Of a stretch of 64,000 nt of DNA, positions 1-64,000 are shown in pieces. Source of the DNA: a virus. The translations under genes and the position numbers were made by a program. The stretch is from IMG/VR virus record IMGVR_UViG_3300044681_000369, positions 62,001 to 126,000 of that record. One strand, 5' to 3'. Below the pieces are notes generated by a model. That model was not told the DNA's origin. It worked only from the letters and a program-made list of their open reading frames with translations, and ran no database searches. Position 1 is the first letter of the stretch; each line of letters opens with the position of its first letter.

Positions 1-1085
1 CTCTTTGGGAAATAGTTTTCTTTGATTACATTAAGTTTGTCTTCAAAAATTTCTGCATTCTCGAATTCTACATCAGCAACTAATGACTTGAACTTTTCTA
101 CTTCAGTCTTTGCAAGACCTTCAGAAACAGAGGCAAAAACACCATCTTTCTGTAGTTCAATATTATTGTTGTGCAGTTCTACATTTGCAGATAGTTGCTC
201 GTCCAATTTTGCCTTAAGTGTGGCAATTTCGGTCTGCATTTCACCAAGCACATCATATTTCTCTTCGGGAACATCGATGTAGTGTTCGGCGAATAGATTC
301 TTCATACCATTGATGAAGGATTCAGTAATGTCGTTGCGAAGACCATTTTCTACGGCCAGCTTATTTTCTTCTAGCCACTTCTCAACAACATAGTTCATAT
401 AAGAGTCAAGTTTATCAATCATTTCGGCTTTAAAATCTTCAACAAGTTTAGCAGACTCTTCAACAAGTTGTTCTTCAATCTGCATTACTTTGTCGTTAAC
501 TCTAGCGGTTACAACGGCTTCAAATAGAGAAGATGCTCTGGTACGAAACTCTTCTGAAAGTTCTTCGTTACCATCAAACAATGAAGAGATGTCAACAACT
601 TCTTCTGTGGATTCAGCATCTACGATTTCATCTTCTAGAATAATTTCCTCGTCTTCTGTTGTCTCAACTTCTTCTTTAGCAACATTGCCCTTAGAAGATG
701 CTTGATTTACAACATTGCGTGGATCTTCTTCATCTGTGAAGTTAGGAGCCTTGCCTGCACCTTTTTGGCTAACGGTGCCTTGGTTGCTGCCTGAAACTGG
801 AGCGGCTTCTTTAGCTCCTGGATTTTCCGTCTCATCGTCACGGGTGCTGGATACAGGAGCATCCTTCGAATCGCCTTGACGTGGCTGTGTCTGATCGCCA
901 GCAACTTTTGCGGGAATAGAGGTATCTTTACCTTTGTCTGCTCCCATTTTACCGGCTGATGGAGAGGCTTCAGAAGAACCCTGCTTAGGATTAGCAGAAT
1001 CGCCTGCCACCTTTTCTTCTAGAACTTCCTCTGATAGTTGCTTTTTGCCTTCAAGCAACTCTCTGATTTTGTTTTCTACGCTCAT
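1..1085 (-). CDS. 22: Prohead core scaffolding protein, gp22-like (partial, cut by left edge)
   Basis: The frame is open from an ATG at 1085 to the window edge, about 361 codons, with no stop. T4 gp22 is the main internal scaffold of the prohead; gp21 later cleaves it to peptides. The N-terminal third is Gly/Ser/Asp/Glu-rich and disordered-looking. The rest is acidic and helix/coiled-coil forming, as expected of a core protein. Several Leu-x-Glu motifs near the N-terminus (for example ELLEG, LSEE) fit the (L/I)xE specificity of the gp21 protease. Position directly downstream of gp21 supports the call, since T4 order is 21-22-23; the capsid gene should lie left of the window. A strong ribosome site (AGGAGA) precedes the start. 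The identity rests on composition and synteny more than on direct similarity. Confidence 0.85.
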   Translation of the reverse strand, partial: MSVENKIRELLEGKKQLSEEVLEEKVAGDSANPKQGSSEASPSAGKMGADKGKDTSIPAKVAGDQTQPRQGDSKDAPVSSTRDDETENPGAKEAAPVSGSNQGTVSQKGAGKAPNFTDEEDPRNVVNQASSKGNVAKEEVETTEDEEIILEDEIVDAESTEEVVDISSLFDGNEELSEEFRTRASSLFEAVVTARVNDKVMQIEEQLVEESAKLVEDFKAEMIDKLDSYMNYVVEKWLEENKLAVENGLRNDITESFINGMKNLFAEHYIDVPEEKYDVLGEMQTEIATLKAKLDEQLSANVELHNNNIELQKDGVFASVSEGLAKTEVEKFKSLVADVEFENAEIFEDKLNVIKENYFPK

Positions 1086-1115
1086 TTTAATCTCCTAAGT
1101 GCGGATTTTATACTT

Positions 1116-1123
1116 TATTTATA
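1116..1123 (-). promoter_or_regulatory. T4-type late promoter upstream of gp22
   Basis: The minus strand reads TATAAATA, an exact match to the T4 late promoter -10 box, in the short gap between gp21 and gp22 and about 30 bases before the gp22 start. In T4 this box is read by gp55 with gp33; gp33 is encoded in this window. Confidence 0.75.
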
Positions 1124-1129
1124 AAACTT

Positions 1130-1789
1130 TTATTTTACAGATAAGTTTTCTAGGAATTTATTGAAGACAGCAAGTTTTGCCTCTTCAAGTTGCTTTTTAT
1201 TGGCTTTGCGGATGTTACGCTTTGCCATATCACAGTGTTGCTCTGTCCATACGCCGTTTACTATTACCCACTCTTTGTTTTCCATAATGCCTCTAACAAA
1301 AGCATCTGGTGCAGATGGGTCTGCCACAATATCGGCAGCAGTTGCTAAATGAAAATCATCTTGTACAACTTGAACGCCTTCTTTATTTTCTCTAAGAGTA
1401 CCTAAACCGCGAGAAGATACTGCTAATTGCCCGCCAGATTCGATAAGGCCTCGGGCAATATTGCCCATAGGTGTTTCTGTGATTTTTGCTTTACCCATCC
1501 AGTTGTCACCGTCTTTCCATAACTCAGTAATGATATGTGAAACACGATCTAGATTGATAGAAGGGCCATCAGGATGACCTAACTCACCAAACGCTCTTTT
1601 GTTTGCAACCGATTCTTTCATGTAACGGTCGACTTCTTTTTCCATGACTTCGCCTGGATACATACGACCGTTACGATTTTTTAAATTTGATTGTAAAAAG
1701 ATGCCTTCAATGTAAAGGTTCTTTTTGCCTGAAGATGACTCTTCGGCAATGTAACGAACTTGCTCGTTAACTTCTGTGATAAGTTTCAT
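1130..1789 (-). CDS. 21: Prohead core protease, gp21-like
   Basis: A 219-residue serine protease of the T4 prohead protease family (herpes-assemblin-like fold), which degrades the scaffold and trims capsid proteins during maturation. The conserved GxLGHPDG stretch supplies the catalytic His (about residue 72). The AVSSRG stretch supplies the Ser (about 125-126). The length matches T4 gp21 (212 residues). The start overlaps the stop of the upstream gene (TAATG), indicating translational coupling. Neighbours in the order gp20, gp67, gp68-position, gp21, gp22 match T4. Confidence 0.93.
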   Translation of the reverse strand: MKLITEVNEQVRYIAEESSSGKKNLYIEGIFLQSNLKNRNGRMYPGEVMEKEVDRYMKESVANKRAFGELGHPDGPSINLDRVSHIITELWKDGDNWMGKAKITETPMGNIARGLIESGGQLAVSSRGLGTLRENKEGVQVVQDDFHLATAADIVADPSAPDAFVRGIMENKEWVIVNGVWTEQHCDMAKRNIRKANKKQLEEAKLAVFNKFLENLSVK

Positions 1790-2178
1790 TAGCCTAGACT
1801 CCCATCAGCGTCTTGATGCTGTTGTGGTCCATAACCACTTACCTTAACGCAATCGATAATAACTATACTGTCGCCGTTATGAAATTCAACAACAATATCA
1901 GAGGCATTTTCTTGATTGTCCGAAAATCCATTGAAGTCTAAATCTCCGTTTCCGAACAAATGCCAACAGTGAACGCCATTTCTTAAAATGATTATTTCAG
2001 CGTTCTTATCAGCAGACCAATATATTCTTCTGATATTTACAACAGGAGAAGCCACGGTTTCAGTGGATTTCTTTAGTGTAGTGGCAAGGGCAATAGTCGC
2101 AGTCTCGCTGTTCTGGCCGTGAACCTTTACGACACCTTGCACTTGTGTAAGTTTTAGAACAGTGGTAATTGCTGCCAT
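1789..2178 (-). CDS. Conserved structural-region protein of unknown function
   Basis: A 129-residue protein encoded between the prohead core genes and gp21, overlapping the gp21 start by one base. It looks like an all-beta domain (alternating hydrophobic strands such as IVVEFHNGDSIVIIDC) with no signal peptide or membrane segment. T4 has no gene at this point, whereas I recall marine T4-like phages often carrying a small one here. The likely role is a head-associated or decoration protein, inferred from position only. No catalytic motif is seen. Confidence 0.75.
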   Translation of the reverse strand: MAAITTVLKLTQVQGVVKVHGQNSETATIALATTLKKSTETVASPVVNIRRIYWSADKNAEIIILRNGVHCWHLFGNGDLDFNGFSDNQENASDIVVEFHNGDSIVIIDCVKVSGYGPQQHQDADGSLG

Positions 2179-2188
2179 TTGCTATTCC

Positions 2189-2491
2189 TTACCTTTTAGT
2201 TTGTGGCGAGCCTAATGTGGCTTGCATATCTTTTTTGGACTTTTTGTGTTTTGCTTTAAATTCTTTTTCGCCCATTTGTTCCATATCATACGCAAGCTCT
2301 TTCATGCGACCTTCAGCCGCAAACTCAACCTCTTCTGCGGCAAGCTTGGCAGCAATTGCCATTTCTCGGCGCTTCTTGTCAGACTTGCCTGTAAATTGTG
2401 GCGCATCGGATTTTTTAAAGTCACGAATGACTGTACCCATGCTTGCCTTTCTTACGTCAAGTCTTTCTAAGAGGTTTTTATACGTTATCAT
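2189..2491 (-). CDS. Small prohead core protein, gp68-position
   Basis: A 100-residue, charged, helix-rich protein starting MITYKNLLERLDV. I chose the ATG at 2491 rather than an upstream one because it has a well-spaced AGGA ribosome site and gives the conserved N-terminus. It overlaps the end of gp67. The C-terminal half is Lys/Glu-rich and likely alpha-helical. In T4 the prohead core protein gp68 sits exactly here (20-67-68-21). Leu-Leu-Glu at the N-terminus could be a gp21 cleavage site. Assignment to gp68 rests on position and composition. Confidence 0.7.
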   Translation of the reverse strand: MITYKNLLERLDVRKASMGTVIRDFKKSDAPQFTGKSDKKRREMAIAAKLAAEEVEFAAEGRMKELAYDMEQMGEKEFKAKHKKSKKDMQATLGSPQTKR

Positions 2492-2771
2492 CTGTGTTTT
2501 CCTGAGCTTCGTCTGCAATATCATCTTCTACAGTTGCTGGCGAATCATCAAAAATGCTTGCGGCATATTGTTGACGCATAGCATCCAATCTTTGTGCAAC
2601 TTTATCATCCATAATACTGTTAAACATCTCTTCCGCATCCGAAAGAGTATTATTATCAATACTATTTATAAAGTCATCCATAGTAAACTCTGAATTATCT
2701 TCAACGTCTTCATTACCAACTGGTTCTTTAGGATCGTTTACTGGTTCATTTTCAAATTCATTATCTTCCAT
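2478..2771 (-). CDS. 67: Prohead core protein, gp67-like
   Basis: A 97-residue acidic protein. Residues about 28-70 (FINSIDNNTLSDAEEMF and following, ending near AASIF) have the same helical layout as the N-terminus of T4 gp67, a small acidic core protein affecting head shape. The ATG at 2771 was chosen: the longer frame from 2807 would overlap gp20 further. In T4 the acidic run is C-terminal; here acidic stretches lie at both ends, with a long Asn/Asp/Glu-rich N-terminal extension. It lies directly after gp20, as in T4. Confidence 0.75.
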   Translation of the reverse strand: MEDNEFENEPVNDPKEPVGNEDVEDNSEFTMDDFINSIDNNTLSDAEEMFNSIMDDKVAQRLDAMRQQYAASIFDDSPATVEDDIADEAQENTDDNV

Positions 2772-4341
2772 TATTTTGCTCCAAGTTTGATTGCGCATTC
2801 GGATCAAGTTCTTGTGGTGGTTGTCCCTCTAACGGAGAATAATCTGGAGGTGACACTTCAGGAACTTCCGAATCATTTTCTTGTTTAATTTCGTCAATCT
2901 CATCGTCAGAAAGTTTCAAAATTTCTTTCTGAACATAAGACTTACTATACATTGTACCAATAAATGGCGCAACGCCCTGCAAAATTTCTATCCGTGATTG
3001 CAAAATTTGTTGCTCTTTTGATTCGGTATAGAAAGCATCTGTAGCATATCTATACTGAATTTGATCTTTAATTTTTTTCCAGTCTTCTTCTGTAAGAATA
3101 CCTTTGAGAATTAACTGTGTTTTTAATAAGTCATCAAACAACAAAGCAAAACGTCTACGAAGTTTAGCAACAAATTTTGTAAATTTCCACTCATCTCTAT
3201 TTATTTCTGCGGCACGACCAAAATTTAAACCTGTAACTTGCTGTAGTCTAGAAATTGGCACATTCAACGCTTGATATAATTTTGTCTGGAAGTATTCAAT
3301 ATCTCCCATTTCACCTAAACCCTGACCGCCAGGTAAAGTCTCAATCTGTGTACCTCTGCCACCTTCTCTTCTTGGCAACCAGAAGTCCTCAAGCATTGAC
3401 ATGAACTTTTTGTCATCTCTAATCTCACCAGTATTTGAATCGTAAACAATTTTGTTACGATACTGATTCATAATGCCTTTTAAATATTGCTCGGCTTTAA
3501 TCTTAGGCAAGTTACCAACATCAACATAGAATACTCTGCGCTCAGGTGCTCTAGTGATACGATAAATTACTGCCGCATTTTCCATCATGCGTAACTGATT
3601 TGCTGGACGAATTGCCTTGTGTAAATACGACAAAGGCATGTTTCTGTCCATGTCTTTTAATCCAGAAGGCACAAAACAAATTGCATCCTTCTCAATACGC
3701 ATTGTTCCTGCACCACCTTGTTGCAAAGATGCTGAAGGTGTAAAGGTCTTGTTAGGAACTAAGCCGCGTTCATTGTAAATAAAATACTCTTTGATATCCT
3801 TAATAAACTCAACACCAGTTGCCTGATCTTTTTCTTTAAGGATTTCTCGCATCTTTTTAATCTTGCGAGGATCGATATATCTTACGTCTTTTAAACCATC
3901 TTTTGGTCTTGCTGTATCAATAACTTTATGAAAATACAGTCTACCGTCAATATACCAATGTCTAAAATAATCTTGCGCTCTTAAATTAAAATCAAGTAAT
4001 TGAAGCAGGTATTGAAACTCTGCTTCAATATCTTTCTTGATTCCTCTAGATAAGTCCACGTTATCTAAGTCAATAGTAAGTGGAGCTTCATCATCTAAGT
4101 TAGCAACAGCATCGTTTACAATATCGTCAATTGCAGTGTCAATATCGGACATTATAGCAATGTCACGATACTTTCTAATCAACTCAATTTCATTGTTTGC
4201 AATACCATCAATGTCGATATATGTGCCGTAATAACCACCAGCTCGGATAGTTTCTACGCCACCATCGTCCGTAGGCGCCACGAACGATCTCTCTGTTTCG
4301 GGCGCCTTGGACCTTTCAATTGTATAACCAAATAATTTCAT
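2761..4341 (-). CDS. 20: Portal vertex protein, gp20-like
   Basis: A 526-residue portal protein, matching T4 gp20 (524 residues). Twelve copies form the ring through which DNA enters the head and to which the neck attaches. Recognisable gp20 stretches include the region around YIDGRLYFHKVID, the YIDPRKIKKMRE segment, MPLSYLHKAIRPANQL and QVTGLNFGRAAEI. The C-terminus is acidic and Pro/Gln-rich. It lies between the tail tube gene and the prohead core genes, as in T4. Confidence 0.96.
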   Translation of the reverse strand: MKLFGYTIERSKAPETERSFVAPTDDGGVETIRAGGYYGTYIDIDGIANNEIELIRKYRDIAIMSDIDTAIDDIVNDAVANLDDEAPLTIDLDNVDLSRGIKKDIEAEFQYLLQLLDFNLRAQDYFRHWYIDGRLYFHKVIDTARPKDGLKDVRYIDPRKIKKMREILKEKDQATGVEFIKDIKEYFIYNERGLVPNKTFTPSASLQQGGAGTMRIEKDAICFVPSGLKDMDRNMPLSYLHKAIRPANQLRMMENAAVIYRITRAPERRVFYVDVGNLPKIKAEQYLKGIMNQYRNKIVYDSNTGEIRDDKKFMSMLEDFWLPRREGGRGTQIETLPGGQGLGEMGDIEYFQTKLYQALNVPISRLQQVTGLNFGRAAEINRDEWKFTKFVAKLRRRFALLFDDLLKTQLILKGILTEEDWKKIKDQIQYRYATDAFYTESKEQQILQSRIEILQGVAPFIGTMYSKSYVQKEILKLSDDEIDEIKQENDSEVPEVSPPDYSPLEGQPPQELDPNAQSNLEQNNGR

Positions 4342-4370
4342 TATTTAACCATTCTACGATACCGCCAAAA

Positions 4371-4904
4371 TTAAACGGCGGTACCACCAGCTGACGAGTA
4401 TGTGTAATACTGATATTGGAAAGTCACTGAGAACTCTTCAATAACATCATTCTGACCATAGTTTAGACCAACATCAGATACGTTGATTGGGAATGCACCC
4501 TCAAGAACGTATGTTGCAATTGCGGCTTCGGAATCGCCAGTCTCGCGGGCTAGTTGCTCAACAACGATTTGCTGAGTGTAGTCCTGCCAGGCTGTTGCGC
4601 CCTCATTGGTTTGAACGTTGTTAATTAGGTTCATCCATTCCATCATTGCACCGTGGATGGTAAAACCAGTGTCGTTAAGAACTGTAATTGTGAACGGATC
4701 ATAGATTCGCTCACCAGCAAACTTAACTTCACGACCACGATACTGTACAATCGTTGGATTGATTGTAGCTGATGGAAGTGTAGCACCGGTGACTAGCAAG
4801 TTGTAGTCACCTAGTGTGCCGTTTGGTGTGTTTAGGGTAACTCTAAATTGGTTTGGTCTTGCACCACCATTTCCTAGTAACCCCTTAAAAGCGTCAATTT
4901 GCAT
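4371..4904 (-). CDS. 19: Tail tube protein, gp19-like
   Basis: A 177-residue protein close to T4 gp19 (163 residues), the subunit of the inner tail tube. It begins MQIDAFKG and has the tube signature GARPNQFRVTLN, then VQYRGREVKFAGER and a C-terminal beta segment (EEFSVTFQYQYYTY). It lies downstream of the sheath gene, as in T4. A ribosome site (AGGAGA) precedes the start. Confidence 0.95.
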   Translation of the reverse strand: MQIDAFKGLLGNGGARPNQFRVTLNTPNGTLGDYNLLVTGATLPSATINPTIVQYRGREVKFAGERIYDPFTITVLNDTGFTIHGAMMEWMNLINNVQTNEGATAWQDYTQQIVVEQLARETGDSEAAIATYVLEGAFPINVSDVGLNYGQNDVIEEFSVTFQYQYYTYSSAGGTAV

Positions 4905-4928
4905 AATAGTCTCCTATTTCTTTTGTTC

Positions 4929-4936
4929 TATTTATT
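4929..4936 (-). promoter_or_regulatory. Probable late promoter upstream of gp19
   Basis: The minus strand reads AATAAATA, one base from TATAAATA, in the 38-base gap between gp18 and gp19 and about 25 bases before the gp19 start. Tube protein is needed in large amounts, so a private late promoter is plausible. Confidence 0.5.
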
Positions 4937-4942
4937 GGGTTA

Positions 4943-6610
4943 TTAGGCACCAACTTCCTCGAACGATACTGAAGTTCTTACCGCAACAAAGTTGAGGTAA
5001 ATGAAGTTGATTGAACGGGCAGGTTTGATGTAGATGTCTGCAACAAACTCATTGCGGTCAATAACTTCTCCAGTATTGTTTGTTTCGTCACAAACAACTC
5101 GGAAGTCATAGATACCACGGCGACCCTGTACGTCTCTTAGGAAAGGCTCAACCATGGAGCGGAACTGCGCTCTTGTGAATACATCGTTGAACTCGAACAA
5201 CTGATACTTAGCGGCAGTAGCAATTGCTTTCTCAAGAACAATAAACAGTCTACGAACGTTAATACGATCAAATGCGCTTGGCTTGCTCAACTGAGTCTTA
5301 TCACCAAACAAGACTGTACCCTGACCAACAAACGAAACAACTGGGTTGACGTTCGATTTGTATAGAGTATCACGCTCTGTCTGATCTGGTGACCAGATTA
5401 GCTTGATAACATTCTTGACCTGACCACGATTGTAACCAGCAGGTGACCACCAAGGATCATTTGTCTGGTCTGTTCTAGCACATAGACCGGCAGTATCAGC
5501 ATTTAGAGGAATGTTAACATACTCGTCATTGTATGAGTCGTATTGAACTTTCCAGCCAGAATCCATCACCGCATATGAAGTTGAGCGATTGATGGTTGTG
5601 TTTCTGTAGTCTGCAACGTCGGTAGCCTCTGAACCAGCATTATTCTTAACTGCCACTAGAGGAGGCGAGAAGAATACCATGCAGTCTAGGCGAGCTAGTG
5701 CTACGTTGTCGATGGCATGCTTGACGACCGTATCGCTGTGACCACCAGTTAGTAGCAGAGAAACATCGTACTTGTCTTTGTCGGCCAGCATTGAGTAGCC
5801 AACATTGATGTCTGCATCCGAAGGTTCAACAGAGGTACCACCAGCAAAGGTGTGTGTATCTGGCTCAGATAGGCTCATAAATGTTGTGCCAATTGCTGTC
5901 CCGCCCCAGTTGGTCATTGAATTAGGATGATCCATCCACCAAATATACTGAGAACCCTTGTTGAGAACTTCTTTATAGTAGTTTGTGCTACCGTCAGAGA
6001 GTTTAGCAGTAAGAGCCTTAGACATGAATGGCCACTTCTCTAGTACGGCACCCTGTGTTCCGGTAAATACGCCGCTACCGTCGATGATGATAACGTGAAG
6101 TTCGTCATTTGAACCCGACTTGCTGGCTACAAAAGCAGATGTGCCTGGAGCACTATCAAAGTATGCTTTGTAGTCCCATTCGTCAAATGTTGCTGAGTCT
6201 GCCATGGAAACGATAAGACCGTTGCCACCTAGACCTGGGCATTTTGCCGCCCAGTTGCCAACATCAGCAGAACCTGTTGAGTAGTTGTTGTCGTAGTGAA
6301 CCTCGTTCTCAACAAGAATGCCTGTGCCGTCGGCAGTAGCATTCTTTGAACCTTCACCAACTACACGAACCAACTGTAGATTGTTGCCGTAGCCCAAAAA
6401 GTTAGATGCAGTAAAGAAGTCTACCTTATTGGAAACTGGTTTACCGAAGTATCTTACTAGATTTGCTTCGTTAGAAATTACTCTAACTTCCTTAACAGGT
6501 CCCCAAGTGAAATTACCAACAAAGCCTGCCGCAGAACTTGATACCGCAGGAACAATGTTGGTTAAATCCTTCTCTGTAACTTGGACGCCTGGCGATAATT
6601 GAAAAGCCAT
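4943..6610 (-). CDS. 18: Tail sheath protein, gp18-like
   Basis: A 555-residue contractile sheath subunit (T4 gp18 has 659). The N-terminus MAFQLSPGVQVTEKDL is typical of the family. The C-terminal domain (from about 420, including SFVGQGTVLFGDKT, the RRLFIVLEKAI segment and the end region FNDVFTRAQF to SVSFEEVGA) is the conserved sheath core that packs on the tube. The middle is the variable surface domain, smaller than in T4. It lies between terminase and tube genes with its own late promoter. Confidence 0.95.
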   Translation of the reverse strand: MAFQLSPGVQVTEKDLTNIVPAVSSSAAGFVGNFTWGPVKEVRVISNEANLVRYFGKPVSNKVDFFTASNFLGYGNNLQLVRVVGEGSKNATADGTGILVENEVHYDNNYSTGSADVGNWAAKCPGLGGNGLIVSMADSATFDEWDYKAYFDSAPGTSAFVASKSGSNDELHVIIIDGSGVFTGTQGAVLEKWPFMSKALTAKLSDGSTNYYKEVLNKGSQYIWWMDHPNSMTNWGGTAIGTTFMSLSEPDTHTFAGGTSVEPSDADINVGYSMLADKDKYDVSLLLTGGHSDTVVKHAIDNVALARLDCMVFFSPPLVAVKNNAGSEATDVADYRNTTINRSTSYAVMDSGWKVQYDSYNDEYVNIPLNADTAGLCARTDQTNDPWWSPAGYNRGQVKNVIKLIWSPDQTERDTLYKSNVNPVVSFVGQGTVLFGDKTQLSKPSAFDRINVRRLFIVLEKAIATAAKYQLFEFNDVFTRAQFRSMVEPFLRDVQGRRGIYDFRVVCDETNNTGEVIDRNEFVADIYIKPARSINFIYLNFVAVRTSVSFEEVGA

Positions 6611-6667
6611 ATTCTTCTCCTCGTTTTAATATAATCTGACAACCACTTGTCTTGTTTTATATGAATT

Positions 6668-6675
6668 TATTTATA
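6668..6675 (-). promoter_or_regulatory. T4-type late promoter upstream of gp18
   Basis: An exact TATAAATA on the minus strand in the 78-base gap after gp17, about 58 bases before the gp18 start. The gap also holds a good ribosome site (GGAGAAG) next to the ATG. Confidence 0.75.
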
Positions 6676-6688
6676 ATAACCGATATTT

Positions 6689-8320
6689 CTATCTAAACCA
6701 ATTCGATCCCACATCGGAATCGACTTTCCACACATCGCCCGATTCCACAAAAACTTCTTCTTCAGTGCCGTTATTTATAGCACCGAAAGGAGTAAGTTCA
6801 TCCTCGATCTGTTCCATCTGCTCTGAATACATCTTCTTACGAACATCAACATCTGTCATGTCTTTGAAGTAAGGATTACTTGACATCCAGGCAATTAAAA
6901 CCAATGACATTACGAGATCATCAAAATATCCTTCGTCTGCCATCCAGGATCCTTGCTTTTCAATAAAAGTCGAGAACTCAGAGATGGTATCCGCATCAAA
7001 TACCAATAATTTCTGCTCTTCAAGTAAAGATTTTAAGGCAAAACAGCCCTGGCGCTTTACTTGTTTGGTCATTCTAACACCGCGTTGGGTTTTTGTGCCA
7101 AATCCAGGTGACAAATATTGCTTCAACTGGGCTTTGACAGTAGTTAGAATGTTGTCATACTCCAATTCCATATGGAGAATGTCTGCTACTTGTTGACCAA
7201 TATCGTTAATCTCAACAAGAACATATGCTTTATTATAATCATTGCCAACCTTAGCAATGATGTTTGGAAACAACATGGGTGCAATCTTATTATCACGATA
7301 CTTAGCCACCAGTTTATATGGGACTTGAGTTACGTCAACAACACTAAATGTTGAATAATCTCCACCCACGCCTCGTGCCGTATCAACACCCATCGCATAA
7401 ATGTGATCTTTTATAGGCTCTTCATATATATCTAAACCGTCTTTTTGATAAATTGGATCAACAGAACTCATGGCACCCAAAGTCTTGGCACCAATCAGTG
7501 TGTTGCTTGAACCCAAAAACTCACATAGAACTTCTTGATTGAACTTCAATTCACCAAGAAGACGTAACTGTTCTTCTGCCCATGCATCATCTCTACCAGG
7601 AATTCTGTGGTAAGGAATGAACATCGGCTCAAACCCGTTACGACCTTTTTCTGCTTCGTTCCAGAATTTCCAGAAATGGTTATAACCAAGTGGGGTTGAG
7701 GTCAAAAGAATTTTTGTTGTTTGACCAGCTGAAATGGTAGGATAAACGGATGCAAAGAACTGCTCTGCAACGGTGTTTGGAATGATTGCCGCTTCGTCAA
7801 TGTATAGCCAGTTAACAGACTTACCACGAATACCAGAAGCGGTAGTAGCGGCGGTAAAAATTTTAGACCCGTTTTCTAGTTCTACGTCACCCTTGTTCCA
7901 TGTACGAACGCCCTGTTGCATCCATAATGGCAAATTCTCATACATACCCTGATAACGAGCCATAACTTCCCTGGCTGCAGCCGTCTTGTTAGCCATAATA
8001 GCCACGGTCTTACTATCTTGGAAAAGAGTATACCACAAAATACAAGCGGCAGATGTAATAGTCTTACCCTGCTGGCGACCTTCCATTAAAATTGCTTTAC
8101 GATTGTTTAGAATGTGGTGAACTTTTTCTTTCTGACAATCGTATAATTTAAATAATTGTAAGCCGTGGTCCAGAGTAACTATTTGACAATAGTTCTCAAT
8201 AAAATAAATTGGATCTTCTTGGCACTTTATCAACTCAATAAGTTGTTCGTTGGTAAAAGTGTGTGTAAATCCAGCCGGCTTTAAATTGATATTACCGTGA
8301 TATGAATTTTCAGTCGCCAT
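6689..8320 (-). CDS. 17: Terminase large subunit, gp17-like
   Basis: A 543-residue packaging motor and nuclease (T4 gp17 has 610). The ATPase domain has Walker A GRQQGKT (about residue 80) and Walker B WLYIDEAA. The RNase H-like nuclease domain starts at GVDTARGVGGDYSTF with its metal-binding Asp residues and ends near the GYFDDLVMSLVL acidic motif. It translocates DNA into the prohead through gp20 and cuts concatemers. The start overlaps the end of gp16 by 11 bases. Confidence 0.96.
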   Translation of the reverse strand: MATENSYHGNINLKPAGFTHTFTNEQLIELIKCQEDPIYFIENYCQIVTLDHGLQLFKLYDCQKEKVHHILNNRKAILMEGRQQGKTITSAACILWYTLFQDSKTVAIMANKTAAAREVMARYQGMYENLPLWMQQGVRTWNKGDVELENGSKIFTAATTASGIRGKSVNWLYIDEAAIIPNTVAEQFFASVYPTISAGQTTKILLTSTPLGYNHFWKFWNEAEKGRNGFEPMFIPYHRIPGRDDAWAEEQLRLLGELKFNQEVLCEFLGSSNTLIGAKTLGAMSSVDPIYQKDGLDIYEEPIKDHIYAMGVDTARGVGGDYSTFSVVDVTQVPYKLVAKYRDNKIAPMLFPNIIAKVGNDYNKAYVLVEINDIGQQVADILHMELEYDNILTTVKAQLKQYLSPGFGTKTQRGVRMTKQVKRQGCFALKSLLEEQKLLVFDADTISEFSTFIEKQGSWMADEGYFDDLVMSLVLIAWMSSNPYFKDMTDVDVRKKMYSEQMEQIEDELTPFGAINNGTEEEVFVESGDVWKVDSDVGSNWFR

Positions 8321-8780
8321 GATCTATAATATTTTCTTTTTCTGCTTTTAAGGCTTTCAGTAATTCTTGTGTGCTTCCGGCAAAAACAATATTATTCTGG
8401 GTATCGATATTTTGTGACTTAGATTCTGGATCACGCAACTTCTTTTTTGCGCTTTGAAGAGCAAGCAAGTCTTTAGCCGTATCGCCTGTTGTTTTAATTA
8501 ATTGTCCAACAACCTCATATGCTCTAGGGCTATCGCTTGATAACGCAACATTTAGTGCGCCATCTAAAGCCTTTTCGCTTTTAGTGATGAGATCGTTTAA
8601 TTTTTTTCTTGCTACCTGATAATCATCTTCAATATCATCTCCGGTGGAAACGACTTCAGGTAAAGCTGGCGGGTCTTGAATTGCAGGAAGCTGTTGGGAT
8701 TCTTCCCGCTTTTTTAACGCATCTTCCAGATGTGTTCCAAAAATATCATCAAGTTTATTATAGGGGTTGTTCGTAGGTTT
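8310..8780 (-). CDS. 16: Terminase small subunit, gp16-like
   Basis: A 156-residue protein starting MKPTNNPYNKLDDIFG; the ATG at 8780 is preferred because longer frames run further into gp15. T4 gp16 has 164 residues and forms a ring that regulates gp17. The central region (about 55-115) is predicted to be the helical hairpin, with the family-like stretch AYEVVGQLIKTT, and the C-terminus has NNIVFAGST, seen in gp16 proteins. It overlaps both neighbours. Confidence 0.9.
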   Translation of the reverse strand, partial: KPTNNPYNKLDDIFGTHLEDALKKREESQQLPAIQDPPALPEVVSTGDDIEDDYQVARKKLNDLITKSEKALDGALNVALSSDSPRAYEVVGQLIKTTGDTAKDLLALQSAKKKLRDPESKSQNIDTQNNIVFAGSTQELLKALKAEKENIIDHGD

Positions 8781-9549
8781 CATCAAACTGCTCCACATAG
8801 TCCCAGGCATCAACCACAGTTGCGTCTTCAGGATTTACTGTAACTGTATATTTACGGCTAATATCCGCATTTGTGTCTAAAGTCTCATAAGTCTTAGCAA
8901 TTGCCGTTTTAATAACGCCTTCTTGACTTACTGGACCATAGAAATTTAATGCTAGGGTAAATGATAATTCCCAAACAATTGCTGTTCTCTGAGTAAAGTT
9001 GCCCTCATACACATCTTGATATGTAATTCCGTCTAACCCAATTTCAAGAACTCTTTTGATTCCCATTTCTGGCAAATCATTAATAGAAACAGCAAAGTCT
9101 GGATTAAAAAACGGCAGTATTTGCTCTAATATCTGTAAACCATCATCTTGATTTTTTGCGGCAATATACAAATTAATATTCATATTATATGGTGCCGCAA
9201 CATATTGACTGCGAACGGAGTTTGGTCTATCGTCAACTCCTATCGCCTTATTCTTCTGAATGTAACTGACTTTTCTACTAGGATCATGAGACAGCCCTAC
9301 AATCTCAAAGCCCATTCTGGGAAGTATTGTAGCAACAGTGGCTGGCTGTACGCCATCATCGCCACCAGGAACAGCCTGAACTCTAGTTAAAAACTTATCT
9401 TTTGGAGCATATGCAAGTGGAACTCTGAGAGATTGTACAATCTTGGAAGAGGAATTCAATCTATTGATCGTTATTTGATTGAAGATTGTTCCAAAGGCAA
9501 TAATTGCCTTTCTAATATGCTGATGATAAAAGTGTTGTTTTAAAAACAT
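8758..9549 (-). CDS. 15: Proximal tail sheath stabiliser / tail terminator, gp15-like
   Basis: A 263-residue protein (T4 gp15 has 272) that caps the tube and sheath and forms the joint with the neck. The N-terminus (FLKQHFYHQHIRKAI) and the stretch around PRMGFEIVGLSHDP are characteristic. It lies between neck gene 14 and terminase gene 16, as in T4, overlapping gp14 by one base and gp16 by 23 bases. Confidence 0.94.
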   Translation of the reverse strand: MFLKQHFYHQHIRKAIIAFGTIFNQITINRLNSSSKIVQSLRVPLAYAPKDKFLTRVQAVPGGDDGVQPATVATILPRMGFEIVGLSHDPSRKVSYIQKNKAIGVDDRPNSVRSQYVAAPYNMNINLYIAAKNQDDGLQILEQILPFFNPDFAVSINDLPEMGIKRVLEIGLDGITYQDVYEGNFTQRTAIVWELSFTLALNFYGPVSQEGVIKTAIAKTYETLDTNADISRKYTVTVNPEDATVVDAWDYVEQFDETYEQPL

Positions 9550-10289
9550 TATCTAATCTCACCAAATGGGTTGAATGCAGAGAAATCGATAATTCCTTCT
9601 GCTTCGCTTTCTATATCAAGAGTATCATCAATTAATACAGATGTAGTAGATTTGAATTTTTCCATAATAATAGCTTTGCCATATTCATCTACAAGATTAT
9701 TGCCACTCTCGGTCAACACTTGCCATGCAAGTGAATCTTGAGTTTTATCATCTATAGAGTTTTGAATTCCTTCAATATCTGTATCAACAAATTCAGAACT
9801 GTATTCCCAAACCTCACATGCAAGTTTAAATGTATAAATTTTGCCTAATTGATAAAAAGGATTTAGAGCATCAACATATGTTATCTGGAAAAATGTCTGT
9901 GTTTTTGGAAAAAATAAAACATCACCTTCGGCTGGGCGATCTGGCAAAATTAAATTTTCTGCCTGTCTACCGATTGCCTCTTCCCAACGTCTTTTAGAAA
10001 CAACAAATGTTGCTGTGGATCTAAACTCGTATCCAAATTTTGTTAGAAGTTCGCCCTGCCCCTCAAATCCATCAGTATTTTCTAGATACATTTCTAGAGG
10101 ATACGCTTGATTGAAATAACCAATAGGGTCTTGATTAAAAATTGGATCTTGATTTACAATTGTGCGCGGAAGATAATAGACATCATGACCATATATCTTC
10201 ATACTCTCAATAACCAAGTCCTCCAACAAACGCTGTTCGTTGGTGGTACCTGAGGTATTACCAGATTGAAAGTAGAAATTAGTGGGCAT
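9549..10289 (-). CDS. 14: Neck protein, gp14-like
   Basis: A 246-residue head-closure/neck protein (T4 gp14 has 256). Recognisable features are the N-terminal LLEDLVIESMKIYGHDVYYL stretch, GELLTKFGYEFRSTATFVVS, and a C-terminal FNPFGEI motif. With gp13 it closes the head after packaging and provides the tail docking site. It follows gp13 by three bases. Confidence 0.94.
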   Translation of the reverse strand: MPTNFYFQSGNTSGTTNEQRLLEDLVIESMKIYGHDVYYLPRTIVNQDPIFNQDPIGYFNQAYPLEMYLENTDGFEGQGELLTKFGYEFRSTATFVVSKRRWEEAIGRQAENLILPDRPAEGDVLFFPKTQTFFQITYVDALNPFYQLGKIYTFKLACEVWEYSSEFVDTDIEGIQNSIDDKTQDSLAWQVLTESGNNLVDEYGKAIIMEKFKSTTSVLIDDTLDIESEAEGIIDFSAFNPFGEIR

Positions 10290-10292
10290 AAT

Positions 10293-11261
10293 TTATCCCA
10301 CCATAAAATCGACAGGAAGTTCTGATTTAGATTGCATCTCTTGTTCTATTAGTGCAATCTCCTGAACGGCTTCATCATAAACTTGCTGTCCATTCATTAT
10401 GATGCCGCCGGGCAATTGCATGCCGCCAAACTTTTTCATGTTCTCGCCCCACTGTCTTTTAATAAGAGCAGTAGCGTATTTCTTTAAGAACATATCATCA
10501 TAAACTTGGGTAAATGTTTCTGGATCTAAAATACGATAACACTCAACAAGAACAAAGTCGCCTGGTTCAAAAACATCTTCCCAGTTGCAATGAACTTTTA
10601 AAGTGTCCGTTTTACGATTGAAAGAAAATGACCTATCGCCAACAAGAAGCATGTCAAGCATTGACAAGTATTGCTTCATTTGTGTATAGTAAATCATATC
10701 CGCAGATAACAAATTATACATGTCATTTAAACGGAATTGATACACAAGATCAAACATGTTGTTTGCGTTTTGTGAGCCACTGCTGGCTCCATTAATAGGC
10801 AATACTCTAATTACTCCAATTACAGCATCGCTAATGGAAATTTCTCCATTTTGCATGTCGCCGGGAGTATAAAAACTTGTAGATGCGAGTGTGCGAGAAT
10901 ACCCGGACTCTTGTCCAGTTAAATTTTCTCCTGCAACAAAGGTGCCTTGAACCTTTGTAATTGTTACTGTGGTGCTGGCTATAGAATAGACCTTACATGA
11001 GGCGCCAGATGTGTCGCCAATCAATGTTTCGCCCACAGTAAAAGAGGGCGCAGAAAGCCCTGTGAATTTTAGGGTAGCTGTTGTTACTTGGTGTTGAAGA
11101 TATACTCTCTCGACACCATCAAAATGATACTCTTGGAAATATTGCAGAGCGTCATCGATTCGGTCGGAAACCTGATCATCATCAACGTTAATCTCTATTA
11201 CTGGAAAACCAAGTCTGCGTAGACAGTAATCTACCAGCCCCTGTCGTGATGAAATAGCCAT
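10293..11261 (-). CDS. 13: Neck protein, gp13-like, with inserted beta module
   Basis: A 322-residue neck protein (T4 gp13 has 309). The N-terminus (AISSRQGLVDYCLRRLGFP, then DDALQYFQEYH) and the C-terminal half (around YRILDPETFTQVYDDMFLKKY) are typical. Residues about 65-140 form a Thr/Gly/Ser-rich beta insert with the repeated pattern VGETLIGDTSG / AGENLTGQESG, probably a surface module. A late promoter lies immediately upstream. Confidence 0.93.
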   Translation of the reverse strand: MAISSRQGLVDYCLRRLGFPVIEINVDDDQVSDRIDDALQYFQEYHFDGVERVYLQHQVTTATLKFTGLSAPSFTVGETLIGDTSGASCKVYSIASTTVTITKVQGTFVAGENLTGQESGYSRTLASTSFYTPGDMQNGEISISDAVIGVIRVLPINGASSGSQNANNMFDLVYQFRLNDMYNLLSADMIYYTQMKQYLSMLDMLLVGDRSFSFNRKTDTLKVHCNWEDVFEPGDFVLVECYRILDPETFTQVYDDMFLKKYATALIKRQWGENMKKFGGMQLPGGIIMNGQQVYDEAVQEIALIEQEMQSKSELPVDFMVG

Positions 11262-11283
11262 ATTTTGTCCTCTTTTCTAGGAC

Positions 11284-11291
11284 TATTTATA
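11284..11291 (-). promoter_or_regulatory. T4-type late promoter upstream of gp13
   Basis: An exact TATAAATA on the minus strand in the 31-base gap between an anchor gene and gp13, followed by an AGGAC ribosome site and the gp13 ATG. It would drive the neck-terminase block 13-14-15-16-17. Confidence 0.7.
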
Positions 11292-11292
11292 A

Positions 11293-11712
11293 TTACCAAG
11301 AAGACAGTGCTATTCTTTTCCAAGTATTTTCTGAAACACAAATATAAAGATAGTTGGCATCGGCAGCCAATTGATTTACTTTTCCGGTTGCCGTAGATGA
11401 AGCCGGTACACTAACATATTCTACGTTAGTAATAACATCACCCAAAGTCTTTGATGCTGAAGATACGTTTGAAACACTACCTAAATTTAGGTTTGTATCT
11501 ACAGCCTGTGTAATTAAACCGAAGTCTTGACTTGATGAAAGATAATAATCGTCTGGTAGATTGCTACCAATTTCAATGATTGCGCCGTCTGTTCTCTTAG
11601 AATATAATGTACCATCTGCTAAATTTATAGCAAGTTCCCCAACCGCAATTTGACCTGCGGTTGGGGTAACGCCACTTGTTTCACTTCTTTTGAGTTGAAC
11701 GGTGGTTGCCAT
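11293..11712 (-). CDS. Fibre/anchor-type structural protein, short
   Basis: A 139-residue protein whose first 50 residues (VQLKRSETSGVTPTAG, then GELAINLADG) match the small beta domain found at the N-terminus of many tail fibre and tropism proteins (Mtd N-terminal-like), which docks the fibre to the virion. After it there is only a short beta region. It is clearly paralogous to the product of 13916-14266 and similar to the start of 14554-16116. It lies between a long fibre gene and gp13. Likely a minor virion protein or fibre adaptor; the receptor role is not shown. Confidence 0.75.
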   Translation of the reverse strand: MATTVQLKRSETSGVTPTAGQIAVGELAINLADGTLYSKRTDGAIIEIGSNLPDDYYLSSSQDFGLITQAVDTNLNLGSVSNVSSASKTLGDVITNVEYVSVPASSTATGKVNQLAADANYLYICVSENTWKRIALSSW

Positions 11713-11713
11713 A

Positions 11714-13675
11714 TTAGTTCAACAGATTTCCTGATGCATCATAGACGTTTAGACGATAATAAGAGCCTTGCTGACCATCTAGAAGATCCGCGTCAAGCCC
11801 AGATCCAGAACCGTCCGCAGTCTTAATCGCTGTCAATAACTCTGCCGCCGTTGAATATGTTTCTGAGAAAGAAACTACGCCAGTTGAAGAGTTATAAGAC
11901 AAGTCGCCACTTACACTAATTGCGCTTCTTGCTCTAGCATTTGTGAAATACTGATTAGTGGAGCCTTCTGCCAGATCATCTGTATCGTGGTTTGAGATGC
12001 TATTTGTTGTTCCTGACGAGCCAGTTACGTTACCAGTTACGTTACCGGTTACGTTACCAACAAAGGTGCCAGCAACAAATGTTTCTGCCCCAACAGTCCA
12101 GCGATCATTTGTTTCATCCCACAATAGAGATTTGTTTGCTAAGGTGCCACGCTCAATTTCAATACCACCATTTTCTGATGGAGTTGAACCAGTATAGTTG
12201 CTGTTTAAGACAATTGTATTGTCAGCAATATTTACTGTTTCTGTATTGATTGTAGTTGTTGTGCCACTTACGGTTAGATTACCGTTCAACGTAAGATTGT
12301 CAAACGTTGGACTTGCCGAAGTTGCAACACTCTGACCAATGCTTACTTGACCAGCAACTACAGAGACGCCTGTGCCAGCAGTGATGGCTGCCTGCGCTCT
12401 TGCATTTGTGTAGTAAAGATTTGTTGAACCTTCACTCAAAGCATCAGTATTGTGATTGCTTAAAGAAGCAATTGTGCTTGGTGTTGTATACGACACAACA
12501 CCGGATGCTGAGTTGTAAGACAAAGAACCCGAAACGCTGATTGCGCCTCTAGCTCTTGCATCTGTAAAGTAAAGGTTTGCGCCCTCAGCGAGATCGCCAG
12601 TATCATGATTGCTTAGAGTAGAAACTTGACCAGTAAGATTACCGATAAAGGTTCCAGCAACAAAAGATTCGCCACCTACAGTCCAGCGATCATTTGCTTC
12701 ATCCCATAGTAGCGTAACACTTGTTGAACCGCCGCGAGAAATGCTGATACCAGCATCTTCGGTTGGCACACCAGAAGTGAAGTTGCTATTAAGAACAATC
12801 GTGTTGTCTGCTAAATTTACTGTTTCCGAATTGATGGTTGTTGTTGTGCCTGCAACAGTTAAATTGCCTGTCACATTCAAGTCATCATTTACGGTAACAT
12901 TACCAGTTCCAGCACCAGAAAGAACAAGATTTGTATCATTGTCTTTTGTGGTAATCTGATTTACTTTAATGTTATTACCAAATGAGATTGGATTACCAGC
13001 TGAGTTCGTAACATTTACGCCGTCTTCAAGCTGTAGTGTTCCTTTAACTGCAACAACGCCAGTTCCTGTAGGATCTAACTCTAAGTCACCAGAACCGCTA
13101 GTTTGAAGAACGAGATTTTGGTTAGAGTCGGCAGAAACAACAATGTTACCAGAATTTTCTTCTAGAACTTTCTGACCGTTAACGTAAAGTGAACCAGGAC
13201 CAACGTAAACGTCAGCCCACTGATAGCTAGGTGAACCCAAAGAGTACGTTACGTCTGCGGCAGGAATAATATTTCCGTCAAGTGCAGTTAGTAATGTTTT
13301 AACTCTTGCATCTGTGTAGTAAAGATTTGTTGTACCTTCTGTGATATCATCTGAATCGCCAGACAACTCACTTAAGGCATCTTTAGATTGAATTTGTGTT
13401 GTTACCCAAGAACGCTCTGCAATTGTTGACGTATCAACTGCAATTTCGCCCGTGGAATTGTTGTAATTGATACCAGTGCCGCCACTTAAACTTGTTAGTG
13501 CAATAGCAGTTGTGTTTGACAAGTCTGCTAGAGCCAACTCATAACCGCCTGCAGTTGAACCATCATGTACAACAACAGCAAATTTGCTGGTATCGACCGT
13601 GATTTCGCCCTCTGCACCAGTAAATGATGAGTGCTGTGCGCTAGTGCCTCTTCTTAGTTGTAAAATCGTTGCCAT
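11714..13675 (-). CDS. Tail fibre-like structural protein with internal duplication
   Basis: A 653-residue, Thr/Ser/Gly/Asn-rich beta protein. The N-terminus (LQLRRGTSAQHSSFTGAEGE) is an anchor domain shared with 13701-13913. Two long internal copies can be seen: a GNLTVAGTTTTIN-type block running to WTVGGESFVAGTF, and a second to WTVGAETFVAGTF. Each is followed by NLYFTDARARGAISVSG-type repeats. The C-terminal end (VYDASGNLLN) resembles the end of 24586-25068. Such repeats suggest a trimeric elongated fibre. The receptor-binding part is not identifiable by eye. Confidence 0.8.
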   Translation of the reverse strand: MATILQLRRGTSAQHSSFTGAEGEITVDTSKFAVVVHDGSTAGGYELALADLSNTTAIALTSLSGGTGINYNNSTGEIAVDTSTIAERSWVTTQIQSKDALSELSGDSDDITEGTTNLYYTDARVKTLLTALDGNIIPAADVTYSLGSPSYQWADVYVGPGSLYVNGQKVLEENSGNIVVSADSNQNLVLQTSGSGDLELDPTGTGVVAVKGTLQLEDGVNVTNSAGNPISFGNNIKVNQITTKDNDTNLVLSGAGTGNVTVNDDLNVTGNLTVAGTTTTINSETVNLADNTIVLNSNFTSGVPTEDAGISISRGGSTSVTLLWDEANDRWTVGGESFVAGTFIGNLTGQVSTLSNHDTGDLAEGANLYFTDARARGAISVSGSLSYNSASGVVSYTTPSTIASLSNHNTDALSEGSTNLYYTNARAQAAITAGTGVSVVAGQVSIGQSVATSASPTFDNLTLNGNLTVSGTTTTINTETVNIADNTIVLNSNYTGSTPSENGGIEIERGTLANKSLLWDETNDRWTVGAETFVAGTFVGNVTGNVTGNVTGSSGTTNSISNHDTDDLAEGSTNQYFTNARARSAISVSGDLSYNSSTGVVSFSETYSTAAELLTAIKTADGSGSGLDADLLDGQQGSYYRLNVYDASGNLLN

Positions 13676-13700
13676 TTTTGTCTCCTATTTCATTCTCTAT

Positions 13701-13913
13701 TTAGCTGCCACTGGAATAGGTTCCACCGTCAAGAACGGCACCGTCATCTAAGTTTGCAAGGTTAGTTTTAAGCAATTCGTGACCACCTGTTGTGCTACCA
13801 TCATGGACTCTAATTGTCCAATTTGTGGTATCAACTGTAATCTCGGCTTGCGCCCCGGTAAAGCTATTGTGTTGAGCTTCTGTACCTCTGCGGAGTTTTA
13901 CTCTAGCTGCCAT
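13701..13913 (-). CDS. Anchor-domain-only fibre paralogue
   Basis: A 70-residue protein that is nearly all anchor domain (VKLRRGTEAQHNSFTGAQAE), about 60 percent identical by eye to the N-terminus of the 653-residue neighbour. It ends LDGGTYSSGS, a C-terminal motif related to DGGTY/DGGTF in two nearby products. It could be a stand-alone adaptor or a remnant of a truncated fibre gene. A clean start and stop and tight packing favour a functional gene. Confidence 0.65.
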   Translation of the reverse strand: MAARVKLRRGTEAQHNSFTGAQAEITVDTTNWTIRVHDGSTTGGHELLKTNLANLDDGAVLDGGTYSSGS

Positions 13914-13915
13914 GG

Positions 13916-14266
13916 TTATAGACTCCCGTAATCAATACTGTTGAACGCTTCAACACTATCAGTAATTAAGCCATAGTCTAAGTCAAATTGATTATTCAAT
14001 CTGACAATGGCTACACCTGGTGTTGTTTCGGTATCAACATAGAAGTCTGTAAAAGCTGTATCAGCAAACGAAATTGTAGAAACACTTGCTGTGTTGTCTC
14101 CATTGTTTACTTCTACGCCACCCATGGCTACTACAGTACCGTCGCTCTTTTTAGAGAATATCTTTCGATCGGTGAGGTTAATGGCAAGTTCGCCAACTGC
14201 TAAATCGGCAGCCGATGGCTCAGAGCCAGTAGTCTCACTCCTTTTAACCTGTACTATTGTAGACAT
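13916..14266 (-). CDS. Fibre/anchor-type structural protein, short
   Basis: A 116-residue protein with the anchor N-terminus (VQVKRSETTGSEPSAADL, GELAINLTD), paralogous to 11293-11712. The remainder is a short beta stretch ending near SIDYGSL. It lies two bases from the next gene, in a run of five anchor-type genes. A minor virion role is inferred. Confidence 0.7.
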   Translation of the reverse strand: MSTIVQVKRSETTGSEPSAADLAVGELAINLTDRKIFSKKSDGTVVAMGGVEVNNGDNTASVSTISFADTAFTDFYVDTETTPGVAIVRLNNQFDLDYGLITDSVEAFNSIDYGSL

Positions 14267-14280
14267 TGATTTGCCCTGCC

Positions 14281-14499
14281 CTATTCTTTATTAAATGATC
14301 CGTTTTCCCAATCATCAGTTTGCTTTTTACTTGATTTACTGTCTTTGTTGACCGCTTTATCTAGTGCGGCAGTCAACTCTTGTATTTGTTCATTAGCCAT
14401 TGACAATTGAGTCTTTAGCATAATATTGTCAAGAGACATTGCTTTTACTTGTTCAGCTAGATTATTGATGTAGCTGTTTATAAACTTAGTCTGATCCAT
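14281..14499 (-). CDS. Small coiled-coil protein of unknown function
   Basis: A 72-residue protein with a single long amphipathic helix (residues about 1-50, heptad-like AEQVKAMSLDNIMLKTQL) and a charged Ser/Lys-rich tail. It lies inside the fibre cluster. It resembles other short helical proteins near marine T4-like fibre genes (compare 25071-25301) and could be a trimeric linker or assembly factor; that is inference. Confidence 0.6.
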   Translation of the reverse strand: MDQTKFINSYINNLAEQVKAMSLDNIMLKTQLSMANEQIQELTAALDKAVNKDSKSSKKQTDDWENGSFNKE

Positions 14500-14517
14500 T
14501 ATTTACTCTCAAGTTGT

Positions 14518-14537
14518 GGGGGAGCAAAAGCCCCCCC
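14518..14537 (-). other. GC-rich hairpin in the gap after a fibre gene
   Basis: A stem formed by GGGGGAGC and GCCCCCCC on either side of a four-base loop, in the 54-base gap between two fibre-cluster genes. No U-run follows on the transcribed (minus) strand, so it is more likely a stabilising or attenuating hairpin than a terminator. Confidence 0.45.
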
Positions 14538-14553
14538 GTTTCATTTACTATTA

Positions 14554-16116
14554 TTAGTAAGTGCCACCGTCGATGTTGCCAAACGATGGGGCATTACCTG
14601 AACCATTTGATAGAAGAACCTGACCGGCTGTGCCTACTGCGGTTGCCTGAATGGCGCTTGTGCCGCCACCAAAGAGAACACCGTTAGCAGTTAGCGTTGT
14701 TGCGCCAGTACCACCATCTGCTACACCGATTGCAGCCGAAAGACCGGAAACTGTGCCGCCAGATAGTGAACCCTCAAGGTTAGCAACAAGTGTTGCTACT
14801 GTGTAACCCGAACCGGCAACGTCAACAGTTGTTGTTGGTGCAGATTGTAGATCCTTGAAGAGTCTCCACTTGCCGTCAGTAGCATCACGGAATAGACCGG
14901 CATAGAGGTCCTGTGAGCCTGTCGAATCGTACATACCGAAGAGACCGAGGTCAACTGCGTCGGTTGCGTTATTGTCGTTACCAACAAAGATGAGTGGGTC
15001 AGTTACAGAAATCGTTGACGAGTTGACAGTTGTGGTTGTACCAGTTACTGTCAAGTTACCGGCAACAGTGATGTTACCAGCAGTGATATCGTCCGAATAA
15101 AGTGTACCATCAACAGTTACGTCATTGAATGTTACGTTATCTGTGGTACCAACTGCCTGACCGATGCTTACAACACCATTAGTTACATCAACACCAGTGC
15201 CGGCTGTGATAGCTGCCTGCGCTCTTGCGTCTGTGAAGTAAAGGTTGTTTGCGCCTTCTTGCACATCGTCTGTATCGTGGTCTGATAGTGTGAAGCCTAC
15301 AACACCGCCGGCGTAAGTTAGATCGCCAGAAACGCTGATAGCTGCCTGCGCTCTTGCGTCTGTGAAGTAAAGGTTGTTTACACCTTCAGCTACAGTATCA
15401 GAATCACCTTGAGTGTAGCTAATTTCACCAGTTGATGAGTCATAGCTTAGTGAACCAGTGGCAGAGATTGCGCCTCTTGCGCGGGCGTCTGTATAATACT
15501 GATTGGTAGCACCTTCACCAATATCGTCTGTGTCTAGTACAACTGCACCGACTTCACCGTTTACGCTTGTAACGCCACCGGTTACGTTGATGACACCAGT
15601 AGAAGAGTCATAAGTTGCGGCGCCAGTTACGCTGATTGCACCACGTGCGCGGGCATCAGTAAAGTATAGGTTGCTTGAACCTTCGCTTAGACCATCTGTA
15701 TCGTGGTTGCTGATATCTGAAACTGTACCAGTTACGTTACCTGTTACGTTACCAGTTACGTTACCAGTTACGTCACCAGTAAGATCACCAGTTACGTCAC
15801 CAGTAAGATCACCAGTTACGTCACCAGTAAGGTCAGCGGTAATTACGCCTGCGCTGAAATTGCCTGAAGCATCACGCTTAACTAGTGTGCTTGCTGTGTT
15901 GGCATTTGTTGCTGAATCGACGGCAGAAGTATAAAACTTACCACCGATAGCTTCAATGACAGCACTACCACTTGAGTTTACGGACTCAATATAGAGTTTC
16001 GCACCTGCGCCATTATTACTGGCGTCTTCAGCATATGCCAACTCGCCTTCTAGCAAATCGCTAGTTGTTGGAGCGGCTGAACCGGAACTTCTCTTAATTT
16101 GAATAATTGTGGACAT
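14554..16116 (-). CDS. Tail fibre-like structural protein with short tandem repeats
   Basis: A 520-residue beta-rich protein. The N-terminal anchor is IIQIKRSSGSAAPTTSDL. Residues about 95-130 are a tandem run of four-residue DVTG/DLTG/NVTG units encoded by 12-base DNA repeats. Several copies of NLYFTDARARGAISV follow, and a GNLTVTGTTTTVNSSTISV block related to the duplications in 11714-13675. It ends NIDGGTY. This points to an elongated fibre or whisker-type virion protein; the tip receptor domain is not identifiable. Confidence 0.8.
   Translation of the reverse strand: MSTIIQIKRSSGSAAPTTSDLLEGELAYAEDASNNGAGAKLYIESVNSSGSAVIEAIGGKFYTSAVDSATNANTASTLVKRDASGNFSAGVITADLTGDVTGDLTGDVTGDLTGDVTGNVTGNVTGNVTGTVSDISNHDTDGLSEGSSNLYFTDARARGAISVTGAATYDSSTGVINVTGGVTSVNGEVGAVVLDTDDIGEGATNQYYTDARARGAISATGSLSYDSSTGEISYTQGDSDTVAEGVNNLYFTDARAQAAISVSGDLTYAGGVVGFTLSDHDTDDVQEGANNLYFTDARAQAAITAGTGVDVTNGVVSIGQAVGTTDNVTFNDVTVDGTLYSDDITAGNITVAGNLTVTGTTTTVNSSTISVTDPLIFVGNDNNATDAVDLGLFGMYDSTGSQDLYAGLFRDATDGKWRLFKDLQSAPTTTVDVAGSGYTVATLVANLEGSLSGGTVSGLSAAIGVADGGTGATTLTANGVLFGGGTSAIQATAVGTAGQVLLSNGSGNAPSFGNIDGGTY
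15727..15834. repeat. Nine tandem 12-base units inside a fibre gene
   Basis: Consecutive 12-base units of the type ACCAGTTACGTT / ACCAGTTACGTC / ACCAGTAAGATC, the last five alternating so that a 24-base period appears. They encode the xxTG repeats of the fibre. A shorter run of the same unit occurs near 12022-12060 in the paralogous fibre gene. Confidence 0.9.
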
Positions 16117-16139
16117 ATTAGCCTATTCCTCTTTTTTTG

Positions 16140-16352
16140 TTAAAATGTGCCGCCATCTACGCGGGTTATTGTTTGCTCGTCCAGGGATTTTGCTTCCCAC
16201 TTCTTTGTTGTAGCATTATAAACTAAAGTGTCACCTTCACCTACATCGTCAATAACAACGTCCTTAAGAGACGAAACCAACACAGATGACTTTGTACTAA
16301 CGACACTTGTATTTATATTTTTTGTTAATGGAACGGTGACTTTAATTGCCAT
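16140..16352 (-). CDS. Small fibre-cluster structural protein
   Basis: A 70-residue protein with the short beta pattern DTLVYNATTKKWEAKSL, common in fibre-associated proteins of T4-like phages, and a C-terminal VDGGTF motif related to the ends of 14554-16116 and 13701-13913. It overlaps the upstream stop by one base. Function is unknown; a virion adaptor or trimeric linker is likely from context. Confidence 0.65.
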   Translation of the reverse strand: MAIKVTVPLTKNINTSVVSTKSSVLVSSLKDVVIDDVGEGDTLVYNATTKKWEAKSLDEQTITRVDGGTF

Positions 16353-16681
16353 TATCTGGTAACCTCCGGATTAACAACTATGATGCCTTCTAACACACGC
16401 ATAGTCTCGCCATTTCCAGTAATTTCAACATCATAAACATATCTGCCGGCTTTTACTGCACCGGACTCGCTTGCAGATAACGAAATAATAACTTCACCAT
16501 CTAAAGGTGAAGATATTGTTGCATTCAAATCGATATAAGTATTAGTATAATACGACCGACGCATTTGAGCGGCAGCAGTATAATCAGACAAGTCCAACGG
16601 TTCGTCAGTCTGATCATTAACATTGAGTGAAGCGTTAAATGTACTTCCTTGATCAATGTAAAGATTTTTGATTGTAGCCAT
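16352..16681 (-). CDS. Ig-like/beta-sandwich virion protein
   Basis: A 109-residue protein with an all-beta pattern resembling small baseplate/fibre beta-sandwich proteins of T4-like and other phages: N-terminal IDQGSTFNASLNV, middle DYTAAAQMRRSY, C-terminal GRYVYDVEI and VLEGIIVVNPEVT. It is the first gene of the leftward fibre block and lies behind a late promoter. No enzymatic motif is seen. Confidence 0.7.
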   Translation of the reverse strand: MATIKNLYIDQGSTFNASLNVNDQTDEPLDLSDYTAAAQMRRSYYTNTYIDLNATISSPLDGEVIISLSASESGAVKAGRYVYDVEITGNGETMRVLEGIIVVNPEVTR

Positions 16682-16713
16682 TAGGGACCTTATAAATTAT
16701 ATGGTGTTTGAGT

Positions 16714-16721
16714 TATTTATA
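16714..16721 (-). promoter_or_regulatory. T4-type late promoter for the fibre block
   Basis: An exact TATAAATA on the minus strand, 32 bases before the 16681 start, in the divergent gap between the fibre block and the plus-strand island. On the plus strand of the same gap lies TATAAATT (16691-16698), a one-mismatch candidate for the rightward glycosyltransferase genes. Confidence 0.65.
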
Positions 16722-16735
16722 ATTGGGAAAATATC

Positions 16736-17422
16736 ATGAAGACCATTTTAATGCTAAAATATGGCACAAAATACTCTAAAATAGATGTTGATAGAATTAT
16801 TTCTGCCACCGGCGGAAAGTATCATTATGCTTGTATAACTGATGATCCAGATCTAGACCCTAGAGTCCAGATAATCCCTATTCCAGATGATATAGACGGA
16901 ACATTCCGCAAGATTTGGATGTACAGTCTGGAAAATCTGGGTGATATACTGTATTTAGACTTGGACGTTCGTATACAAAAAGATATCGATCACCTATGGA
17001 AATATATTGACAATACACCAACAATAGTGTATACTTATTGGAAAGATGTGGGTTTTGTAGATCAACCGCATAGTGGTTACAGTATGCAGTATCTAAGCAA
17101 CTACAACTCTAGTGCAGTCCTCTGGAAATCTGGATCTCCTGACGCTAAAATTATATGGGAAAAATTTTCCGAAGACCCAGATTACTATCAAATTAAGTAT
17201 TGGGGAGACGATAGATTTCTTTGGCACGAAGGATTCAAATTTAAATGGTTTCCAAAAGGCGAGTTCTACTCTTTTCTATATGGAGCAGACTTCTATGTTC
17301 CAGAGTTGAAGACATGTGATCGATATCGACCAGAATATACAATAGCACTATTAAACGGATTGGACTTATACCCGGAGCACGACAAATTATATGATGATCT
17401 TTCTAACAATAAAATGGGGTAA
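16736..17422 (+). CDS. Glycosyltransferase-like protein, tandem copy 1
   Basis: A 228-residue GT-A-type protein. The KYGTKY N-terminus, the DxD-bearing LDLDVRIQKDID stretch (about residues 75-86; DxD binds the nucleotide-sugar metal) and the YNSSAVLW stretch are shared with the next three genes. It probably transfers a sugar from a nucleotide sugar; acceptor and sugar are unknown. It starts the rightward island. It is the most diverged of the four in its C-terminal half (WGDDRFLW replaces the G-x-DNY motif of the others). Confidence 0.75.
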   Translation: MKTILMLKYGTKYSKIDVDRIISATGGKYHYACITDDPDLDPRVQIIPIPDDIDGTFRKIWMYSLENLGDILYLDLDVRIQKDIDHLWKYIDNTPTIVYTYWKDVGFVDQPHSGYSMQYLSNYNSSAVLWKSGSPDAKIIWEKFSEDPDYYQIKYWGDDRFLWHEGFKFKWFPKGEFYSFLYGADFYVPELKTCDRYRPEYTIALLNGLDLYPEHDKLYDDLSNNKMG

Positions 17423-18167
17423 GAAATACCCAGCCAAGTATGTAAACAATCTATACAACATGGTAAAGAGAAACTATGTTGGAGACTTTAGATTTGTATG
17501 TTACACGGATGATCCTCAACGAATCAATAAAGAAATTGAAGTCGTTCCTATTCCAGATGACGGACTACTTCATCCAAAATACTACTTTGGTAAAGAAGAT
17601 TATTGCTTTGACCGAGCAAAATTCCTAGTATTCAACTCTGAAGAGTGGCTTGAAAATGTGTCTTTCGTGGACACATTTTGCTACTTCGATCTGGATGTTG
17701 TAATTCAAGGCGACATTAGCATTATCGATGATCTGGCACAAAAGCCCAGACTAATTCATTGCTTTTGGCAAAAACCAGGCTACGACAAAGATGATAGATT
17801 TTTTATCGATACTCGAGGAACATACTACAACTCAAGTATGATGCTTTGGTCTTATCGTCAATGCAGTCATATATACTACGATGTCTTCGAAAACAGAGAC
17901 ATCATTTTTAAGACCTTCTTCAAAGGCTCAGACAACTATCACTACTGGAGACAAAAGAACTTCTGGAAAAATATTCCAGAAACTTGGTGTTATTCTTGGA
18001 ACAGAGGTCGATATTATCCAGAAGATGTAGAAGCATTTAAGTTTAGACCAGATGCCGCAATCTGTTTATTCAATACGGATAATGTTCCAGATCCTGTGTC
18101 AAAAACTCACACAGAGTTAGACAAGTGTAAAGACAAAAACATCAAAAAATTATGGACGGCAAAATGA
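17391..18167 (+). CDS. Glycosyltransferase-like protein, tandem copy 2
   Basis: A 258-residue paralogue of its neighbours. Visible motifs are IKWGKKYPAKYVNNLYNMV at the N-terminus, CYTDDP, the DxD stretch YFDLDVVIQGDI, YYNSSMMLW, GSDNYHYWR and YSWNRGRYYPED. The WG-KY...YVN-LY-MV N-terminus is a pattern I associate with small glycosyltransferases in marine phages. It overlaps the end of copy 1 by 32 bases (29 if the second ATG at 17394 is used), and its stop is fused to the start of copy 3. Confidence 0.78.
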   Translation: MMIFLTIKWGKKYPAKYVNNLYNMVKRNYVGDFRFVCYTDDPQRINKEIEVVPIPDDGLLHPKYYFGKEDYCFDRAKFLVFNSEEWLENVSFVDTFCYFDLDVVIQGDISIIDDLAQKPRLIHCFWQKPGYDKDDRFFIDTRGTYYNSSMMLWSYRQCSHIYYDVFENRDIIFKTFFKGSDNYHYWRQKNFWKNIPETWCYSWNRGRYYPEDVEAFKFRPDAAICLFNTDNVPDPVSKTHTELDKCKDKNIKKLWTAK

Positions 18168-18991
18168 GAGTTAATTATATCTGTTGCAAATGGGGAACAA
18201 AATATGGTCCCGAGTTTGTCAATCGACTAAATCGGATGGCTAGACTAAACACGCCAGACAAATATGATGTACATTTCTATTGTTATACCGATGATGCTAA
18301 GGGACTAGACGAGAATATTACTCATATTGATTTTCCAGATATTCCAGAAATTCACCCTAAGTATTGGTTTGGATCTGATAACTTCAAGTATGGTATGGCT
18401 CGTTGCTGGGACAGACCAAAAACGATGATATTCAACACTCACAATTTTGCTCCAGACAAACCTACTGGCAAATTTATCTTTTTTGATTTGGACGTAATCA
18501 TCCAAAGTGATCTAACTCCGATAATTGAGTATGATTATGATAATCCTCGAAAGTTGCGCTCTTGGTGGCAAGATCCAAGACCTATGAAGACTAGACAATT
18601 CAAACTCAGTCACGGAGCATACACAAATGGCTCTTGTATGGCATGGATGGATGATCAGACTGAATGTATCTGGCAAGATGTTTTAGAAAATCAAGAGCGT
18701 ATATGGTTTACGTTCACAGATGGAACAGATAACTATCACAGTTGGCGTTGGGGAGATTTTAGACCTGACGGCAAACCACCTTTATGGAAACATTTTCCAA
18801 AAGAATTTGCGTACTCATATAACAGAGGAAGAGATTGGGATTCTAATGACCTAGAAGTAGGTATATATAGAAAAGATGCTATTATTTGTGTGTTCAATGT
18901 GGACTTGCTCCCATTCCAAGATAATAGTCGTGGTAAGGTAAAACAAGCATCGCTAGTTGATCCAGACCTATTAGCGCATTGGGATATATAA
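18164..18991 (+). CDS. Glycosyltransferase-like protein, tandem copy 3
   Basis: A 275-residue paralogue. The start at 18164 is preferred over 18152 because it forms an ATGA overlap with the preceding stop. Motifs: CKWGTKYGPEFVNRLNRMA, CYTDDA, FFDLDVIIQSDL (DxD), TNGSCMAWMD, GTDNYHSWR and YSYNRGRDWD. A GT-A-type transferase is inferred; there is no membrane segment, so it is cytoplasmic. The four tandem copies suggest different donor or acceptor preferences after duplication. Confidence 0.78.
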   Translation: MRVNYICCKWGTKYGPEFVNRLNRMARLNTPDKYDVHFYCYTDDAKGLDENITHIDFPDIPEIHPKYWFGSDNFKYGMARCWDRPKTMIFNTHNFAPDKPTGKFIFFDLDVIIQSDLTPIIEYDYDNPRKLRSWWQDPRPMKTRQFKLSHGAYTNGSCMAWMDDQTECIWQDVLENQERIWFTFTDGTDNYHSWRWGDFRPDGKPPLWKHFPKEFAYSYNRGRDWDSNDLEVGIYRKDAIICVFNVDLLPFQDNSRGKVKQASLVDPDLLAHWDI

Positions 18992-18992
18992 A

Positions 18993-19676
18993 ATGATTAA
19001 CATTTATACAGTAAAGTGGGGACAGAAGTATGGTCCCGAAGCAGTAAACGCAATTCATGACCAATGTAAAAAATACATTACCGAAGAATTTGATTTTTAT
19101 TGCTTGACAGAATATCCTCACGATTTAAATCCGGATATTCTTGTTATTGATTTCCCAAAAGGAAATTACTATGAGAAATGGTGGAACAAACTCCATCTAT
19201 TTGACCCAAACGTTGTTTCTCAAAAAGGCGAAAAGTTATTTTTCGATTTGGATGTGCAGATACAATCGAATATTGATTGTATTGTAAACTACGATCCCGG
19301 GGATAAACTTACCTTTGTTAGAACATGCTGGCACAATTTGAAAAAAATGAAGCGAGATGTTAAAGATATTCCTTGGGCATATACTGAGCTAAACTCTTCC
19401 GTTTTACGCTGGAACGACATGTTTGACGGAAAGAAAATCACAAAGTTTGTTAAAGATTATCCTTCTCAAATGTTTTTCTACTATCGCGGTCTAGATAATC
19501 TTTTTGGTCATCAACGTGAAAGGCTGTTAAAGATTGATCATTTTCCAGACGGCTGGGTATACAGTTATAATAACGGCTATATATGGCCAACAGATGTGAG
19601 AAAGCACACCCTAAGAGAAGATCCGCTAATTTGTTTGTATGATTCTATGGAGCGACCAGAAGATGTTAAGCTATAA
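18993..19676 (+). CDS. Glycosyltransferase-like protein, tandem copy 4
   Basis: A 227-residue paralogue, one base after copy 3. Motifs: VKWGQKYGPEAVNAIHDQC, FFDLDVQIQSNID (DxD), LNSSVLRW, GLDNLFGH and YSYNNGYIWP. The mid-region differs (a KGNYYEKWWNKLHLF stretch). Its 3' end overlaps the methyltransferase-like gene, indicating one operon. Confidence 0.77.
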   Translation: MINIYTVKWGQKYGPEAVNAIHDQCKKYITEEFDFYCLTEYPHDLNPDILVIDFPKGNYYEKWWNKLHLFDPNVVSQKGEKLFFDLDVQIQSNIDCIVNYDPGDKLTFVRTCWHNLKKMKRDVKDIPWAYTELNSSVLRWNDMFDGKKITKFVKDYPSQMFFYYRGLDNLFGHQRERLLKIDHFPDGWVYSYNNGYIWPTDVRKHTLREDPLICLYDSMERPEDVKL

Positions 19677-20319
19677 CTTTTTGAATAATTATCGAAATTG
19701 GGGCGATGGCCTCGATAAGATTAGCCACGAAATGCCTTGGAAACATGAAGACTTTAGAAAGTCTTTGAATCCAAATACTATGGAAGCCGCAATCTGGTTG
19801 GTAGAAGAACTAAAGCCACTTTTGCCTAAAAATAAAGGACTAGATATTACTGTTCTTAATTCCTGGCTTGGTTTTCCTTTAGTTCCACTTCTTTGTGAAA
19901 ATCTTTCAATAACTAAAATCAACCTTATTGATGTTGATAATGATGCACTTGAGTTATCCAAAGTTTTTAATAGGTATTATGTCGAACAGGGTATTGATTT
20001 AAATCATATTAATTGGGATATACCTTTTGCATATCATGATATTAATGCCCTTGAAACAGATGTTGTCATCTCTATGTGTGCAGAAACCATGTATCCACTT
20101 AGAGAAATGACCACCGCAAACAAAAAGTGTATCTTTGCATGTCAATCTTCAAACGTGTTTAAAGAAATGTATGGCATAAATTGTGTGCCTACAATAGAAG
20201 CACACATTGAAAATGTAGGTATTAAGACTGCAAAGTATACCGGAGAGATTAAGCAGTTTTATTACAGCTTTGATGGTAAAACCGAATTTGATCGTTTTAT
20301 GGCAATAGGAACAAAATAA
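19663..20319 (+). CDS. SAM-dependent methyltransferase-like protein
   Basis: A 218-residue protein from the ATG at 19663, which has a GGAG ribosome site eight bases upstream; an earlier in-frame ATG at 19639 is less likely. The layout resembles a Rossmann-fold class I methyltransferase: a first strand-loop near DITVLNSWLGFPLVPLL (replacing the usual Gly-rich loop), then an acidic strand end in INLIDVDNDALELSKVF, which would bind the SAM ribose. The canonical GxGxG motif is absent. It overlaps glycosyltransferase copy 4 by 14 bases and may modify the same product. Confidence 0.55.
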   Translation: MLSYNFLNNYRNWGDGLDKISHEMPWKHEDFRKSLNPNTMEAAIWLVEELKPLLPKNKGLDITVLNSWLGFPLVPLLCENLSITKINLIDVDNDALELSKVFNRYYVEQGIDLNHINWDIPFAYHDINALETDVVISMCAETMYPLREMTTANKKCIFACQSSNVFKEMYGINCVPTIEAHIENVGIKTAKYTGEIKQFYYSFDGKTEFDRFMAIGTK

Positions 20320-20320
20320 C

Positions 20321-21259
20321 ATGGGCAGAGTAAGAATTGTTGCACCACCTCCAGAAAACTTTATTCCTGTTCCGCTTGAGCAGACTCACGTATCCATTGA
20401 TGTAAACAACGATGGAGTAATTGATGTGAAAGATGAGATTGAATTAAAGCAAGACGAAGAATCTAGACTAAAACTAGAAGAAGAGATCAAAAGAAAGGAT
20501 GAAATTGCAAAGCAAATTCATCAAGACTTGCTAAAGAAAAAGAAGTTGGATGAAAAAAAGAAACTCCGGGCTGAAAAAGCGGCAACAAAAACTATATTGG
20601 CAACCAGAGAAAACTCTCAGCTTAAAGCAATTCTAAAGAAGAAAGATATTCAGATTGAAGAATTGCTCACAAAAATCTCGTCAATCGAAAGTTCTATTTC
20701 AGAAACTGCCTTAAAGCAAGAAGGCGCAATTGATCTAATGCGCAAAGAAATCTCTCTAATGAGAGAACAGAAGCTGGCAGCCGAAAAGGCTAGAGATGAA
20801 ACACTAATGAAATACCGTGAGCAATCTGTCGGACAATCTCAATTGAGAACCAAAGAATCTGCCAGAATTGTAGAACTAGAAACTGAACTAAAAGAAACCA
20901 AAGCAAAAATTCAAGTGGCTAGAGAAGAGGCATTACTGATCTTTAGAGAAGAACAGAGTCGAAAAAAAGAAACTCAGATCCGAGCCGCACAAGATTTGAA
21001 GATACAAAACATCAAGTCATCGTCAACCTGGTGGTCAAATTTTGTAGCTTTTGTAAAGCGCAAAAAGATTGAGTTGTCTATGGCAGGAATTACAAATTAT
21101 GAGGCGGCAGTTATTGTCCGAACAAAATTTGCAATTCCAAAAATGTTAGATGACATTGAGAGAATGCATGAGCAACTGGCAATCTTGGAAGAAATGATTG
21201 CTATGCTTGAAAAGAATAAGTCTAAGTCTCAGAAAGAGAACCAAAGTCCTGCCCAGTAA
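20321..21259 (+). CDS. Coiled-coil protein with one EF-hand-like calcium loop
   Basis: A 312-residue protein. Residues 27-38 (DVNNDGVIDVKD) fit an EF-hand/dockerin calcium-binding loop. From about 45 to 220 it is almost entirely charged heptad repeats (Lys/Glu-rich coiled coil). The C-terminus (about 225-300) is a compact helical region with a second short coil. No signal or membrane segment. Function is unknown; a long trimeric or dimeric rod such as a fibre or internal structural protein is possible. Its last 38 bases overlap the convergent oxygenase-like gene. Confidence 0.6.
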   Translation: MGRVRIVAPPPENFIPVPLEQTHVSIDVNNDGVIDVKDEIELKQDEESRLKLEEEIKRKDEIAKQIHQDLLKKKKLDEKKKLRAEKAATKTILATRENSQLKAILKKKDIQIEELLTKISSIESSISETALKQEGAIDLMRKEISLMREQKLAAEKARDETLMKYREQSVGQSQLRTKESARIVELETELKETKAKIQVAREEALLIFREEQSRKKETQIRAAQDLKIQNIKSSSTWWSNFVAFVKRKKIELSMAGITNYEAAVIVRTKFAIPKMLDDIERMHEQLAILEEMIAMLEKNKSKSQKENQSPAQ

Positions 21260-21878
21260 TATCTTCAATCATCATTTTCCAGAAACTCTCATCTGGAATA
21301 ACATAGCCTAATGTAATTCTTTTACTCTTGGAACCGGCACAGTGATACCACACTTTGTCGGTTTCACTTCTTCTGCCAAAATAGCCCACTTTAACTGACC
21401 ATCCTTTAGGATCCAAAAGAGTTACCATTTCTTTGGTAATAGGATCACGATACCTAAAATAACCAGCTTCAGCTTCTGGGTTGTATGTTAAAAGAATGTT
21501 ATATCCAGAAGCATTCCAGTTTGTGTGCCAGCCCATAAATCCGCCTTCTGGATAATAGACATGTACCGCGTTTGTCTTTGCACCCAAGAACGAGATTAAT
21601 TCTCTATTCAATAGACGTTGCTTTTCTCTGTGTGCTTCTGGTATACCTGGAGTTAAACTAATATCACAACAATATGCGACTTCAGGAAATCCAACGTGAT
21701 CTCCATCTTTTTTAACTATATGATCTAGGTACTCTTTGTTAGTTGCAGATTCCATAGTATGTCCATGGACTCTATCTGGTTCTTTTAGCTTTGCGTGATC
21801 CGTCTGAGAGAAAAACCAATCTGTATAAGGAGTAACGATATCTAAAAGCTCATCGCTAATTGTATTTGTAAACTTCAT
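21222..21878 (-). CDS. 2-oxoglutarate/Fe(II) oxygenase-like protein with altered metal motif
   Basis: A 218-residue protein with a double-stranded beta-helix pattern: VHVYYPEGGFMGWHTNWNASG, AGYFRYRD, GWSVKVGYFG, and WYHCAGSKSKRITLGYV. In this family the iron is held by HxD...H and 2-oxoglutarate by a downstream Arg. Here the first motif is HTN (His-x-Asn), while the distal His (WYHC) and the Arg (KRIT) are present. Related marine phage proteins exist as I recall. It may hydroxylate a protein or nucleobase, or be catalytically altered. It is convergent with and overlaps the coiled-coil gene. Confidence 0.6.
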   Translation of the reverse strand: MKFTNTISDELLDIVTPYTDWFFSQTDHAKLKEPDRVHGHTMESATNKEYLDHIVKKDGDHVGFPEVAYCCDISLTPGIPEAHREKQRLLNRELISFLGAKTNAVHVYYPEGGFMGWHTNWNASGYNILLTYNPEAEAGYFRYRDPITKEMVTLLDPKGWSVKVGYFGRRSETDKVWYHCAGSKSKRITLGYVIPDESFWKMMIEDITGQDFGSLSET

Positions 21879-21881
21879 GTA

Positions 21882-22604
21882 TTATGCGTTCCTTATGGAC
21901 GGCGGCAAAGTATAGTGATGAATAATTTTAGGTTGACCTTTTAATTCTTCTTCTTTGTATCCGATAACAAAGTTCCAACGTGCGTCTGGATCAGGAAATC
22001 TTCCAGTCTTAACTCCCATGTTACCGTAAGTCAATAGACGCCACATTGTAAAGGTGTCCCATTCCAGTGCTTCTTTTGGATAATGTTCGTGATCGTATCC
22101 AGGTTCCTGTTGCTTTAGATACTCACCCCACCAAGCACTCATTAAATTGATTGTTTTTGGATTATGTCTGTAAACAAATAGTCCACAATGCTCTGTCATC
22201 TCTTCTGTGTTTGACAGCTTTGTGATTGCCGCGTTATATGGACGATTTGCTGTAAAGATAATATCAACGTTTTTTGGAATTTGATCGAAAATTGTTGTAA
22301 TATCTTCATGCACAATTTCAGTATCGCAATCCAAATATGCCGTTATATCATATGGAGTTTTGTCTAATGCCCAAAGTTTTGCCCGATGGTGTCTAGGAAC
22401 ACCATCGGTAATGATGTTCTCAAAAATTTCATAGTCTTCATCCTCTACCCACTCTTCATGCGTGAATAGAGTAATTTTAGCTTCAGGAAAATAATCTAAA
22501 AGAGATAACGCTGAATTCTTTGCGGCTAGATAGTAGCCTCTACGAAGAGATGCCACATAAAGAAATCCCTTTTTTACAATATTACCATCATTCTTCTGTC
22601 GCAT
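21882..22604 (-). CDS. Glycosyltransferase-like protein (GT-A, DxD)
   Basis: A 240-residue protein. The N-terminal half is a nucleotide-sugar fold: FLYVASLRRGYYLAAKNS, ITLFTHEEW, then AYLDCDTEIVHEDI with the DxD motif. Downstream are EHCGLFVYRHN and a C-terminal HHYTLP histidine pair like that closing many GT8-type active sites. It differs from the four plus-strand copies (no WG-KY N-terminus). The acceptor is unknown. It overlaps the upstream gene by 17 bases. Confidence 0.7.
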   Translation of the reverse strand: MRQKNDGNIVKKGFLYVASLRRGYYLAAKNSALSLLDYFPEAKITLFTHEEWVEDEDYEIFENIITDGVPRHHRAKLWALDKTPYDITAYLDCDTEIVHEDITTIFDQIPKNVDIIFTANRPYNAAITKLSNTEEMTEHCGLFVYRHNPKTINLMSAWWGEYLKQQEPGYDHEHYPKEALEWDTFTMWRLLTYGNMGVKTGRFPDPDARWNFVIGYKEEELKGQPKIIHHYTLPPSIRNA

Positions 22605-23055
22605 TGTCTTCAGCCTGAATCAACATTACTGTATATGCCAAAACTTCGAATGAGTTTTTAGCTCTACGAATTTTAGATTTCAAAGTTTTATTCTTAGACT
22701 GTTTGACTACTGGAATTTCAAAAGCATCCAATTTTGCTTCAAATAGGGCTTCATCTTTACGTCTTTGTTCATCAACTTTGCTACGCTCAATTCTTTCCCT
22801 TACTTCACGATGTCTACGCTCTTCTCTTTGACGAGTGTTTGCATCAATTTCTTCTTCTGTAAACGCCTTCATTATGGCGTCATAGTCCGGATTATTTCCG
22901 CCTTCTCCAGACACAGATGCAGGTAGGCTTTTACCAGTATCTGGATAATACATAATAACCATTACCTGCTTCTGAGCCTTGTTTAGCCAGAAGGGTTCTT
23001 TATATTGTTTTGGAGTTTCCTTTTCAGGAGAGATTTCTACTTCCACTTCAATCAC
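22588..23055 (-). CDS. Charged coiled-coil protein of unknown function
   Basis: A 155-residue protein starting with GTG. Residues about 1-60 contain FWLNKAQKQVMVIMYYPDTGK, a beta-type N-terminus; 65-115 is an Arg/Glu-rich coiled coil; the C-terminal part is a helix (SFEVLAYTVMLIQAE). It lies after a repeat-rich fibre protein and may be a fibre-associated or chaperone-like protein. The start has only a weak ribosome site, so the exact N-terminus is uncertain. Confidence 0.6.
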   Translation of the reverse strand: MIEVEVEISPEKETPKQYKEPFWLNKAQKQVMVIMYYPDTGKSLPASVSGEGGNNPDYDAIMKAFTEEEIDANTRQREERRHREVRERIERSKVDEQRRKDEALFEAKLDAFEIPVVKQSKNKTLKSKIRRAKNSFEVLAYTVMLIQAEDNATEE

Positions 23056-23097
23056 CTCATTAATGTTAAAATTACATACTATTATATAGTAGAGCCT

Positions 23098-23123
23098 GGA
23101 GGTGACCCCGTAGAGTCACCTCC
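23098..23123. terminator. Strong hairpin after the repeat-rich fibre gene
   Basis: A perfect nine-base stem (GGAGGTGAC / GTCACCTCC) with an eight-base loop, 15 bases after the stop at 23138. A T-run (23128-23132) follows on the plus strand only, so as an intrinsic terminator it would act on rightward transcripts. On the leftward mRNA it would be a 3' stabilising hairpin. Confidence 0.55.
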
Positions 23124-23137
23124 AAGCATTTTTCATC

Positions 23138-24574
23138 TTAAGCAGTTCTTACCCAAAGAGTTACTGTTGAGACAACATCTTTGTTTGAGACAATGGTGTC
23201 ACCTGCATATGTACCAGAGTAAGAACCTGAGTAAGTTCTTGAGCCAGCGTATGAGCCTGAATAAGTTCTTGAGCCAGAGTATGAGTTTGCATATGTGCCA
23301 GAGTAAGTTCTGCTACCCGCATAGTTTGCGGAATAAGTTCTTGAGCCAGAGTATGAGTTTGCAAAGTACAGTGTGCCTGATGTATATGTGCCGGAATATG
23401 TTCTGCTACCAGCAAAGGAACTAGAAAAGTATTGTGTTGCAGAAACGTATGAGGCAGAATATGTTCTGGTTCCGGCAAAGTTACCGTTTAGATAACCACC
23501 GTAATATCTAGCATATGAGCCAGAATATGTTCTGCTACCAGAATATGGTCTTGTGCCGCCGTATGTTGAAACGTATGAGCCAGAATATGTTCTGCTGCCC
23601 GAATAGTTTCTAGTACCGGCATATGTATTTGCATATGAGTCAGAATATGTTCTGGATCCCGCATACTGAGAGGGGCTTGACGAATATGTTCTCGTACCAC
23701 CATAGGTATTTGTGTATGAAGAGCTATATGATCTTGTACCGCCATAGCTGGTGCTATAAGTTCTAGTGCCACCATATGAGCCAGTATAGTTTTGTGATAT
23801 AACCTGTTCTCTGGTATCCGAAGCGGATCCCATATTTACCCATGTTCCGCCAGAAGGCGTAGATGCTTGCAGTTTGTATGTGCCAACACCAGATGCAATA
23901 ATTCTATTTCTAAAATTAGCAGTCATCTGTTTAATTTCCGCATCAGTCATTGCAGTGACATTATTTCCGGAAACTTTTAGAGGACGCAAATCTGAATTAG
24001 CAGACGAAGTTGCGGCAGTTTTTTGCCAAATGTAGTAGGTTGTATTTCCGCCGTTTGCTACGTCTGTAATCGTATAGCGAGATGTCCATGTGCCACCGGT
24101 TGGTGCTGAACCAGAAAGACGATATTGACCGGCAGTATAATCGGATTCAGTTACCATAGCAGAAATAACTTTATCTAAGATATCTGTGCTAATTTCAGCG
24201 TTTGATAGTTGCTTAATACCACCAGAAACAGTGTCAAAACCAACTGTTCTAGCAGTAATTGATTCCGTGGCTGAAGATGTAACTTGCTTTGCGTAATATG
24301 TTACGGTTGCGGTGGAACCAGTTGCAGGGTGAGTACCAGTTGCTTCTGTTCGATCAGTATCAGAAAATGTACCGATAGATGTTCCAGTGAGTGCGTTTGC
24401 TGTATCAAGATTGATATCTGCTGGATTGCTGCCGTTACTTGCCGCTGTTGCAAAGTCTGTTGTAATTTGACTTGCAATATAGTTTTTTACTTCCGCGTCG
24501 GACATAACCTGCAAACCTTGAAAGTTTGCAGAGGTGATTGGCGAACCAGAAGCCTTTAGTCTTAATGGATTCAT
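23138..24574 (-). CDS. Repeat-rich fibre/structural protein
   Basis: A 478-residue protein. The N-terminal half has two related segments (LRLKASGSPITSANFQGLQ and LRPLKVSGNNVTAMTDAEI) like a duplicated fibre domain. From about residue 265 to 465 it is about 20 repeats of a Tyr/Ser/Gly unit (YSGSRTYSG, YAGTRNYSG, YGGTRTYS and variants), then a short C-terminal strand VVSTVTLWVRTA. Extended Gly-Tyr-Ser repeats of this kind occur in virion proteins of marine T4-like phages as I recall. The role is likely a fibre shaft or adhesive surface; no direct evidence. Confidence 0.75.
   Translation of the reverse strand: MNPLRLKASGSPITSANFQGLQVMSDAEVKNYIASQITTDFATAASNGSNPADINLDTANALTGTSIGTFSDTDRTEATGTHPATGSTATVTYYAKQVTSSATESITARTVGFDTVSGGIKQLSNAEISTDILDKVISAMVTESDYTAGQYRLSGSAPTGGTWTSRYTITDVANGGNTTYYIWQKTAATSSANSDLRPLKVSGNNVTAMTDAEIKQMTANFRNRIIASGVGTYKLQASTPSGGTWVNMGSASDTREQVISQNYTGSYGGTRTYSTSYGGTRSYSSSYTNTYGGTRTYSSSPSQYAGSRTYSDSYANTYAGTRNYSGSRTYSGSYVSTYGGTRPYSGSRTYSGSYARYYGGYLNGNFAGTRTYSASYVSATQYFSSSFAGSRTYSGTYTSGTLYFANSYSGSRTYSANYAGSRTYSGTYANSYSGSRTYSGSYAGSRTYSGSYSGTYAGDTIVSNKDVVSTVTLWVRTA
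23205..23790. repeat. Imperfect tandem DNA repeats encoding YSGSRTYS units
   Basis: About 24-36-base units of the type GAGCCAGAATATGTTCTG (with variable spacers such as TATGAG, TACCAGAG) repeated across the 3' half of the fibre gene on the plus strand. Units are diverged in third positions but keep the peptide pattern. Confidence 0.8.
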
Positions 24575-24585
24575 CGAAAGTTACC

Positions 24586-25068
24586 TTAGTTTAATCTGGT
24601 TCCAGATTCATCGTAAATTACAAGTGGGGTATTTGTATACCAGTCGGTACCATCTTTTGCAACAAAGGTTGCAGAAGTATACCCAGCCATTGTAACTGCC
24701 GCGTCTGAAGACCCGCCGTTAATTTTATCGCCAGTATTTGGATAAACTTTCAATGCTGTTCCTGTCGTATTAACTACTGTGTAGACTAACGCGGCAGAAG
24801 CAACTGGAAGTTTAACACCTTGTCCAGCACTTACTGTGGTAACAATGCTATTTGTAGCCGATAAGGCAGTAGCACCGCTCTGATCTGTACCAGCGGCAGA
24901 TACTGTAGCACTAATAGATGGCTTGAGGTCACCAGACAGAGTAAGCGTGCCAAAGCTAGGATTATCCCCAGACTGATACTTATCTGTATTAAGATTGTTA
25001 AAGTTATTATCAACCTCAGTGTTCGTTAGGGGCGAACCTTTAGCCGATCTTAAAGTGATTGTTGACAT
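24586..25068 (-). CDS. Small fibre/virion protein
   Basis: A 160-residue protein beginning STITLRSAKGSPLTNTEVDNNF, a small N-terminal motif common in structural proteins of marine T4-like phages. A beta-rich, Ala/Thr/Ser-rich body follows, ending IYDESGTRLN, matching the end of the 653-residue fibre protein (VYDASGNLLN). Probably a fibre or decoration protein. No enzyme motif. Confidence 0.7.
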   Translation of the reverse strand: MSTITLRSAKGSPLTNTEVDNNFNNLNTDKYQSGDNPSFGTLTLSGDLKPSISATVSAAGTDQSGATALSATNSIVTTVSAGQGVKLPVASAALVYTVVNTTGTALKVYPNTGDKINGGSSDAAVTMAGYTSATFVAKDGTDWYTNTPLVIYDESGTRLN

Positions 25069-25070
25069 AT

Positions 25071-25301
25071 CTACTTACCTTGATTTTTTATGATTTGTTG
25101 CAACATTAATTTTATGTCGATCATTTCTTGCTTAACTGTATTTATATCGGTTTCAATCTCACGCATCCGATTTAGAATACTTTTTTGACTTTCTCGCTTT
25201 GCACGATATTGCTTTAGCCCTTCCAAATCATTAGAAATGATGGCCTTTGAATGCCCATCTCTTAGATATTTAGTTGTATCTTCCAAAGCATATTTCGACA
25301 T
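25071..25301 (-). CDS. Small helical protein in the baseplate region
   Basis: A 76-residue protein starting MSKYALEDTTKYLRDGHSK. The ATG at 25301 was chosen because an upstream start at 25352 lies within the 3' end of the 2055-residue gene. It has a short helix followed by a coiled coil (MREIETDINTVKQEM). Possibly a trimeric linker between a baseplate protein and a fibre; unknown. Confidence 0.6.
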   Translation of the reverse strand: MSKYALEDTTKYLRDGHSKAIISNDLEGLKQYRAKRESQKSILNRMREIETDINTVKQEMIDIKLMLQQIIKNQGK

Positions 25302-25305
25302 AAAA

Positions 25306-28300
25306 TTATACCTGTAGAGCAATTGCACGAAGTTCCCTGACTTTAGGAACAACGCACTGTTTGGTGGACAACATCACGATTTTAATCGCAAAAATCTTAT
25401 ACCCAGTGTATGTCACTCCGGCATCTGTATATTCATACACACCAGAACCATTCAAGACGCTTGCTGGTAAGTCATATGTGTATTCAGCATAACCAGTTGG
25501 TAACAATTCTGACGGAGGAGTTGTTTCCATCAGGACCCAATCTTTATCCTCAAATGCTTCTGGGTCAGCCTCGTGCTGTAGTCTTGCATATACCTTAACA
25601 TCTGTTCCAGATGGAAGATTATTTGTCAAGTAAACTCGCAGGTCTTCGGCTTCTTGTCCATCATCCAATACAACTCTTCTAGAAACATATTTCGATCTTG
25701 CAGATCCAAACCCGGTTTCTTCATCGGTGTCATCATTATTAATATCATTGGCTGTTGCTATCATAGAGCATTTTCTCAAATCAATTACTGGAGAAACAGT
25801 AGAGGTTTGAGTGTACATGCCAACTCTAATCTTAAATGACTTTTCTCCACCAAGATTTTCATATTCATTCGAGAATGATCTAATAGACGCATCATATAGC
25901 AATTCTTCAGGCTTGTCTGCTGTGAAGTTCTCAAAATCTGTACCGGCAGTAGTTTCTGTTCCGGTATTTTCCGTGGCAGAATATGACCAAACCATTCTGC
26001 ATGGTGTATGATTCATATGACCAACGTTTGCAGTGAGTGAATTGATTGCCTTATCTTCAACTTCTACAACTTCTCCGTAAGCGGTACCGTTACCAACAAC
26101 ATCGCTGGCAGAGAATGCGCCTGTTACAACATACAACTTGGCAACATTATACAATGTGTCATAAGTTTGGATTAAACCGGAATTTAATCTAACCGTTGCT
26201 GAGCCGTCTGTGCCACCAGAAATTGTACTGAATGAAATTGTTGGCGCACTTGTGTAGCCTGCTCCTGGATTTGTAACAGTAATGCTTGAAATTTGATTTG
26301 ATGAAACAACAACATCTACAGTTGCATCTGTTGTGGCTCCACCGCCAGACAGTGTAATTGAATGTGTGCCGTTTGTATATCCAGAACCGGCATCATCAAT
26401 AGTAAACGAGAACCCGTGAATAGATTCGCCCACATCAAAGTTTCCGCCTGTAAATTGATCAAAGCGGAGATAATCAATATCTTGAGTTTCCAGTTCGACC
26501 AAACCAACACTGTTGATATCAAAGTCTGCTCTGTTTAGCAGGAACTTCATGTCTTCTGCCTGGTGTGCTGTCCAAGTTCTATTGTTTGCTGAAGTGAATA
26601 GTACACCAACGCTTGGCTGTTCCGTAACTCTTGTTGTTGTGTTTACAACATTTTCACCCAACTCAGATACCCAAACTTCATAGTCTGGAGAGTTACCTTC
26701 AGGCAACAGAACATAGCAATATTCTGTATTGTTCTTTAGATAGACAGGAGAAGGGAATGTAAACCGAGTTCTTGCACCCGCATTGTCAGCGTCAACGTTA
26801 ACTTGCTCTGGTCTTAATGTTACTTCACCAAATGGTAGAATGTTATTTGAAGGATAACCATTCTGAACTTCTCTCAATTCTAATTTAATTGCGGCTGTAT
26901 CTGATTTTGTTCTAAAGAAAACATCAACCGATGTTGCATACATGCCAAAAGGCATATCTTCAACCATAAAGGTCTGAGAGATAGGATCAAAGCCTGGTGT
27001 AAAAGCAAGACCACAATTCCAGTTCCACTGCCAAGCGGTATCCCACCAGAGAGACAGTTCGTCTGCAATCCAAAAATCGTCCCAACAAGCTATGTTAGGA
27101 TTGGGATCCGGAACAGGAGCGGCAGTAGTTGTAGTTGGCGCCGCCGTTGTGGTGGTGGTGGTCGTAGTTGTTGGCGCCGCCGTTGTGGTGGTGGTCGTAG
27201 TTGTAGTGGTTGTAGTTGGCGCCGCCGTTGTGGTGGTCGTAGTTGTTGGCGCCGCCGTAGTTGTAGTTGTTGTTACTCTCGGAGTAGTGGTTTCCGGGTT
27301 AACAGTGGGAACTACAGGCTCATCCGGCGGCGATGGCGGAGGATAAATAATAGTTGTGTTAGTATTATTGACAGTTGTAGTATTATCAACATAGGTATTT
27401 TGAATATTTGTAGTGTTGTTTACTGTAGTATATGTGTTATTTACTACAGTGGTTTGAATACCAACTCTTCTCCCCTCAAGTCTATTGACTGTGGTTTGAG
27501 TATCATATGTAAGTCTAGTATCCGTAAGAGTGTTGGTTGCAATCTTAGCAACTCTAGTAGAAATTACGGTATCTTGAACATTTTGTGCTAAACCGTTTGC
27601 AGAAAATGTTTGACTACAAACTGTAGTTAAGAATTTTTCTCTATTTTGCTCATCATCAGCCAAACGGAAAATCTTTTCGCCAACTCTAAATTGTCCCTGT
27701 GGGATTCTAAATTGTCCCATGGCTCTACCTTCATCGTTAGTGATGATGGCATCACCCCAATCACCATCCGCATAAGATGATGCTTCGACTGAATTGGTAA
27801 AGTTCTGATTCCATGCGCCAGATACTGCAACTGGTCGGCAATGTTCTGACACTGCAATACCATCAAAGAAAGGATATATCCGTGTGTTAGGCTTCATTCT
27901 CTCTGCCTTAAACGTTACGGTTATACTTCTCATGAATGGAATGATTGAAGTATTTGTTACTCTGGCTCCAGTTCTCTGAGTTTGAGTTTCTGGTGTAACA
28001 CTAATTGAAATGCCCTGTCTTGTTTGACGCTGTTCAATTGTAGATGTTACAATTTGCATGTCTGTCTGGAATCCGGTATCGCCTCCACCATAAACGGCGC
28101 TTACCGCATCTGTGGTTTCTGTTGATACAACTCTACCAGTTCCTAAATCTTGCCAGTCGCCCCACTGAGTTCCCCAGGCATCTGCCATCTGTTCCCAGGC
28201 ATCATAGTTTCCATCAAAGTTTGCAGAAACATCGGGAAGAACGCTAGTATCTGTCCAGTTGTCAACCGGAGGATCAAGTTGCATATCACCAATATAATTG

Positions 28301-31300
28301 AAGAGCAACTCACCCACACAATTTCTTGGTTTGGTAGCAAATAGGTTTCTAGTATAATTTACTTCAGTGTATGGCAATGTAATCAAATCGCCAGTCTTTT
28401 GAATATTTGACGAATTTGTAGAATTATACTGAAGATCAACGTTTTCTAAAAAGAAGAACGCACGAAGTTCTTTTTTCTCAGGATCTATAGCTGAGTGATG
28501 TTCAGAACTCTTAACGTTTGCAATATTGTGACCAGTAAAGGCATCAACTAGAATGCCGTTCTTAAATCGATTTAAGCCTGGATCTGCGGCAGAAGGAATT
28601 ACGAGGTCCTTTGCTGCCTTCTCTAAAAGATTTAGAGAACTATAATACTCTAGTCGATTAATTCTCTGTTCTAATACACCAATGTCTCGCATGGTGTATC
28701 TACGATTATCTTGTAATTTATACTTTACGCCCATTTCTGGCTTACCAATTACCTTAGCAACGTTTGGTGCCAAAGATGGATAAGGAGGAATGGTTACAAC
28801 TGCTAATGTCATAGCATTGTCTGGTTCGGCTGCCTCTAATGGAGATAGAGAAGGAACGCCGTAAACTGATGAGAAATTGCCTTCTTCATCAATAACAATT
28901 CTATCTTTTCTACCCATGTAGTATTCGATGTCAGTAATGAACTGCTCTGTAGGAACAGGTACAATTACTGCGCCACCTTGAGGACCACTCAAAGTAGATG
29001 CATATGCAGGGTTTGTATTTGATGGATCTGATTCGGCAGTAGAAACATTTGTGTAGTATGAAATTTCGTTATCATACCTTGGTCTAAAGTCTAATGTATC
29101 TCTTAGATCGTAAGAGCTACCAGAAACCGTTGAGGTAAAGATAGGAATCTCATACGTTTTTAGTGTACCTGCCGCACCAGTTTCGTCATCTACTGGATAT
29201 GAATCCACGGTGTAGAAGTTATAGTTTGTAACTGGAGAACCGTTGTGTTCAAAATAATCAAAAACAACAACAAGTTTTGAATCAGTTAAATTCAGAGATG
29301 ATGTTGGTTTCTTGATGATTCTGCAATTTGCATAGAAATTGTCTCTTTGCCCATTGTCAAAAGTAAACTGATCTTTTACATCATCTCCCAAAGCAACAAC
29401 ATCTGCCGCAGTCTCATCGTACGGTCCAACATAAACGTGTTTTAGTTGCCAACCGTCTGACGCACCTAAACTATATGTGCCTGAGGTGTCGCCACTAGTA
29501 TTAGTGTTAATGATAACAACGGCATCTTCCTTCATAACCTTAGTTACAGGATCAGCGTTTGCAACATGTACCTTAACGAGTACCTGAACTGTTGCCGCTG
29601 TTGCTCCAGCACTACCAGGAAGATTAATTGTTAACTGTGTGCCTGTGTTGCTAACGCTAAATCCAGAAGCACTCAAATCTAGAATAGAACCGGCTGGATA
29701 AGAAGTGCCCTCAATGGTTGCAGCCTGTGTTAGAGTTACAACAACATTGTCTAGTGCTTCAGTATCACTTAATGTAGGAATTGAAAACGGAAAACTTTCA
29801 CTTCCTGAAACGCCAACTGTAATCGAATTTGTTGATGTTGAAATTGATCCAGAAAGTTGTTTTGTGTAGTCAAAACTATTGTCTTGCGCAAGATTTGGCT
29901 TTGTTGTTTTTGTTGCTTTTGACGGAAGTCTAAACAACAACCTATTAAATTTTGTCTCTTTTAATACTGCTATACCAGACTCTAAAACTAGGTCTGCGTG
30001 GCCATCGGCTGTTGTATTATAGTACAACGCTCGGACAGAATCAAAATTTTGACCAGAATTAATTTTGATGTCATAGAGATAAACTCTATACTGTGCTGCC
30101 GCATTGCCTGGTGTACCAGAACTGTACTGAACGTAACGAACTTTTGCTGTACCAATTTCGCTACCACCGGCAGCTGTTGATGACAAGGTTCCAGACGTAA
30201 CTGCATTTGTTGCGGCGCTTCTTAAAGATACTGTGCCGCCACCAGCAACATCCCATGAACCGCAGAAATCATCAACGATAACATAGTTACCGTAAGACGT
30301 TGCTACAGAATTCTCTTGAATTGTTCTTGTGGTTAATCCTTTTGGTACAATAATGTATTCGGTTTTATATGTTTCGGCTAAATAACCGCGAACATATGCT
30401 TTACCTGGCTCAATACCAATGGCAAGCAATTCTTCATTGCCTCCCATATTTGGATCATCTGAATTATATGGCAGTAAACCAGAATTTGTGCCATCATCTA
30501 GATGTTCCAAAATTCTGATAGGAAATGGTTTTACTGAATAGTTGCCAGACTCATCGTATGTTCTCTTTGCAATATTCTTGCCAAGAAGAGCATAGATTTT
30601 ATCTTCAGTCTGAGTTGTGTATAATGAACCCGCTTTAATTTCAATATATTGCTGGAAGTCTTCAGATACTTGATCGTTTCTTCCATATTTTACCAAAGAT
30701 GCTGTTGACAAATATCTGTCTGCACCAGGCGCGGCAAAGTTAAATGTTCCTTGCGCTGGATCAAGTAGTGTTTGATCTTCTTCGGCATTTACAATATTTT
30801 CAATTAATTCAAAACCAATCTTATATGTAGGAAGATTACTATATGGATCAAGAATCATCGTTTCTTTTGTAAACTCGACAAATTTGCCGTCAAGATATAC
30901 AATACCATCATTGACGGTAACAAAAGAACCAAGACCTCTATATGCCTGATCGCCAGGAACTAAGCTATCGTTAGCAACAAATGTGTCGCCAATTAGAGTG
31001 ACATCTTCTGCATCTGTAACCAAAAGAACTTCGCTTGGTTCAAAATATGAATTTGAAGTTTCGCCGTCACCAGAAATATATCTCAAATATAATGTGTTTA
31101 AGAATGGTGCAGTTGTCTGAGAACCAGAAAGCACATTTACTACTAGTGCGGTGATCCCAGATGTTTGTCCTGTTACCGTGCATCCAACATATCTGTTTAA
31201 GTCAGATAGTGTTAGTCCAGATGCGTCTAAGTCATTGATTTTAATGAAGTTTGCGTTAACATCTAGCTGAAATTCGCAGCCAGCAATAACGGCACCATTC

Positions 31301-31473
31301 TTAAATACATGATTACCAAATTTGCCAATCTGGTCCTGAAGTAAGGTTTGAAGTTGCGTTAGTTCTCTAGCCTGAACTGCATAGCCAGGCTTAAAGAGTA
31401 GCTTTGTATATTTTTTTGCAATCGCATCTTCCGAATTATCGAAATATGGAGATACATTTAGGTCAAGTGCCAT
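25306..31473 (-). CDS. Giant baseplate/virion structural protein (DUF4815-like N-terminus, poly-Thr linker)
   Basis: A 2055-residue protein. The N-terminus (ALDLNVSPYFDNSEDAIAKKYTKLLFKPGYAVQARELTQLQTL) is a conserved virion structural domain of marine T4-like phages. Beta domains follow. Around residues 1400-1460 is a Thr-rich mucin-like linker (long Thr runs broken by AAP) after Asn/Thr/Val-rich repeats. The C-terminal third has a jelly-roll-like domain (SQTFMVEDMPFGMYATSVDVF) and GSGYTNG/GAGYTSA repeats shared with gp8-like and gp7-position proteins. Its place right after gp8 is that of T4 genes 9-12, so it may combine wedge-periphery and fibre-attachment roles. Confidence 0.8.
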   Translation of the reverse strand: MALDLNVSPYFDNSEDAIAKKYTKLLFKPGYAVQARELTQLQTLLQDQIGKFGNHVFKNGAVIAGCEFQLDVNANFIKINDLDASGLTLSDLNRYVGCTVTGQTSGITALVVNVLSGSQTTAPFLNTLYLRYISGDGETSNSYFEPSEVLLVTDAEDVTLIGDTFVANDSLVPGDQAYRGLGSFVTVNDGIVYLDGKFVEFTKETMILDPYSNLPTYKIGFELIENIVNAEEDQTLLDPAQGTFNFAAPGADRYLSTASLVKYGRNDQVSEDFQQYIEIKAGSLYTTQTEDKIYALLGKNIAKRTYDESGNYSVKPFPIRILEHLDDGTNSGLLPYNSDDPNMGGNEELLAIGIEPGKAYVRGYLAETYKTEYIIVPKGLTTRTIQENSVATSYGNYVIVDDFCGSWDVAGGGTVSLRSAATNAVTSGTLSSTAAGGSEIGTAKVRYVQYSSGTPGNAAAQYRVYLYDIKINSGQNFDSVRALYYNTTADGHADLVLESGIAVLKETKFNRLLFRLPSKATKTTKPNLAQDNSFDYTKQLSGSISTSTNSITVGVSGSESFPFSIPTLSDTEALDNVVVTLTQAATIEGTSYPAGSILDLSASGFSVSNTGTQLTINLPGSAGATAATVQVLVKVHVANADPVTKVMKEDAVVIINTNTSGDTSGTYSLGASDGWQLKHVYVGPYDETAADVVALGDDVKDQFTFDNGQRDNFYANCRIIKKPTSSLNLTDSKLVVVFDYFEHNGSPVTNYNFYTVDSYPVDDETGAAGTLKTYEIPIFTSTVSGSSYDLRDTLDFRPRYDNEISYYTNVSTAESDPSNTNPAYASTLSGPQGGAVIVPVPTEQFITDIEYYMGRKDRIVIDEEGNFSSVYGVPSLSPLEAAEPDNAMTLAVVTIPPYPSLAPNVAKVIGKPEMGVKYKLQDNRRYTMRDIGVLEQRINRLEYYSSLNLLEKAAKDLVIPSAADPGLNRFKNGILVDAFTGHNIANVKSSEHHSAIDPEKKELRAFFFLENVDLQYNSTNSSNIQKTGDLITLPYTEVNYTRNLFATKPRNCVGELLFNYIGDMQLDPPVDNWTDTSVLPDVSANFDGNYDAWEQMADAWGTQWGDWQDLGTGRVVSTETTDAVSAVYGGGDTGFQTDMQIVTSTIEQRQTRQGISISVTPETQTQRTGARVTNTSIIPFMRSITVTFKAERMKPNTRIYPFFDGIAVSEHCRPVAVSGAWNQNFTNSVEASSYADGDWGDAIITNDEGRAMGQFRIPQGQFRVGEKIFRLADDEQNREKFLTTVCSQTFSANGLAQNVQDTVISTRVAKIATNTLTDTRLTYDTQTTVNRLEGRRVGIQTTVVNNTYTTVNNTTNIQNTYVDNTTTVNNTNTTIIYPPPSPPDEPVVPTVNPETTTPRVTTTTTTAAPTTTTTTTAAPTTTTTTTTTTTTAAPTTTTTTTTTAAPTTTTAAPVPDPNPNIACWDDFWIADELSLWWDTAWQWNWNCGLAFTPGFDPISQTFMVEDMPFGMYATSVDVFFRTKSDTAAIKLELREVQNGYPSNNILPFGEVTLRPEQVNVDADNAGARTRFTFPSPVYLKNNTEYCYVLLPEGNSPDYEVWVSELGENVVNTTTRVTEQPSVGVLFTSANNRTWTAHQAEDMKFLLNRADFDINSVGLVELETQDIDYLRFDQFTGGNFDVGESIHGFSFTIDDAGSGYTNGTHSITLSGGGATTDATVDVVVSSNQISSITVTNPGAGYTSAPTISFSTISGGTDGSATVRLNSGLIQTYDTLYNVAKLYVVTGAFSASDVVGNGTAYGEVVEVEDKAINSLTANVGHMNHTPCRMVWSYSATENTGTETTAGTDFENFTADKPEELLYDASIRSFSNEYENLGGEKSFKIRVGMYTQTSTVSPVIDLRKCSMIATANDINNDDTDEETGFGSARSKYVSRRVVLDDGQEAEDLRVYLTNNLPSGTDVKVYARLQHEADPEAFEDKDWVLMETTPPSELLPTGYAEYTYDLPASVLNGSGVYEYTDAGVTYTGYKIFAIKIVMLSTKQCVVPKVRELRAIALQV
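27118..27276. repeat. Trinucleotide-rich tract encoding the poly-Thr/AAP linker
   Basis: A GTT/GTG/GTA-rich tract on the plus strand, punctuated by five or six copies of GGCGCCGCC (encoding AAP-type breaks on the minus strand). Translated on the minus strand it is long threonine runs separated by Ala-Ala-Pro. The repeat is prone to length change by slippage. Confidence 0.85.
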
Positions 31474-31489
31474 CGCTTACTTCTCTTTT

Positions 31490-33052
31490 TTAGAAATTAA
31501 TAATTGTTCGTACTTTTTCAACTTGATCTTGCTGCCTTGTGATCTGTCTACGATTCTCAATATAGAGAATTTCGCCTGTAGTATTAATCACATCTGGCGC
31601 AGTCAAACTATTTATAGTCAAATCTGAGATCGTTTGAGTGTTGTTGCTCAATATACTTGTTGAGCTTATGCTCGGAATAATAGGAAGAAGGTAAATTTTA
31701 TTTAATTCCGATACTATTTGAGCAACAACAAACCTGCCACCAGTATTTGTCCATATCTCATCATCAACGTTGTATAACGAAACATCATCAACTTCTATGA
31801 TATAGCATGTTGTTCCTGTGTCATCCGTAAAGTTTGCATCGTTGGATTTAAGAACATTTTTAACTATGCCGACTTGTCTAAAGTCATTATTCAAGAAATA
31901 GTCTGAGGTATCATTATCCAAATTTACAGATACGCACACGTTTGTGGCATATAACTCTTTTATAGGATTTGATCCGTGACCATAATAAGGTGATACTGTG
32001 GCTTTTGCAACTGCGCCAGTTCCCAACCCAAGAATGTTATTGAAATAGACTTCAGCAAAAGTGTATCCGGTTCCTTGATTGGTTATTCTAACATTTGAAA
32101 TTTCACCAAATGCGTTTACTTCGGCTACTGCCTCTGCGCCTGTTCCATCGCCAACAATTTGCACAAGAACATCATCTATAGAATAATTTTCACCTACGGC
32201 TGTCAAAACAATTCGATCTACCGTTCCTGGAATAGCGGCTGCCTCAATATTCTCTTGAATTACTGAGGTAGGATTATTGCCTAACTCAACAGAAAACTCT
32301 GCGCCGCTTCCGGTTCCATTATCAACAAGAGTCAAATATGCAAATGAATAACCACTACCGCCAGTAAAGGATACCGAAGTAATTTCTCCAGCCTCATTAA
32401 CACCATCAATAGTAACTGTTGCTCCGTTGCCGTCCCCATGAACAATAACTTGCGGAACGTTACCGATATCGTAGCCAGAACCTGGATTTACAATAGTGAT
32501 TTGATCAAGTTCACCATTAATATCATATAACGGTTGACCAACACCTGCCATTTTTCTAACAGGAATATAATCAACAGTTAAGAACTTGATCTCGTCTGAA
32601 GCCTCAACGCTAAACATGTATTTCCAAACATAGCCGTCTGGCAACAAAAATGCATTATTAACATCTTCGTTGGAGGGCTTATACTGACTAGGCGAACCAT
32701 TGTTATTGTTTAGGCACTTGTATACTCTCATGTCAGACGTTAAGACATAAAAGTTTGATTGAGACAAATCAATGTCATCTTCATACTGATCGTATACAGT
32801 ATCTTGTTCCCAATCAATTCGTCTTGCCATAAGGACAACATCCGTCGGCTGAACTCTCTTAACAAACATCATATTTCTATGAGTTGTTCCATTATAGAAT
32901 TCAGTGTCCAGAGGTTCTTCTTCAATTGGCTCATTAGACCATTCTGTGGTTTTACCCACAAAGATATAAAAGAAGTCGTTTTCGTTTACAATATCACGAT
33001 AGAAACTTCTTGCCAATTCTTGTCTTGCAAGACTTCTTAGCAATAAGGCCAC
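31490..33052 (-). CDS. 8: Baseplate wedge protein, gp8-like, with GSGY-repeat insertions
   Basis: A 520-residue protein, longer than T4 gp8 (334). The N-terminus (YRDIVNENDFFYIFVGKTTEWSNE-type layout) and the DGYVWKYMFSV segment (about 140) match gp8 of the T4 wedge. The extra length comes from repeated beta modules (VNPGSGYDIGNVPQVIVHGDG and TNQGTGYTFAEVYF) also present in neighbouring baseplate proteins. T4 order 7-8 is retained, with a small gene between. Confidence 0.85.
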   Translation of the reverse strand: MALLLRSLARQELARSFYRDIVNENDFFYIFVGKTTEWSNEPIEEEPLDTEFYNGTTHRNMMFVKRVQPTDVVLMARRIDWEQDTVYDQYEDDIDLSQSNFYVLTSDMRVYKCLNNNNGSPSQYKPSNEDVNNAFLLPDGYVWKYMFSVEASDEIKFLTVDYIPVRKMAGVGQPLYDINGELDQITIVNPGSGYDIGNVPQVIVHGDGNGATVTIDGVNEAGEITSVSFTGGSGYSFAYLTLVDNGTGSGAEFSVELGNNPTSVIQENIEAAAIPGTVDRIVLTAVGENYSIDDVLVQIVGDGTGAEAVAEVNAFGEISNVRITNQGTGYTFAEVYFNNILGLGTGAVAKATVSPYYGHGSNPIKELYATNVCVSVNLDNDTSDYFLNNDFRQVGIVKNVLKSNDANFTDDTGTTCYIIEVDDVSLYNVDDEIWTNTGGRFVVAQIVSELNKIYLLPIIPSISSTSILSNNTQTISDLTINSLTAPDVINTTGEILYIENRRQITRQQDQVEKVRTIINF

Positions 33053-33070
33053 AATAGCGTCCTACTTAAA

Positions 33071-33529
33071 TTATTCTACAGTGACCGTCCAGGTGATGGT
33101 CATAGAGTCACCCGCGGCCTTGTTGATTACCGCAAACTCTGTACGACATAGCATTGTTCCAGCACTAGCATCGTTAAAGATACCAGCTTCTGTAATTGCA
33201 CCTGTGCCATTACCAGCCGCAAACGTGGCAACATATTGTACCGAATTGTTTGTGGTAGTTGCAGAAGTTAGTGTCGCACGATATAGCTCATGCTCTAGTG
33301 CTGTGTCGCCAGCGGCTGGGTTAGTAGCACCGCCAGCTTGGTCGCCGTCGCCAATTGCCATATGCGACATGACGCCAGCGGATGCGGAAGTCATGCGTGA
33401 TGCAATATAGTCTAAACCAGCATCAACAACTAGGTTGGTTACGTTATATTCCTGCTTTAGGTTGCCAGAAGCATCGTTAACAACGATGTTTAGCTTACCG
33501 GTTGCGGAAAGAAATTCGATATTTCTCAT
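33071..33529 (-). CDS. Virion protein of unknown role (beta, fibre/baseplate-associated)
   Basis: A 152-residue protein with layout VNDASGNLKQEYNVTNLVVDAGLDYIASRM, SHMAIGDGD, and a C-terminal VQYVATFAAGNGTGAITEAGIF...MTITWTVTVE. The TGAITEAGIF plus alternating C-terminal strands occur in small tail-fibre/collar proteins of many tailed phages. It lies between gp7-position and gp8, with a strong ribosome site (AAGGT). No T4 counterpart at this position. Confidence 0.65.
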   Translation of the reverse strand: MRNIEFLSATGKLNIVVNDASGNLKQEYNVTNLVVDAGLDYIASRMTSASAGVMSHMAIGDGDQAGGATNPAAGDTALEHELYRATLTSATTTNNSVQYVATFAAGNGTGAITEAGIFNDASAGTMLCRTEFAVINKAAGDSMTITWTVTVE

Positions 33530-33558
33530 GATTTTTACCTTCTTCTTGGTTTAAAAAT

Positions 33559-36500
33559 TTAGATTGAATAATTCGTGCCGACGTAATCACCGGAATGAAA
33601 GTCGCCAGCCCAATAATCCTGTATATTTATAATGCCTGACTCACTAGTTCCTAAAGTATCTACTGTCTGTTTTGCCAGAGATGAACTCTGATTTTCCATT
33701 AAGTGTAATGTTGACTGCGCACCGCCCCCATTTGAGGCTATTGATATATTTTCATTTACTTCATTTGTCTCATTTACAACAGGACCATGGAAAACAATAC
33801 GATCATCGCCTACTGATGTTGCATCTACAACACTCTTTACTGTGTGTCCAGAAAATACATCGGTTACTATCGGATCGTCATTAGGAACAGTAAATACTGG
33901 CTGATTAACTACAGTATCCGAAGTAGATACAACTTCTGTAATAACTTTCTGATATGTTACATTATATAGCTCACCTACAATTGCGTTTTCTACTATAACT
34001 TTTTCCATAGAATATATGGCATTATCAATAGCTTTAAGAATTACGTCTGAATTTGCAACATAATCCTCAGCAAAGTAGGCTGGTTGACCTGGATCCATAT
34101 ATGGCGTTTCGATCAAGGAATCACTTGAAGCATCCAAATACTTCTCAAACATTGTGGTGCGATCTTCACTATGAGATGCAACATCTGATAGTAATTTTAC
34201 AACATCAATATTTGTGTTTGTTGTTGTAAGTCCATAATCAGCAAGAGATTTGCCTACATCAAACGTTTCTGCATGTAAGGTTGTTGCAGTATCGGTTTCA
34301 CCTTTTTCAACTAATGTGAAAGAAGAGTCAAATGCGCCGCTCGTTGAGTCTGATGTTGGTTTATAATAATCCGCAACATGTGATTCGGAAAGTGTGGCTA
34401 CATCTGCCAGCTCTTTCAGGAATTCCACAGCAACAACTTCATTGGTATCTAACAATTCAGATACAAGATTATAGAAGTGAATTGGCTGTCTCTGAATGTT
34501 GAACGTACCAAAAGAGATAGTATTTCGAATTAATAATTCTCCAAATAATGCCATACCTGCTGGATGTACGGTATTCTTTACCATTGTCATCCAGTTTACG
34601 GACGGGATCTTTGACCGAATTACATATGAATAGTTCTGATAGTATAAGTTGTCCTGAAGTTTATTAACATCAGACAACATGCCTCTTCTATCTTTATTTC
34701 TTCCAAGTCTTTGTGTTATTGCACCGGTTTCAATTCGAAGTGTCGCAACACCATTTCCTGTTTTCGATGTGATGTTGACATCAATTACTTGATTTTCAAA
34801 TCCTGAACCGGAAGAGAAGACGGTTACCGCTGTAGGCGCACCATCTGCATCAACAGATGTAATCTGAATACTTGCTTTGTTGTCAACACCAGTCTTAACA
34901 TAATCGCCAGCAAAATAATTTAAACTTGTATCTCGATAGGAATAGACATATGTTCCGGCAATACCGGACTCAATAATGTCATATACTTCATTTACCTTAA
35001 ATCCATAATTTGGTGTACCAGTAGTTTCAATGACTGAAACACTAGAAATGCCTCTGGTTAAATAACCATATTTTACAGTTGGATCAGTTTCTAGATATAC
35101 ATATGTTTCAATATCGGTGGTGTCAAACTCAACATTAGTGTCTTCTGTGTTATAATTTTCTCCACCAGCAATCATGGTAACATATTTTATGCCACCATTT
35201 CCATCTAGAACTGCTCTTGCTTGTGCGCCACTTGCATCATTATCGCCGACAAAATTGACGGTTGGCGCGGCAAAATAGCCGCTGCCATTCGAATCTAGTG
35301 CATCAATAAATCTGTGTTCGGATCCTGTGCCTACACCAGTAAAGTTTATAAAATATTCTTTAGATAGAATATTATAATCGCTTGATCCTGTGCCAGTAAT
35401 ATTAACATTGGAATACAACGATATGCCCATATATGGTTGGCTATCGTCGGCGTCTTCCTCAGTTTCTTTATTTGCAAAGTAACCTTCTTCGGCATATCTT
35501 GGATCTGCATCTAGTAAGGTTTCTGCAAGTTTAATCGTATTGTCATCAATTTTAATTACATAATATGAAGTCCTATCTTCCAGTCCAACTACTGGATCTA
35601 CAGGATTTTGATAGATTACAAGATCGCCAGTTAAAAATCCATGATTAGGAATAGTAATAGTATCATCAGCTACGTTTACAGCACTGCTACTAAAGAATGT
35701 TTTTGGTGTTATCCTGTTTAGGGAAACATCGTCCATGTATAGACGAAAATAATCTTTGTCTATCTTCTTTACATAATAATGACGATATGAAATTAATCCA
35801 CCAATTGGTTCGTTTCCATAACCAGGATCATAGACTACAATATCTCCGGTTTCTAAACCGTGATCTTCAACAAAGATTCTGCCGTATCTTAATCCTACAG
35901 ACGACCCAATTGTTGTCATATAATCTTCAGCAAAATAATCGCCTGGATCATCGTCTGTTGATGCAACATATGCCGTTGAGTTTGCGCCAGGATCAAACAC
36001 ATATGATCTATCGGCAGGATCGGCAGTAACTGCCACAATTTCGCCGTCTACAATTAATGGTTGACCAGATGCACCAGAGCCAGGAAGTGTAATTGTATCT
36101 TGGTCCAAACGCTCAACCACAAGTTCATATGTGGGTTTTGTTGAATACGCAAGTTTAGAAATTGAGATAACCCGCAAATCGTGGGTATCAAAAGTGTTTA
36201 CTCCAAATAATGTTTTTGGAGAATAAACTTTAATGTATTTTCCTGCTAATTCAAACGGATTACCTGTAGTTAATCCGTTTGTCTGAATTCTTATTATTTG
36301 TTCTCTTAACCATACACCATCAGATGCTCTGAGCATGTATTTTGATGGGTATATAATTTCAGGTTTTTCATTGAAAAAGGTTCTGAAAAGAAACTCAATA
36401 GACTTTTCAGAACCCTTTGCCTCATAAAATTCTCGAATAAATTTAACAAGAAGTCTATCAGTAACTAATGTATTTGTCGGAAACATTTGGAGAAATTGTT

Positions 36501-36705
36501 CACTAAATTTAGGAACAAAGACATCCAAAGTTTCATTAATGTCAGACCAAGACGCGGCGTTTAATAATAGTCCGTTTGCTTGAGTTTCTTGATCCAAAAA
36601 CTCATAGTATTTTTCTAGGAAAAGAACAAATTGAGGATATTCCTGCCTAATATAACTAGGCAGTTGATTCTCAATTAAATACGATAAAGAATTTTTAAAA
36701 TTCAT
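33559..36705 (-). CDS. 7: Baseplate wedge protein, gp7-position
   Basis: A 1048-residue protein, close to T4 gp7 (1032), in the gp7 position directly after gp6 (they overlap by one base). The N-terminus (NFKNSLSYLIENQLPSYIRQEYPQFVLFLEKYYEFLDQ) is a helical wedge-initiation domain seen in marine T4-like phages. The middle carries GSGYFAAPTVNFVGDN and GSGF modules. The C-terminus is repeat-like with Asp/Ser/Thr. Identity to T4 gp7 is by position and size rather than by strong sequence similarity. Confidence 0.75.
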   Translation of the reverse strand: MNFKNSLSYLIENQLPSYIRQEYPQFVLFLEKYYEFLDQETQANGLLLNAASWSDINETLDVFVPKFSEQFLQMFPTNTLVTDRLLVKFIREFYEAKGSEKSIEFLFRTFFNEKPEIIYPSKYMLRASDGVWLREQIIRIQTNGLTTGNPFELAGKYIKVYSPKTLFGVNTFDTHDLRVISISKLAYSTKPTYELVVERLDQDTITLPGSGASGQPLIVDGEIVAVTADPADRSYVFDPGANSTAYVASTDDDPGDYFAEDYMTTIGSSVGLRYGRIFVEDHGLETGDIVVYDPGYGNEPIGGLISYRHYYVKKIDKDYFRLYMDDVSLNRITPKTFFSSSAVNVADDTITIPNHGFLTGDLVIYQNPVDPVVGLEDRTSYYVIKIDDNTIKLAETLLDADPRYAEEGYFANKETEEDADDSQPYMGISLYSNVNITGTGSSDYNILSKEYFINFTGVGTGSEHRFIDALDSNGSGYFAAPTVNFVGDNDASGAQARAVLDGNGGIKYVTMIAGGENYNTEDTNVEFDTTDIETYVYLETDPTVKYGYLTRGISSVSVIETTGTPNYGFKVNEVYDIIESGIAGTYVYSYRDTSLNYFAGDYVKTGVDNKASIQITSVDADGAPTAVTVFSSGSGFENQVIDVNITSKTGNGVATLRIETGAITQRLGRNKDRRGMLSDVNKLQDNLYYQNYSYVIRSKIPSVNWMTMVKNTVHPAGMALFGELLIRNTISFGTFNIQRQPIHFYNLVSELLDTNEVVAVEFLKELADVATLSESHVADYYKPTSDSTSGAFDSSFTLVEKGETDTATTLHAETFDVGKSLADYGLTTTNTNIDVVKLLSDVASHSEDRTTMFEKYLDASSDSLIETPYMDPGQPAYFAEDYVANSDVILKAIDNAIYSMEKVIVENAIVGELYNVTYQKVITEVVSTSDTVVNQPVFTVPNDDPIVTDVFSGHTVKSVVDATSVGDDRIVFHGPVVNETNEVNENISIASNGGGAQSTLHLMENQSSSLAKQTVDTLGTSESGIINIQDYWAGDFHSGDYVGTNYSI

Positions 36706-38582
36706 TAGTTATTGGTTCCAACAACAGAAATATTAAGTCCTCTAAGATAGCCGGACTCGGTATTTGCTACCGTATTATCTCTTGCAATAACAGAGCTTTT
36801 GCTAGGATTAGCAAAAACGGCTTCAGTAGATACTTCTGTATTTCTTAGTGGTCTAACAATGACATCCGGAGAATTGTGTTGGCACTTGCTATAAACCCTA
36901 AAAGTTACACCATTTCCAGATATTCCGGTTATTAGTAATGCCGGAAATTTAATTCTACCAGTTTCATAATTTACAGTACCAACACTATATGAAACTGGAC
37001 TATCGTCTTCAACCCTAAACATAGTTAACGTGTTTGTATTGCTTGTAGTATAAGTATCCGCAATATACACTTCTGCATTACTTCCACCAGCTAAAATAGT
37101 ATTGAAGTTGCAAGACCTAACAGTTCCTGGTCTTAATGGTGTGTCAAATTTAAAATCAATAGTATTCTTTTCTCCTAAATATGGAGTATGTCTCTTGTGT
37201 AAAGTTACATCAAGATTTACCGAATACAAAGAGTTTGTTGTTTGTAAAATGTTATCCAAAAGTTCAGAATAGTAAAAGTTCTTTTTAACTTTTGCAATAT
37301 CATTTACAAAATAATTATTAATCTGCTCTGATATATACCCTTGAATCTGAGATGAAGATAGTGTCGATTTTCTTGCATTAAATTTAGCATTGACATTCAA
37401 TGAAATGTAGGTATATTCTGGATCAACAAAAGCTGCCTGAATTCCAACTACACCTCTTGGTTCTAAGACCTCTTTCACAATCATATCTTTATCTTGTTGA
37501 GTAACAAATGACCCAGCAAGAGGTTCAATACAAATAAACACCTTTCCATAAATTGGCGGATCATTTTCTTCTCCGCCCCAGACAGTGATTGAATTGATAT
37601 TCGAATATCTGCTATAAATTAGAGCCTGATAATCATCTTTAGTTACCGCTCTATTTTTTGTAGCATTAAATTTAGGTGCAATATATCGGATTGAGTCTAA
37701 AGTTTGTTTTGGTGCCCCACCAGAGGTTGGACCTTCCGAAACATAAACAGACTCGCCCTCTGCTACAATTGTGGCACTTGTTGTTAACGATCTGATACCA
37801 TTTGCAAGTTGTCCTGAACTTACAAGATATTCAACAAATACAATATTACCGGGCAATAATGCTTTTCCTAAAACATTATCTCCAAAACGCAACTCATGTT
37901 TTCCTGATCCATTTTCTTCAATGAAGAAAATTTCAGATTCTCCATCAACATCCAGAATGCTCTCTACTGCATTCCACTGTGAAAGTACCTCTTGAGTTGC
38001 GCTCTGTTTAACTCTAACCAAAATGGTTGTAGTGTCAATGTCGGCATTGTTTAAAACCAAAGGACCAGAAACGTTTTCGGTAGTTATAGTAAACGATTGT
38101 GTCACTCGTTTACCTTGAATTAAATCTACGGTAAATAAAAATTGGTCATCAGAAAGATCCGCATACACGGTTTCTTTAGGATAAAAAGAATATACTGTTC
38201 CGGTAGGAGAAGTTCCTCTAAATTCCGTAGTTCTGGAAATTGTTGCATTCCTATACAAACCAAGGTCTTCAGCTGGAGGAACTACAGTAATAGTTGCATC
38301 AAAAAGTCTTGCCGATCTTGTTGATGTTGGAGTATATCCCAATGCTTTTGCAATCGATACGGCAGAAGAACGTTTTACTGCACTGTCAATGAACATCTCA
38401 TTAGATAGAAGATGTGCTAATGTTGCATTATAGTGTGTATTGTATGCAAGCAAATCGATTAACACAGAAAGACCTGCGCCATCAAAATTATAATCAGCAA
38501 ACTCTTCTTGCTGACTTAAAAATTGCTTTAAGTTTGCTTTGATACCATCAAAGTCTAATTCTGCTACGTTTAACTGTGCCAT
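36705..38582 (-). CDS. 6: Baseplate wedge protein, gp6-like
   Basis: A 625-residue baseplate wedge protein (T4 gp6 has 660). Typical stretches are LNVAELDFDGIKANLKQFL, FDGAGLSVLIDLLAYNTHYN, EMFIDSAVKRSSAVSIAKAL, and ITVWGGEENDPPIYGKVFI. gp6 with gp7, gp25 and gp53 forms the wedge core triggering sheath contraction. Gene order 25-6-7-8 is that of related marine phages. Confidence 0.94.
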   Translation of the reverse strand: MAQLNVAELDFDGIKANLKQFLSQQEEFADYNFDGAGLSVLIDLLAYNTHYNATLAHLLSNEMFIDSAVKRSSAVSIAKALGYTPTSTRSARLFDATITVVPPAEDLGLYRNATISRTTEFRGTSPTGTVYSFYPKETVYADLSDDQFLFTVDLIQGKRVTQSFTITTENVSGPLVLNNADIDTTTILVRVKQSATQEVLSQWNAVESILDVDGESEIFFIEENGSGKHELRFGDNVLGKALLPGNIVFVEYLVSSGQLANGIRSLTTSATIVAEGESVYVSEGPTSGGAPKQTLDSIRYIAPKFNATKNRAVTKDDYQALIYSRYSNINSITVWGGEENDPPIYGKVFICIEPLAGSFVTQQDKDMIVKEVLEPRGVVGIQAAFVDPEYTYISLNVNAKFNARKSTLSSSQIQGYISEQINNYFVNDIAKVKKNFYYSELLDNILQTTNSLYSVNLDVTLHKRHTPYLGEKNTIDFKFDTPLRPGTVRSCNFNTILAGGSNAEVYIADTYTTSNTNTLTMFRVEDDSPVSYSVGTVNYETGRIKFPALLITGISGNGVTFRVYSKCQHNSPDVIVRPLRNTEVSTEAVFANPSKSSVIARDNTVANTESGYLRGLNISVVGTNN

Positions 38583-38583
38583 A

Positions 38584-38982
38584 TTATCTGCTTCTAGTTA
38601 ACATTGTGGTGAATTTTGCCGGGTCTTTAATACCGTAAACATAAAATGTAATAGTCACCGAATAAGCATTTAAATCTGGATCTGGCTCAACGACAATTTG
38701 CTGTCGCCTAACTCTGGGCTCAAACTGATTAATCATCAAGTCAATCTGAACCTCAATTGAGTTTGCCGTAATTGCATCAAGATTTTCAAATAGTAATTTG
38801 TATACTGGTGATCCCAAATTTGGCTGAAAGGGTCTTTCGTAAAACTGAGTTAATATCAGATTTTTTAAAGACTGTTTTACCGCATTAACATCATATTTTT
38901 TAGACACATCCCCGGTAACTGGATTTGCGGTAAAGCCCAGATCAAAATCGGAATAAAGTCTTGTTATCTCTTTTGTTCTCAT
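38584..38982 (-). CDS. 25: Baseplate wedge protein, gp25-like
   Basis: A 132-residue protein (T4 gp25 has 132). It has the gp25 signature: YSDFDLGFTANPVTGDVSK, VKQSLKNLILTQFYERPFQPNLGS, and EPRVRRQQIVVEPDPD. It joins the sheath to the baseplate. It has the lysozyme-like fold of the family without needing catalytic activity. It is directly adjacent to gp6. Confidence 0.95.
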   Translation of the reverse strand: MRTKEITRLYSDFDLGFTANPVTGDVSKKYDVNAVKQSLKNLILTQFYERPFQPNLGSPVYKLLFENLDAITANSIEVQIDLMINQFEPRVRRQQIVVEPDPDLNAYSVTITFYVYGIKDPAKFTTMLTRSR

Positions 38983-39008
38983 AACTCTTATTTATGTCGT
39001 TTTGCGGT

Positions 39009-42000
39009 TTACCATCCGGGGAATTGAACAAAACCTGTAAACGTTGCTGACGGACCGCTTCGAACAGTCGAGTCATTATTCATGGTAAACTTCTGCCCTC
39101 TTTGCTGACCCGTTGTAGGATTAGCAATACCTAAGTGAATCCATGGGTTACGGCAACGATTTGCTCTTTCCAGAATAATCTGGTCGTGAGGAATATTCAT
39201 TTGTGCAATAATTCTTGCCGCCTCAATAGTTCTTTGTGGAGAATAACCACAACTGATATATTGAGTATCTGCCGCAAGACCGCAATTGTGTGCTGAATAT
39301 GCTCTACCGCGACTATCCAATCTGTTGTTTCTATAGCAAGAGCTAATTACAAAATTGCTTCCAAATCTTGCTCTAACAGGATCAAGAACCAATACCGCAA
39401 GCGTTCTTAGGTTCTTGACGATATCCCACGGAGAATACGTTTTGCCGCCAGTTGTTGTAACTGTTCTGGGCGTCATTCCAAACAACAAGTCTCGCAAGTG
39501 ATAATACTTGGATAGTTTTATGCTCGGATCAATAGGTCCTTGCATTCTTAGTGGTGGCAATCTATTGCCGTCCATGTCAACATCAATATTTCTTCCAGAA
39601 ATCGATGGGCTTGTTCCAAACGGACCAGCCTCAGATGATGGTGTGTAGTCTCCATCGCCCACATTTGCACCACCGGAAGACGGTTCTGAACATGCGCTAT
39701 CTGGAACAATTCTTGTTCCTGTAGTCTCATCAATGTCTCCGCCATCGTTTTGCATTGGAGCACTTGCGCCGCCATGGGAGCTTGCTGAACCACCACCAGA
39801 AGTTGATCTACCGCCTCTACCTGAAGACTGTCCCGATGATCCCTCAGACACAGATGCAACAGAAACAGAAACTGGTTGCTCAACTGGAACAATTATTGCT
39901 TGTTCGGCAACAAGAGCCAATTCAGGTTCGCTTGCTGGATCTGCTGTGTTTGCTTCGCCCGCCGCAAGAGCATCAGAAACCGTAGGCGCAGATACAGATG
40001 CACCACTTGGACCCTTAATATCTGTCGTGTCATCCGGTGATGTATGCGTTCCTTTTAGATTTGTTGCTTTCGCATTCAATGAATCCGTATTTGTCGTTGA
40101 TGCATTGAGTGTAGTTGTATCAACAATATCGGTAAGAATTTTAGATGATATTACCTGGCTAGCTTTATGATATGTTACATTTGCAGACTGGGTAATAATT
40201 TCATTATCCGCCTTAATATTTGTTGTGCCTGTAGAATGTGTATTAAATGATGTTTCAGTTTTGACATTGATTGCATCTTCTGCCTGCACATTTACAACGT
40301 TTTCTGACTTGATATTAAATGATGCAATTGACTCGGAATTTACCGAACCTGCTGCCTTAATATTTGTATTTCCTAAAGACTCAATATTGGTGTGCGTTCC
40401 TGATTTACTATTAACCTCTTCTGCCGCTCTCCACATAGAGTTCGCATCGGTAGATACGTTAATATCACCAACAGATGTTAAGTAAGTTTCGCCCGCAACC
40501 TTCGTGTGATGATCTGCTTTCGATGTTACACGATACCCTGTCGTTGCAGTCTGGTTAATTGTGCCATCTACAGTAGTATTAAAGTCCGAAGGAGTATGAA
40601 CCTCAATGTTGCCGGTATTTTCCAGAGAAAATACACCTTCATTTCTCATGAAAATGCCTTGACCAGCGGCAATTGACAAAGCACCAGCAACGTTAAGATT
40701 GAAGTCGCTATGTACGTCCATGTTCAACTTGCCGTTGGTAGTCAAGTTACAATCATTCATGATCATGACATTACATTCACCGGCAATGTGAATAGATGCT
40801 TTACCTTGAATAGAGATAAAACCATCATTGTCAACAATCATGTAACCATCGCCAACAATACGATTTACTTGTGTGCCATCTGGACCAATTTCAGTGAATG
40901 TGCCTGTTCGATGAGATATGTTAATACGCTCTGCGCCGGGTGTGTCATCGATCTCAATAGCATGACCAGATTCGCCAGCAAAAACCTTGTTGTAGGGATA
41001 TTGCGCATTATATGGGCTTTCAGGTTGTGACCATGAGCCGCCATGTCTACCGGCTTTAGGAACATCTCTAAGTCTTGTTGCAGTCTTTGCCGCTGGAGAT
41101 GAGCCTCTACCCAAAGTATCTTGAGTTGTCGGTTCGTTTGGACTACTCTGAATATCAGGAGAATTTGTGCCTACGGCAAGAGGATTGGTGTCTGGTTTAC
41201 CAGCAAGTTCAACCTTAGGATATTGCCCGTGTGGATCTTTAAATCCAGCATTAGGTGACTGCCTTTCTGGAGGCAAAATCGATTCGTTTGACGGAATAGA
41301 TGTTGCATCTGCTGGTGCAGGATTAGGTGGCGTATTGTCGCTTTGTGCCGGAGATACAACTGAGTCTTCGTTTACCGTAGTTAAGTCTGGCAAAAATCCA
41401 ATAATCGGTGGAGCAATGCGCTCAACACTCTTTGTTACTGTAACAAATCCAGTTTGAGTTTCGGTAATAGTTGTTGTAACTTTAGAACCGTCACCAAATT
41501 TTTCAACTACTGTTGTTACTGTTGATCCATCTTCTGTAGGAACACTACCCTCTTGCGATGCAACAGGCGTATTATTTGAGAATGTCTTTTTGACTTTTTG
41601 TAGATTTGTTACAATTTCGCCAGGTAAAGCACTTCTCAGAGATTTTAGATCGGAAGAAATTGCAGTAGGTTGAATACCACTCTTGCGCTCTTCCAATATG
41701 GATTTAATATAAGTCTCATGCTGTTTTACAATTTCAGCAACCGATTCGAAATTGCTGTCTAACAAGGCAGCAATCATGTTGCTATAAGAAGTAGATTTGC
41801 CGTTGTTTAATGCAACGTCATCTTGTTTAACGCCTACTCCTACAGTTTTCTTTGTTCCAGAATATTTTGATATTACTTGCCAAGTGCTACCATAAAACTC
41901 ATGAGTTGTTGTGTGGTTAATATCTCCGGTTTCAACATTAGCAGTTTCTTCTACTCTAATTGCACCATCTATAGAGCCAACAAGAAGTGCCTTTTTCTTT

Positions 42001-45000
42001 TCCAGCATGTTGGTATCATCAAGATCGATTCCGTTGACCGATGAGATAATTACATCATTTGCCTTAATCGCAACTATACCACCAGTAGATGCCCAATAAT
42101 ATTCTGCTTTGACCGTTGCACCATATGGAACAACAATAGGATTAGGATCAGTTGGCGGAGTAGATGGCTCATCACCAGTTATTGCCGCAATTTTTGATGC
42201 TGGTAGCTGAGGTACAGCTTCTGCCGAATTTGTTCCGGTATCGGGAATAGGAGGAATTTCCGCTGGATCAACCGGCAAGAATGAAGATATAATTTTACCT
42301 GTTGTTGATGCTGGTGCACCATCCGAGGGAATTCCAGTCTTTAGAGTCTCTGTTATGCTGTTTGATGCATCTGCCAATGTCGCATCAATTGCCCCGCTGG
42401 CATTTGTTAGTGATGATTTTGTATCAGATAGTAAATCTTTGCCAGCAGACACGGCATCGGCTGCCGCACTTCCAGGAACTTTTGTCATTGCGGCGGCGCC
42501 TAATGCACCTGCGGCCGCAACGGCATCTTGTGCGCCAGTTGTTAACGATGACATATCTGCGCCAAGATTGTTGATCTTTCCTACATCTGGAACAGAAGAC
42601 AACATAGACGATGCCGCTTTTTGTGCATCGGCTGCCATAGACTGTACTGAGGCTGTGCCAGCTTTGCCTATAATTCCGGCTTTGTCTCCGCCTACTGCAA
42701 CTATTGCCTCAGACTTAGCTTTGGTAAAGGCATCTACCATTCCCTTTTCTGCGCCCGTAGACTCAATCAACTTCATGTTGAGAGATGGAAGAACTGAACC
42801 TGTTCCGCCCTGCTTGGCTGAAACTGTAGCAATCTTATCTGCAATTTTTGCAGGATCAGTAATTCCTTCAAGAGAAGAATTTAAAAGTGCAGTTGCGCCA
42901 GGAGGACACATACCTCTTCTATTCAACTCATTTACAACAGCCGCATTAGGATCACATCCTAAACCCATGCCGCCTTTTAAAGCCTCGCCAATAAAACTTA
43001 AGGATTCTGGACTACATTCACCAGAAGCGGCAACCGCACCAACGGCTGTACCAACAGCCTCATGTGCATCTTGCTCAACTTCATTTGCCAGCGTAGTGAT
43101 CTTTTTAGCTATTGCAGTTGTGCTTTTTAAATTTGAAACTGAATCTGTTGCAGAAACGCTAGCCAAGTTTGGAGACAGTAGTGCTCCTTCAACACTTGTG
43201 CTAAGTTTATTAATGGTTGTTAGTGATATTCCTGTTGTTTGCTTTGTTATTGTATCCATTGAAGGAACAATACTCGGCGCATCAGAAATTGCATTTGATA
43301 TGCTTGTTACTTTATCAAGAGAAGATGCTGCCGCAGTTAATGGGTTGGCATCTAATGCTGTTGATGCGCCCTTTGCGGCAGTCAATAAACTATTTGTTCC
43401 GGGTAAACTCTTTGCGGCATCTTTTGCGGCACTTAAACCACTTGCAAGACCGCCAGCGGCACCGCCGACGGCAGATAATGCAGAGGATGCTGAAGGAACT
43501 TTAGGTAAAACTGCACCAGCTTTATCCAAAGCCGCCTTTGCAGTATTGATTTCTTTAATCTTCTCTTTAATGGAATCTGCGGCCATGCCTAGACCAGCTT
43601 TTAGAATTCCACCAGTAGACCTTGAAAGATTGCCTGATCTAACTAGCCCATCAACAACTTTGTTTAGATTTCTGCTTGCTAGAATTCCAGACAATTCTGT
43701 TGCGGTATCTAATAATGCCTTGTTGCTGACTTTTGTTGTCGGCTTCTTTGCACCAGGCTTTAAAACAGGCTCTTCGGTTGTTACTTCTCTAGGAACTTCA
43801 GCAATAGCATTCCAACCCAAATCATACCAATATTTTGTATTAATACCGTCCGAATTTGTTCTAGTTGTACCGCTTGCATATAAAATTGCAGTATCGGGAT
43901 TTTCTGCTAAAGAAAGTGCCAACAAACCAGCAACAGTTTTTCTGTCGGTTTCTGGTGTGATGGTTTTTGCAAATAGCAACTTCTTATATGCATTTTCCAT
44001 AATCCAATATGCAACTTGGTCCTGAAGTTTTTCATCAGTGACAAATTTTGTCATATTACGAACTTGAGTTGCGTAATTTGGTGGAATAGGATTATACATG
44101 AAGAAGTATTGCTTACTATTTGCCAACTCCTGTTTATAAGGAGCAACATCATAGTCTGCGCCAGCTCGTTCAGAAATTACTTCTGCATATGTCTTGTATC
44201 GATCAGCATTACCGGATTTGGTCCCGGCTTTTTCCATTGCTCGTTCTGACCAATCAAGAATGTCTTCAGTAATAAAATTTGTTTCAACCATTTGCGCAAG
44301 AGTAATACGATATGCGCCGTACTCACCTCTGCTGTGAACTTTTTTCCAATGATTTCTAGGACCATTAACTGGATATTTTTCCGCAATACCTTTGCGAATT
44401 TCCGTTAAGATAGTAACAATATCAGTCTTTGTTAGTTTTCCAATACCAACAGAATTTCTCGGAAGAGTGCTTGGCTTACTTTCATACCCTCGCTGTCTCT
44501 CTGCCGTTTCTGTTGTTGTGAGTAGCGCATCGAATGCGGCACCCAAAATTCTTGTTGTGTTTCTATCAAGACCAGCAACCCGCATTGCTCCCTGAGCAAC
44601 CGAACCCCAATCGCCCTTGTTAGCGGAGTTTAAGATACCAGTTGTGTCTCTTAGTAGACTGGCTTGACTGTTTGTGATAGCACCAACTGCTCTCAACTGA
44701 GCGATTGTTCTCTGCGTTGTTTGTGTTGGAGCTAGTCCACCCAAACCAATAGCAACAGCCCTAGATAAATTTCTGCTATCATTTCGACTTAAAACGCCAG
44801 ATCTGGTTATTGCTGAAAGTGCATCACCAATGTCTGGTGTTTTACCTTTAATTAAAGAATCTGCAATTCTTAATCCGCTTTTAACAGCACTTGCTTGCCC
44901 ACGATTAATGACACCAACCTGCGCGGCAACATTGACAACAGTTTGTAAATCTGGTGCCTTTTTATTTTTATATGCACTTATCGCAGTTGTAATTAGCGAT

Positions 45001-45020
45001 CTAGACTGTAGTAACGACAT
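39009..45020 (-). CDS. 5: Central needle protein, gp5 C-terminal type: beta-helix plus M15 peptidase
   Basis: A 2003-residue protein. Residues 1-800 are Ala/Ser/Lys/Thr-rich helical low-complexity; about 800-1350 is a Gly/Ala/Ser-rich and beta-containing linker region. About 1370-1700 is a repetitive beta-helix (NISHRTGTFTEIGPDGTQ, then short strands NLTTNGKLNMDVHSDFNL) like the needle of T4 gp5/VgrG. The last 200 residues are an M15-type (D-Ala-D-Ala carboxypeptidase/VanY-like) domain with SAHNCGLAADTQ and WIHLG zinc-ligand motifs. It is translated 17 bases after its OB-domain partner with a GGAG ribosome site. It probably forms the baseplate spike. Confidence 0.75.
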   Translation of the reverse strand: MSLLQSRSLITTAISAYKNKKAPDLQTVVNVAAQVGVINRGQASAVKSGLRIADSLIKGKTPDIGDALSAITRSGVLSRNDSRNLSRAVAIGLGGLAPTQTTQRTIAQLRAVGAITNSQASLLRDTTGILNSANKGDWGSVAQGAMRVAGLDRNTTRILGAAFDALLTTTETAERQRGYESKPSTLPRNSVGIGKLTKTDIVTILTEIRKGIAEKYPVNGPRNHWKKVHSRGEYGAYRITLAQMVETNFITEDILDWSERAMEKAGTKSGNADRYKTYAEVISERAGADYDVAPYKQELANSKQYFFMYNPIPPNYATQVRNMTKFVTDEKLQDQVAYWIMENAYKKLLFAKTITPETDRKTVAGLLALSLAENPDTAILYASGTTRTNSDGINTKYWYDLGWNAIAEVPREVTTEEPVLKPGAKKPTTKVSNKALLDTATELSGILASRNLNKVVDGLVRSGNLSRSTGGILKAGLGMAADSIKEKIKEINTAKAALDKAGAVLPKVPSASSALSAVGGAAGGLASGLSAAKDAAKSLPGTNSLLTAAKGASTALDANPLTAAASSLDKVTSISNAISDAPSIVPSMDTITKQTTGISLTTINKLSTSVEGALLSPNLASVSATDSVSNLKSTTAIAKKITTLANEVEQDAHEAVGTAVGAVAASGECSPESLSFIGEALKGGMGLGCDPNAAVVNELNRRGMCPPGATALLNSSLEGITDPAKIADKIATVSAKQGGTGSVLPSLNMKLIESTGAEKGMVDAFTKAKSEAIVAVGGDKAGIIGKAGTASVQSMAADAQKAASSMLSSVPDVGKINNLGADMSSLTTGAQDAVAAAGALGAAAMTKVPGSAAADAVSAGKDLLSDTKSSLTNASGAIDATLADASNSITETLKTGIPSDGAPASTTGKIISSFLPVDPAEIPPIPDTGTNSAEAVPQLPASKIAAITGDEPSTPPTDPNPIVVPYGATVKAEYYWASTGGIVAIKANDVIISSVNGIDLDDTNMLEKKKALLVGSIDGAIRVEETANVETGDINHTTTHEFYGSTWQVISKYSGTKKTVGVGVKQDDVALNNGKSTSYSNMIAALLDSNFESVAEIVKQHETYIKSILEERKSGIQPTAISSDLKSLRSALPGEIVTNLQKVKKTFSNNTPVASQEGSVPTEDGSTVTTVVEKFGDGSKVTTTITETQTGFVTVTKSVERIAPPIIGFLPDLTTVNEDSVVSPAQSDNTPPNPAPADATSIPSNESILPPERQSPNAGFKDPHGQYPKVELAGKPDTNPLAVGTNSPDIQSSPNEPTTQDTLGRGSSPAAKTATRLRDVPKAGRHGGSWSQPESPYNAQYPYNKVFAGESGHAIEIDDTPGAERINISHRTGTFTEIGPDGTQVNRIVGDGYMIVDNDGFISIQGKASIHIAGECNVMIMNDCNLTTNGKLNMDVHSDFNLNVAGALSIAAGQGIFMRNEGVFSLENTGNIEVHTPSDFNTTVDGTINQTATTGYRVTSKADHHTKVAGETYLTSVGDINVSTDANSMWRAAEEVNSKSGTHTNIESLGNTNIKAAGSVNSESIASFNIKSENVVNVQAEDAINVKTETSFNTHSTGTTNIKADNEIITQSANVTYHKASQVISSKILTDIVDTTTLNASTTNTDSLNAKATNLKGTHTSPDDTTDIKGPSGASVSAPTVSDALAAGEANTADPASEPELALVAEQAIIVPVEQPVSVSVASVSEGSSGQSSGRGGRSTSGGGSASSHGGASAPMQNDGGDIDETTGTRIVPDSACSEPSSGGANVGDGDYTPSSEAGPFGTSPSISGRNIDVDMDGNRLPPLRMQGPIDPSIKLSKYYHLRDLLFGMTPRTVTTTGGKTYSPWDIVKNLRTLAVLVLDPVRARFGSNFVISSCYRNNRLDSRGRAYSAHNCGLAADTQYISCGYSPQRTIEAARIIAQMNIPHDQIILERANRCRNPWIHLGIANPTTGQQRGQKFTMNNDSTVRSGPSATFTGFVQFPGW

Positions 45021-45037
45021 TCAAATTTGCTCCGCAA

Positions 45038-45994
45038 TTACGCTGTTGCTGTCGATTGGACACTTGACGGAACAGATGCAACTCTGGTCCCTCTATAATT
45101 CCAGGAAAATCCAAACTTGTTAGAAGATGAATTTCTTTGTACTTTGCTGCCGTTGTTGGTCATTGTTTCGGCTGGCTGATCTGCACCGAAAAAGTCCGTT
45201 CTTGGACCAACAAAACTTCTTGCATTTGCCTGAAGTGTTGGATTTCTAAGATTTTCCGCAACCCGCAACATTTGTTGTGGAGTTATTCCTCTACCAGCGG
45301 CGGCGGCGGCAGAATTTGCGTCTGAGATGTTTCTCCAATATCTATTAGGAATATTCTCTGGACTTAACCCGCGTGTAGGAAATCTCCAAGCAGATTCAAA
45401 TTGTTTTTCGCCTAGCATATTGCCTAAAAGTCCACCATTTTTATACCCAACAGCACTTCCTACTGCCGCTCTATTGTATATTGCTTGTGCTACGTCACAC
45501 TGACCTTGTGCATCATTAATACCAGCCTCACATGCGCACATTGCAACTAGCGTCCAGAATACTTGATCTGGTGCACCAGAATCCACTGGTGTAATTGTGC
45601 CGCCTGCGCCTAGTCCACCATTACCGTCTGATACTGAGCCAGGCATTGGTGCACATCCGTCACCAGCTAGTCCACCAGGAACTGCTCCGACTGTGCCAAA
45701 AAACATCGGATGTTGTCCATCTGATCCATCGGCAAAAAATCCAACAACCCAAGTTCCGGTCACTGCCCCGGTTGGTGACCAACCAACGCCACCGGTGCTT
45801 GCCGAATTTGCTGGCATAATTGGCATTGCCCACGGTAAGTCTTCTGTTGGTAAGATTGACTTATCATCAACATGATATCCAATAATCCGAACCTTACAGC
45901 GTCCCATTCTAAGGGGATCATCACGATCTTCAACAACACCAAACCACCAATAAAATTGTGGATTGTTGTCGCTTGTTCTATTATCCATTGGCAT
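45038..45994 (-). CDS. 5: Needle base protein: gp5-type OB domain plus SleB/CwlJ-like wall hydrolase
   Basis: A 318-residue protein. Residues 1-110 match the OB-fold domain of T4 gp5 (FYWWFGVVEDRDDPLRMGRCKVRI, then WVVGFFADGSDGQHPMFFGTV), which sits on the gp27 ring. Residues about 142-230 carry a SleB/CwlJ-like motif, VAMCACEAG...DVAQAIYNR, with the putative catalytic Glu near 156. In T4, the OB fold, a lysozyme and the beta-helix are one polypeptide. Here the first two functions are on this gene, with a different hydrolase family, and the helix is encoded separately. The C-terminus is Ser/Asn/Arg-rich. Confidence 0.78.
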   Translation of the reverse strand: MPMDNRTSDNNPQFYWWFGVVEDRDDPLRMGRCKVRIIGYHVDDKSILPTEDLPWAMPIMPANSASTGGVGWSPTGAVTGTWVVGFFADGSDGQHPMFFGTVGAVPGGLAGDGCAPMPGSVSDGNGGLGAGGTITPVDSGAPDQVFWTLVAMCACEAGINDAQGQCDVAQAIYNRAAVGSAVGYKNGGLLGNMLGEKQFESAWRFPTRGLSPENIPNRYWRNISDANSAAAAAGRGITPQQMLRVAENLRNPTLQANARSFVGPRTDFFGADQPAETMTNNGSKVQRNSSSNKFGFSWNYRGTRVASVPSSVQSTATA

Positions 45995-46000
45995 AATTAA

Positions 46001-47509
46001 TTATTCTCCACCGGACTGTTGAGGTTGAGTATTTTCACCAACCGGTGATGGTGCAACTGTGGGTGAAACAAATGAATCCTTAGCAATTTCCATAATCATA
46101 GTGTGTCGCTTTGTAGTTATTTGATGATGAATTGCGGTAACCAAATAGAATCCGCTAACGTGCTTATCATAAAATTCTTCTATTGTCATAGACGTAGATT
46201 TTGGTCTAACAGAAGGATATTTAAATTCAATAATTTTACCAACATGCATGTGTGTTTGCCCGGGAACCTTAATGCTCAATTTTAAAGTATTGACATCAAG
46301 AAACAAACTATTCCTGTTTGCAGTAAACTCATCCGGGCGCAAATTCATAAGTTCTCCATCGTCATTATCGGTTACGCCTGGATGAATAGTTTTAATGAAC
46401 ATTTTACTATTATATGATCTCATAATAGTTGCTGGGAAAATTGTATTTTGATATCCTCTAGATGTAGTTCCTTCTTTGTCTCTAGTATATTTTCCGTCTT
46501 CACCTTTAACGTAGTCTTCTAAGTGTGCATATAGATCAGCTTGAATGCCATGATCGTATATTGTTTGCTTAACTTCTTTTTTAACCATGTCATACACAAA
46601 GGTACTGCTCGTATAGTGACCTGTATCTTGTCCTTGAAGCATGTCAAGATTTGTTAGAAATTTAACTTCTTCCACTTTACCGTATTTTTTAATTAATCCC
46701 GCTGCCGTATTTCTTTCTGTTGCTGTTTGATCCATGTAAATATATGATCCACCAAATGAACCAGCAGTAAACTGCGCATCAATTAGATTTTCTAAAGATG
46801 TAAAATAAAACCCGTGTAGTGTTTCAAAAAACAAAAAAGTTGGTGCTTTATTGTTAGCACCGACACTTCTTTGTGCAATATAATTTAGACACTGAAAAGG
46901 AGTCCAAAACGGAGCAACAAACGAAACTGAAGATGAGTGTGGTGTATCGCCAATAATAAGTGCCGACTTATTTTCTTCATCATCTGTTGAGTTTTCACCC
47001 AACGGAAGATATCTTGGCATCTTAATATGCTCATCAAATATTTTCTCAACAAGTTCATCTGTTTTTCCATCAAACTTTTGAGACAAATATGTAATGTTAT
47101 CTACTGCACCCTCAAGAGATATAAAATGCAGGAGATACATTTGTTCCTTATCTTGATTTGTAAGAATTCTGTTCTTAATGGCATATACAGCAAAAGACTT
47201 CTGGATTTTTGCCAAAGAATTCACATCCCCTGGCGAAACTTCAGCCGCAGGAGTATTAATATCAATACTAACAAGCTCATTTCCAACAATAGGTAACAAG
47301 TCAATTAAATTGATCGTGTCTCTTACTGCAATTGTGCCAGTTAATACGTTAGAAAAAATATCTTCATATACATTAACTTCAAGAACATAATTTGTGATGT
47401 CAAGTTCCTGAGCCTCCGTTTTTAGGACTACACTATTAATCCTAACGTCACCAGGCTCAATAACCGCATCACGGGAAGTATTTGTATCATTTGCCGTTTC
47501 GGTTGCCAT
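46001..47509 (-). CDS. 27: Baseplate hub protein, gp27-like
   Basis: A 502-residue protein (T4 gp27 has 391). It has hub-like layout: an early DITNYVLEVNVYEDIFSNVLTGTIAV domain as in tail hub proteins, then a second domain, and a C-terminal barrel with HVSGFYLVTAIHHQITTKRHTMIMEIAKDSF. It carries the gp5 needle base and sits between gp5 and gp53 genes. No enzymatic motif. Confidence 0.85.
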   Translation of the reverse strand: MATETANDTNTSRDAVIEPGDVRINSVVLKTEAQELDITNYVLEVNVYEDIFSNVLTGTIAVRDTINLIDLLPIVGNELVSIDINTPAAEVSPGDVNSLAKIQKSFAVYAIKNRILTNQDKEQMYLLHFISLEGAVDNITYLSQKFDGKTDELVEKIFDEHIKMPRYLPLGENSTDDEENKSALIIGDTPHSSSVSFVAPFWTPFQCLNYIAQRSVGANNKAPTFLFFETLHGFYFTSLENLIDAQFTAGSFGGSYIYMDQTATERNTAAGLIKKYGKVEEVKFLTNLDMLQGQDTGHYTSSTFVYDMVKKEVKQTIYDHGIQADLYAHLEDYVKGEDGKYTRDKEGTTSRGYQNTIFPATIMRSYNSKMFIKTIHPGVTDNDDGELMNLRPDEFTANRNSLFLDVNTLKLSIKVPGQTHMHVGKIIEFKYPSVRPKSTSMTIEEFYDKHVSGFYLVTAIHHQITTKRHTMIMEIAKDSFVSPTVAPSPVGENTQPQQSGGE

Positions 47510-47515
47510 ATTAAA

Positions 47516-48010
47516 TTATTTTCTAATTAGTGAGTTATAGTCTGTTAAGAACTCAGACAAATACCTCTTGTCTAACAATTTTATTTCGCTCTTTTTGTCG
47601 TTCAACATCTCTTCATATTGAAAATTTTGAATTGCAGTTTTATAGCCATCCGCATAGTCGGCATCTACAATTAATCCGTCGTCTGTCTCATAATGATGAA
47701 CATCGTAAATGTTTTCTATTCCATTATATTTTTTAATGCAGTATTTTACCAAATCTGATTGAGATTTTGGCCATTCTTCACGAACATCTACAATATTATT
47801 TGTAATTAATATTACCCAGTGATAATAAGGATTTCCATAATATCTGCTTGCCACAATTTCTGGAGTCCAACCACTAGGAACAGTAAATGACTCAAGAATG
47901 GTATAATCATCTATACCAGCCTTGGCTGCAACACGCCGAAATATATCGGTTACGGTTACAAACTCGCCGTTTATTGTTGCTAACGTTTTAGGAAAATTTT
48001 TGAATAACAT
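47516..48010 (-). CDS. 53: Baseplate wedge protein, gp53-like
   Basis: A 164-residue protein (T4 gp53 has 196). The motif YYGNPYYHWVILITNNIVDVREEWPKS fits the LysM-like gp53 core. The N-terminus (FKNFPKTLATINGEFVTVTDIFRRV) is also typical. It bridges wedge and hub. It overlaps gp48 by one base. Confidence 0.92.
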   Translation of the reverse strand: MLFKNFPKTLATINGEFVTVTDIFRRVAAKAGIDDYTILESFTVPSGWTPEIVASRYYGNPYYHWVILITNNIVDVREEWPKSQSDLVKYCIKKYNGIENIYDVHHYETDDGLIVDADYADGYKTAIQNFQYEEMLNDKKSEIKLLDKRYLSEFLTDYNSLIRK

Positions 48011-49167
48011 TAGAATCCAGCCTCAACTCTCTGAGATGTTAATGTCTCTAGTTCAGTAAACTTCAGTTTGATTGTACATTCTGAAGGATATCCCTCGGAG
48101 CCTTGAAAATATACTAGACCTTCACCGCCATACTGTATGTCTATGGAGTTTAATGCACAGTTTGAAATCTTTCTTAGCTTTTTATTTTCTTTACCATTGT
48201 AAAAAAACATAATTAAAAATTCTGACGGATATACCAAAAATAGTCCATGATCAGAAGACGTAGGATGCATGTGCTGAATAAAAGTTTTTATTATTCCTGG
48301 TTCCGTGCCATCTCCAAATATTGCCCTAGCCTCAGCTAAATTTTTTGGCATAAATCTATATTCAAAGTCAAATGTTCTGAAGTCCATATTTTTAAACAAT
48401 TGCTCTTTATATGGATTCTCTACTTTTTTGGTGCCAGCTTCCATTGCCGCCTTCATTTTAGGACCACCTAAAGACGCTCCAACTTTTCTTAGCGCATATT
48501 GACCGACATCGCCAGCTTCACTGAAGAAATCCATAACTCCAGATATATTTGCTTGACCTGTACCGACTGCGCCCATAATAGCACCGATATCGGCTGTATC
48601 CCAGTTTGATGAGTAACGCTGACTTATAGAGTTGTGAATTCCAAGACTAACAGATTTTGCTCCAAACATTAGCTTGTTATCTTCATTTACTAAAAGTGCT
48701 AGTCCTGCACCGGCAGCACCACCGGCAGCCGCAGTACCTACAACTTGACCTGTGGCTCTCGCAAGTCCAGTCAGTGCGCCTGTAATTTTACCACCAATTC
48801 CTTTACCACCAGAATTTGTTAAAATGTCTTTTAAACCTGAAGCACCTATGCTTCCTATTGCGGCAGTTGCCGCTTGCTCTACTCCACCGGCAGCGAGAGC
48901 GGCTGTCGTATTTGCTGGATCCATTCTCATTTGACCGCTTTGATCAAATTCTCTGTTTGCGCCAGAGAAAGCAGAGAATGATCCTCCGGTTGCAGTAATA
49001 GCACCCTTACGGACAAGAGGATAAAAAGTTACCCAAGAAGGAAACTCTTCTGTAGACAATTCTTCAGGATATCTGTAAGTTGACGAGGAATTTTGACTGA
49101 GAATGTCATCCTCAGTCACTCGGTTTGTGTCCCTACTAAATCTTGATGTATTTTCTGTATCTGACAT
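48010..49167 (-). CDS. 48: Baseplate tail tube cap, gp48-like
   Basis: A 385-residue protein (T4 gp48 has 364). The C-terminal domain (about 260-385; FRTFDFEYRFMPKNLAEAR, NCALNSIDIQYGG, and SECTIKLKFTELETLTS) is the tube-like fold that starts tail tube assembly. The N-terminal half has a hydrophobic Ala/Gly-rich stretch (about 90-170), which is longer than I would expect. It is the first gene of the leftward baseplate block, with a late promoter behind it. Confidence 0.88.
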   Translation of the reverse strand: MSDTENTSRFSRDTNRVTEDDILSQNSSSTYRYPEELSTEEFPSWVTFYPLVRKGAITATGGSFSAFSGANREFDQSGQMRMDPANTTAALAAGGVEQAATAAIGSIGASGLKDILTNSGGKGIGGKITGALTGLARATGQVVGTAAAGGAAGAGLALLVNEDNKLMFGAKSVSLGIHNSISQRYSSNWDTADIGAIMGAVGTGQANISGVMDFFSEAGDVGQYALRKVGASLGGPKMKAAMEAGTKKVENPYKEQLFKNMDFRTFDFEYRFMPKNLAEARAIFGDGTEPGIIKTFIQHMHPTSSDHGLFLVYPSEFLIMFFYNGKENKKLRKISNCALNSIDIQYGGEGLVYFQGSEGYPSECTIKLKFTELETLTSQRVEAGF

Positions 49168-49170
49168 GAG

Positions 49171-49178
49171 AATAAATA
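49171..49178 (+). promoter_or_regulatory. Probable late promoter for the rightward gp4 block
   Basis: AATAAATA, one base from the T4 late box, in the 50-base divergent gap, about 39 bases before the gp4 ATG. It lies immediately beside the gp48 start. Confidence 0.5.
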
Positions 49179-49210
49179 ACCTATTGAGGGTATGCTTGTG
49201 TGCTTCGGAC

Positions 49211-49218
49211 TATTTATA
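49211..49218 (-). promoter_or_regulatory. T4-type late promoter upstream of gp48
   Basis: An exact TATAAATA on the minus strand, 44 bases before the gp48 start. The box overlaps the first base of the divergent gp4 ATG. It would drive the gp48-gp53-gp27-gp5 block. Confidence 0.7.
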
Positions 49219-49673
49219 TGACATATGCTAACGATACTTTAAGGGGTTTATATAAAGTTATAAATCCAAAGAAGTATGTCGGAAATCCAGATAATGTTAT
49301 ATTTCGATCTAGCTGGGAACTGAAGTTCATGAAATGGTGTGACTCAAACCCGAATATCATACAGTGGGGTTCTGAGGAGTTATCAATACCATACGTGTCG
49401 CCAATCGACAAGAAAATACACAGATATTTTGTAGACTTCTACATTAGTGTTAAAGACGGATCTGGAAATATCAGCAAATATTTAGTTGAGATTAAGCCAT
49501 ATCGTTTTACTCTCCCACCAAAACAGCCAAAACGACAATCAAAACGATTCCTCCAAGAAGTTGCAACCTATGCGGTAAATCAGGCAAAATGGAAATTTGC
49601 TGATGAATTTTGTAAAGACAATGGTTGGAAATTTCTTGTATTAACCGAAAAAGAACTTGGAATAAACGCATAA
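49218..49673 (+). CDS. 4: Head completion protein, gp4-like
   Basis: A 151-residue protein (T4 gp4 has 150). Start MTYANDTLRG is preferred over an ATG-less upstream extension. The signature SWELKFMKWCDSNPNIIQWGSEEL, followed by RYFVDFYI and YLVEIKPY, is the endonuclease-like (PD-(D/E)xK) core of gp4: D in VDFY and ExK in VEIK. It acts at the end of head filling. The start is close to the divergent late promoters. Confidence 0.93.
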   Translation: MTYANDTLRGLYKVINPKKYVGNPDNVIFRSSWELKFMKWCDSNPNIIQWGSEELSIPYVSPIDKKIHRYFVDFYISVKDGSGNISKYLVEIKPYRFTLPPKQPKRQSKRFLQEVATYAVNQAKWKFADEFCKDNGWKFLVLTEKELGINA

Positions 49674-49676
49674 ATA
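49669..49676 (+). promoter_or_regulatory. Possible late promoter upstream of the gp2-like gene
   Basis: CATAAATA, one base from TATAAATA, over the end of gp4 and about 22 bases before the next ATG, which has an AGAGGA ribosome site. Spacing is like that of the gp13 promoter. Confidence 0.45.
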
Positions 49677-49697
49677 TAGAATGCGTTAGAGGATTAT

Positions 49698-50282
49698 ATG
49701 GCTACTAAGAACAACAACATTTTTTCAAATCTTCATGCCAAGGCTGGTGACCAGGACAGGTCTATCCAATGGTACATGAAAAATGTGAAAGCATTGGTTG
49801 GCAATAATGTAACCTCAAATGCCGTTATGAAATCGGAAATTGGAAGACTAGAAACCAAGATCGAAATTGGATCGATGTACCTGTATTTTTATGATCCAAA
49901 AACAAAAGACAAGTTGCCGTTTTACGACACCTTTCCTTTAGTGTTTCCCTTTAAGCCAGCACCAGGCGGTTTCTATGGCATCAATCTACATTACTTACCA
50001 TATATGCTGAGAGCCAAAGTTTTAGGTGAGCTATTGAACTATACGGACCAAAATCTGACAGAGACAAGTAAGATAAAAATGTCATATGGATTTTTACAAG
50101 GTCTGGCAAGCACAAACGAACTTATGCCGTGTGTTAAGAGATACTTAACAACTCACGTTCGATCAAGTTTTATGAAAATTAATCCTAAAGATTGGAAAGC
50201 AACAATATTTTTACCTGTAGAAGGCTTTATCGGAGCATCTAAAGATGTGGTATTCAGAAATACCAGGAGCAAAATTAAATGA
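49698..50282 (+). CDS. 2: DNA end protector, gp2-like
   Basis: A 194-residue protein. The stretch SMYLYFYDPKTKDKLPFYD, followed by TFPLVFPF and GFYGINLHYLP, is a conserved core I associate with T4-type DNA end protector proteins (gp2), which bind packaged ends in the neck and resist host exonuclease. T4 gp2 is longer (274). It lies between gp4 and a tube-initiator gene. An alternative is another head-completion protein; the family name is from memory. Confidence 0.6.
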   Translation: MATKNNNIFSNLHAKAGDQDRSIQWYMKNVKALVGNNVTSNAVMKSEIGRLETKIEIGSMYLYFYDPKTKDKLPFYDTFPLVFPFKPAPGGFYGINLHYLPYMLRAKVLGELLNYTDQNLTETSKIKMSYGFLQGLASTNELMPCVKRYLTTHVRSSFMKINPKDWKATIFLPVEGFIGASKDVVFRNTRSKIK

Positions 50283-50824
50283 CCTACGGGTATAACATCG
50301 AAAATTTTCTTGCGGCAGTAAGACCAAAAGATTTGGCACGTTCGCATAGATATCAATTTCGCTTTACTCCTCCCAGAAGTCTTTCTGGTGTAACAGATAG
50401 AGGAAGCGATTTTGCAGAAATGTCGTTATACACAGAAGATGCGACTATTCCAGGTACACTTGTTGGAACATCACCACTAAGGTTGAACAATCAAAACTAT
50501 CAAAGAGCCACTGGCATTGATTATATGGGTGACTCGATCACAGTAACCTTTTTAGTGGAAGATGACTGGAGAGTAAAAGACCTATTTACATCTTGGATGG
50601 AAAAAATTGTTGATCCAATATCAAGAGAAGTTTCTTATCCAGCTGACTATTATTCTGAAATTTATATAGATGCATTAGATCAGTCAAATGAGCCAAAAGC
50701 TGGTTGGAAACTTTGGGACGCATTTCCAAGATCGGTTGCTCCGGCGGCTTTGTCTTACGGCAATACCCAAGTAGTTAGATTACCTGTGACGTTTACATAT
50801 CGAAAGTGGACTAAAGAGTATTAA
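50279..50824 (+). CDS. 54: Baseplate tail tube initiator, gp54-like
   Basis: A 181-residue tube-fold protein. The stretch VEDDWRVKDLFTSWMEKIVDP and the end LSYGNTQVVRLPVTFTYRKW match the tube-like core of T4 gp54, a paralogue of tail tube gp19; it is shorter than T4 gp54 (320). It caps the baseplate and receives the first tube ring. It overlaps gp2 by ATGA. Confidence 0.72.
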   Translation: MTYGYNIENFLAAVRPKDLARSHRYQFRFTPPRSLSGVTDRGSDFAEMSLYTEDATIPGTLVGTSPLRLNNQNYQRATGIDYMGDSITVTFLVEDDWRVKDLFTSWMEKIVDPISREVSYPADYYSEIYIDALDQSNEPKAGWKLWDAFPRSVAPAALSYGNTQVVRLPVTFTYRKWTKEY

Positions 50825-50841
50825 TAGAGGATAAAAATACC

Positions 50842-51531
50842 ATGGCGCTACCAACATTGAATACACCAAAATTTAAAGTGAAAGTATATTCTGAAGATAA
50901 CAAAGAATATCAACTAAGACCGTTTTTGGTCAAAGAAGCAAAGTTACTCTTAATTGCACAGCAATCCGAGGATCCAAAGGAAATGATCCATGCTATGCAA
51001 GATTGTGTGACTAGATGCTCAGACGGTAAGCTAGATGGCAAGAAATTGCCATTTTTTGACCTACAACATGTCTTTATCCAGTTGAGGATTCAGTCTGTTG
51101 GTGCGATTACAGAATTTAAACTGGTTTGCGGAGAATGTAATACACATACTCCATCAAAACTGGATTTGAATCAGATAGAACTCCAGATTGATCCTAACAA
51201 TAACAAAAAGATTATGCTAACTCCAGAAGTTGGAGTAATGATGAAGTATCCAAGCGCAGAAATTTTGGCAGACCTAGAAAAGCCAGCTTTTGATTTGGTT
51301 GTAGATTGCATCGATAAAATTTTCGATCAAAACGAAGTCTATGATGCCAAAGAGGAAGGTAGAGAAGAAGTTGTTAAATTTGTTGAAGGATTAACAAACG
51401 ACCAATTTGAACTCTTTTCGGTCTTCTTTAAAACTGTGCCAAAAATACAGAAAGTCATAAACTACAAGTGCAAGACATGTGAAAAGGAAAATGTTGTAGT
51501 TATAGATGGCGTACAAAATTTTTTCGGATAA
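50842..51531 (+). CDS. 26: Baseplate hub/tail assembly chaperone, gp26-like (zero-frame product)
   Basis: A 229-residue protein. It has two CxxC pairs (VCGEC at about 93-97 and CKTC near 213), likely a zinc site, and a helix-rich body with LNTPKFKVKVYSE. It resembles the T4 baseplate protein family (gp26). It sits directly before the tape measure with a small frame-shifted extension, the place of tail assembly chaperones in other tailed phages. Ribosome site AGAGGA. The end region of the gene carries a slippery AAAATTTTTTC. Confidence 0.72.
   Translation: MALPTLNTPKFKVKVYSEDNKEYQLRPFLVKEAKLLLIAQQSEDPKEMIHAMQDCVTRCSDGKLDGKKLPFFDLQHVFIQLRIQSVGAITEFKLVCGECNTHTPSKLDLNQIELQIDPNNNKKIMLTPEVGVMMKYPSAEILADLEKPAFDLVVDCIDKIFDQNEVYDAKEEGREEVVKFVEGLTNDQFELFSVFFKTVPKIQKVINYKCKTCEKENVVVIDGVQNFFG
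51515..51525 (+). other. Predicted -1 ribosomal frameshift site
   Basis: In the zero frame the codons are CAA AAT TTT TTC GGA TAA, giving two canonical slippery heptamers, A AAT TTT and T TTT TTC, two codons before the stop. A -1 shift enters a frame that stays open for 60 more codons (to 51707). P2 phage uses T TTT TTG for its E/E' tail chaperone shift, so this sequence is of the known kind. Confidence 0.75.
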
Positions 51532-51707
51532 CCCTTTCTCATGACAATTTGATGAACTATTATAAAACGAATTTTATATTAATGCAAGAACACAAATATA
51601 GTTTATCGGAACTTGAAGATATGATGCCATGGGAAAGGGAAGTTTACATAGGATTATTGATGCAACATTTGAAAAAACGAGCAGAAGCCAAGAAAAAGAA
51701 AAAATAG
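51525..51707 (+). CDS. Frameshift extension of the gp26-like chaperone
   Basis: After the shift the frame reads RITLSHDNLMNYYKT, then YSLSELEDMMPWEREVYIG and ends in a Lys-rich tail (KKRAEAKKKKK). The MMPWEREVYIGLL motif is a small domain often encoded after gp26 in marine T4-like phages. An independent start at the ATG 51552 is possible but has no convincing ribosome site. As a fusion it would give a 288-residue protein. It sits nine bases before the tape measure. Confidence 0.75.
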   Translation, partial: RITLSHDNLMNYYKTNFILMQEHKYSLSELEDMMPWEREVYIGLLMQHLKKRAEAKKKKK

Positions 51708-51716
51708 GTAAACTAA

Positions 51717-54281
51717 ATGGCAAACGATGTCAAATCAAATTTGGGTAAACTAATCAAAAAGGTAAATCCTTTTGGCGAAAAGCAAGACCCACAAAGACAG
51801 GTACAAAGCCTGGAGGAAGTCAGGTTTGCTGCCAACGTTGGCTCTGTTGGTTTGACAGATGAGAAATCTGGTCTTAAAATTGCACAAGATGTTTCTCTTT
51901 CCATCAAGGAAGTTGGTTCAGACTTCATAAAGGAAATGAGCGAAGAAAACCAGCTCCTCGTAAAGGATATGGTCAAGCAAATTGGTGGTCTATTGACTGC
52001 TAATGCCGAAAAACACAAGAAAACTTTAGATGAAGTAATTAGACTTTCAAAGCAAGTTGCCGAAACTGGAAAAGCCAGTGGCGATAAGAAAATGCAGAAA
52101 GTTGGAGAAGATACTTTAAAGTCTGCAATTGCTGAACGTGAAAAAAACATGGGAATGAATTACCATGGAGCAGATGATAATAAGGGCAATAGACTAGCAA
52201 GAAAGTTATTTGGAAACGATGTTGATATGTCGACCAAATTGGTCGAAGAGGATGTTGAAGAAACATACGTTGATCCATACACTGGAGAAAAATCAAAGCG
52301 TAAAAAACTTGATGCTGAAGGCAACGTAGTAAAAAGAGAAAAGCGTGAGGCTAAAGCGTGGCAAGATAAGGCGCTAGAAAAAAGAAACGTATTTAAAAAA
52401 GGTTTTAATTACGTTGAACGCTTCGATGAGATCGATGACAAAGGATATGCCGTCAAACTTGACGAAAAAGGAAATGAACTTAGATACGGCGATGAGGGTT
52501 GGAAAGAAGCAAGCCAAGTTAAGACCATCGACAAGTCGTTAACAAAAGATGAACTACGAGAGCATGTAAAAGAAGTTAATGCTACAACTGCTAGGGGGTT
52601 TGCAGAACGAACAGCAAAGGTTGCTTGGGGTGGAGCAAAAAGCATGGGCTCCGCTTTCCTAGAAGGACTCAAGACGCCAATTATTCCTGATGTTTTAGAG
52701 TGGGATAGACAGCCTGACGATTTGACCGATGCGCAAAAACGTGCAATAGATGAAGCAGAGCAGGCTCAAGGAAAAACTCCAAGAGAACAAGGTACAGCGG
52801 CTGTTGGTAAACTCTCTGAAGTATTGTCTGCTGAGACAGCCACCGGGGAATCTCTAAGTTCTGGTGCAGAAGAAGCGGCAGGACTAGCACAAGATCCAAG
52901 AATAAAACTTCAAGAAGAAGCAAACGCAAAATTAGATGAGGTTGTAAATCAACTAAAACTTCTAAACGAAAAAGGCGGAACTGGTGGTAACGGGAATGAA
53001 GAACAACAGCCTGCGCAACCACAAGAAGAAGGTGGTGGAATTCTTGACAGCATCATTGACGTAGGAAGCAATTTTATAGGAAAAAGAGCTGGCACATCTT
53101 TGTTGGGAGGCATGGGCGGAACATTAGTTGCCGGCGCGGCAGGCATCGGCATGGCTGGTTATGCCGCATATAATGCATACAACGATTACAATGAAGCAGA
53201 TCAACTTGTAGAGTCTGGTGGAATAAACGAAAGAACAGGAATAGCCTATACGCAAGCCGACGAGGACGCTAGAAAGTCTGAAGCAGTTGGAAGAGGTGTA
53301 GGTGGCGCATCAGGTGCATTAGCAGGCGCGGCTGCTGGTGCTATGATTGGTTCTGCTGTACCTATTGTTGGCACAGCAATAGGTGGGCTTGTTGGTGCTG
53401 GTATAGGCTATTTTGGTGGTGATGCCATCGGCAACACAATAGGCGACTGGATGTCAACCGACACAGAAGAGCAAGCAATGTCTGATGCGGAAGACAGTGG
53501 ATTATACAATTCAAACTGGCTAGGCAATTCAGAAATTGATAAGGAAAAGCTGGCACAAACAACAGATGTTGCCCAATTAAATGCAATTCTAAATGATGAT
53601 GATCTTAGCGATGAAGACAAAGCGGCAGTCCAAGAAAGACTTAACCAGCTTCAAAATAGTCCATCTCCAGTTTCGACAACAACTGGCACGGGTGCATCTA
53701 CTGGCGCTGCCCTTGAGAGTGCATCTACTGGCGCCGCCGGGGCGTCTACTGGCACTGCCCCTGAGAGTGCTTCTAGCGAAAATACTTCTACCGAATCTGG
53801 AAGAAGTTCGCTTGCTACTGGTACCAAATATGCTGCCGCTATGGCTCTCGGTGGACCCCTGGCTGCTGGTGGTATGGCACTATGGAATAACAAAGACGCT
53901 GTAGGTGAAACTCTAGGGAATGTAGCAAGTGGTATAGGAAGTGTTGCTAGTGGTGCATTCAGCGGCATTTCAAATTTTGCTAAAGAACATCCAATGTTAG
54001 CAAGTGTTGTGCCAGGCTTAGGCGCGGCTGGTGCAATAGGCGGTGCCTGGGATTGGTTAACTGGCGATGGAGAAAATCCAGATGGCGATATTCTTGAATC
54101 TGGCTCTGATGACGCTAGAGACGAAATGAGTGTTAACGTGCCTCCACCAACAGTTATTCAGCAAGGCGGAAAAGGAGAAGGTGCACCAGCTGGTCCACAA
54201 ATGCCAATGACTCCAATGAGAGTAAGAAATGATGAGTCAAGTTGGATGAGATTTGCAGATAAACGGACTATGGCAATATGA
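51717..54281 (+). CDS. 29: Tape measure / baseplate hub protein, gp29-like
   Basis: An 854-residue protein. About 60-150 is a coiled coil; 160-300 is charged; residues about 455-590 contain Gly/Ala-rich hydrophobic segments (GGMGGTLVAGAAGIGMAGYAA, GVGGASGALAGAAAGAMIG), typical of tape measures that reach the membrane. A second Ser/Gly/Thr-rich stretch and hydrophobic region follow. The C-terminus is Pro/Gly/Met-rich. T4 gp29 has 590 residues; the extra length suggests a longer tail or extra domains. It follows a chaperone-frameshift pair, as tape measures usually do. Confidence 0.75.
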   Translation: MANDVKSNLGKLIKKVNPFGEKQDPQRQVQSLEEVRFAANVGSVGLTDEKSGLKIAQDVSLSIKEVGSDFIKEMSEENQLLVKDMVKQIGGLLTANAEKHKKTLDEVIRLSKQVAETGKASGDKKMQKVGEDTLKSAIAEREKNMGMNYHGADDNKGNRLARKLFGNDVDMSTKLVEEDVEETYVDPYTGEKSKRKKLDAEGNVVKREKREAKAWQDKALEKRNVFKKGFNYVERFDEIDDKGYAVKLDEKGNELRYGDEGWKEASQVKTIDKSLTKDELREHVKEVNATTARGFAERTAKVAWGGAKSMGSAFLEGLKTPIIPDVLEWDRQPDDLTDAQKRAIDEAEQAQGKTPREQGTAAVGKLSEVLSAETATGESLSSGAEEAAGLAQDPRIKLQEEANAKLDEVVNQLKLLNEKGGTGGNGNEEQQPAQPQEEGGGILDSIIDVGSNFIGKRAGTSLLGGMGGTLVAGAAGIGMAGYAAYNAYNDYNEADQLVESGGINERTGIAYTQADEDARKSEAVGRGVGGASGALAGAAAGAMIGSAVPIVGTAIGGLVGAGIGYFGGDAIGNTIGDWMSTDTEEQAMSDAEDSGLYNSNWLGNSEIDKEKLAQTTDVAQLNAILNDDDLSDEDKAAVQERLNQLQNSPSPVSTTTGTGASTGAALESASTGAAGASTGTAPESASSENTSTESGRSSLATGTKYAAAMALGGPLAAGGMALWNNKDAVGETLGNVASGIGSVASGAFSGISNFAKEHPMLASVVPGLGAAGAIGGAWDWLTGDGENPDGDILESGSDDARDEMSVNVPPPTVIQQGGKGEGAPAGPQMPMTPMRVRNDESSWMRFADKRTMAI

Positions 54282-54883
54282 TAACTTTTAAAGAATTTTT
54301 ATCTGAATCAAAAGAACTGGCTGGGTTGACCATCTGGGACATTGACGAAACTCTATTCAGAACATCTGCTAGGGTCAATATCATGAAAGATGGTAAGGTT
54401 GTCAAGCGTTTGGGTAACAAACAATATAATACCTATCACTTGCAACCAGGGGAATCTTTTGACTTTAGTGAATTCAAGAATGCACGACATTTCAGAGACA
54501 CTAGCGAACCTATCGTTCGAGCAATTCGCAAGCTAATTGCAATACACAAAAATGTCAAAGCCAAAGGCAGTAAAATGATTATTGTTACTGCTAGATCAGA
54601 CTTTGATGATCGGGATGTTTTCTTAGACACGTTTCGTAGCCAAGGTATCGATATTGATGATATCTATGTTCATAGGGCTGGTAATCTAGGCACAATGCCA
54701 TCAGCACAAGCAAAAAGAATTGTTATAAAACAATATCTTGATACTGGTAAATATGGTAGAGCAAGACTTTTTGATGATGCTATTTCCAATTTAAATATGT
54801 TTAAAATGCTCAAACATGATTATCCAGATATTTCATTTGAGGCTTATCTAGCACATGAAGATGGAAGAATGACACGCATGTAA
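54278..54883 (+). CDS. HAD-family phosphatase with capsid-targeting-like N-terminus
   Basis: A 201-residue protein with HAD motif I IWDIDETLF (Asp21, Asp23), motif II IIVTARSDF and motif IV ARLFDDAISN, resembling the 3'-phosphatase domain of polynucleotide kinase. It may remove 3' phosphates from nucleic acids. The N-terminus MITFKEFLSESKELAG resembles short tags on virion-internal proteins of T4-like phages, and LSE fits the gp21 (L/I)xE cleavage rule. It starts in an ATGA overlap with the tape measure. No kinase domain. Confidence 0.8.
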   Translation: MITFKEFLSESKELAGLTIWDIDETLFRTSARVNIMKDGKVVKRLGNKQYNTYHLQPGESFDFSEFKNARHFRDTSEPIVRAIRKLIAIHKNVKAKGSKMIIVTARSDFDDRDVFLDTFRSQGIDIDDIYVHRAGNLGTMPSAQAKRIVIKQYLDTGKYGRARLFDDAISNLNMFKMLKHDYPDISFEAYLAHEDGRMTRM

Positions 54884-54889
54884 AAGAAA

Positions 54890-54912
54890 GGGGAGCCGAA
54901 GCTCCCCTTTTT
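54890..54912. terminator. Bidirectional intrinsic terminator between convergent genes
   Basis: A stem GGGGAGC / GCTCCCC with a CGAA tetraloop, followed by TTTTT on the plus strand and by an A-rich flank that gives a short U-run (TTTC) in the other direction. It lies between the HAD gene and gp32. Confidence 0.9.
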
Positions 54913-54927
54913 AATGATTAAAATATA

Positions 54928-55866
54928 TTAATCATCGTCTGCTAGACTTGCAAAATAACTCATGTTATCTGCATCGTCATCATCACTCCAAGGCGGAGTA
55001 TTATCGGTCTTAGACTCAACCTTAGGCGCAGTCTTAGCCTTCATACGAGTTTCAATAAACAACTCATCTTCGGCATCAGTTGGCTGTACGCTCTCAACAG
55101 TAGTGGCACGAACACCAGTATTGGCAAGAACCATATCCAACTTCTTCTTCAGTTCGTCATATGACTTGAAGTTTGAAGGATCAAGGAAAGCATTTAGTGA
55201 ATGTTGCTTTTCCCAGATGGCATTGAGCGCCTCATCACTTTCCGCAACTGGAGTCGGAGTTGTATCAAACTCAGACTTATCGTAGTTGCGATAACCTTCA
55301 ACCTGACGAATGCGGAGTTTGAAGTTCACTCCCTCATCAAAGTCAAACGGATTGATCGGATTTTCGTCTTCAAAAGTAGGCTGCATTACATCCTTGATCT
55401 TATCAAAGATTTTCTTACCATACTTGTAAAGAAATACCTGACCTTCGTTTGCCGGATTAGCAGGATCCTTGATAACAAGAATGTTAGAGAAGTAAGAAAG
55501 CCTACGCTTCTGCTTACGGGCAATTTCCTTGTTTGCCTCGATACCCGAATTCCACAATTCGCTGTTGAGTTCACCAACAGGATCGGGCTTGTTTAGGGTA
55601 GTAAGAGAGTTTTCGATGTACCACTTGCCAGTCGGGCCTTGGAATCCATGATCCCAAACTCGTACCCATGGAAACTCCTCACCCTTAGGTGCAGGCAAGA
55701 AACGAATGATAGCCTGTCCGTTGCCAGCCTTATCGACTGTTGGCTTCCAGAACTTATCTTCTTCGTTTGACTTTTGTCCGCCGGTAGAGATTGCTTCTAC
55801 TTGCTTGAGAAGTGTATCGAAATTTCCGCGATTTTTGCGGAGGTCTGATAGGGAATTAAACGACAT
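54928..55866 (-). CDS. 32: Single-stranded DNA-binding protein, gp32-like
   Basis: A 312-residue protein (T4 gp32 has 301). Basic N-terminal self-association region (SFNSLSDLRKNRGNFDTLL), an OB-fold core with FPWVRVWDHGFQGPTGKWYIE and NIDVKDPA-like segments (ILVIKDPANPANEGQVFLYKYGKK), and an acidic C-terminal tail (DDDDADNMSY to LADDD) that contacts replication partners. The zinc ligands of T4 gp32 (Cys77, 87, 90) have no cysteine counterparts in this protein. It lies by gp59 and gp33 as in T4. Confidence 0.95.
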   Translation of the reverse strand: MSFNSLSDLRKNRGNFDTLLKQVEAISTGGQKSNEEDKFWKPTVDKAGNGQAIIRFLPAPKGEEFPWVRVWDHGFQGPTGKWYIENSLTTLNKPDPVGELNSELWNSGIEANKEIARKQKRRLSYFSNILVIKDPANPANEGQVFLYKYGKKIFDKIKDVMQPTFEDENPINPFDFDEGVNFKLRIRQVEGYRNYDKSEFDTTPTPVAESDEALNAIWEKQHSLNAFLDPSNFKSYDELKKKLDMVLANTGVRATTVESVQPTDAEDELFIETRMKAKTAPKVESKTDNTPPWSDDDDADNMSYFASLADDD

Positions 55867-55894
55867 AGTATTGTCTCCGTATTACGTTGTATGT

Positions 55895-56086
55895 TTAGTT
55901 TTGGCGATATGTATCATAATAATCATCACGATCATCATCTTCAAATTCTTCATCATCATCAATTTGCTGATCGCTAGAATATTTATACATGTTCTTACGG
56001 TGCTTTTCAAATTTATTTGCACCTTTACGAACTTCTTTCATGCGAGGTTCATCATACCATCTACGATCTCGGTGTGATTTGCTCAT
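55895..56086 (-). CDS. Small highly charged protein of unknown function
   Basis: A 63-residue protein, with a basic N-terminal half (KSHRDRRWYDEPRMKEVRK) and an acidic C-terminal half (QIDDDEEFEDDDRDDYYDT). It lies between gp32 and gp59, with an ATG at 56086. Charge separation suggests a nucleic-acid or partner-binding role; no family recognised. Confidence 0.65.
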   Translation of the reverse strand: MSKSHRDRRWYDEPRMKEVRKGANKFEKHRKNMYKYSSDQQIDDDEEFEDDDRDDYYDTYRQN

Positions 56087-56091
56087 TGTTG

Positions 56092-56682
56092 TTAGACCTT
56101 TTGGTCTTTCTCCTTGGTCCAGATTGAAAAGAATTTATCCTTATCAAACTTGATAAAGATACGATACTTCTTTACAAGACGAGCAAAGTCTTTCCAGATA
56201 AAGTCGTTTTGCATTGAAGTATCATTACTATACACGAAATCGAATAGCTTGTCAAGAACAATTACCGATTCCAATGTAATTTTTTTACCTAAGAACAGCT
56301 TTAGGACTATAGGATGCTGACCAGAATACGAGACCAGCGGATCTTGACCCGTTGCCTCAGCCCATTCCATTATGGTTCCAGCATCTTGTTTAAATTGATA
56401 TGAGAGTCTGCCCTGTAGAGTTTTCCAGTTTTCATAAACTTCTACAGATTCGGAATCAAAAACTCCGTTGTGGCCATTTACAAAGTTTGAAACGAAAAAA
56501 TTTATGAGGTCTTTCTTTTCGTACTTTTTTGCTAATTTACGAAACAACAGAATATCTTTACGCTTCATAAAAGTTTCAGGCTTACACTTTACCGCGCTTT
56601 TTGTTTTTGTTATATCGTATTGATCTGAGGTAAAGTGAAGTTTTAACGACATGTAAAGTCGATAAACATCAAAGGGTTCCAT
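56092..56682 (-). CDS. 59: Replicative helicase loader, gp59-like
   Basis: A 196-residue protein (T4 gp59 has 217), helical, loading the gp41 helicase onto gp32-coated DNA. The N-terminus (FDVYRLYMSLKLHFTSDQYDI) is the gp59 signature; further are KRKDILLFRKLAKKY and a helical C-terminus. It overlaps gp33 by one base. Order 33-59-32 as in T4. Confidence 0.92.
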   Translation of the reverse strand: MEPFDVYRLYMSLKLHFTSDQYDITKTKSAVKCKPETFMKRKDILLFRKLAKKYEKKDLINFFVSNFVNGHNGVFDSESVEVYENWKTLQGRLSYQFKQDAGTIMEWAEATGQDPLVSYSGQHPIVLKLFLGKKITLESVIVLDKLFDFVYSNDTSMQNDFIWKDFARLVKKYRIFIKFDKDKFFSIWTKEKDQKV

Positions 56683-56978
56683 CAGAGTGGCAACTTCCCG
56701 TCTTTCTTTCGTTTCAACATGTTGAGGTCTTCTGCCTCAGCACGAATCTTCTCTTTTAAGGAAGTTGTCAGTAATGACGAAACCGATTCCATTTCCAGTT
56801 CTTTCTTGACACAATAATCAACTAGTATATCCATGCAAGACAAGCCTGCCAAATATGCCTGTTTTTCAATGTATTGCGAAAACTCGGTAGCGGTATTAAA
56901 TTCCTTCGTAATTAGGAATTGTGAGCTAACCTTTTCAGACATTGGTACATCCTCTACCATAAATTCTGTCGTTGTCAT
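56682..56978 (-). CDS. 33: Late transcription co-activator, gp33-like
   Basis: A 98-residue protein (T4 gp33 has 112). The C-terminal motif MESVSSLLTTSLKEKIRAEAEDLNML is the family signature. In T4 gp33 binds RNA polymerase beta-flap and the sliding clamp to couple late transcription to replication. Its presence supports the late promoters called here. The acidic N-terminus (FMVEDVPMSEK) is typical. It has a host-type promoter upstream. Confidence 0.9.
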   Translation of the reverse strand: MTTTEFMVEDVPMSEKVSSQFLITKEFNTATEFSQYIEKQAYLAGLSCMDILVDYCVKKELEMESVSSLLTTSLKEKIRAEAEDLNMLKRKKDGKLPL

Positions 56979-57012
56979 AATATACCTTTTAAGTGTTTAA
57001 TGCGTTAAACAA

Positions 57013-57041
57013 ATAATACACTAAGTCAATCATTGTGTCAA
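57013..57041 (-). promoter_or_regulatory. Host-type promoter for gp33
   Basis: Minus strand: TTGACA (57041-57036), a 17-base spacer and TATTAT (57018-57013). The start would be about 28 bases before the gp33 ATG, which has an AAAAGG ribosome site. Confidence 0.8.
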
Positions 57042-57048
57042 GAAAAAT

Positions 57049-57600
57049 TTACACTTCTTTATAAAAAATATGTAATCCAATTTGTCTAACTCTACGAAGA
57101 CCAGACCATCCAGGATTAACATATATTGCGTGATAATATGTAGCACCTCTAGTATTGTCGGTTTCATTCCCCAACAGTACATCCCGAGATACTGTTACAA
57201 TTTCATCAAATTTTGTCGGGTTTTTAATACCGTCTGGTTTACCATCACAGTACCAGCTGAACTGGCATCTATTTCTCAATGGATTTCCATGTCTATCTTG
57301 TTTCGATTGATAAACGACATCACAGATTGTATCTGGAAATCGTTCGCTATTTTTCCTATTTAGCGTAACGTGAGCAACGGCTTTCCAGCCTTCGACCGAT
57401 TCGTTTCTAGCCTCAAAATATACATTCTGAGCAAGACAAAATAGTTCTTTCGAATCGACACTTTCAATCAATGGAGAAGGCTGCACAGTTGGTGTAGGTG
57501 CAGCCTCGAAAAATGATCCATTGTCTATATTTTTAAATAAAACGCTACTTGGTACTATACTAATCGCTAATAAGGATATAATCTTTACTGGTATTCCCAT
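57049..57600 (-). CDS. SleB/CwlJ-type cell wall hydrolase (probable endolysin) with N-terminal membrane segment
   Basis: A 183-residue protein with a hydrophobic segment at residues about 5-21 (VKIISLLAISIVPSSVLF), followed by a short linker and a SleB/CwlJ hydrolase domain (LAQNVYFEARNESVEGWKAVAHVTLNR with the catalytic Glu, then FSWYCDG, ATYYHAIYVNPGWS). The family cleaves peptidoglycan. The N-terminal anchor suggests secretion or signal-anchor-release endolysin activity. It is a second SleB-like domain besides that in the needle base gene. No holin is seen adjacent. Confidence 0.83.
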   Translation of the reverse strand: MGIPVKIISLLAISIVPSSVLFKNIDNGSFFEAAPTPTVQPSPLIESVDSKELFCLAQNVYFEARNESVEGWKAVAHVTLNRKNSERFPDTICDVVYQSKQDRHGNPLRNRCQFSWYCDGKPDGIKNPTKFDEIVTVSRDVLLGNETDNTRGATYYHAIYVNPGWSGLRRVRQIGLHIFYKEV

Positions 57601-57664
57601 TCAGATTACCTCTATATTGTTGAACTTAGGAGTTATTTAACGGTGGTTCCTCACACCGTAAGTT

Positions 57665-57672
57665 TATTTATT
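57665..57672 (-). promoter_or_regulatory. Weak candidate late promoter before the hydrolase gene
   Basis: AATAAATA on the minus strand overlapping the stop of the 63-residue gene, 65 bases before the hydrolase start. Between them is a six-base stem (ACGGTG / CACCGT). Late expression of an endolysin is expected, but the match is imperfect. Confidence 0.35.
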
Positions 57673-57859
57673 CCTCAACCTCGTTTTGAATCTTGGTGAG
57701 TTCATCAGACAACTTAGAATATGCACGTTTCATCGCCTTTACGATTTTTGCCCGCTTCTTTTCGTCTTTTGTTTCAATTTCAACATTAATGTTTGCCGAA
57801 ACTCCAGAGTATTCTCCTTCACCCGACAAAATTTCCTGAACGTAAACATTCACCGACAT
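57668..57859 (-). CDS. Small protein of unknown function after the tmRNA
   Basis: A 63-residue protein starting MSVNVYVQEILSGEGEYSG, with a GGAG ribosome site at the right spacing; the longer frame to 57913 would run into the tmRNA and is rejected. It has a beta N-terminal half and a basic helical C-terminal half (KRAKIVKAMKRAYSKLSDEL). No family recognised. It begins 24 bases after the tmRNA terminator U-run. Confidence 0.7.
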   Translation of the reverse strand: MSVNVYVQEILSGEGEYSGVSANINVEIETKDEKKRAKIVKAMKRAYSKLSDELTKIQNEVEE

Positions 57860-57882
57860 AATTATATCTCCACAGGTTAAAT

Positions 57883-57915
57883 AAAAAATGAGTGCTTCTG
57901 TTGCCAGGTGCACCC
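57883..57915 (-). terminator. Intrinsic terminator-like end of the tmRNA
   Basis: On the minus strand GGGTGC pairs with GCACTC (one G-T pair) and is followed by A and six Ts. It may also be part of a pseudoknot in the coding piece; either way it marks the 3' end. Confidence 0.6.
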
Positions 57916-58189
57916 GAACCCCGTTCTAGCCTCAAGCGGCTAGAGCATAGCCTTCGTTATCGTTGGCAGTTATAAAATGACCACTCGGTCAGCGAATCAG
58001 TCTCGGTTTGTCCTATACAATCGCAGTCGATCCTGGTTCACCCCCATCATAGATACATGGCAGCCACCGTAGCAGCCGTTCTGGATTAACATGGTGTAAA
58101 CAACATGCATAGCCATGTATCTATGGTGGAGGTGGCGGGAGTCGCACCCGCGTCCTACAATCTTTCAGTCTACGTCAACAACTGATTAG
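57890..58189 (-). ncRNA. ssrA: Circularly permuted two-piece tmRNA
   Basis: Minus-strand order is acceptor piece (about 58189-58124), intervening segment (58123-58046) and coding piece (58045 to about 57890). The acceptor piece has a T-arm GCGGG/CCCGC, acceptor strand CACCTCC, discriminator A and an encoded CCA ending at 58124. The coding piece begins GGGGGTG, complementary to the acceptor strand with a G-U at the third pair, the alanyl-tRNA synthetase identity element, then GGATCGAC as in other tmRNAs. The tag frame (57967-57932) reads ANDNEGYALAA stop, with the stop inside a TCTAGCC/GGCTAGA stem. The intervening segment carries a perfect 13-base inverted repeat. tmRNA rescues stalled ribosomes and tags the products; ANDN tags are alphaproteobacterial. 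Confidence 0.94.
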
Positions 58190-58195
58190 ATATTT

Positions 58196-58224
58196 AGTAT
58201 ATCTGAGTTTTTAGATATTGTCAA
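58196..58224 (-). promoter_or_regulatory. Host-type promoter for the tmRNA
   Basis: Minus strand: TTGACA (58224-58219), a 17-base spacer and TATACT (58201-58196). The start would be near 58189. It overlaps the region just after the exonuclease stop and shares an 18-base sequence with the exonuclease promoter. Confidence 0.85.
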
Positions 58225-58231
58225 GAGGTTT

Positions 58232-58894
58232 TTAATCATATTGACCGTTTTCGTACATTCTTTTTGACTCCAAGAGATAAGGAACATAAGGATCTCGTCT
58301 ATCAATAAAGACAAGCGGTTCTTCATCATCCACAGCCATAAGAATGACGCTACGATTGATGGGAGTGCCCGTACGTTCTTCATACATGATAGCATACGCG
58401 GCACATTGGGCAAAATATCCAGGAATGTCCTCATGTCTTTTGACACGCTTGGATGTTTTGAAGTCGATAACAGACAGTCTACCATCAAACTCGGCAATAC
58501 AGTCAACTTGACCTGCGATGCCTAGATGATCGCTGTATAGAAATGCTTCGATATAGTGAATGTTGTCAATTCGATCCAAGACAGGAGCAAACTTTGTCCA
58601 CATCTCTTTTTCAATCAAATTGAGTTCCGGCAAAGGTTCATTCTTCAGATAACTCTCACAACAAGCGTGGACCTTGGTACCACGAACGGTAGCCTTTTTG
58701 GATATCTGATCTGCTACCTCTGAGCCGACTCTTTGGCGCCACTCATAGATGGCTTTCTTGCCACGAACAGAGAGAACAGTGGTGACAGACGGATATCTGT
58801 CACCACTTTCAGTCTCATAAACCCTTGATCCATCTATGTTTTTTCTGGTCAGGGTCGGTAGTTTAGGTAAAGCCAAATGAGTAAATGTTTTCAT
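58232..58894 (-). CDS. RecB/MGME1-like exonuclease
   Basis: A 220-residue nuclease from the ATG at 58894. The PD-(D/E)xK core shows as GIAGQVDCIAEFDGRLSVIDFKTSK, with D (VDC) and DFK as metal-binding/catalytic motifs and a later Gln/Tyr helix (CAAYAIMYEE). The N-terminus (YPSVTTVLS) and RGTKVHACCESYL are typical of phage RecB-like/MGME1-type exonucleases that process DNA ends in replication or recombination. The promoter places transcription start at or near the ATG, so mRNA may be leaderless. Confidence 0.82.
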   Translation of the reverse strand: MKTFTHLALPKLPTLTRKNIDGSRVYETESGDRYPSVTTVLSVRGKKAIYEWRQRVGSEVADQISKKATVRGTKVHACCESYLKNEPLPELNLIEKEMWTKFAPVLDRIDNIHYIEAFLYSDHLGIAGQVDCIAEFDGRLSVIDFKTSKRVKRHEDIPGYFAQCAAYAIMYEERTGTPINRSVILMAVDDEEPLVFIDRRDPYVPYLLESKRMYENGQYD

Positions 58895-58900
58895 GATGTA

Positions 58901-58929
58901 ATCATAACACAAATCTACCCATTTGTCAA
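58901..58929 (-). promoter_or_regulatory. Host-type promoter for the exonuclease
   Basis: Minus strand: TTGACA (58929-58924), 17 bases, TATGAT (58906-58901). Six bases follow before the A of the exonuclease ATG. Confidence 0.85.
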
Positions 58930-58936
58930 GAGGTTT

Positions 58937-59686
58937 TTAACAGTGTCTTTCTTCGTACTCCATTCTGGCCAAGATATACTCTTTTACCAAAGCCGACCGT
59001 ACAATATCGTCTGCCGTAAATTCCACAGTTTTGAAGGACGGCATCAACTCTGCAATATGCATGAACTTGTGCAATCCAGACATATCATGTCTTTTGTATA
59101 AGTCGGTCTGTCTAAAGTCACCACAGAAAATAATTTTTGAATTATTTCCAATTCTAGTCATAATGGAATTTAGTTCCATATCTGTCATATTTTGACATTC
59201 ATCGACAATTACAATTGCATGATCTAATGTGATACCTCTAACATAAGAGGTAACCATAAAATCTATAGATTTTTGTTCCTGCAATCTTTGAAATGGCTGA
59301 ATGTGATTGAACAACTCATTACAGATTTCAATGTAAGGTTGCATATAAACTTCGGTCTTTTCTTTCTCGTCTCCAGGCAAATGACCAATTTCTCTAGATG
59401 GCACAGCCGATCGCACAATAATTACTTTTCCGTATGTTGAGCCATATAGAACTTCATCTAGGGCTTTATAGAGGGCAATATATGTTTTCCCTGTTCCTGC
59501 TACACCGTGTAAGAGTATAGCTCTGGAGTCTTTGTCGAACATGTCCCAAAATAGTTTTTGATTCAAGTTTTTTGGTGACATCCTTTTTAAGTCTGAATAT
59601 TTTACTTTGCATAGCTTACTTTTCTCTATAGTAATTTGCTCGTCTGTCGGGTGGATAACATGAAGGTTATTCTTTTTTCTCGACAT
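58937..59686 (-). CDS. phoH: PhoH-like ATPase
   Basis: A 249-residue protein. The ATG at 59686 has a good ribosome site (AAAAGGG); a longer reading frame upstream is not needed. Walker A GVAGTGKTY (about residues 63-71), Walker B AIVIVDECQN, and the segment IFCGDFRQTDL are typical of PhoH, a P-loop ATPase of helicase-like fold, common in marine phages. Function in phages is uncertain (RNA or phosphate stress). It is the first of the exonuclease-tmRNA run. Confidence 0.93.
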   Translation of the reverse strand: MSRKKNNLHVIHPTDEQITIEKSKLCKVKYSDLKRMSPKNLNQKLFWDMFDKDSRAILLHGVAGTGKTYIALYKALDEVLYGSTYGKVIIVRSAVPSREIGHLPGDEKEKTEVYMQPYIEICNELFNHIQPFQRLQEQKSIDFMVTSYVRGITLDHAIVIVDECQNMTDMELNSIMTRIGNNSKIIFCGDFRQTDLYKRHDMSGLHKFMHIAELMPSFKTVEFTADDIVRSALVKEYILARMEYEERHC

Positions 59687-59718
59687 AAATGCCCTTTTGC
59701 GGTTGGAGTTATGATAAA

Positions 59719-59744
59719 GGCGACACTGCTTACGCGGTGTCGCC
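59719..59744 (-). other. Eight-base hairpin in the phoH leader
   Basis: A stem GGCGACAC / GTGTCGCC with a ten-base loop, about 33 bases before the phoH ATG, followed on the minus strand by TTTATC. The 123-base gap (59687-59809) otherwise holds only a CATAAATA near 59801-59808. It may be an attenuator or weak terminator. Confidence 0.5.
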
Positions 59745-59809
59745 CGTGAATGCCTACGATGCGGCATGAAACTTTCTATGTCTTCTTCTATGCATAACTT
59801 TATTTATGA

Positions 59810-60352
59810 TTATGAGACTCCATACCAGCTAGGAACTTCACGATTTTTCCATTTTGCCATATTATTTTTTGCACCAATATAATAGTTGCGATATGACTGC
59901 AATGAGTCGCCAGGAACTTTATATTGATCTGGCATCGCAGGTGTAGGCTGAGTCAAATGACTTACCGGAATATTTTTGGGTGGCTTACGCAACCAATACA
60001 CTAGGCGTTCGGTAGAATGTATCTTACCGTATCGATAAGTGTACTCTGCAAGGAGGGACTGGAATAAACACATAAGCCAATTATAATTATTGTTAGATTG
60101 ACGAACCCACACAGCACTCGGATGATTGATGTGTGTGGCCTTATAGAGTTCTCTATCAAGTGTACTATCCTCTAATCGCCAACGCCTGATTGATCTACCG
60201 TTGGCAGTTTTATCCGTGTATTCAATTCCATCAATAACACGATGCGCGGTAGATAGTAGTTGCGCATACTCCAGGATCATTTTAACAACATGCTTGTCAT
60301 TGTGATATTCAGCACATTTGGCAACATCACGGTCCAAATAAAATATATTCAC
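59810..60352 (-). CDS. Conserved phage protein of unknown function
   Basis: A 180-residue protein beginning NIFYLDRDVAKCAEYHNDKHVVKMILEYAQLLSTAHR, a conserved pattern found in many phages as I recall, with no agreed function. Further conserved stretches are NHPSAVWVRQSNNNYNWL and the C-terminal YRNYYIGAKNNMAKWKNREVP-like end. Several invariant-looking His, Lys and Asp residues at the N-terminus (HNDKHVVK) might be a catalytic or nucleic acid-binding site. It overlaps the next gene by one base. Confidence 0.8.
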   Translation of the reverse strand: MNIFYLDRDVAKCAEYHNDKHVVKMILEYAQLLSTAHRVIDGIEYTDKTANGRSIRRWRLEDSTLDRELYKATHINHPSAVWVRQSNNNYNWLMCLFQSLLAEYTYRYGKIHSTERLVYWLRKPPKNIPVSHLTQPTPAMPDQYKVPGDSLQSYRNYYIGAKNNMAKWKNREVPSWYGVS

Positions 60353-60627
60353 TATATGTCAACCTCTTCAACGGAATCTCGAATTGCTTTAACATGCGAT
60401 TTTGCACTATTAGATAGTATATCAGATTGGTACGCAATGTCAAGACATTTCATGACATAAATTGGGTCCAAAACGCCCAAATCGTGAGAATTTAGTCTTT
60501 CCTCGGTGTTTCCAAAGGCATTTAAGCAAAAAAGCACCAGATCAACGTCTGCCTGGCTATATAGCGGAATCCTATAGTGTCGGCGTTCCGTTGTGTACTT
60601 ATTAGGAAACTTGACTACGTTATTCAT
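60352..60627 (-). CDS. Small protein of unknown function
   Basis: A 91-residue protein (NVVKFPNKYTTERRHYRIPLY). It is helical with a C-terminal helix ending VEEVDI. It overlaps both neighbours, so it is co-translated within the operon. No family recognised. Confidence 0.65.
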   Translation of the reverse strand: MNNVVKFPNKYTTERRHYRIPLYSQADVDLVLFCLNAFGNTEERLNSHDLGVLDPIYVMKCLDIAYQSDILSNSAKSHVKAIRDSVEEVDI

Positions 60628-61735
60628 GCAAGTATTTATCTGCCAACAGTTTATTCAACATCATTTTTGGACCACTATTATGGCACAAAAAGTTATAGTG
60701 TGAATACTTGTCAAACTTATTGGCAGAGTTTATTGCATCTATAAGAGTTTCATGTGAAACTTTCTCTGGAGACACTATCTCTATATAATCTGAAACTAGC
60801 TGTGAACTAATTGCGTTTTCTCCGGTTTGAGGAATTGCAATTTGTGCCGCGTTTGTCCAAAAACATTTACCCACAGTTCCCACCCCACCATGGTGTACAA
60901 CAGCTTTTGCTTTGTTGAAAATTTTATGATGAGGAACAACTTTACGAATAACTTTAAAGTTTTCGGATTCTTTGATGGAACACGGTCCTAATACTAAAAC
61001 AGGATAAGTTTCAGATATCTGCTTTGCAATTTCGTATAGATTGTTGGGAAACAAAGTATTTTTTGCTCCTGTTCCCATAGAAAATACGACTGGTCTTTTT
61101 CTTAGAAAGGACTCAACACTTTCTTGCAACTCATCTTTTTGAAGAAGAAAAAAGAAGTTAGTAAAATTGATCTTGTCAATTATATCTGAGTTTTTAATTT
61201 TGTCAACATAAAATTTTGGTATATCCAAAAATATTGGATTTGATCTAGAGAATACATCCATGGATGTGGTCTCTTCTGGAGGCAAACCAATCTCTTCTCG
61301 TATTCTGTTCCATGGTCCTATTGTGACCTCTTGAAATCTCTTTTTACCTTCGTCTGAAATAAAGTATGCTAAGGACCCGCCAAACTCAACTCTAGGAATT
61401 TTGGTAAAGTCCGAATACAATGCGGCAAGAGGCATTGTAATCGGATCTCTAATTATTAATTCTGGGGCAAAAGAATCAGCAAAATCAAAGAATTGATGAT
61501 ATGCAGTTAAATTAAATAAATGATAATCACATAAAATCTTGCCAACATCATAATCATCATATGTTTTGGTGTGATGTGTTGATACTGCTTTAAATCCGTA
61601 TTTTGTAATTTCGTTCAAAAACGAAGATTCAGTTATAAACAATACTTCATGACCCAAACTAGTTAACTCTTGGGCAAGCCTAATATAAAGAGCCACGTGA
61701 CCATATGATCCATATACGGCTAACAATATTCTCAT
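60620..61735 (-). CDS. GT-B family glycosyltransferase (MGT/UGT-like)
   Basis: A 371-residue protein. N-terminal Rossmann domain with YGSYGHVALYIRLAQELTSLGHEV; C-terminal domain with VFSMGTGAK and the donor-binding motif AVVHHGGVGTVGKCF, ending in PQTGEN-type loop. The layout is that of MGT/UGT-type transferases of sugars onto small molecules. The acceptor is unknown. It overlaps the carbamoyltransferase by ATGA, suggesting a joint pathway. Confidence 0.83.
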   Translation of the reverse strand: MRILLAVYGSYGHVALYIRLAQELTSLGHEVLFITESSFLNEITKYGFKAVSTHHTKTYDDYDVGKILCDYHLFNLTAYHQFFDFADSFAPELIIRDPITMPLAALYSDFTKIPRVEFGGSLAYFISDEGKKRFQEVTIGPWNRIREEIGLPPEETTSMDVFSRSNPIFLDIPKFYVDKIKNSDIIDKINFTNFFFLLQKDELQESVESFLRKRPVVFSMGTGAKNTLFPNNLYEIAKQISETYPVLVLGPCSIKESENFKVIRKVVPHHKIFNKAKAVVHHGGVGTVGKCFWTNAAQIAIPQTGENAISSQLVSDYIEIVSPEKVSHETLIDAINSANKFDKYSHYNFLCHNSGPKMMLNKLLADKYLHE

Positions 61736-63168
61736 GTCACAACTTTCACACCATAAAATTGCTCAAAGTCTTGAGCATCTCTTCTGTTATTTACCATAGG
61801 TTGTCCCTTAATATTCAAGCTAGTATTAAGTAACATTGGACAACCATAATTCTCATACATTTTTCTGAGTAATGTATACAGTCCTGGATGCTGATCAAAG
61901 TTTACAGTTTGTACACGGCTTGTTCCGTCACCATGAACAATAGCAGGATACTGGTCAGGAAATTTGCATCTTGCAGTAAACTGCATATAAGGGGATTCCT
62001 TAACTGGCATCTCAAAATATCGTTCTGCAAGTTCTTCCATGATAACCGGCGCAAATGGTCTAAATTTCTGTCTACGCTTAATTTCATTTACTCTATCCTT
62101 CATGTCTGATCGTGTGGGATCTGCAAGTAGTGATCTATTTCCTAAAGCTCTAGGACCAAATTCTGCTCTACCATTGGCAACACCAACCATTCCGTTTGTT
62201 ACCAGTTCGTGCATCAATTCTTTGACTGGATATGCTCCACCAATATTTTCTCCTAAATACGGACCATTCCAATCCAGATGTTCCTTGTTATTTGCCGCAA
62301 TTGCACCTAGAGAACTTCCAGCGTCACTAGGATTAGGCATAATCCAGATGTTCTTAAAGTATTTTGTGGCAATATGATTTGCACTACAGTTTAAAGCACA
62401 ACCTCCCATAAGAACAAGGTTTTCCTGATTTGGATCACTATCCTTTGCTCGTTTCAGAAGTTTCTCAAACTCTTCTTCATACACCTTTTGGGCGGCAGCG
62501 GCAAGATCATATGGATGTGGTTCAGAATCACCTTTAGGATTCCACCATCTACAGCCCCGATGAAGATTTTGTGTGTCGTATAATTCCCGAGTTTCCGCAT
62601 AAAATCTATCTGGATCACCATACGCAACCATTCCCATAAGAATATACTCATCTTCGTTCGGCTTCAAAGATACTCTGTCGGTAATTGCTGAATAAAAAAG
62701 ACCTAGTGATTTTGGATATTTCATTCTCCAAACTTTTTTGAGTTTGTTTGCATGACAGTGCCATATGGATGCAGTATCAAACTCACCAATAGCATCAATA
62801 ACAAGAGTTGTTGCTGATACCATTCCTGAAGTAAAATAACCCGCGGCCGCGTGTGACTCATGATGGTCAGCCATCTTAATCTTCACACCGGTAATTCCAT
62901 ATTTTGCAAGATAGTCTTTAGGATGAAAATAGACATATCCCATGCCACAAACAAATCTACGAAGCATTCTCATCCAAGAATTTTCATACCAATGAATTAC
63001 ATCGGGCTTACCAAATTGAAGCGCGGCAGAAATTAGAGAGGGACACAGGTCCTTATCATTTTTCTTTCCACTATATCTTTCGGAATGAGATGCAAACAAA
63101 ATCTTACTCCCGCTAACCACGGTAAGCGATGCATCATGGGCGCCAGCAGAAATTCCCCACTCAATCAT
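61732..63168 (-). CDS. NodU/TobZ-family carbamoyltransferase
   Basis: A 478-residue protein. The N-terminal ASKHA-like (Kae1-like) domain has SAGAHDASLTVVSG and the metal-binding histidines in ADHHESHAAAGYF, with LVIDAIGEFDT and VLMGGCALN. The C-terminal domain has AEFGPRALGNRSLLADP and KFRPFAPVIMEE. It moves a carbamoyl group from carbamoyl phosphate (via carbamoyl-adenylate) to a hydroxyl. Length is shorter than typical NodU (about 560). Neighbours are a GT-B transferase and a radical SAM protein. Confidence 0.93.
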   Translation of the reverse strand: MIEWGISAGAHDASLTVVSGSKILFASHSERYSGKKNDKDLCPSLISAALQFGKPDVIHWYENSWMRMLRRFVCGMGYVYFHPKDYLAKYGITGVKIKMADHHESHAAAGYFTSGMVSATTLVIDAIGEFDTASIWHCHANKLKKVWRMKYPKSLGLFYSAITDRVSLKPNEDEYILMGMVAYGDPDRFYAETRELYDTQNLHRGCRWWNPKGDSEPHPYDLAAAAQKVYEEEFEKLLKRAKDSDPNQENLVLMGGCALNCSANHIATKYFKNIWIMPNPSDAGSSLGAIAANNKEHLDWNGPYLGENIGGAYPVKELMHELVTNGMVGVANGRAEFGPRALGNRSLLADPTRSDMKDRVNEIKRRQKFRPFAPVIMEELAERYFEMPVKESPYMQFTARCKFPDQYPAIVHGDGTSRVQTVNFDQHPGLYTLLRKMYENYGCPMLLNTSLNIKGQPMVNNRRDAQDFEQFYGVKVVT

Positions 63169-64000
63169 TAAAGTATTCCTCTAGTTGCGGAAAGGTATTT
63201 TTCCAATCTGTACCACGTCTCTTATCATGTTGGTCAAAGTGACTTAGTAAGTTTCTCTTGTGTCTAGGATCAGTAACACGATGTTCTTTCATCCATTCCA
63301 GATTGCGCTTTAATTTATTAACCTCAAAATCATAAAATCCAATAAAGCCGTTTTCTGGATTTGCTTCCATAAACTCAATAGCTTCTTCTAGATACTTTTC
63401 AAATTGTTCGGGCAAAGAGTTTATTGCCATCCAATCTGGATATCTCAATAATGGAATATCAAACCAAACACGCTGTCTTGGATGAACCTCAAAATCTGGA
63501 TGTTTATGGTTAGGATCAAAAATAGGAATATATTTTACACCCTGCTTTTCGTGACTGTATTTTGTTCTAAGTTCCAAAATATATTCAAGATATTTTTTGA
63601 TACCAAACAAAGACAAGGTATTAAATGTGTTAATAAAATATATTGATGTGTTGCAGGTCTCAGATAAAATTCTCTCAACATTTTCTTGCATGTAAGAATA
63701 ATTCAGACCAGTTCTAATATATTCTGCTTGTTCACCTACGCTATCTAAACTCACATATACGGCAACATTTTTTAATGCCATATTAACATACCAATGATTG
63801 CCGGAACCAGGATTGAATCGTTCCTCGTCTTTCCAGATTTGGATCTCTTCTAGCTTCTGAAGTTTATCGACAAACTTGTCCATAAGCTCTGGCTTAGGAG
63901 GACTCATATTGCTAGTTACAGAAACCTCTAGCCAAGCATTAGGATGCTCATAGATATAGTCCAAAACCTTATATGTATTGCTGTCCATTAGCGGCTCACC
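63161..64000 (-). CDS. Radical SAM protein, C-terminal part (cut by right edge)
   Basis: A 279-codon fragment open to the window edge. The first residues GEPLM match the GGEPLM motif of radical SAM enzymes (SPASM/twitch type), in the iron-sulfur/SAM domain; the CxxxCxxC cluster lies outside the window. The rest is a beta-alpha barrel (VSVTSNMS, VYVSLDSVG, FINTFNTLS) and a C-terminal helical part. The substrate is unknown. It overlaps the carbamoyltransferase start. Confidence 0.8.
   Translation of the reverse strand, partial: GEPLMDSNTYKVLDYIYEHPNAWLEVSVTSNMSPPKPELMDKFVDKLQKLEEIQIWKDEERFNPGSGNHWYVNMALKNVAVYVSLDSVGEQAEYIRTGLNYSYMQENVERILSETCNTSIYFINTFNTLSLFGIKKYLEYILELRTKYSHEKQGVKYIPIFDPNHKHPDFEVHPRQRVWFDIPLLRYPDWMAINSLPEQFEKYLEEAIEFMEANPENGFIGFYDFEVNKLKRNLEWMKEHRVTDPRHKRNLLSHFDQHDKRRGTDWKNTFPQLEEYFND

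Follow-up and report, generated by a model that had tools for sequence, protein, structure and literature searches.

The window, a stretch of 64,000 nucleotides covering positions 62001–126000 of a 140,970-base virus record, carries on its minus strand a circularly permuted tmRNA gene in which an acceptor piece is followed by a 78-nt intervening segment (ITS) and then by the coding piece. We judge it likely that this is a functional phage-borne two-piece ssrA gene whose RNA would be processed and charged by the host and would perform trans-translation during infection. As far as sequence can establish them, the form of the gene, its tag, its alanine signal and its precursor helix are secure. 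Two-piece tmRNAs in marine T4-like phages were already published in 2022, with 53 two-piece cases of which 50 were aquatic (PMC9004378), and the window gene is a further example of that type. The additions made here to the published kind, all drawn from sequence comparison, are a putative precursor helix that covaries around an invariant mismatch, tallies of the G3-U70 pair and of the tag ends, synteny with a nuclease gene, and an upstream promoter-like element.

Gene structure, alanine signal and tag

Covariance searches (cmscan) gave matches to two Rfam families: RF01849 (alpha_tmRNA; 112.4 bits, E = 7.6e-30), for which model positions 1–355 span 58228–57887, and RF04321 (tmRNA_permuted; 98.7 bits, E = 5.5e-18), for which the match starts at 58183. 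Both scores lie far above the gathering cut-offs, which are 50 bits for RF01849 and 47 bits for RF04321. ARAGORN also reported a permuted tmRNA in the window, with the tag ANDNEGYALAA* and a 3' tRNA domain at 58162–58124. The parts of the gene are as follows.

58124–58189, minus strand: tmRNA acceptor piece, comprising the T-arm, the 3' acceptor strand and an encoded CCA ending at 58124; the 5' end is approximate (ARAGORN, RF04321)
58046–58123, minus strand: ITS of 78 nt, which processing of the precursor is expected to remove
57887–58045, minus strand: tmRNA coding piece, starting with GGGGGUG at 58045; its 3' end is placed approximately, near 57887 (RF01849)
58019–58045, minus strand: 5' tRNA-like half, comprising the 5' acceptor strand, the D-loop region AACCAGGAUCGAC and the start of the long stem
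57932–57967, minus strand: tag frame GCC AAC GAT AAC GAA GGC TAT GCT CTA GCC GCT TGA, encoding ANDNEGYALAA*
57925–57944, minus strand: hairpin UCUAGCC-GCUUGA-GGCUAGA, whose loop contains the stop codon of the tag
58039–58134, minus strand: predicted precursor helix with 23-nt arms at 58134–58112 and 58061–58039 (from the fold, and from covariation in relatives)

The first-pass annotation of this DNA had proposed a complete, circularly permuted, two-piece tmRNA gene, and the significant matches to RF01849 and RF04321 in the permuted order bear this out. Its 78-nt spacer, encoded CCA ending at 58124 and GGGGGTG start at 58045 proved exact to the base, the strand, which had been left unstated, being minus. 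Pairing between the two acceptor strands had been set beforehand as a test; GGGGGUG does pair with CACCUCC, and the G-U noted at the third pair is G3-U70.

The acceptor stem of the window gene (GGGGGUG/CACCUCC-ACCA) thus contains G3-U70, which is kept in 42/42 distinct phage tmRNAs across seven acceptor-stem sequence pairs. As this pair is the alanine identity signal, the phage tmRNAs should be chargeable with alanine. At the level of the tag, an LAA end is found in 29 of 32 distinct phage tag coding sequences and an ALAA end in 22 of the 32, and the LAA-ending tags use five leucine codons and four codons at each alanine. Retention of these ends with varied codons argues that the phage tmRNA tag is selected as protein and, by the same token, that the phage genes are working. 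The window tmRNA itself has the resume codon expected of the family, and its short tag frame closes with a hydrophobic degron.

The state of the tag also bears on the proposal that the phage RNA is a decoy, binding SmpB or AlaRS and thereby blocking host trans-translation. There is a precedent in the tmRNA of mycobacteriophage DS6A, which consists of the tRNA-like domain only; a comparable molecule acts as an inhibitor of tmRNA, possibly through titration of SmpB (PMC4131195). No SmpB was detected in the phage record, so the window phage would depend on the SmpB of its host, and a phage that brings no SmpB of its own is also what a decoy would suit. However, an intact, codon-varied tag is not something that a decoy needs, and the window gene has a complete tag frame that ends in ALAA and is kept through synonymous codon change in its relatives. 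On these grounds we regard a decoy as unlikely and retain a working, tag-encoding tmRNA as the preferred reading.

Intervening segment and precursor helix

The predicted precursor helix is made up of the 7-bp acceptor stem, A73-U(-1), a C74·A(-2) mismatch, C75-G(-3), A76-U(-4) and 12 further pairs. Its arms are 91% complementary, the two departures being the G3-U70 wobble and the C74-A(-2) mismatch, and the helix region folds at z = -5.1 relative to shuffled sequences. Rfam RF01849 models no pairs within the ITS. The 13-base perfect inverted repeat that had been described at first is present, but it corresponds to the outer part of the 23-nt arms; since the leader pairs with A73, C75 and A76 as well, the repeat is longer than that description allowed.

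Among 30 distinct phage genes with an ITS of at least 35 nt, C74·A(-2) is unpaired and A(-2) invariant in every case (30/30), and the flanking leader pairs are formed in 27 (A73-U(-1)), 27 (C75-G(-3)) and 29 (A76-U(-4)) of them. At the next 11 helix positions, 93% of cells are paired compared with 58% after arms are swapped between phages (z = 12.8). An alignment of 28 distinct phage rows, in which the acceptor stem was set constant and so contributes nothing to the covariation test, has 91.6% of cells paired against 60.9% when shuffled, 123 double-change cells against 38, and a covariation score of 0.81 against 0.21. Both sides have changed at 12 of the 14 helix pairs in these rows, and pairing falls to 34–52% when the helix partner is slid out of position. 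Covariation and the fold z-score together rule out a chance inverted repeat, and the covariation across 28 phage sequences strengthens the earlier reading of the repeat as a processing hairpin. The apical loop of the phage ITS ranges from a few nt to more than 100 nt.

A helix of this kind is not exclusive to phages, as some Alphaproteobacteria show shorter versions that share its register and its mismatch. One alphaproteobacterial MAG contig, chromosomal-looking and near the L21 gene (L105/L204), has a tmRNA whose ITS is 139 nt long and which shares the long helix and the mismatch of the phage genes. A 3-nt ITS is found in the phage tmRNA at L054 5696–6000 (CCA-TAT-GGGGGTG), with L053 and L057 belonging to the same family.

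E. coli RNase P has A(-2)U(-1) as its optimal leader dinucleotide, and the enzyme is inhibited when two leader positions form pairs with RCCA beside the cleavage site (PMC9433436). The invariant C74·A(-2) mismatch sits at the expected RNase P site and would fit this leader rule; because leader-RCCA pairing is inhibitory (PMC9433436), the remaining A73, C75 and A76 pairs could slow the enzyme. The covarying hairpin with its invariant mismatch amounts to a concrete prediction for the cutting of permuted tmRNA precursors. No description of the helix with its invariant mismatch was found in the literature searched, and the original two-piece tmRNA papers (PMC16621, PMC516066), which fell outside its scope, may draw an ITS stem.

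Genomic neighbourhood and proposed mechanism

The T4-like context recognised in the first-pass annotation was borne out by gp32, gp59, a gp33-type late-transcription coactivator and PhoH adjoining the tmRNA. By gp32 the closest isolate is Melnitz, at 56%. The features flanking the gene are these.

58232–58894, minus strand: PD-(D/E)XK exonuclease, 220 aa, the upstream neighbour and the syntenic marker for finding relatives
58196–58224, minus strand: promoter-like TTGACA-N17-TATACT, shortly before the acceptor piece, agreeing with the sigma-70 consensus at 11/12 positions
57668–57859, minus strand: small ORF, 63 aa, without a family match, just past the coding piece and with a plausible ribosome-binding site
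56682–56978, minus strand: gp33-type late-transcription coactivator, located downstream, as it is in the gene order of Mosig and Melnitz

The promoter-like element ends approximately 7 nt before the predicted start of the acceptor piece. When the span 25–110 nt upstream of the acceptor domain was scanned in 42 distinct phage genes, a match of at least 10/12 was found in 11 of them, nearly all at the same place, and the mean best score was 8.7 compared with 7.6 in shuffles. As the scan has this chance background, the promoter is best taken as supportive rather than proven.

We propose that the gene is transcribed, probably, from its own sigma-70-type promoter. In the precursor, both acceptor strands would fold together with the ITS ends as one long helix, a step for which covariation provides support. 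Host RNase P would then cut between U(-1) and G1 (58046/58045), helped by the unpaired A(-2), after which exonucleases could shorten the remaining ITS as far as CCA; the two resulting pieces would stay joined by the acceptor stem. Host AlaRS would be expected to charge the phage tmRNA through G3-U70 and, together with host SmpB and EF-Tu, the charged RNA could rescue ribosomes that stall on mRNAs which infection is expected to break, the stalled products gaining the ANDNEGYALAA degradation tag. Ribosomes would in this way stay available for phage synthesis and truncated proteins would be disposed of. Phage-borne tmRNAs indicate that it pays a virus to carry a means of ribosome rescue. The first-pass annotation had also raised the idea that the RNA might stand in for a host RNA inactivated by the phage. 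Since 101 of 117 sampled SAR11 genomes already have a permuted tmRNA of their own, the benefit of a further one is not obvious.

One use proposed for the Melnitz gene is the tagging and degradation of host proteins early in infection, with recycling of their amino acids (PMC9004378). The sigma-70-type promoter-like element of the window gene suggests early expression and is to that extent in favour, but a tmRNA acts on stalled ribosomes and makes no choice of host proteins as such. We consider host-protein recycling quite improbable as the main role of the window gene, and prefer rescue of stalled ribosomes.

Known systems, distribution and origin

Permuted two-piece ssrA genes like that of the window are carried by Melnitz (a Methylophilales phage, MZ577097) and Mosig (a Pelagibacter phage, MT647606), both Kyanoviridae (PMC9004378). 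In all three the tmRNA is flanked by the genes for the PD-(D/E)XK nuclease and for the late-transcription coactivator, and the ITS extends the acceptor stem; the window differs in having extra genes between the tmRNA and gp33. The tags differ (GEDNFALAA and ANDNYVPVDYALAA versus ANDNEGYALAA), as do the lengths of the ITS (44 and 142 versus 78 nt). A glutamine riboswitch accompanying the tmRNA has been reported for both isolates, its authors calling the linkage common, not defining. We confirmed it just downstream of the Melnitz tmRNA; in Mosig it was not found within the 8 kb examined, though reported there, and no riboswitch was found beside the window tmRNA (56500–59500). A manA RNA motif lies near the tmRNA region of Mosig (L002 7371–7578).

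With the alphaproteobacterial two-piece tmRNA (RF01849, Caulobacter type) the window gene has in common the gene order, the encoded CCA, G3-U70, the resume region, an ANDN-type tag and a downstream conserved block, whereas its ITS and helix are longer and its coding piece is shorter. SAR11 tmRNAs are unlike it, having an ITS of 5–16 nt without the helix, and other tags. The tmRNAs of mycobacteriophages such as Bxz1, of Streptomyces phages and of Bacillus phage G are standard, one-piece and not permuted. These are phage-borne, as is the window gene, and those of Streptomyces phages have annotated complete tags, but they belong to other hosts and lineages, and the match is confined to 31–46 nt of the acceptor region.

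Relatives were sampled by nearest nuclease, giving 80 viral contigs, some of which are near-duplicates. Nine of the 80 were too short to tell, and in 57 of the 71 testable contigs a permuted tmRNA follows the PD-(D/E)XK nuclease on the same strand, at a distance of 28 nt or less in 38 of the 57. In the other 14 no tmRNA was found downstream of the nuclease, although 1.5 kb or more of sequence was available there. Phage C48C1 has the nuclease with no tmRNA found nearby, and in three cyanophages the nuclease directly adjoins the coactivator, with no tmRNA found between them. The precursor hairpin could be used for finding more permuted tmRNAs, of which several stand unannotated in public phage records: we found such genes in Alcaligenes phage vB_Af_QDWS595, Acinetobacter phages BUCT628 and vB_AbaM_3098, and Stenotrophomonas phage Mendera. 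These genes, at L003 1440–1816, L004 1440–1773, L243 1950–2323 and L245 1184–1520, pass the cut-off of the beta-type model, although gammaproteobacterial hosts normally have a one-piece tmRNA.

In a tree of the mature tmRNA sequence the window gene joins that of L005 (100/98), to which it is 76% identical, and lies within a set of 18 rows, every one from a phage (98/85). The 46 phage rows as a whole stand apart from 121 bacterial rows (99/100), in an alignment that is short, with long branches and a bacterial sample selected through a single sequence pattern, with SAR11 added. The tree is without true beta or cyanobacterial members, the RF01850 search having given no betaproteobacterial genome above cut-off; because these members are missing, and because L003, L004, L243 and L245 match the beta model, a single phage group carries a caveat, and a common lineage for all phage permuted tmRNAs is possible. 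The emphasis here differs from that of the published analysis, in which the Melnitz gene was grouped with those of Alphaproteobacteria (PMC9004378).

That the gene is a recently captured host ssrA or a non-functional passenger is very unlikely: phages commonly integrate at host ssrA genes, and many temperate phage records contain short ssrA-like matches, but the window gene is complete, has a conserved place in the T4-like core and compensated helices, and groups with phage tmRNAs instead of the 121 sampled bacterial ones, and recent capture from SAR11 in particular is disfavoured by this separation, by the 5–16-nt SAR11 ITSs and by their other tags. For a working phage gene, we put forward a tentative history in which it may belong to an old phage-associated ssrA group with a fixed place in T4-like marine phages, found also in phages of typically one-piece hosts. 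The common specialised precursor hairpin of this group, a 12–14 bp extension of the acceptor stem that pairs most of ACCA and always leaves A(-2) unpaired, would let RNase P begin to process a viral rescue RNA that differs from the one of the host. Conservation across dozens of marine phages, the kept alanine signal and degron, and a grouping separate from SAR11 make the idea of a phage-supplied rescue RNA testable.

A SleB-like cell wall hydrolase (Hydrolase_2) is encoded at 57049–57600 of the window, between the tmRNA and the gp33 coactivator; Mosig instead has a GH108-type hydrolase upstream of the nuclease. At 60620–63168 of the window, a glycosyltransferase-like gene adjoins a NodU/Nol-type carbamoyltransferase, probably forming a modification module.
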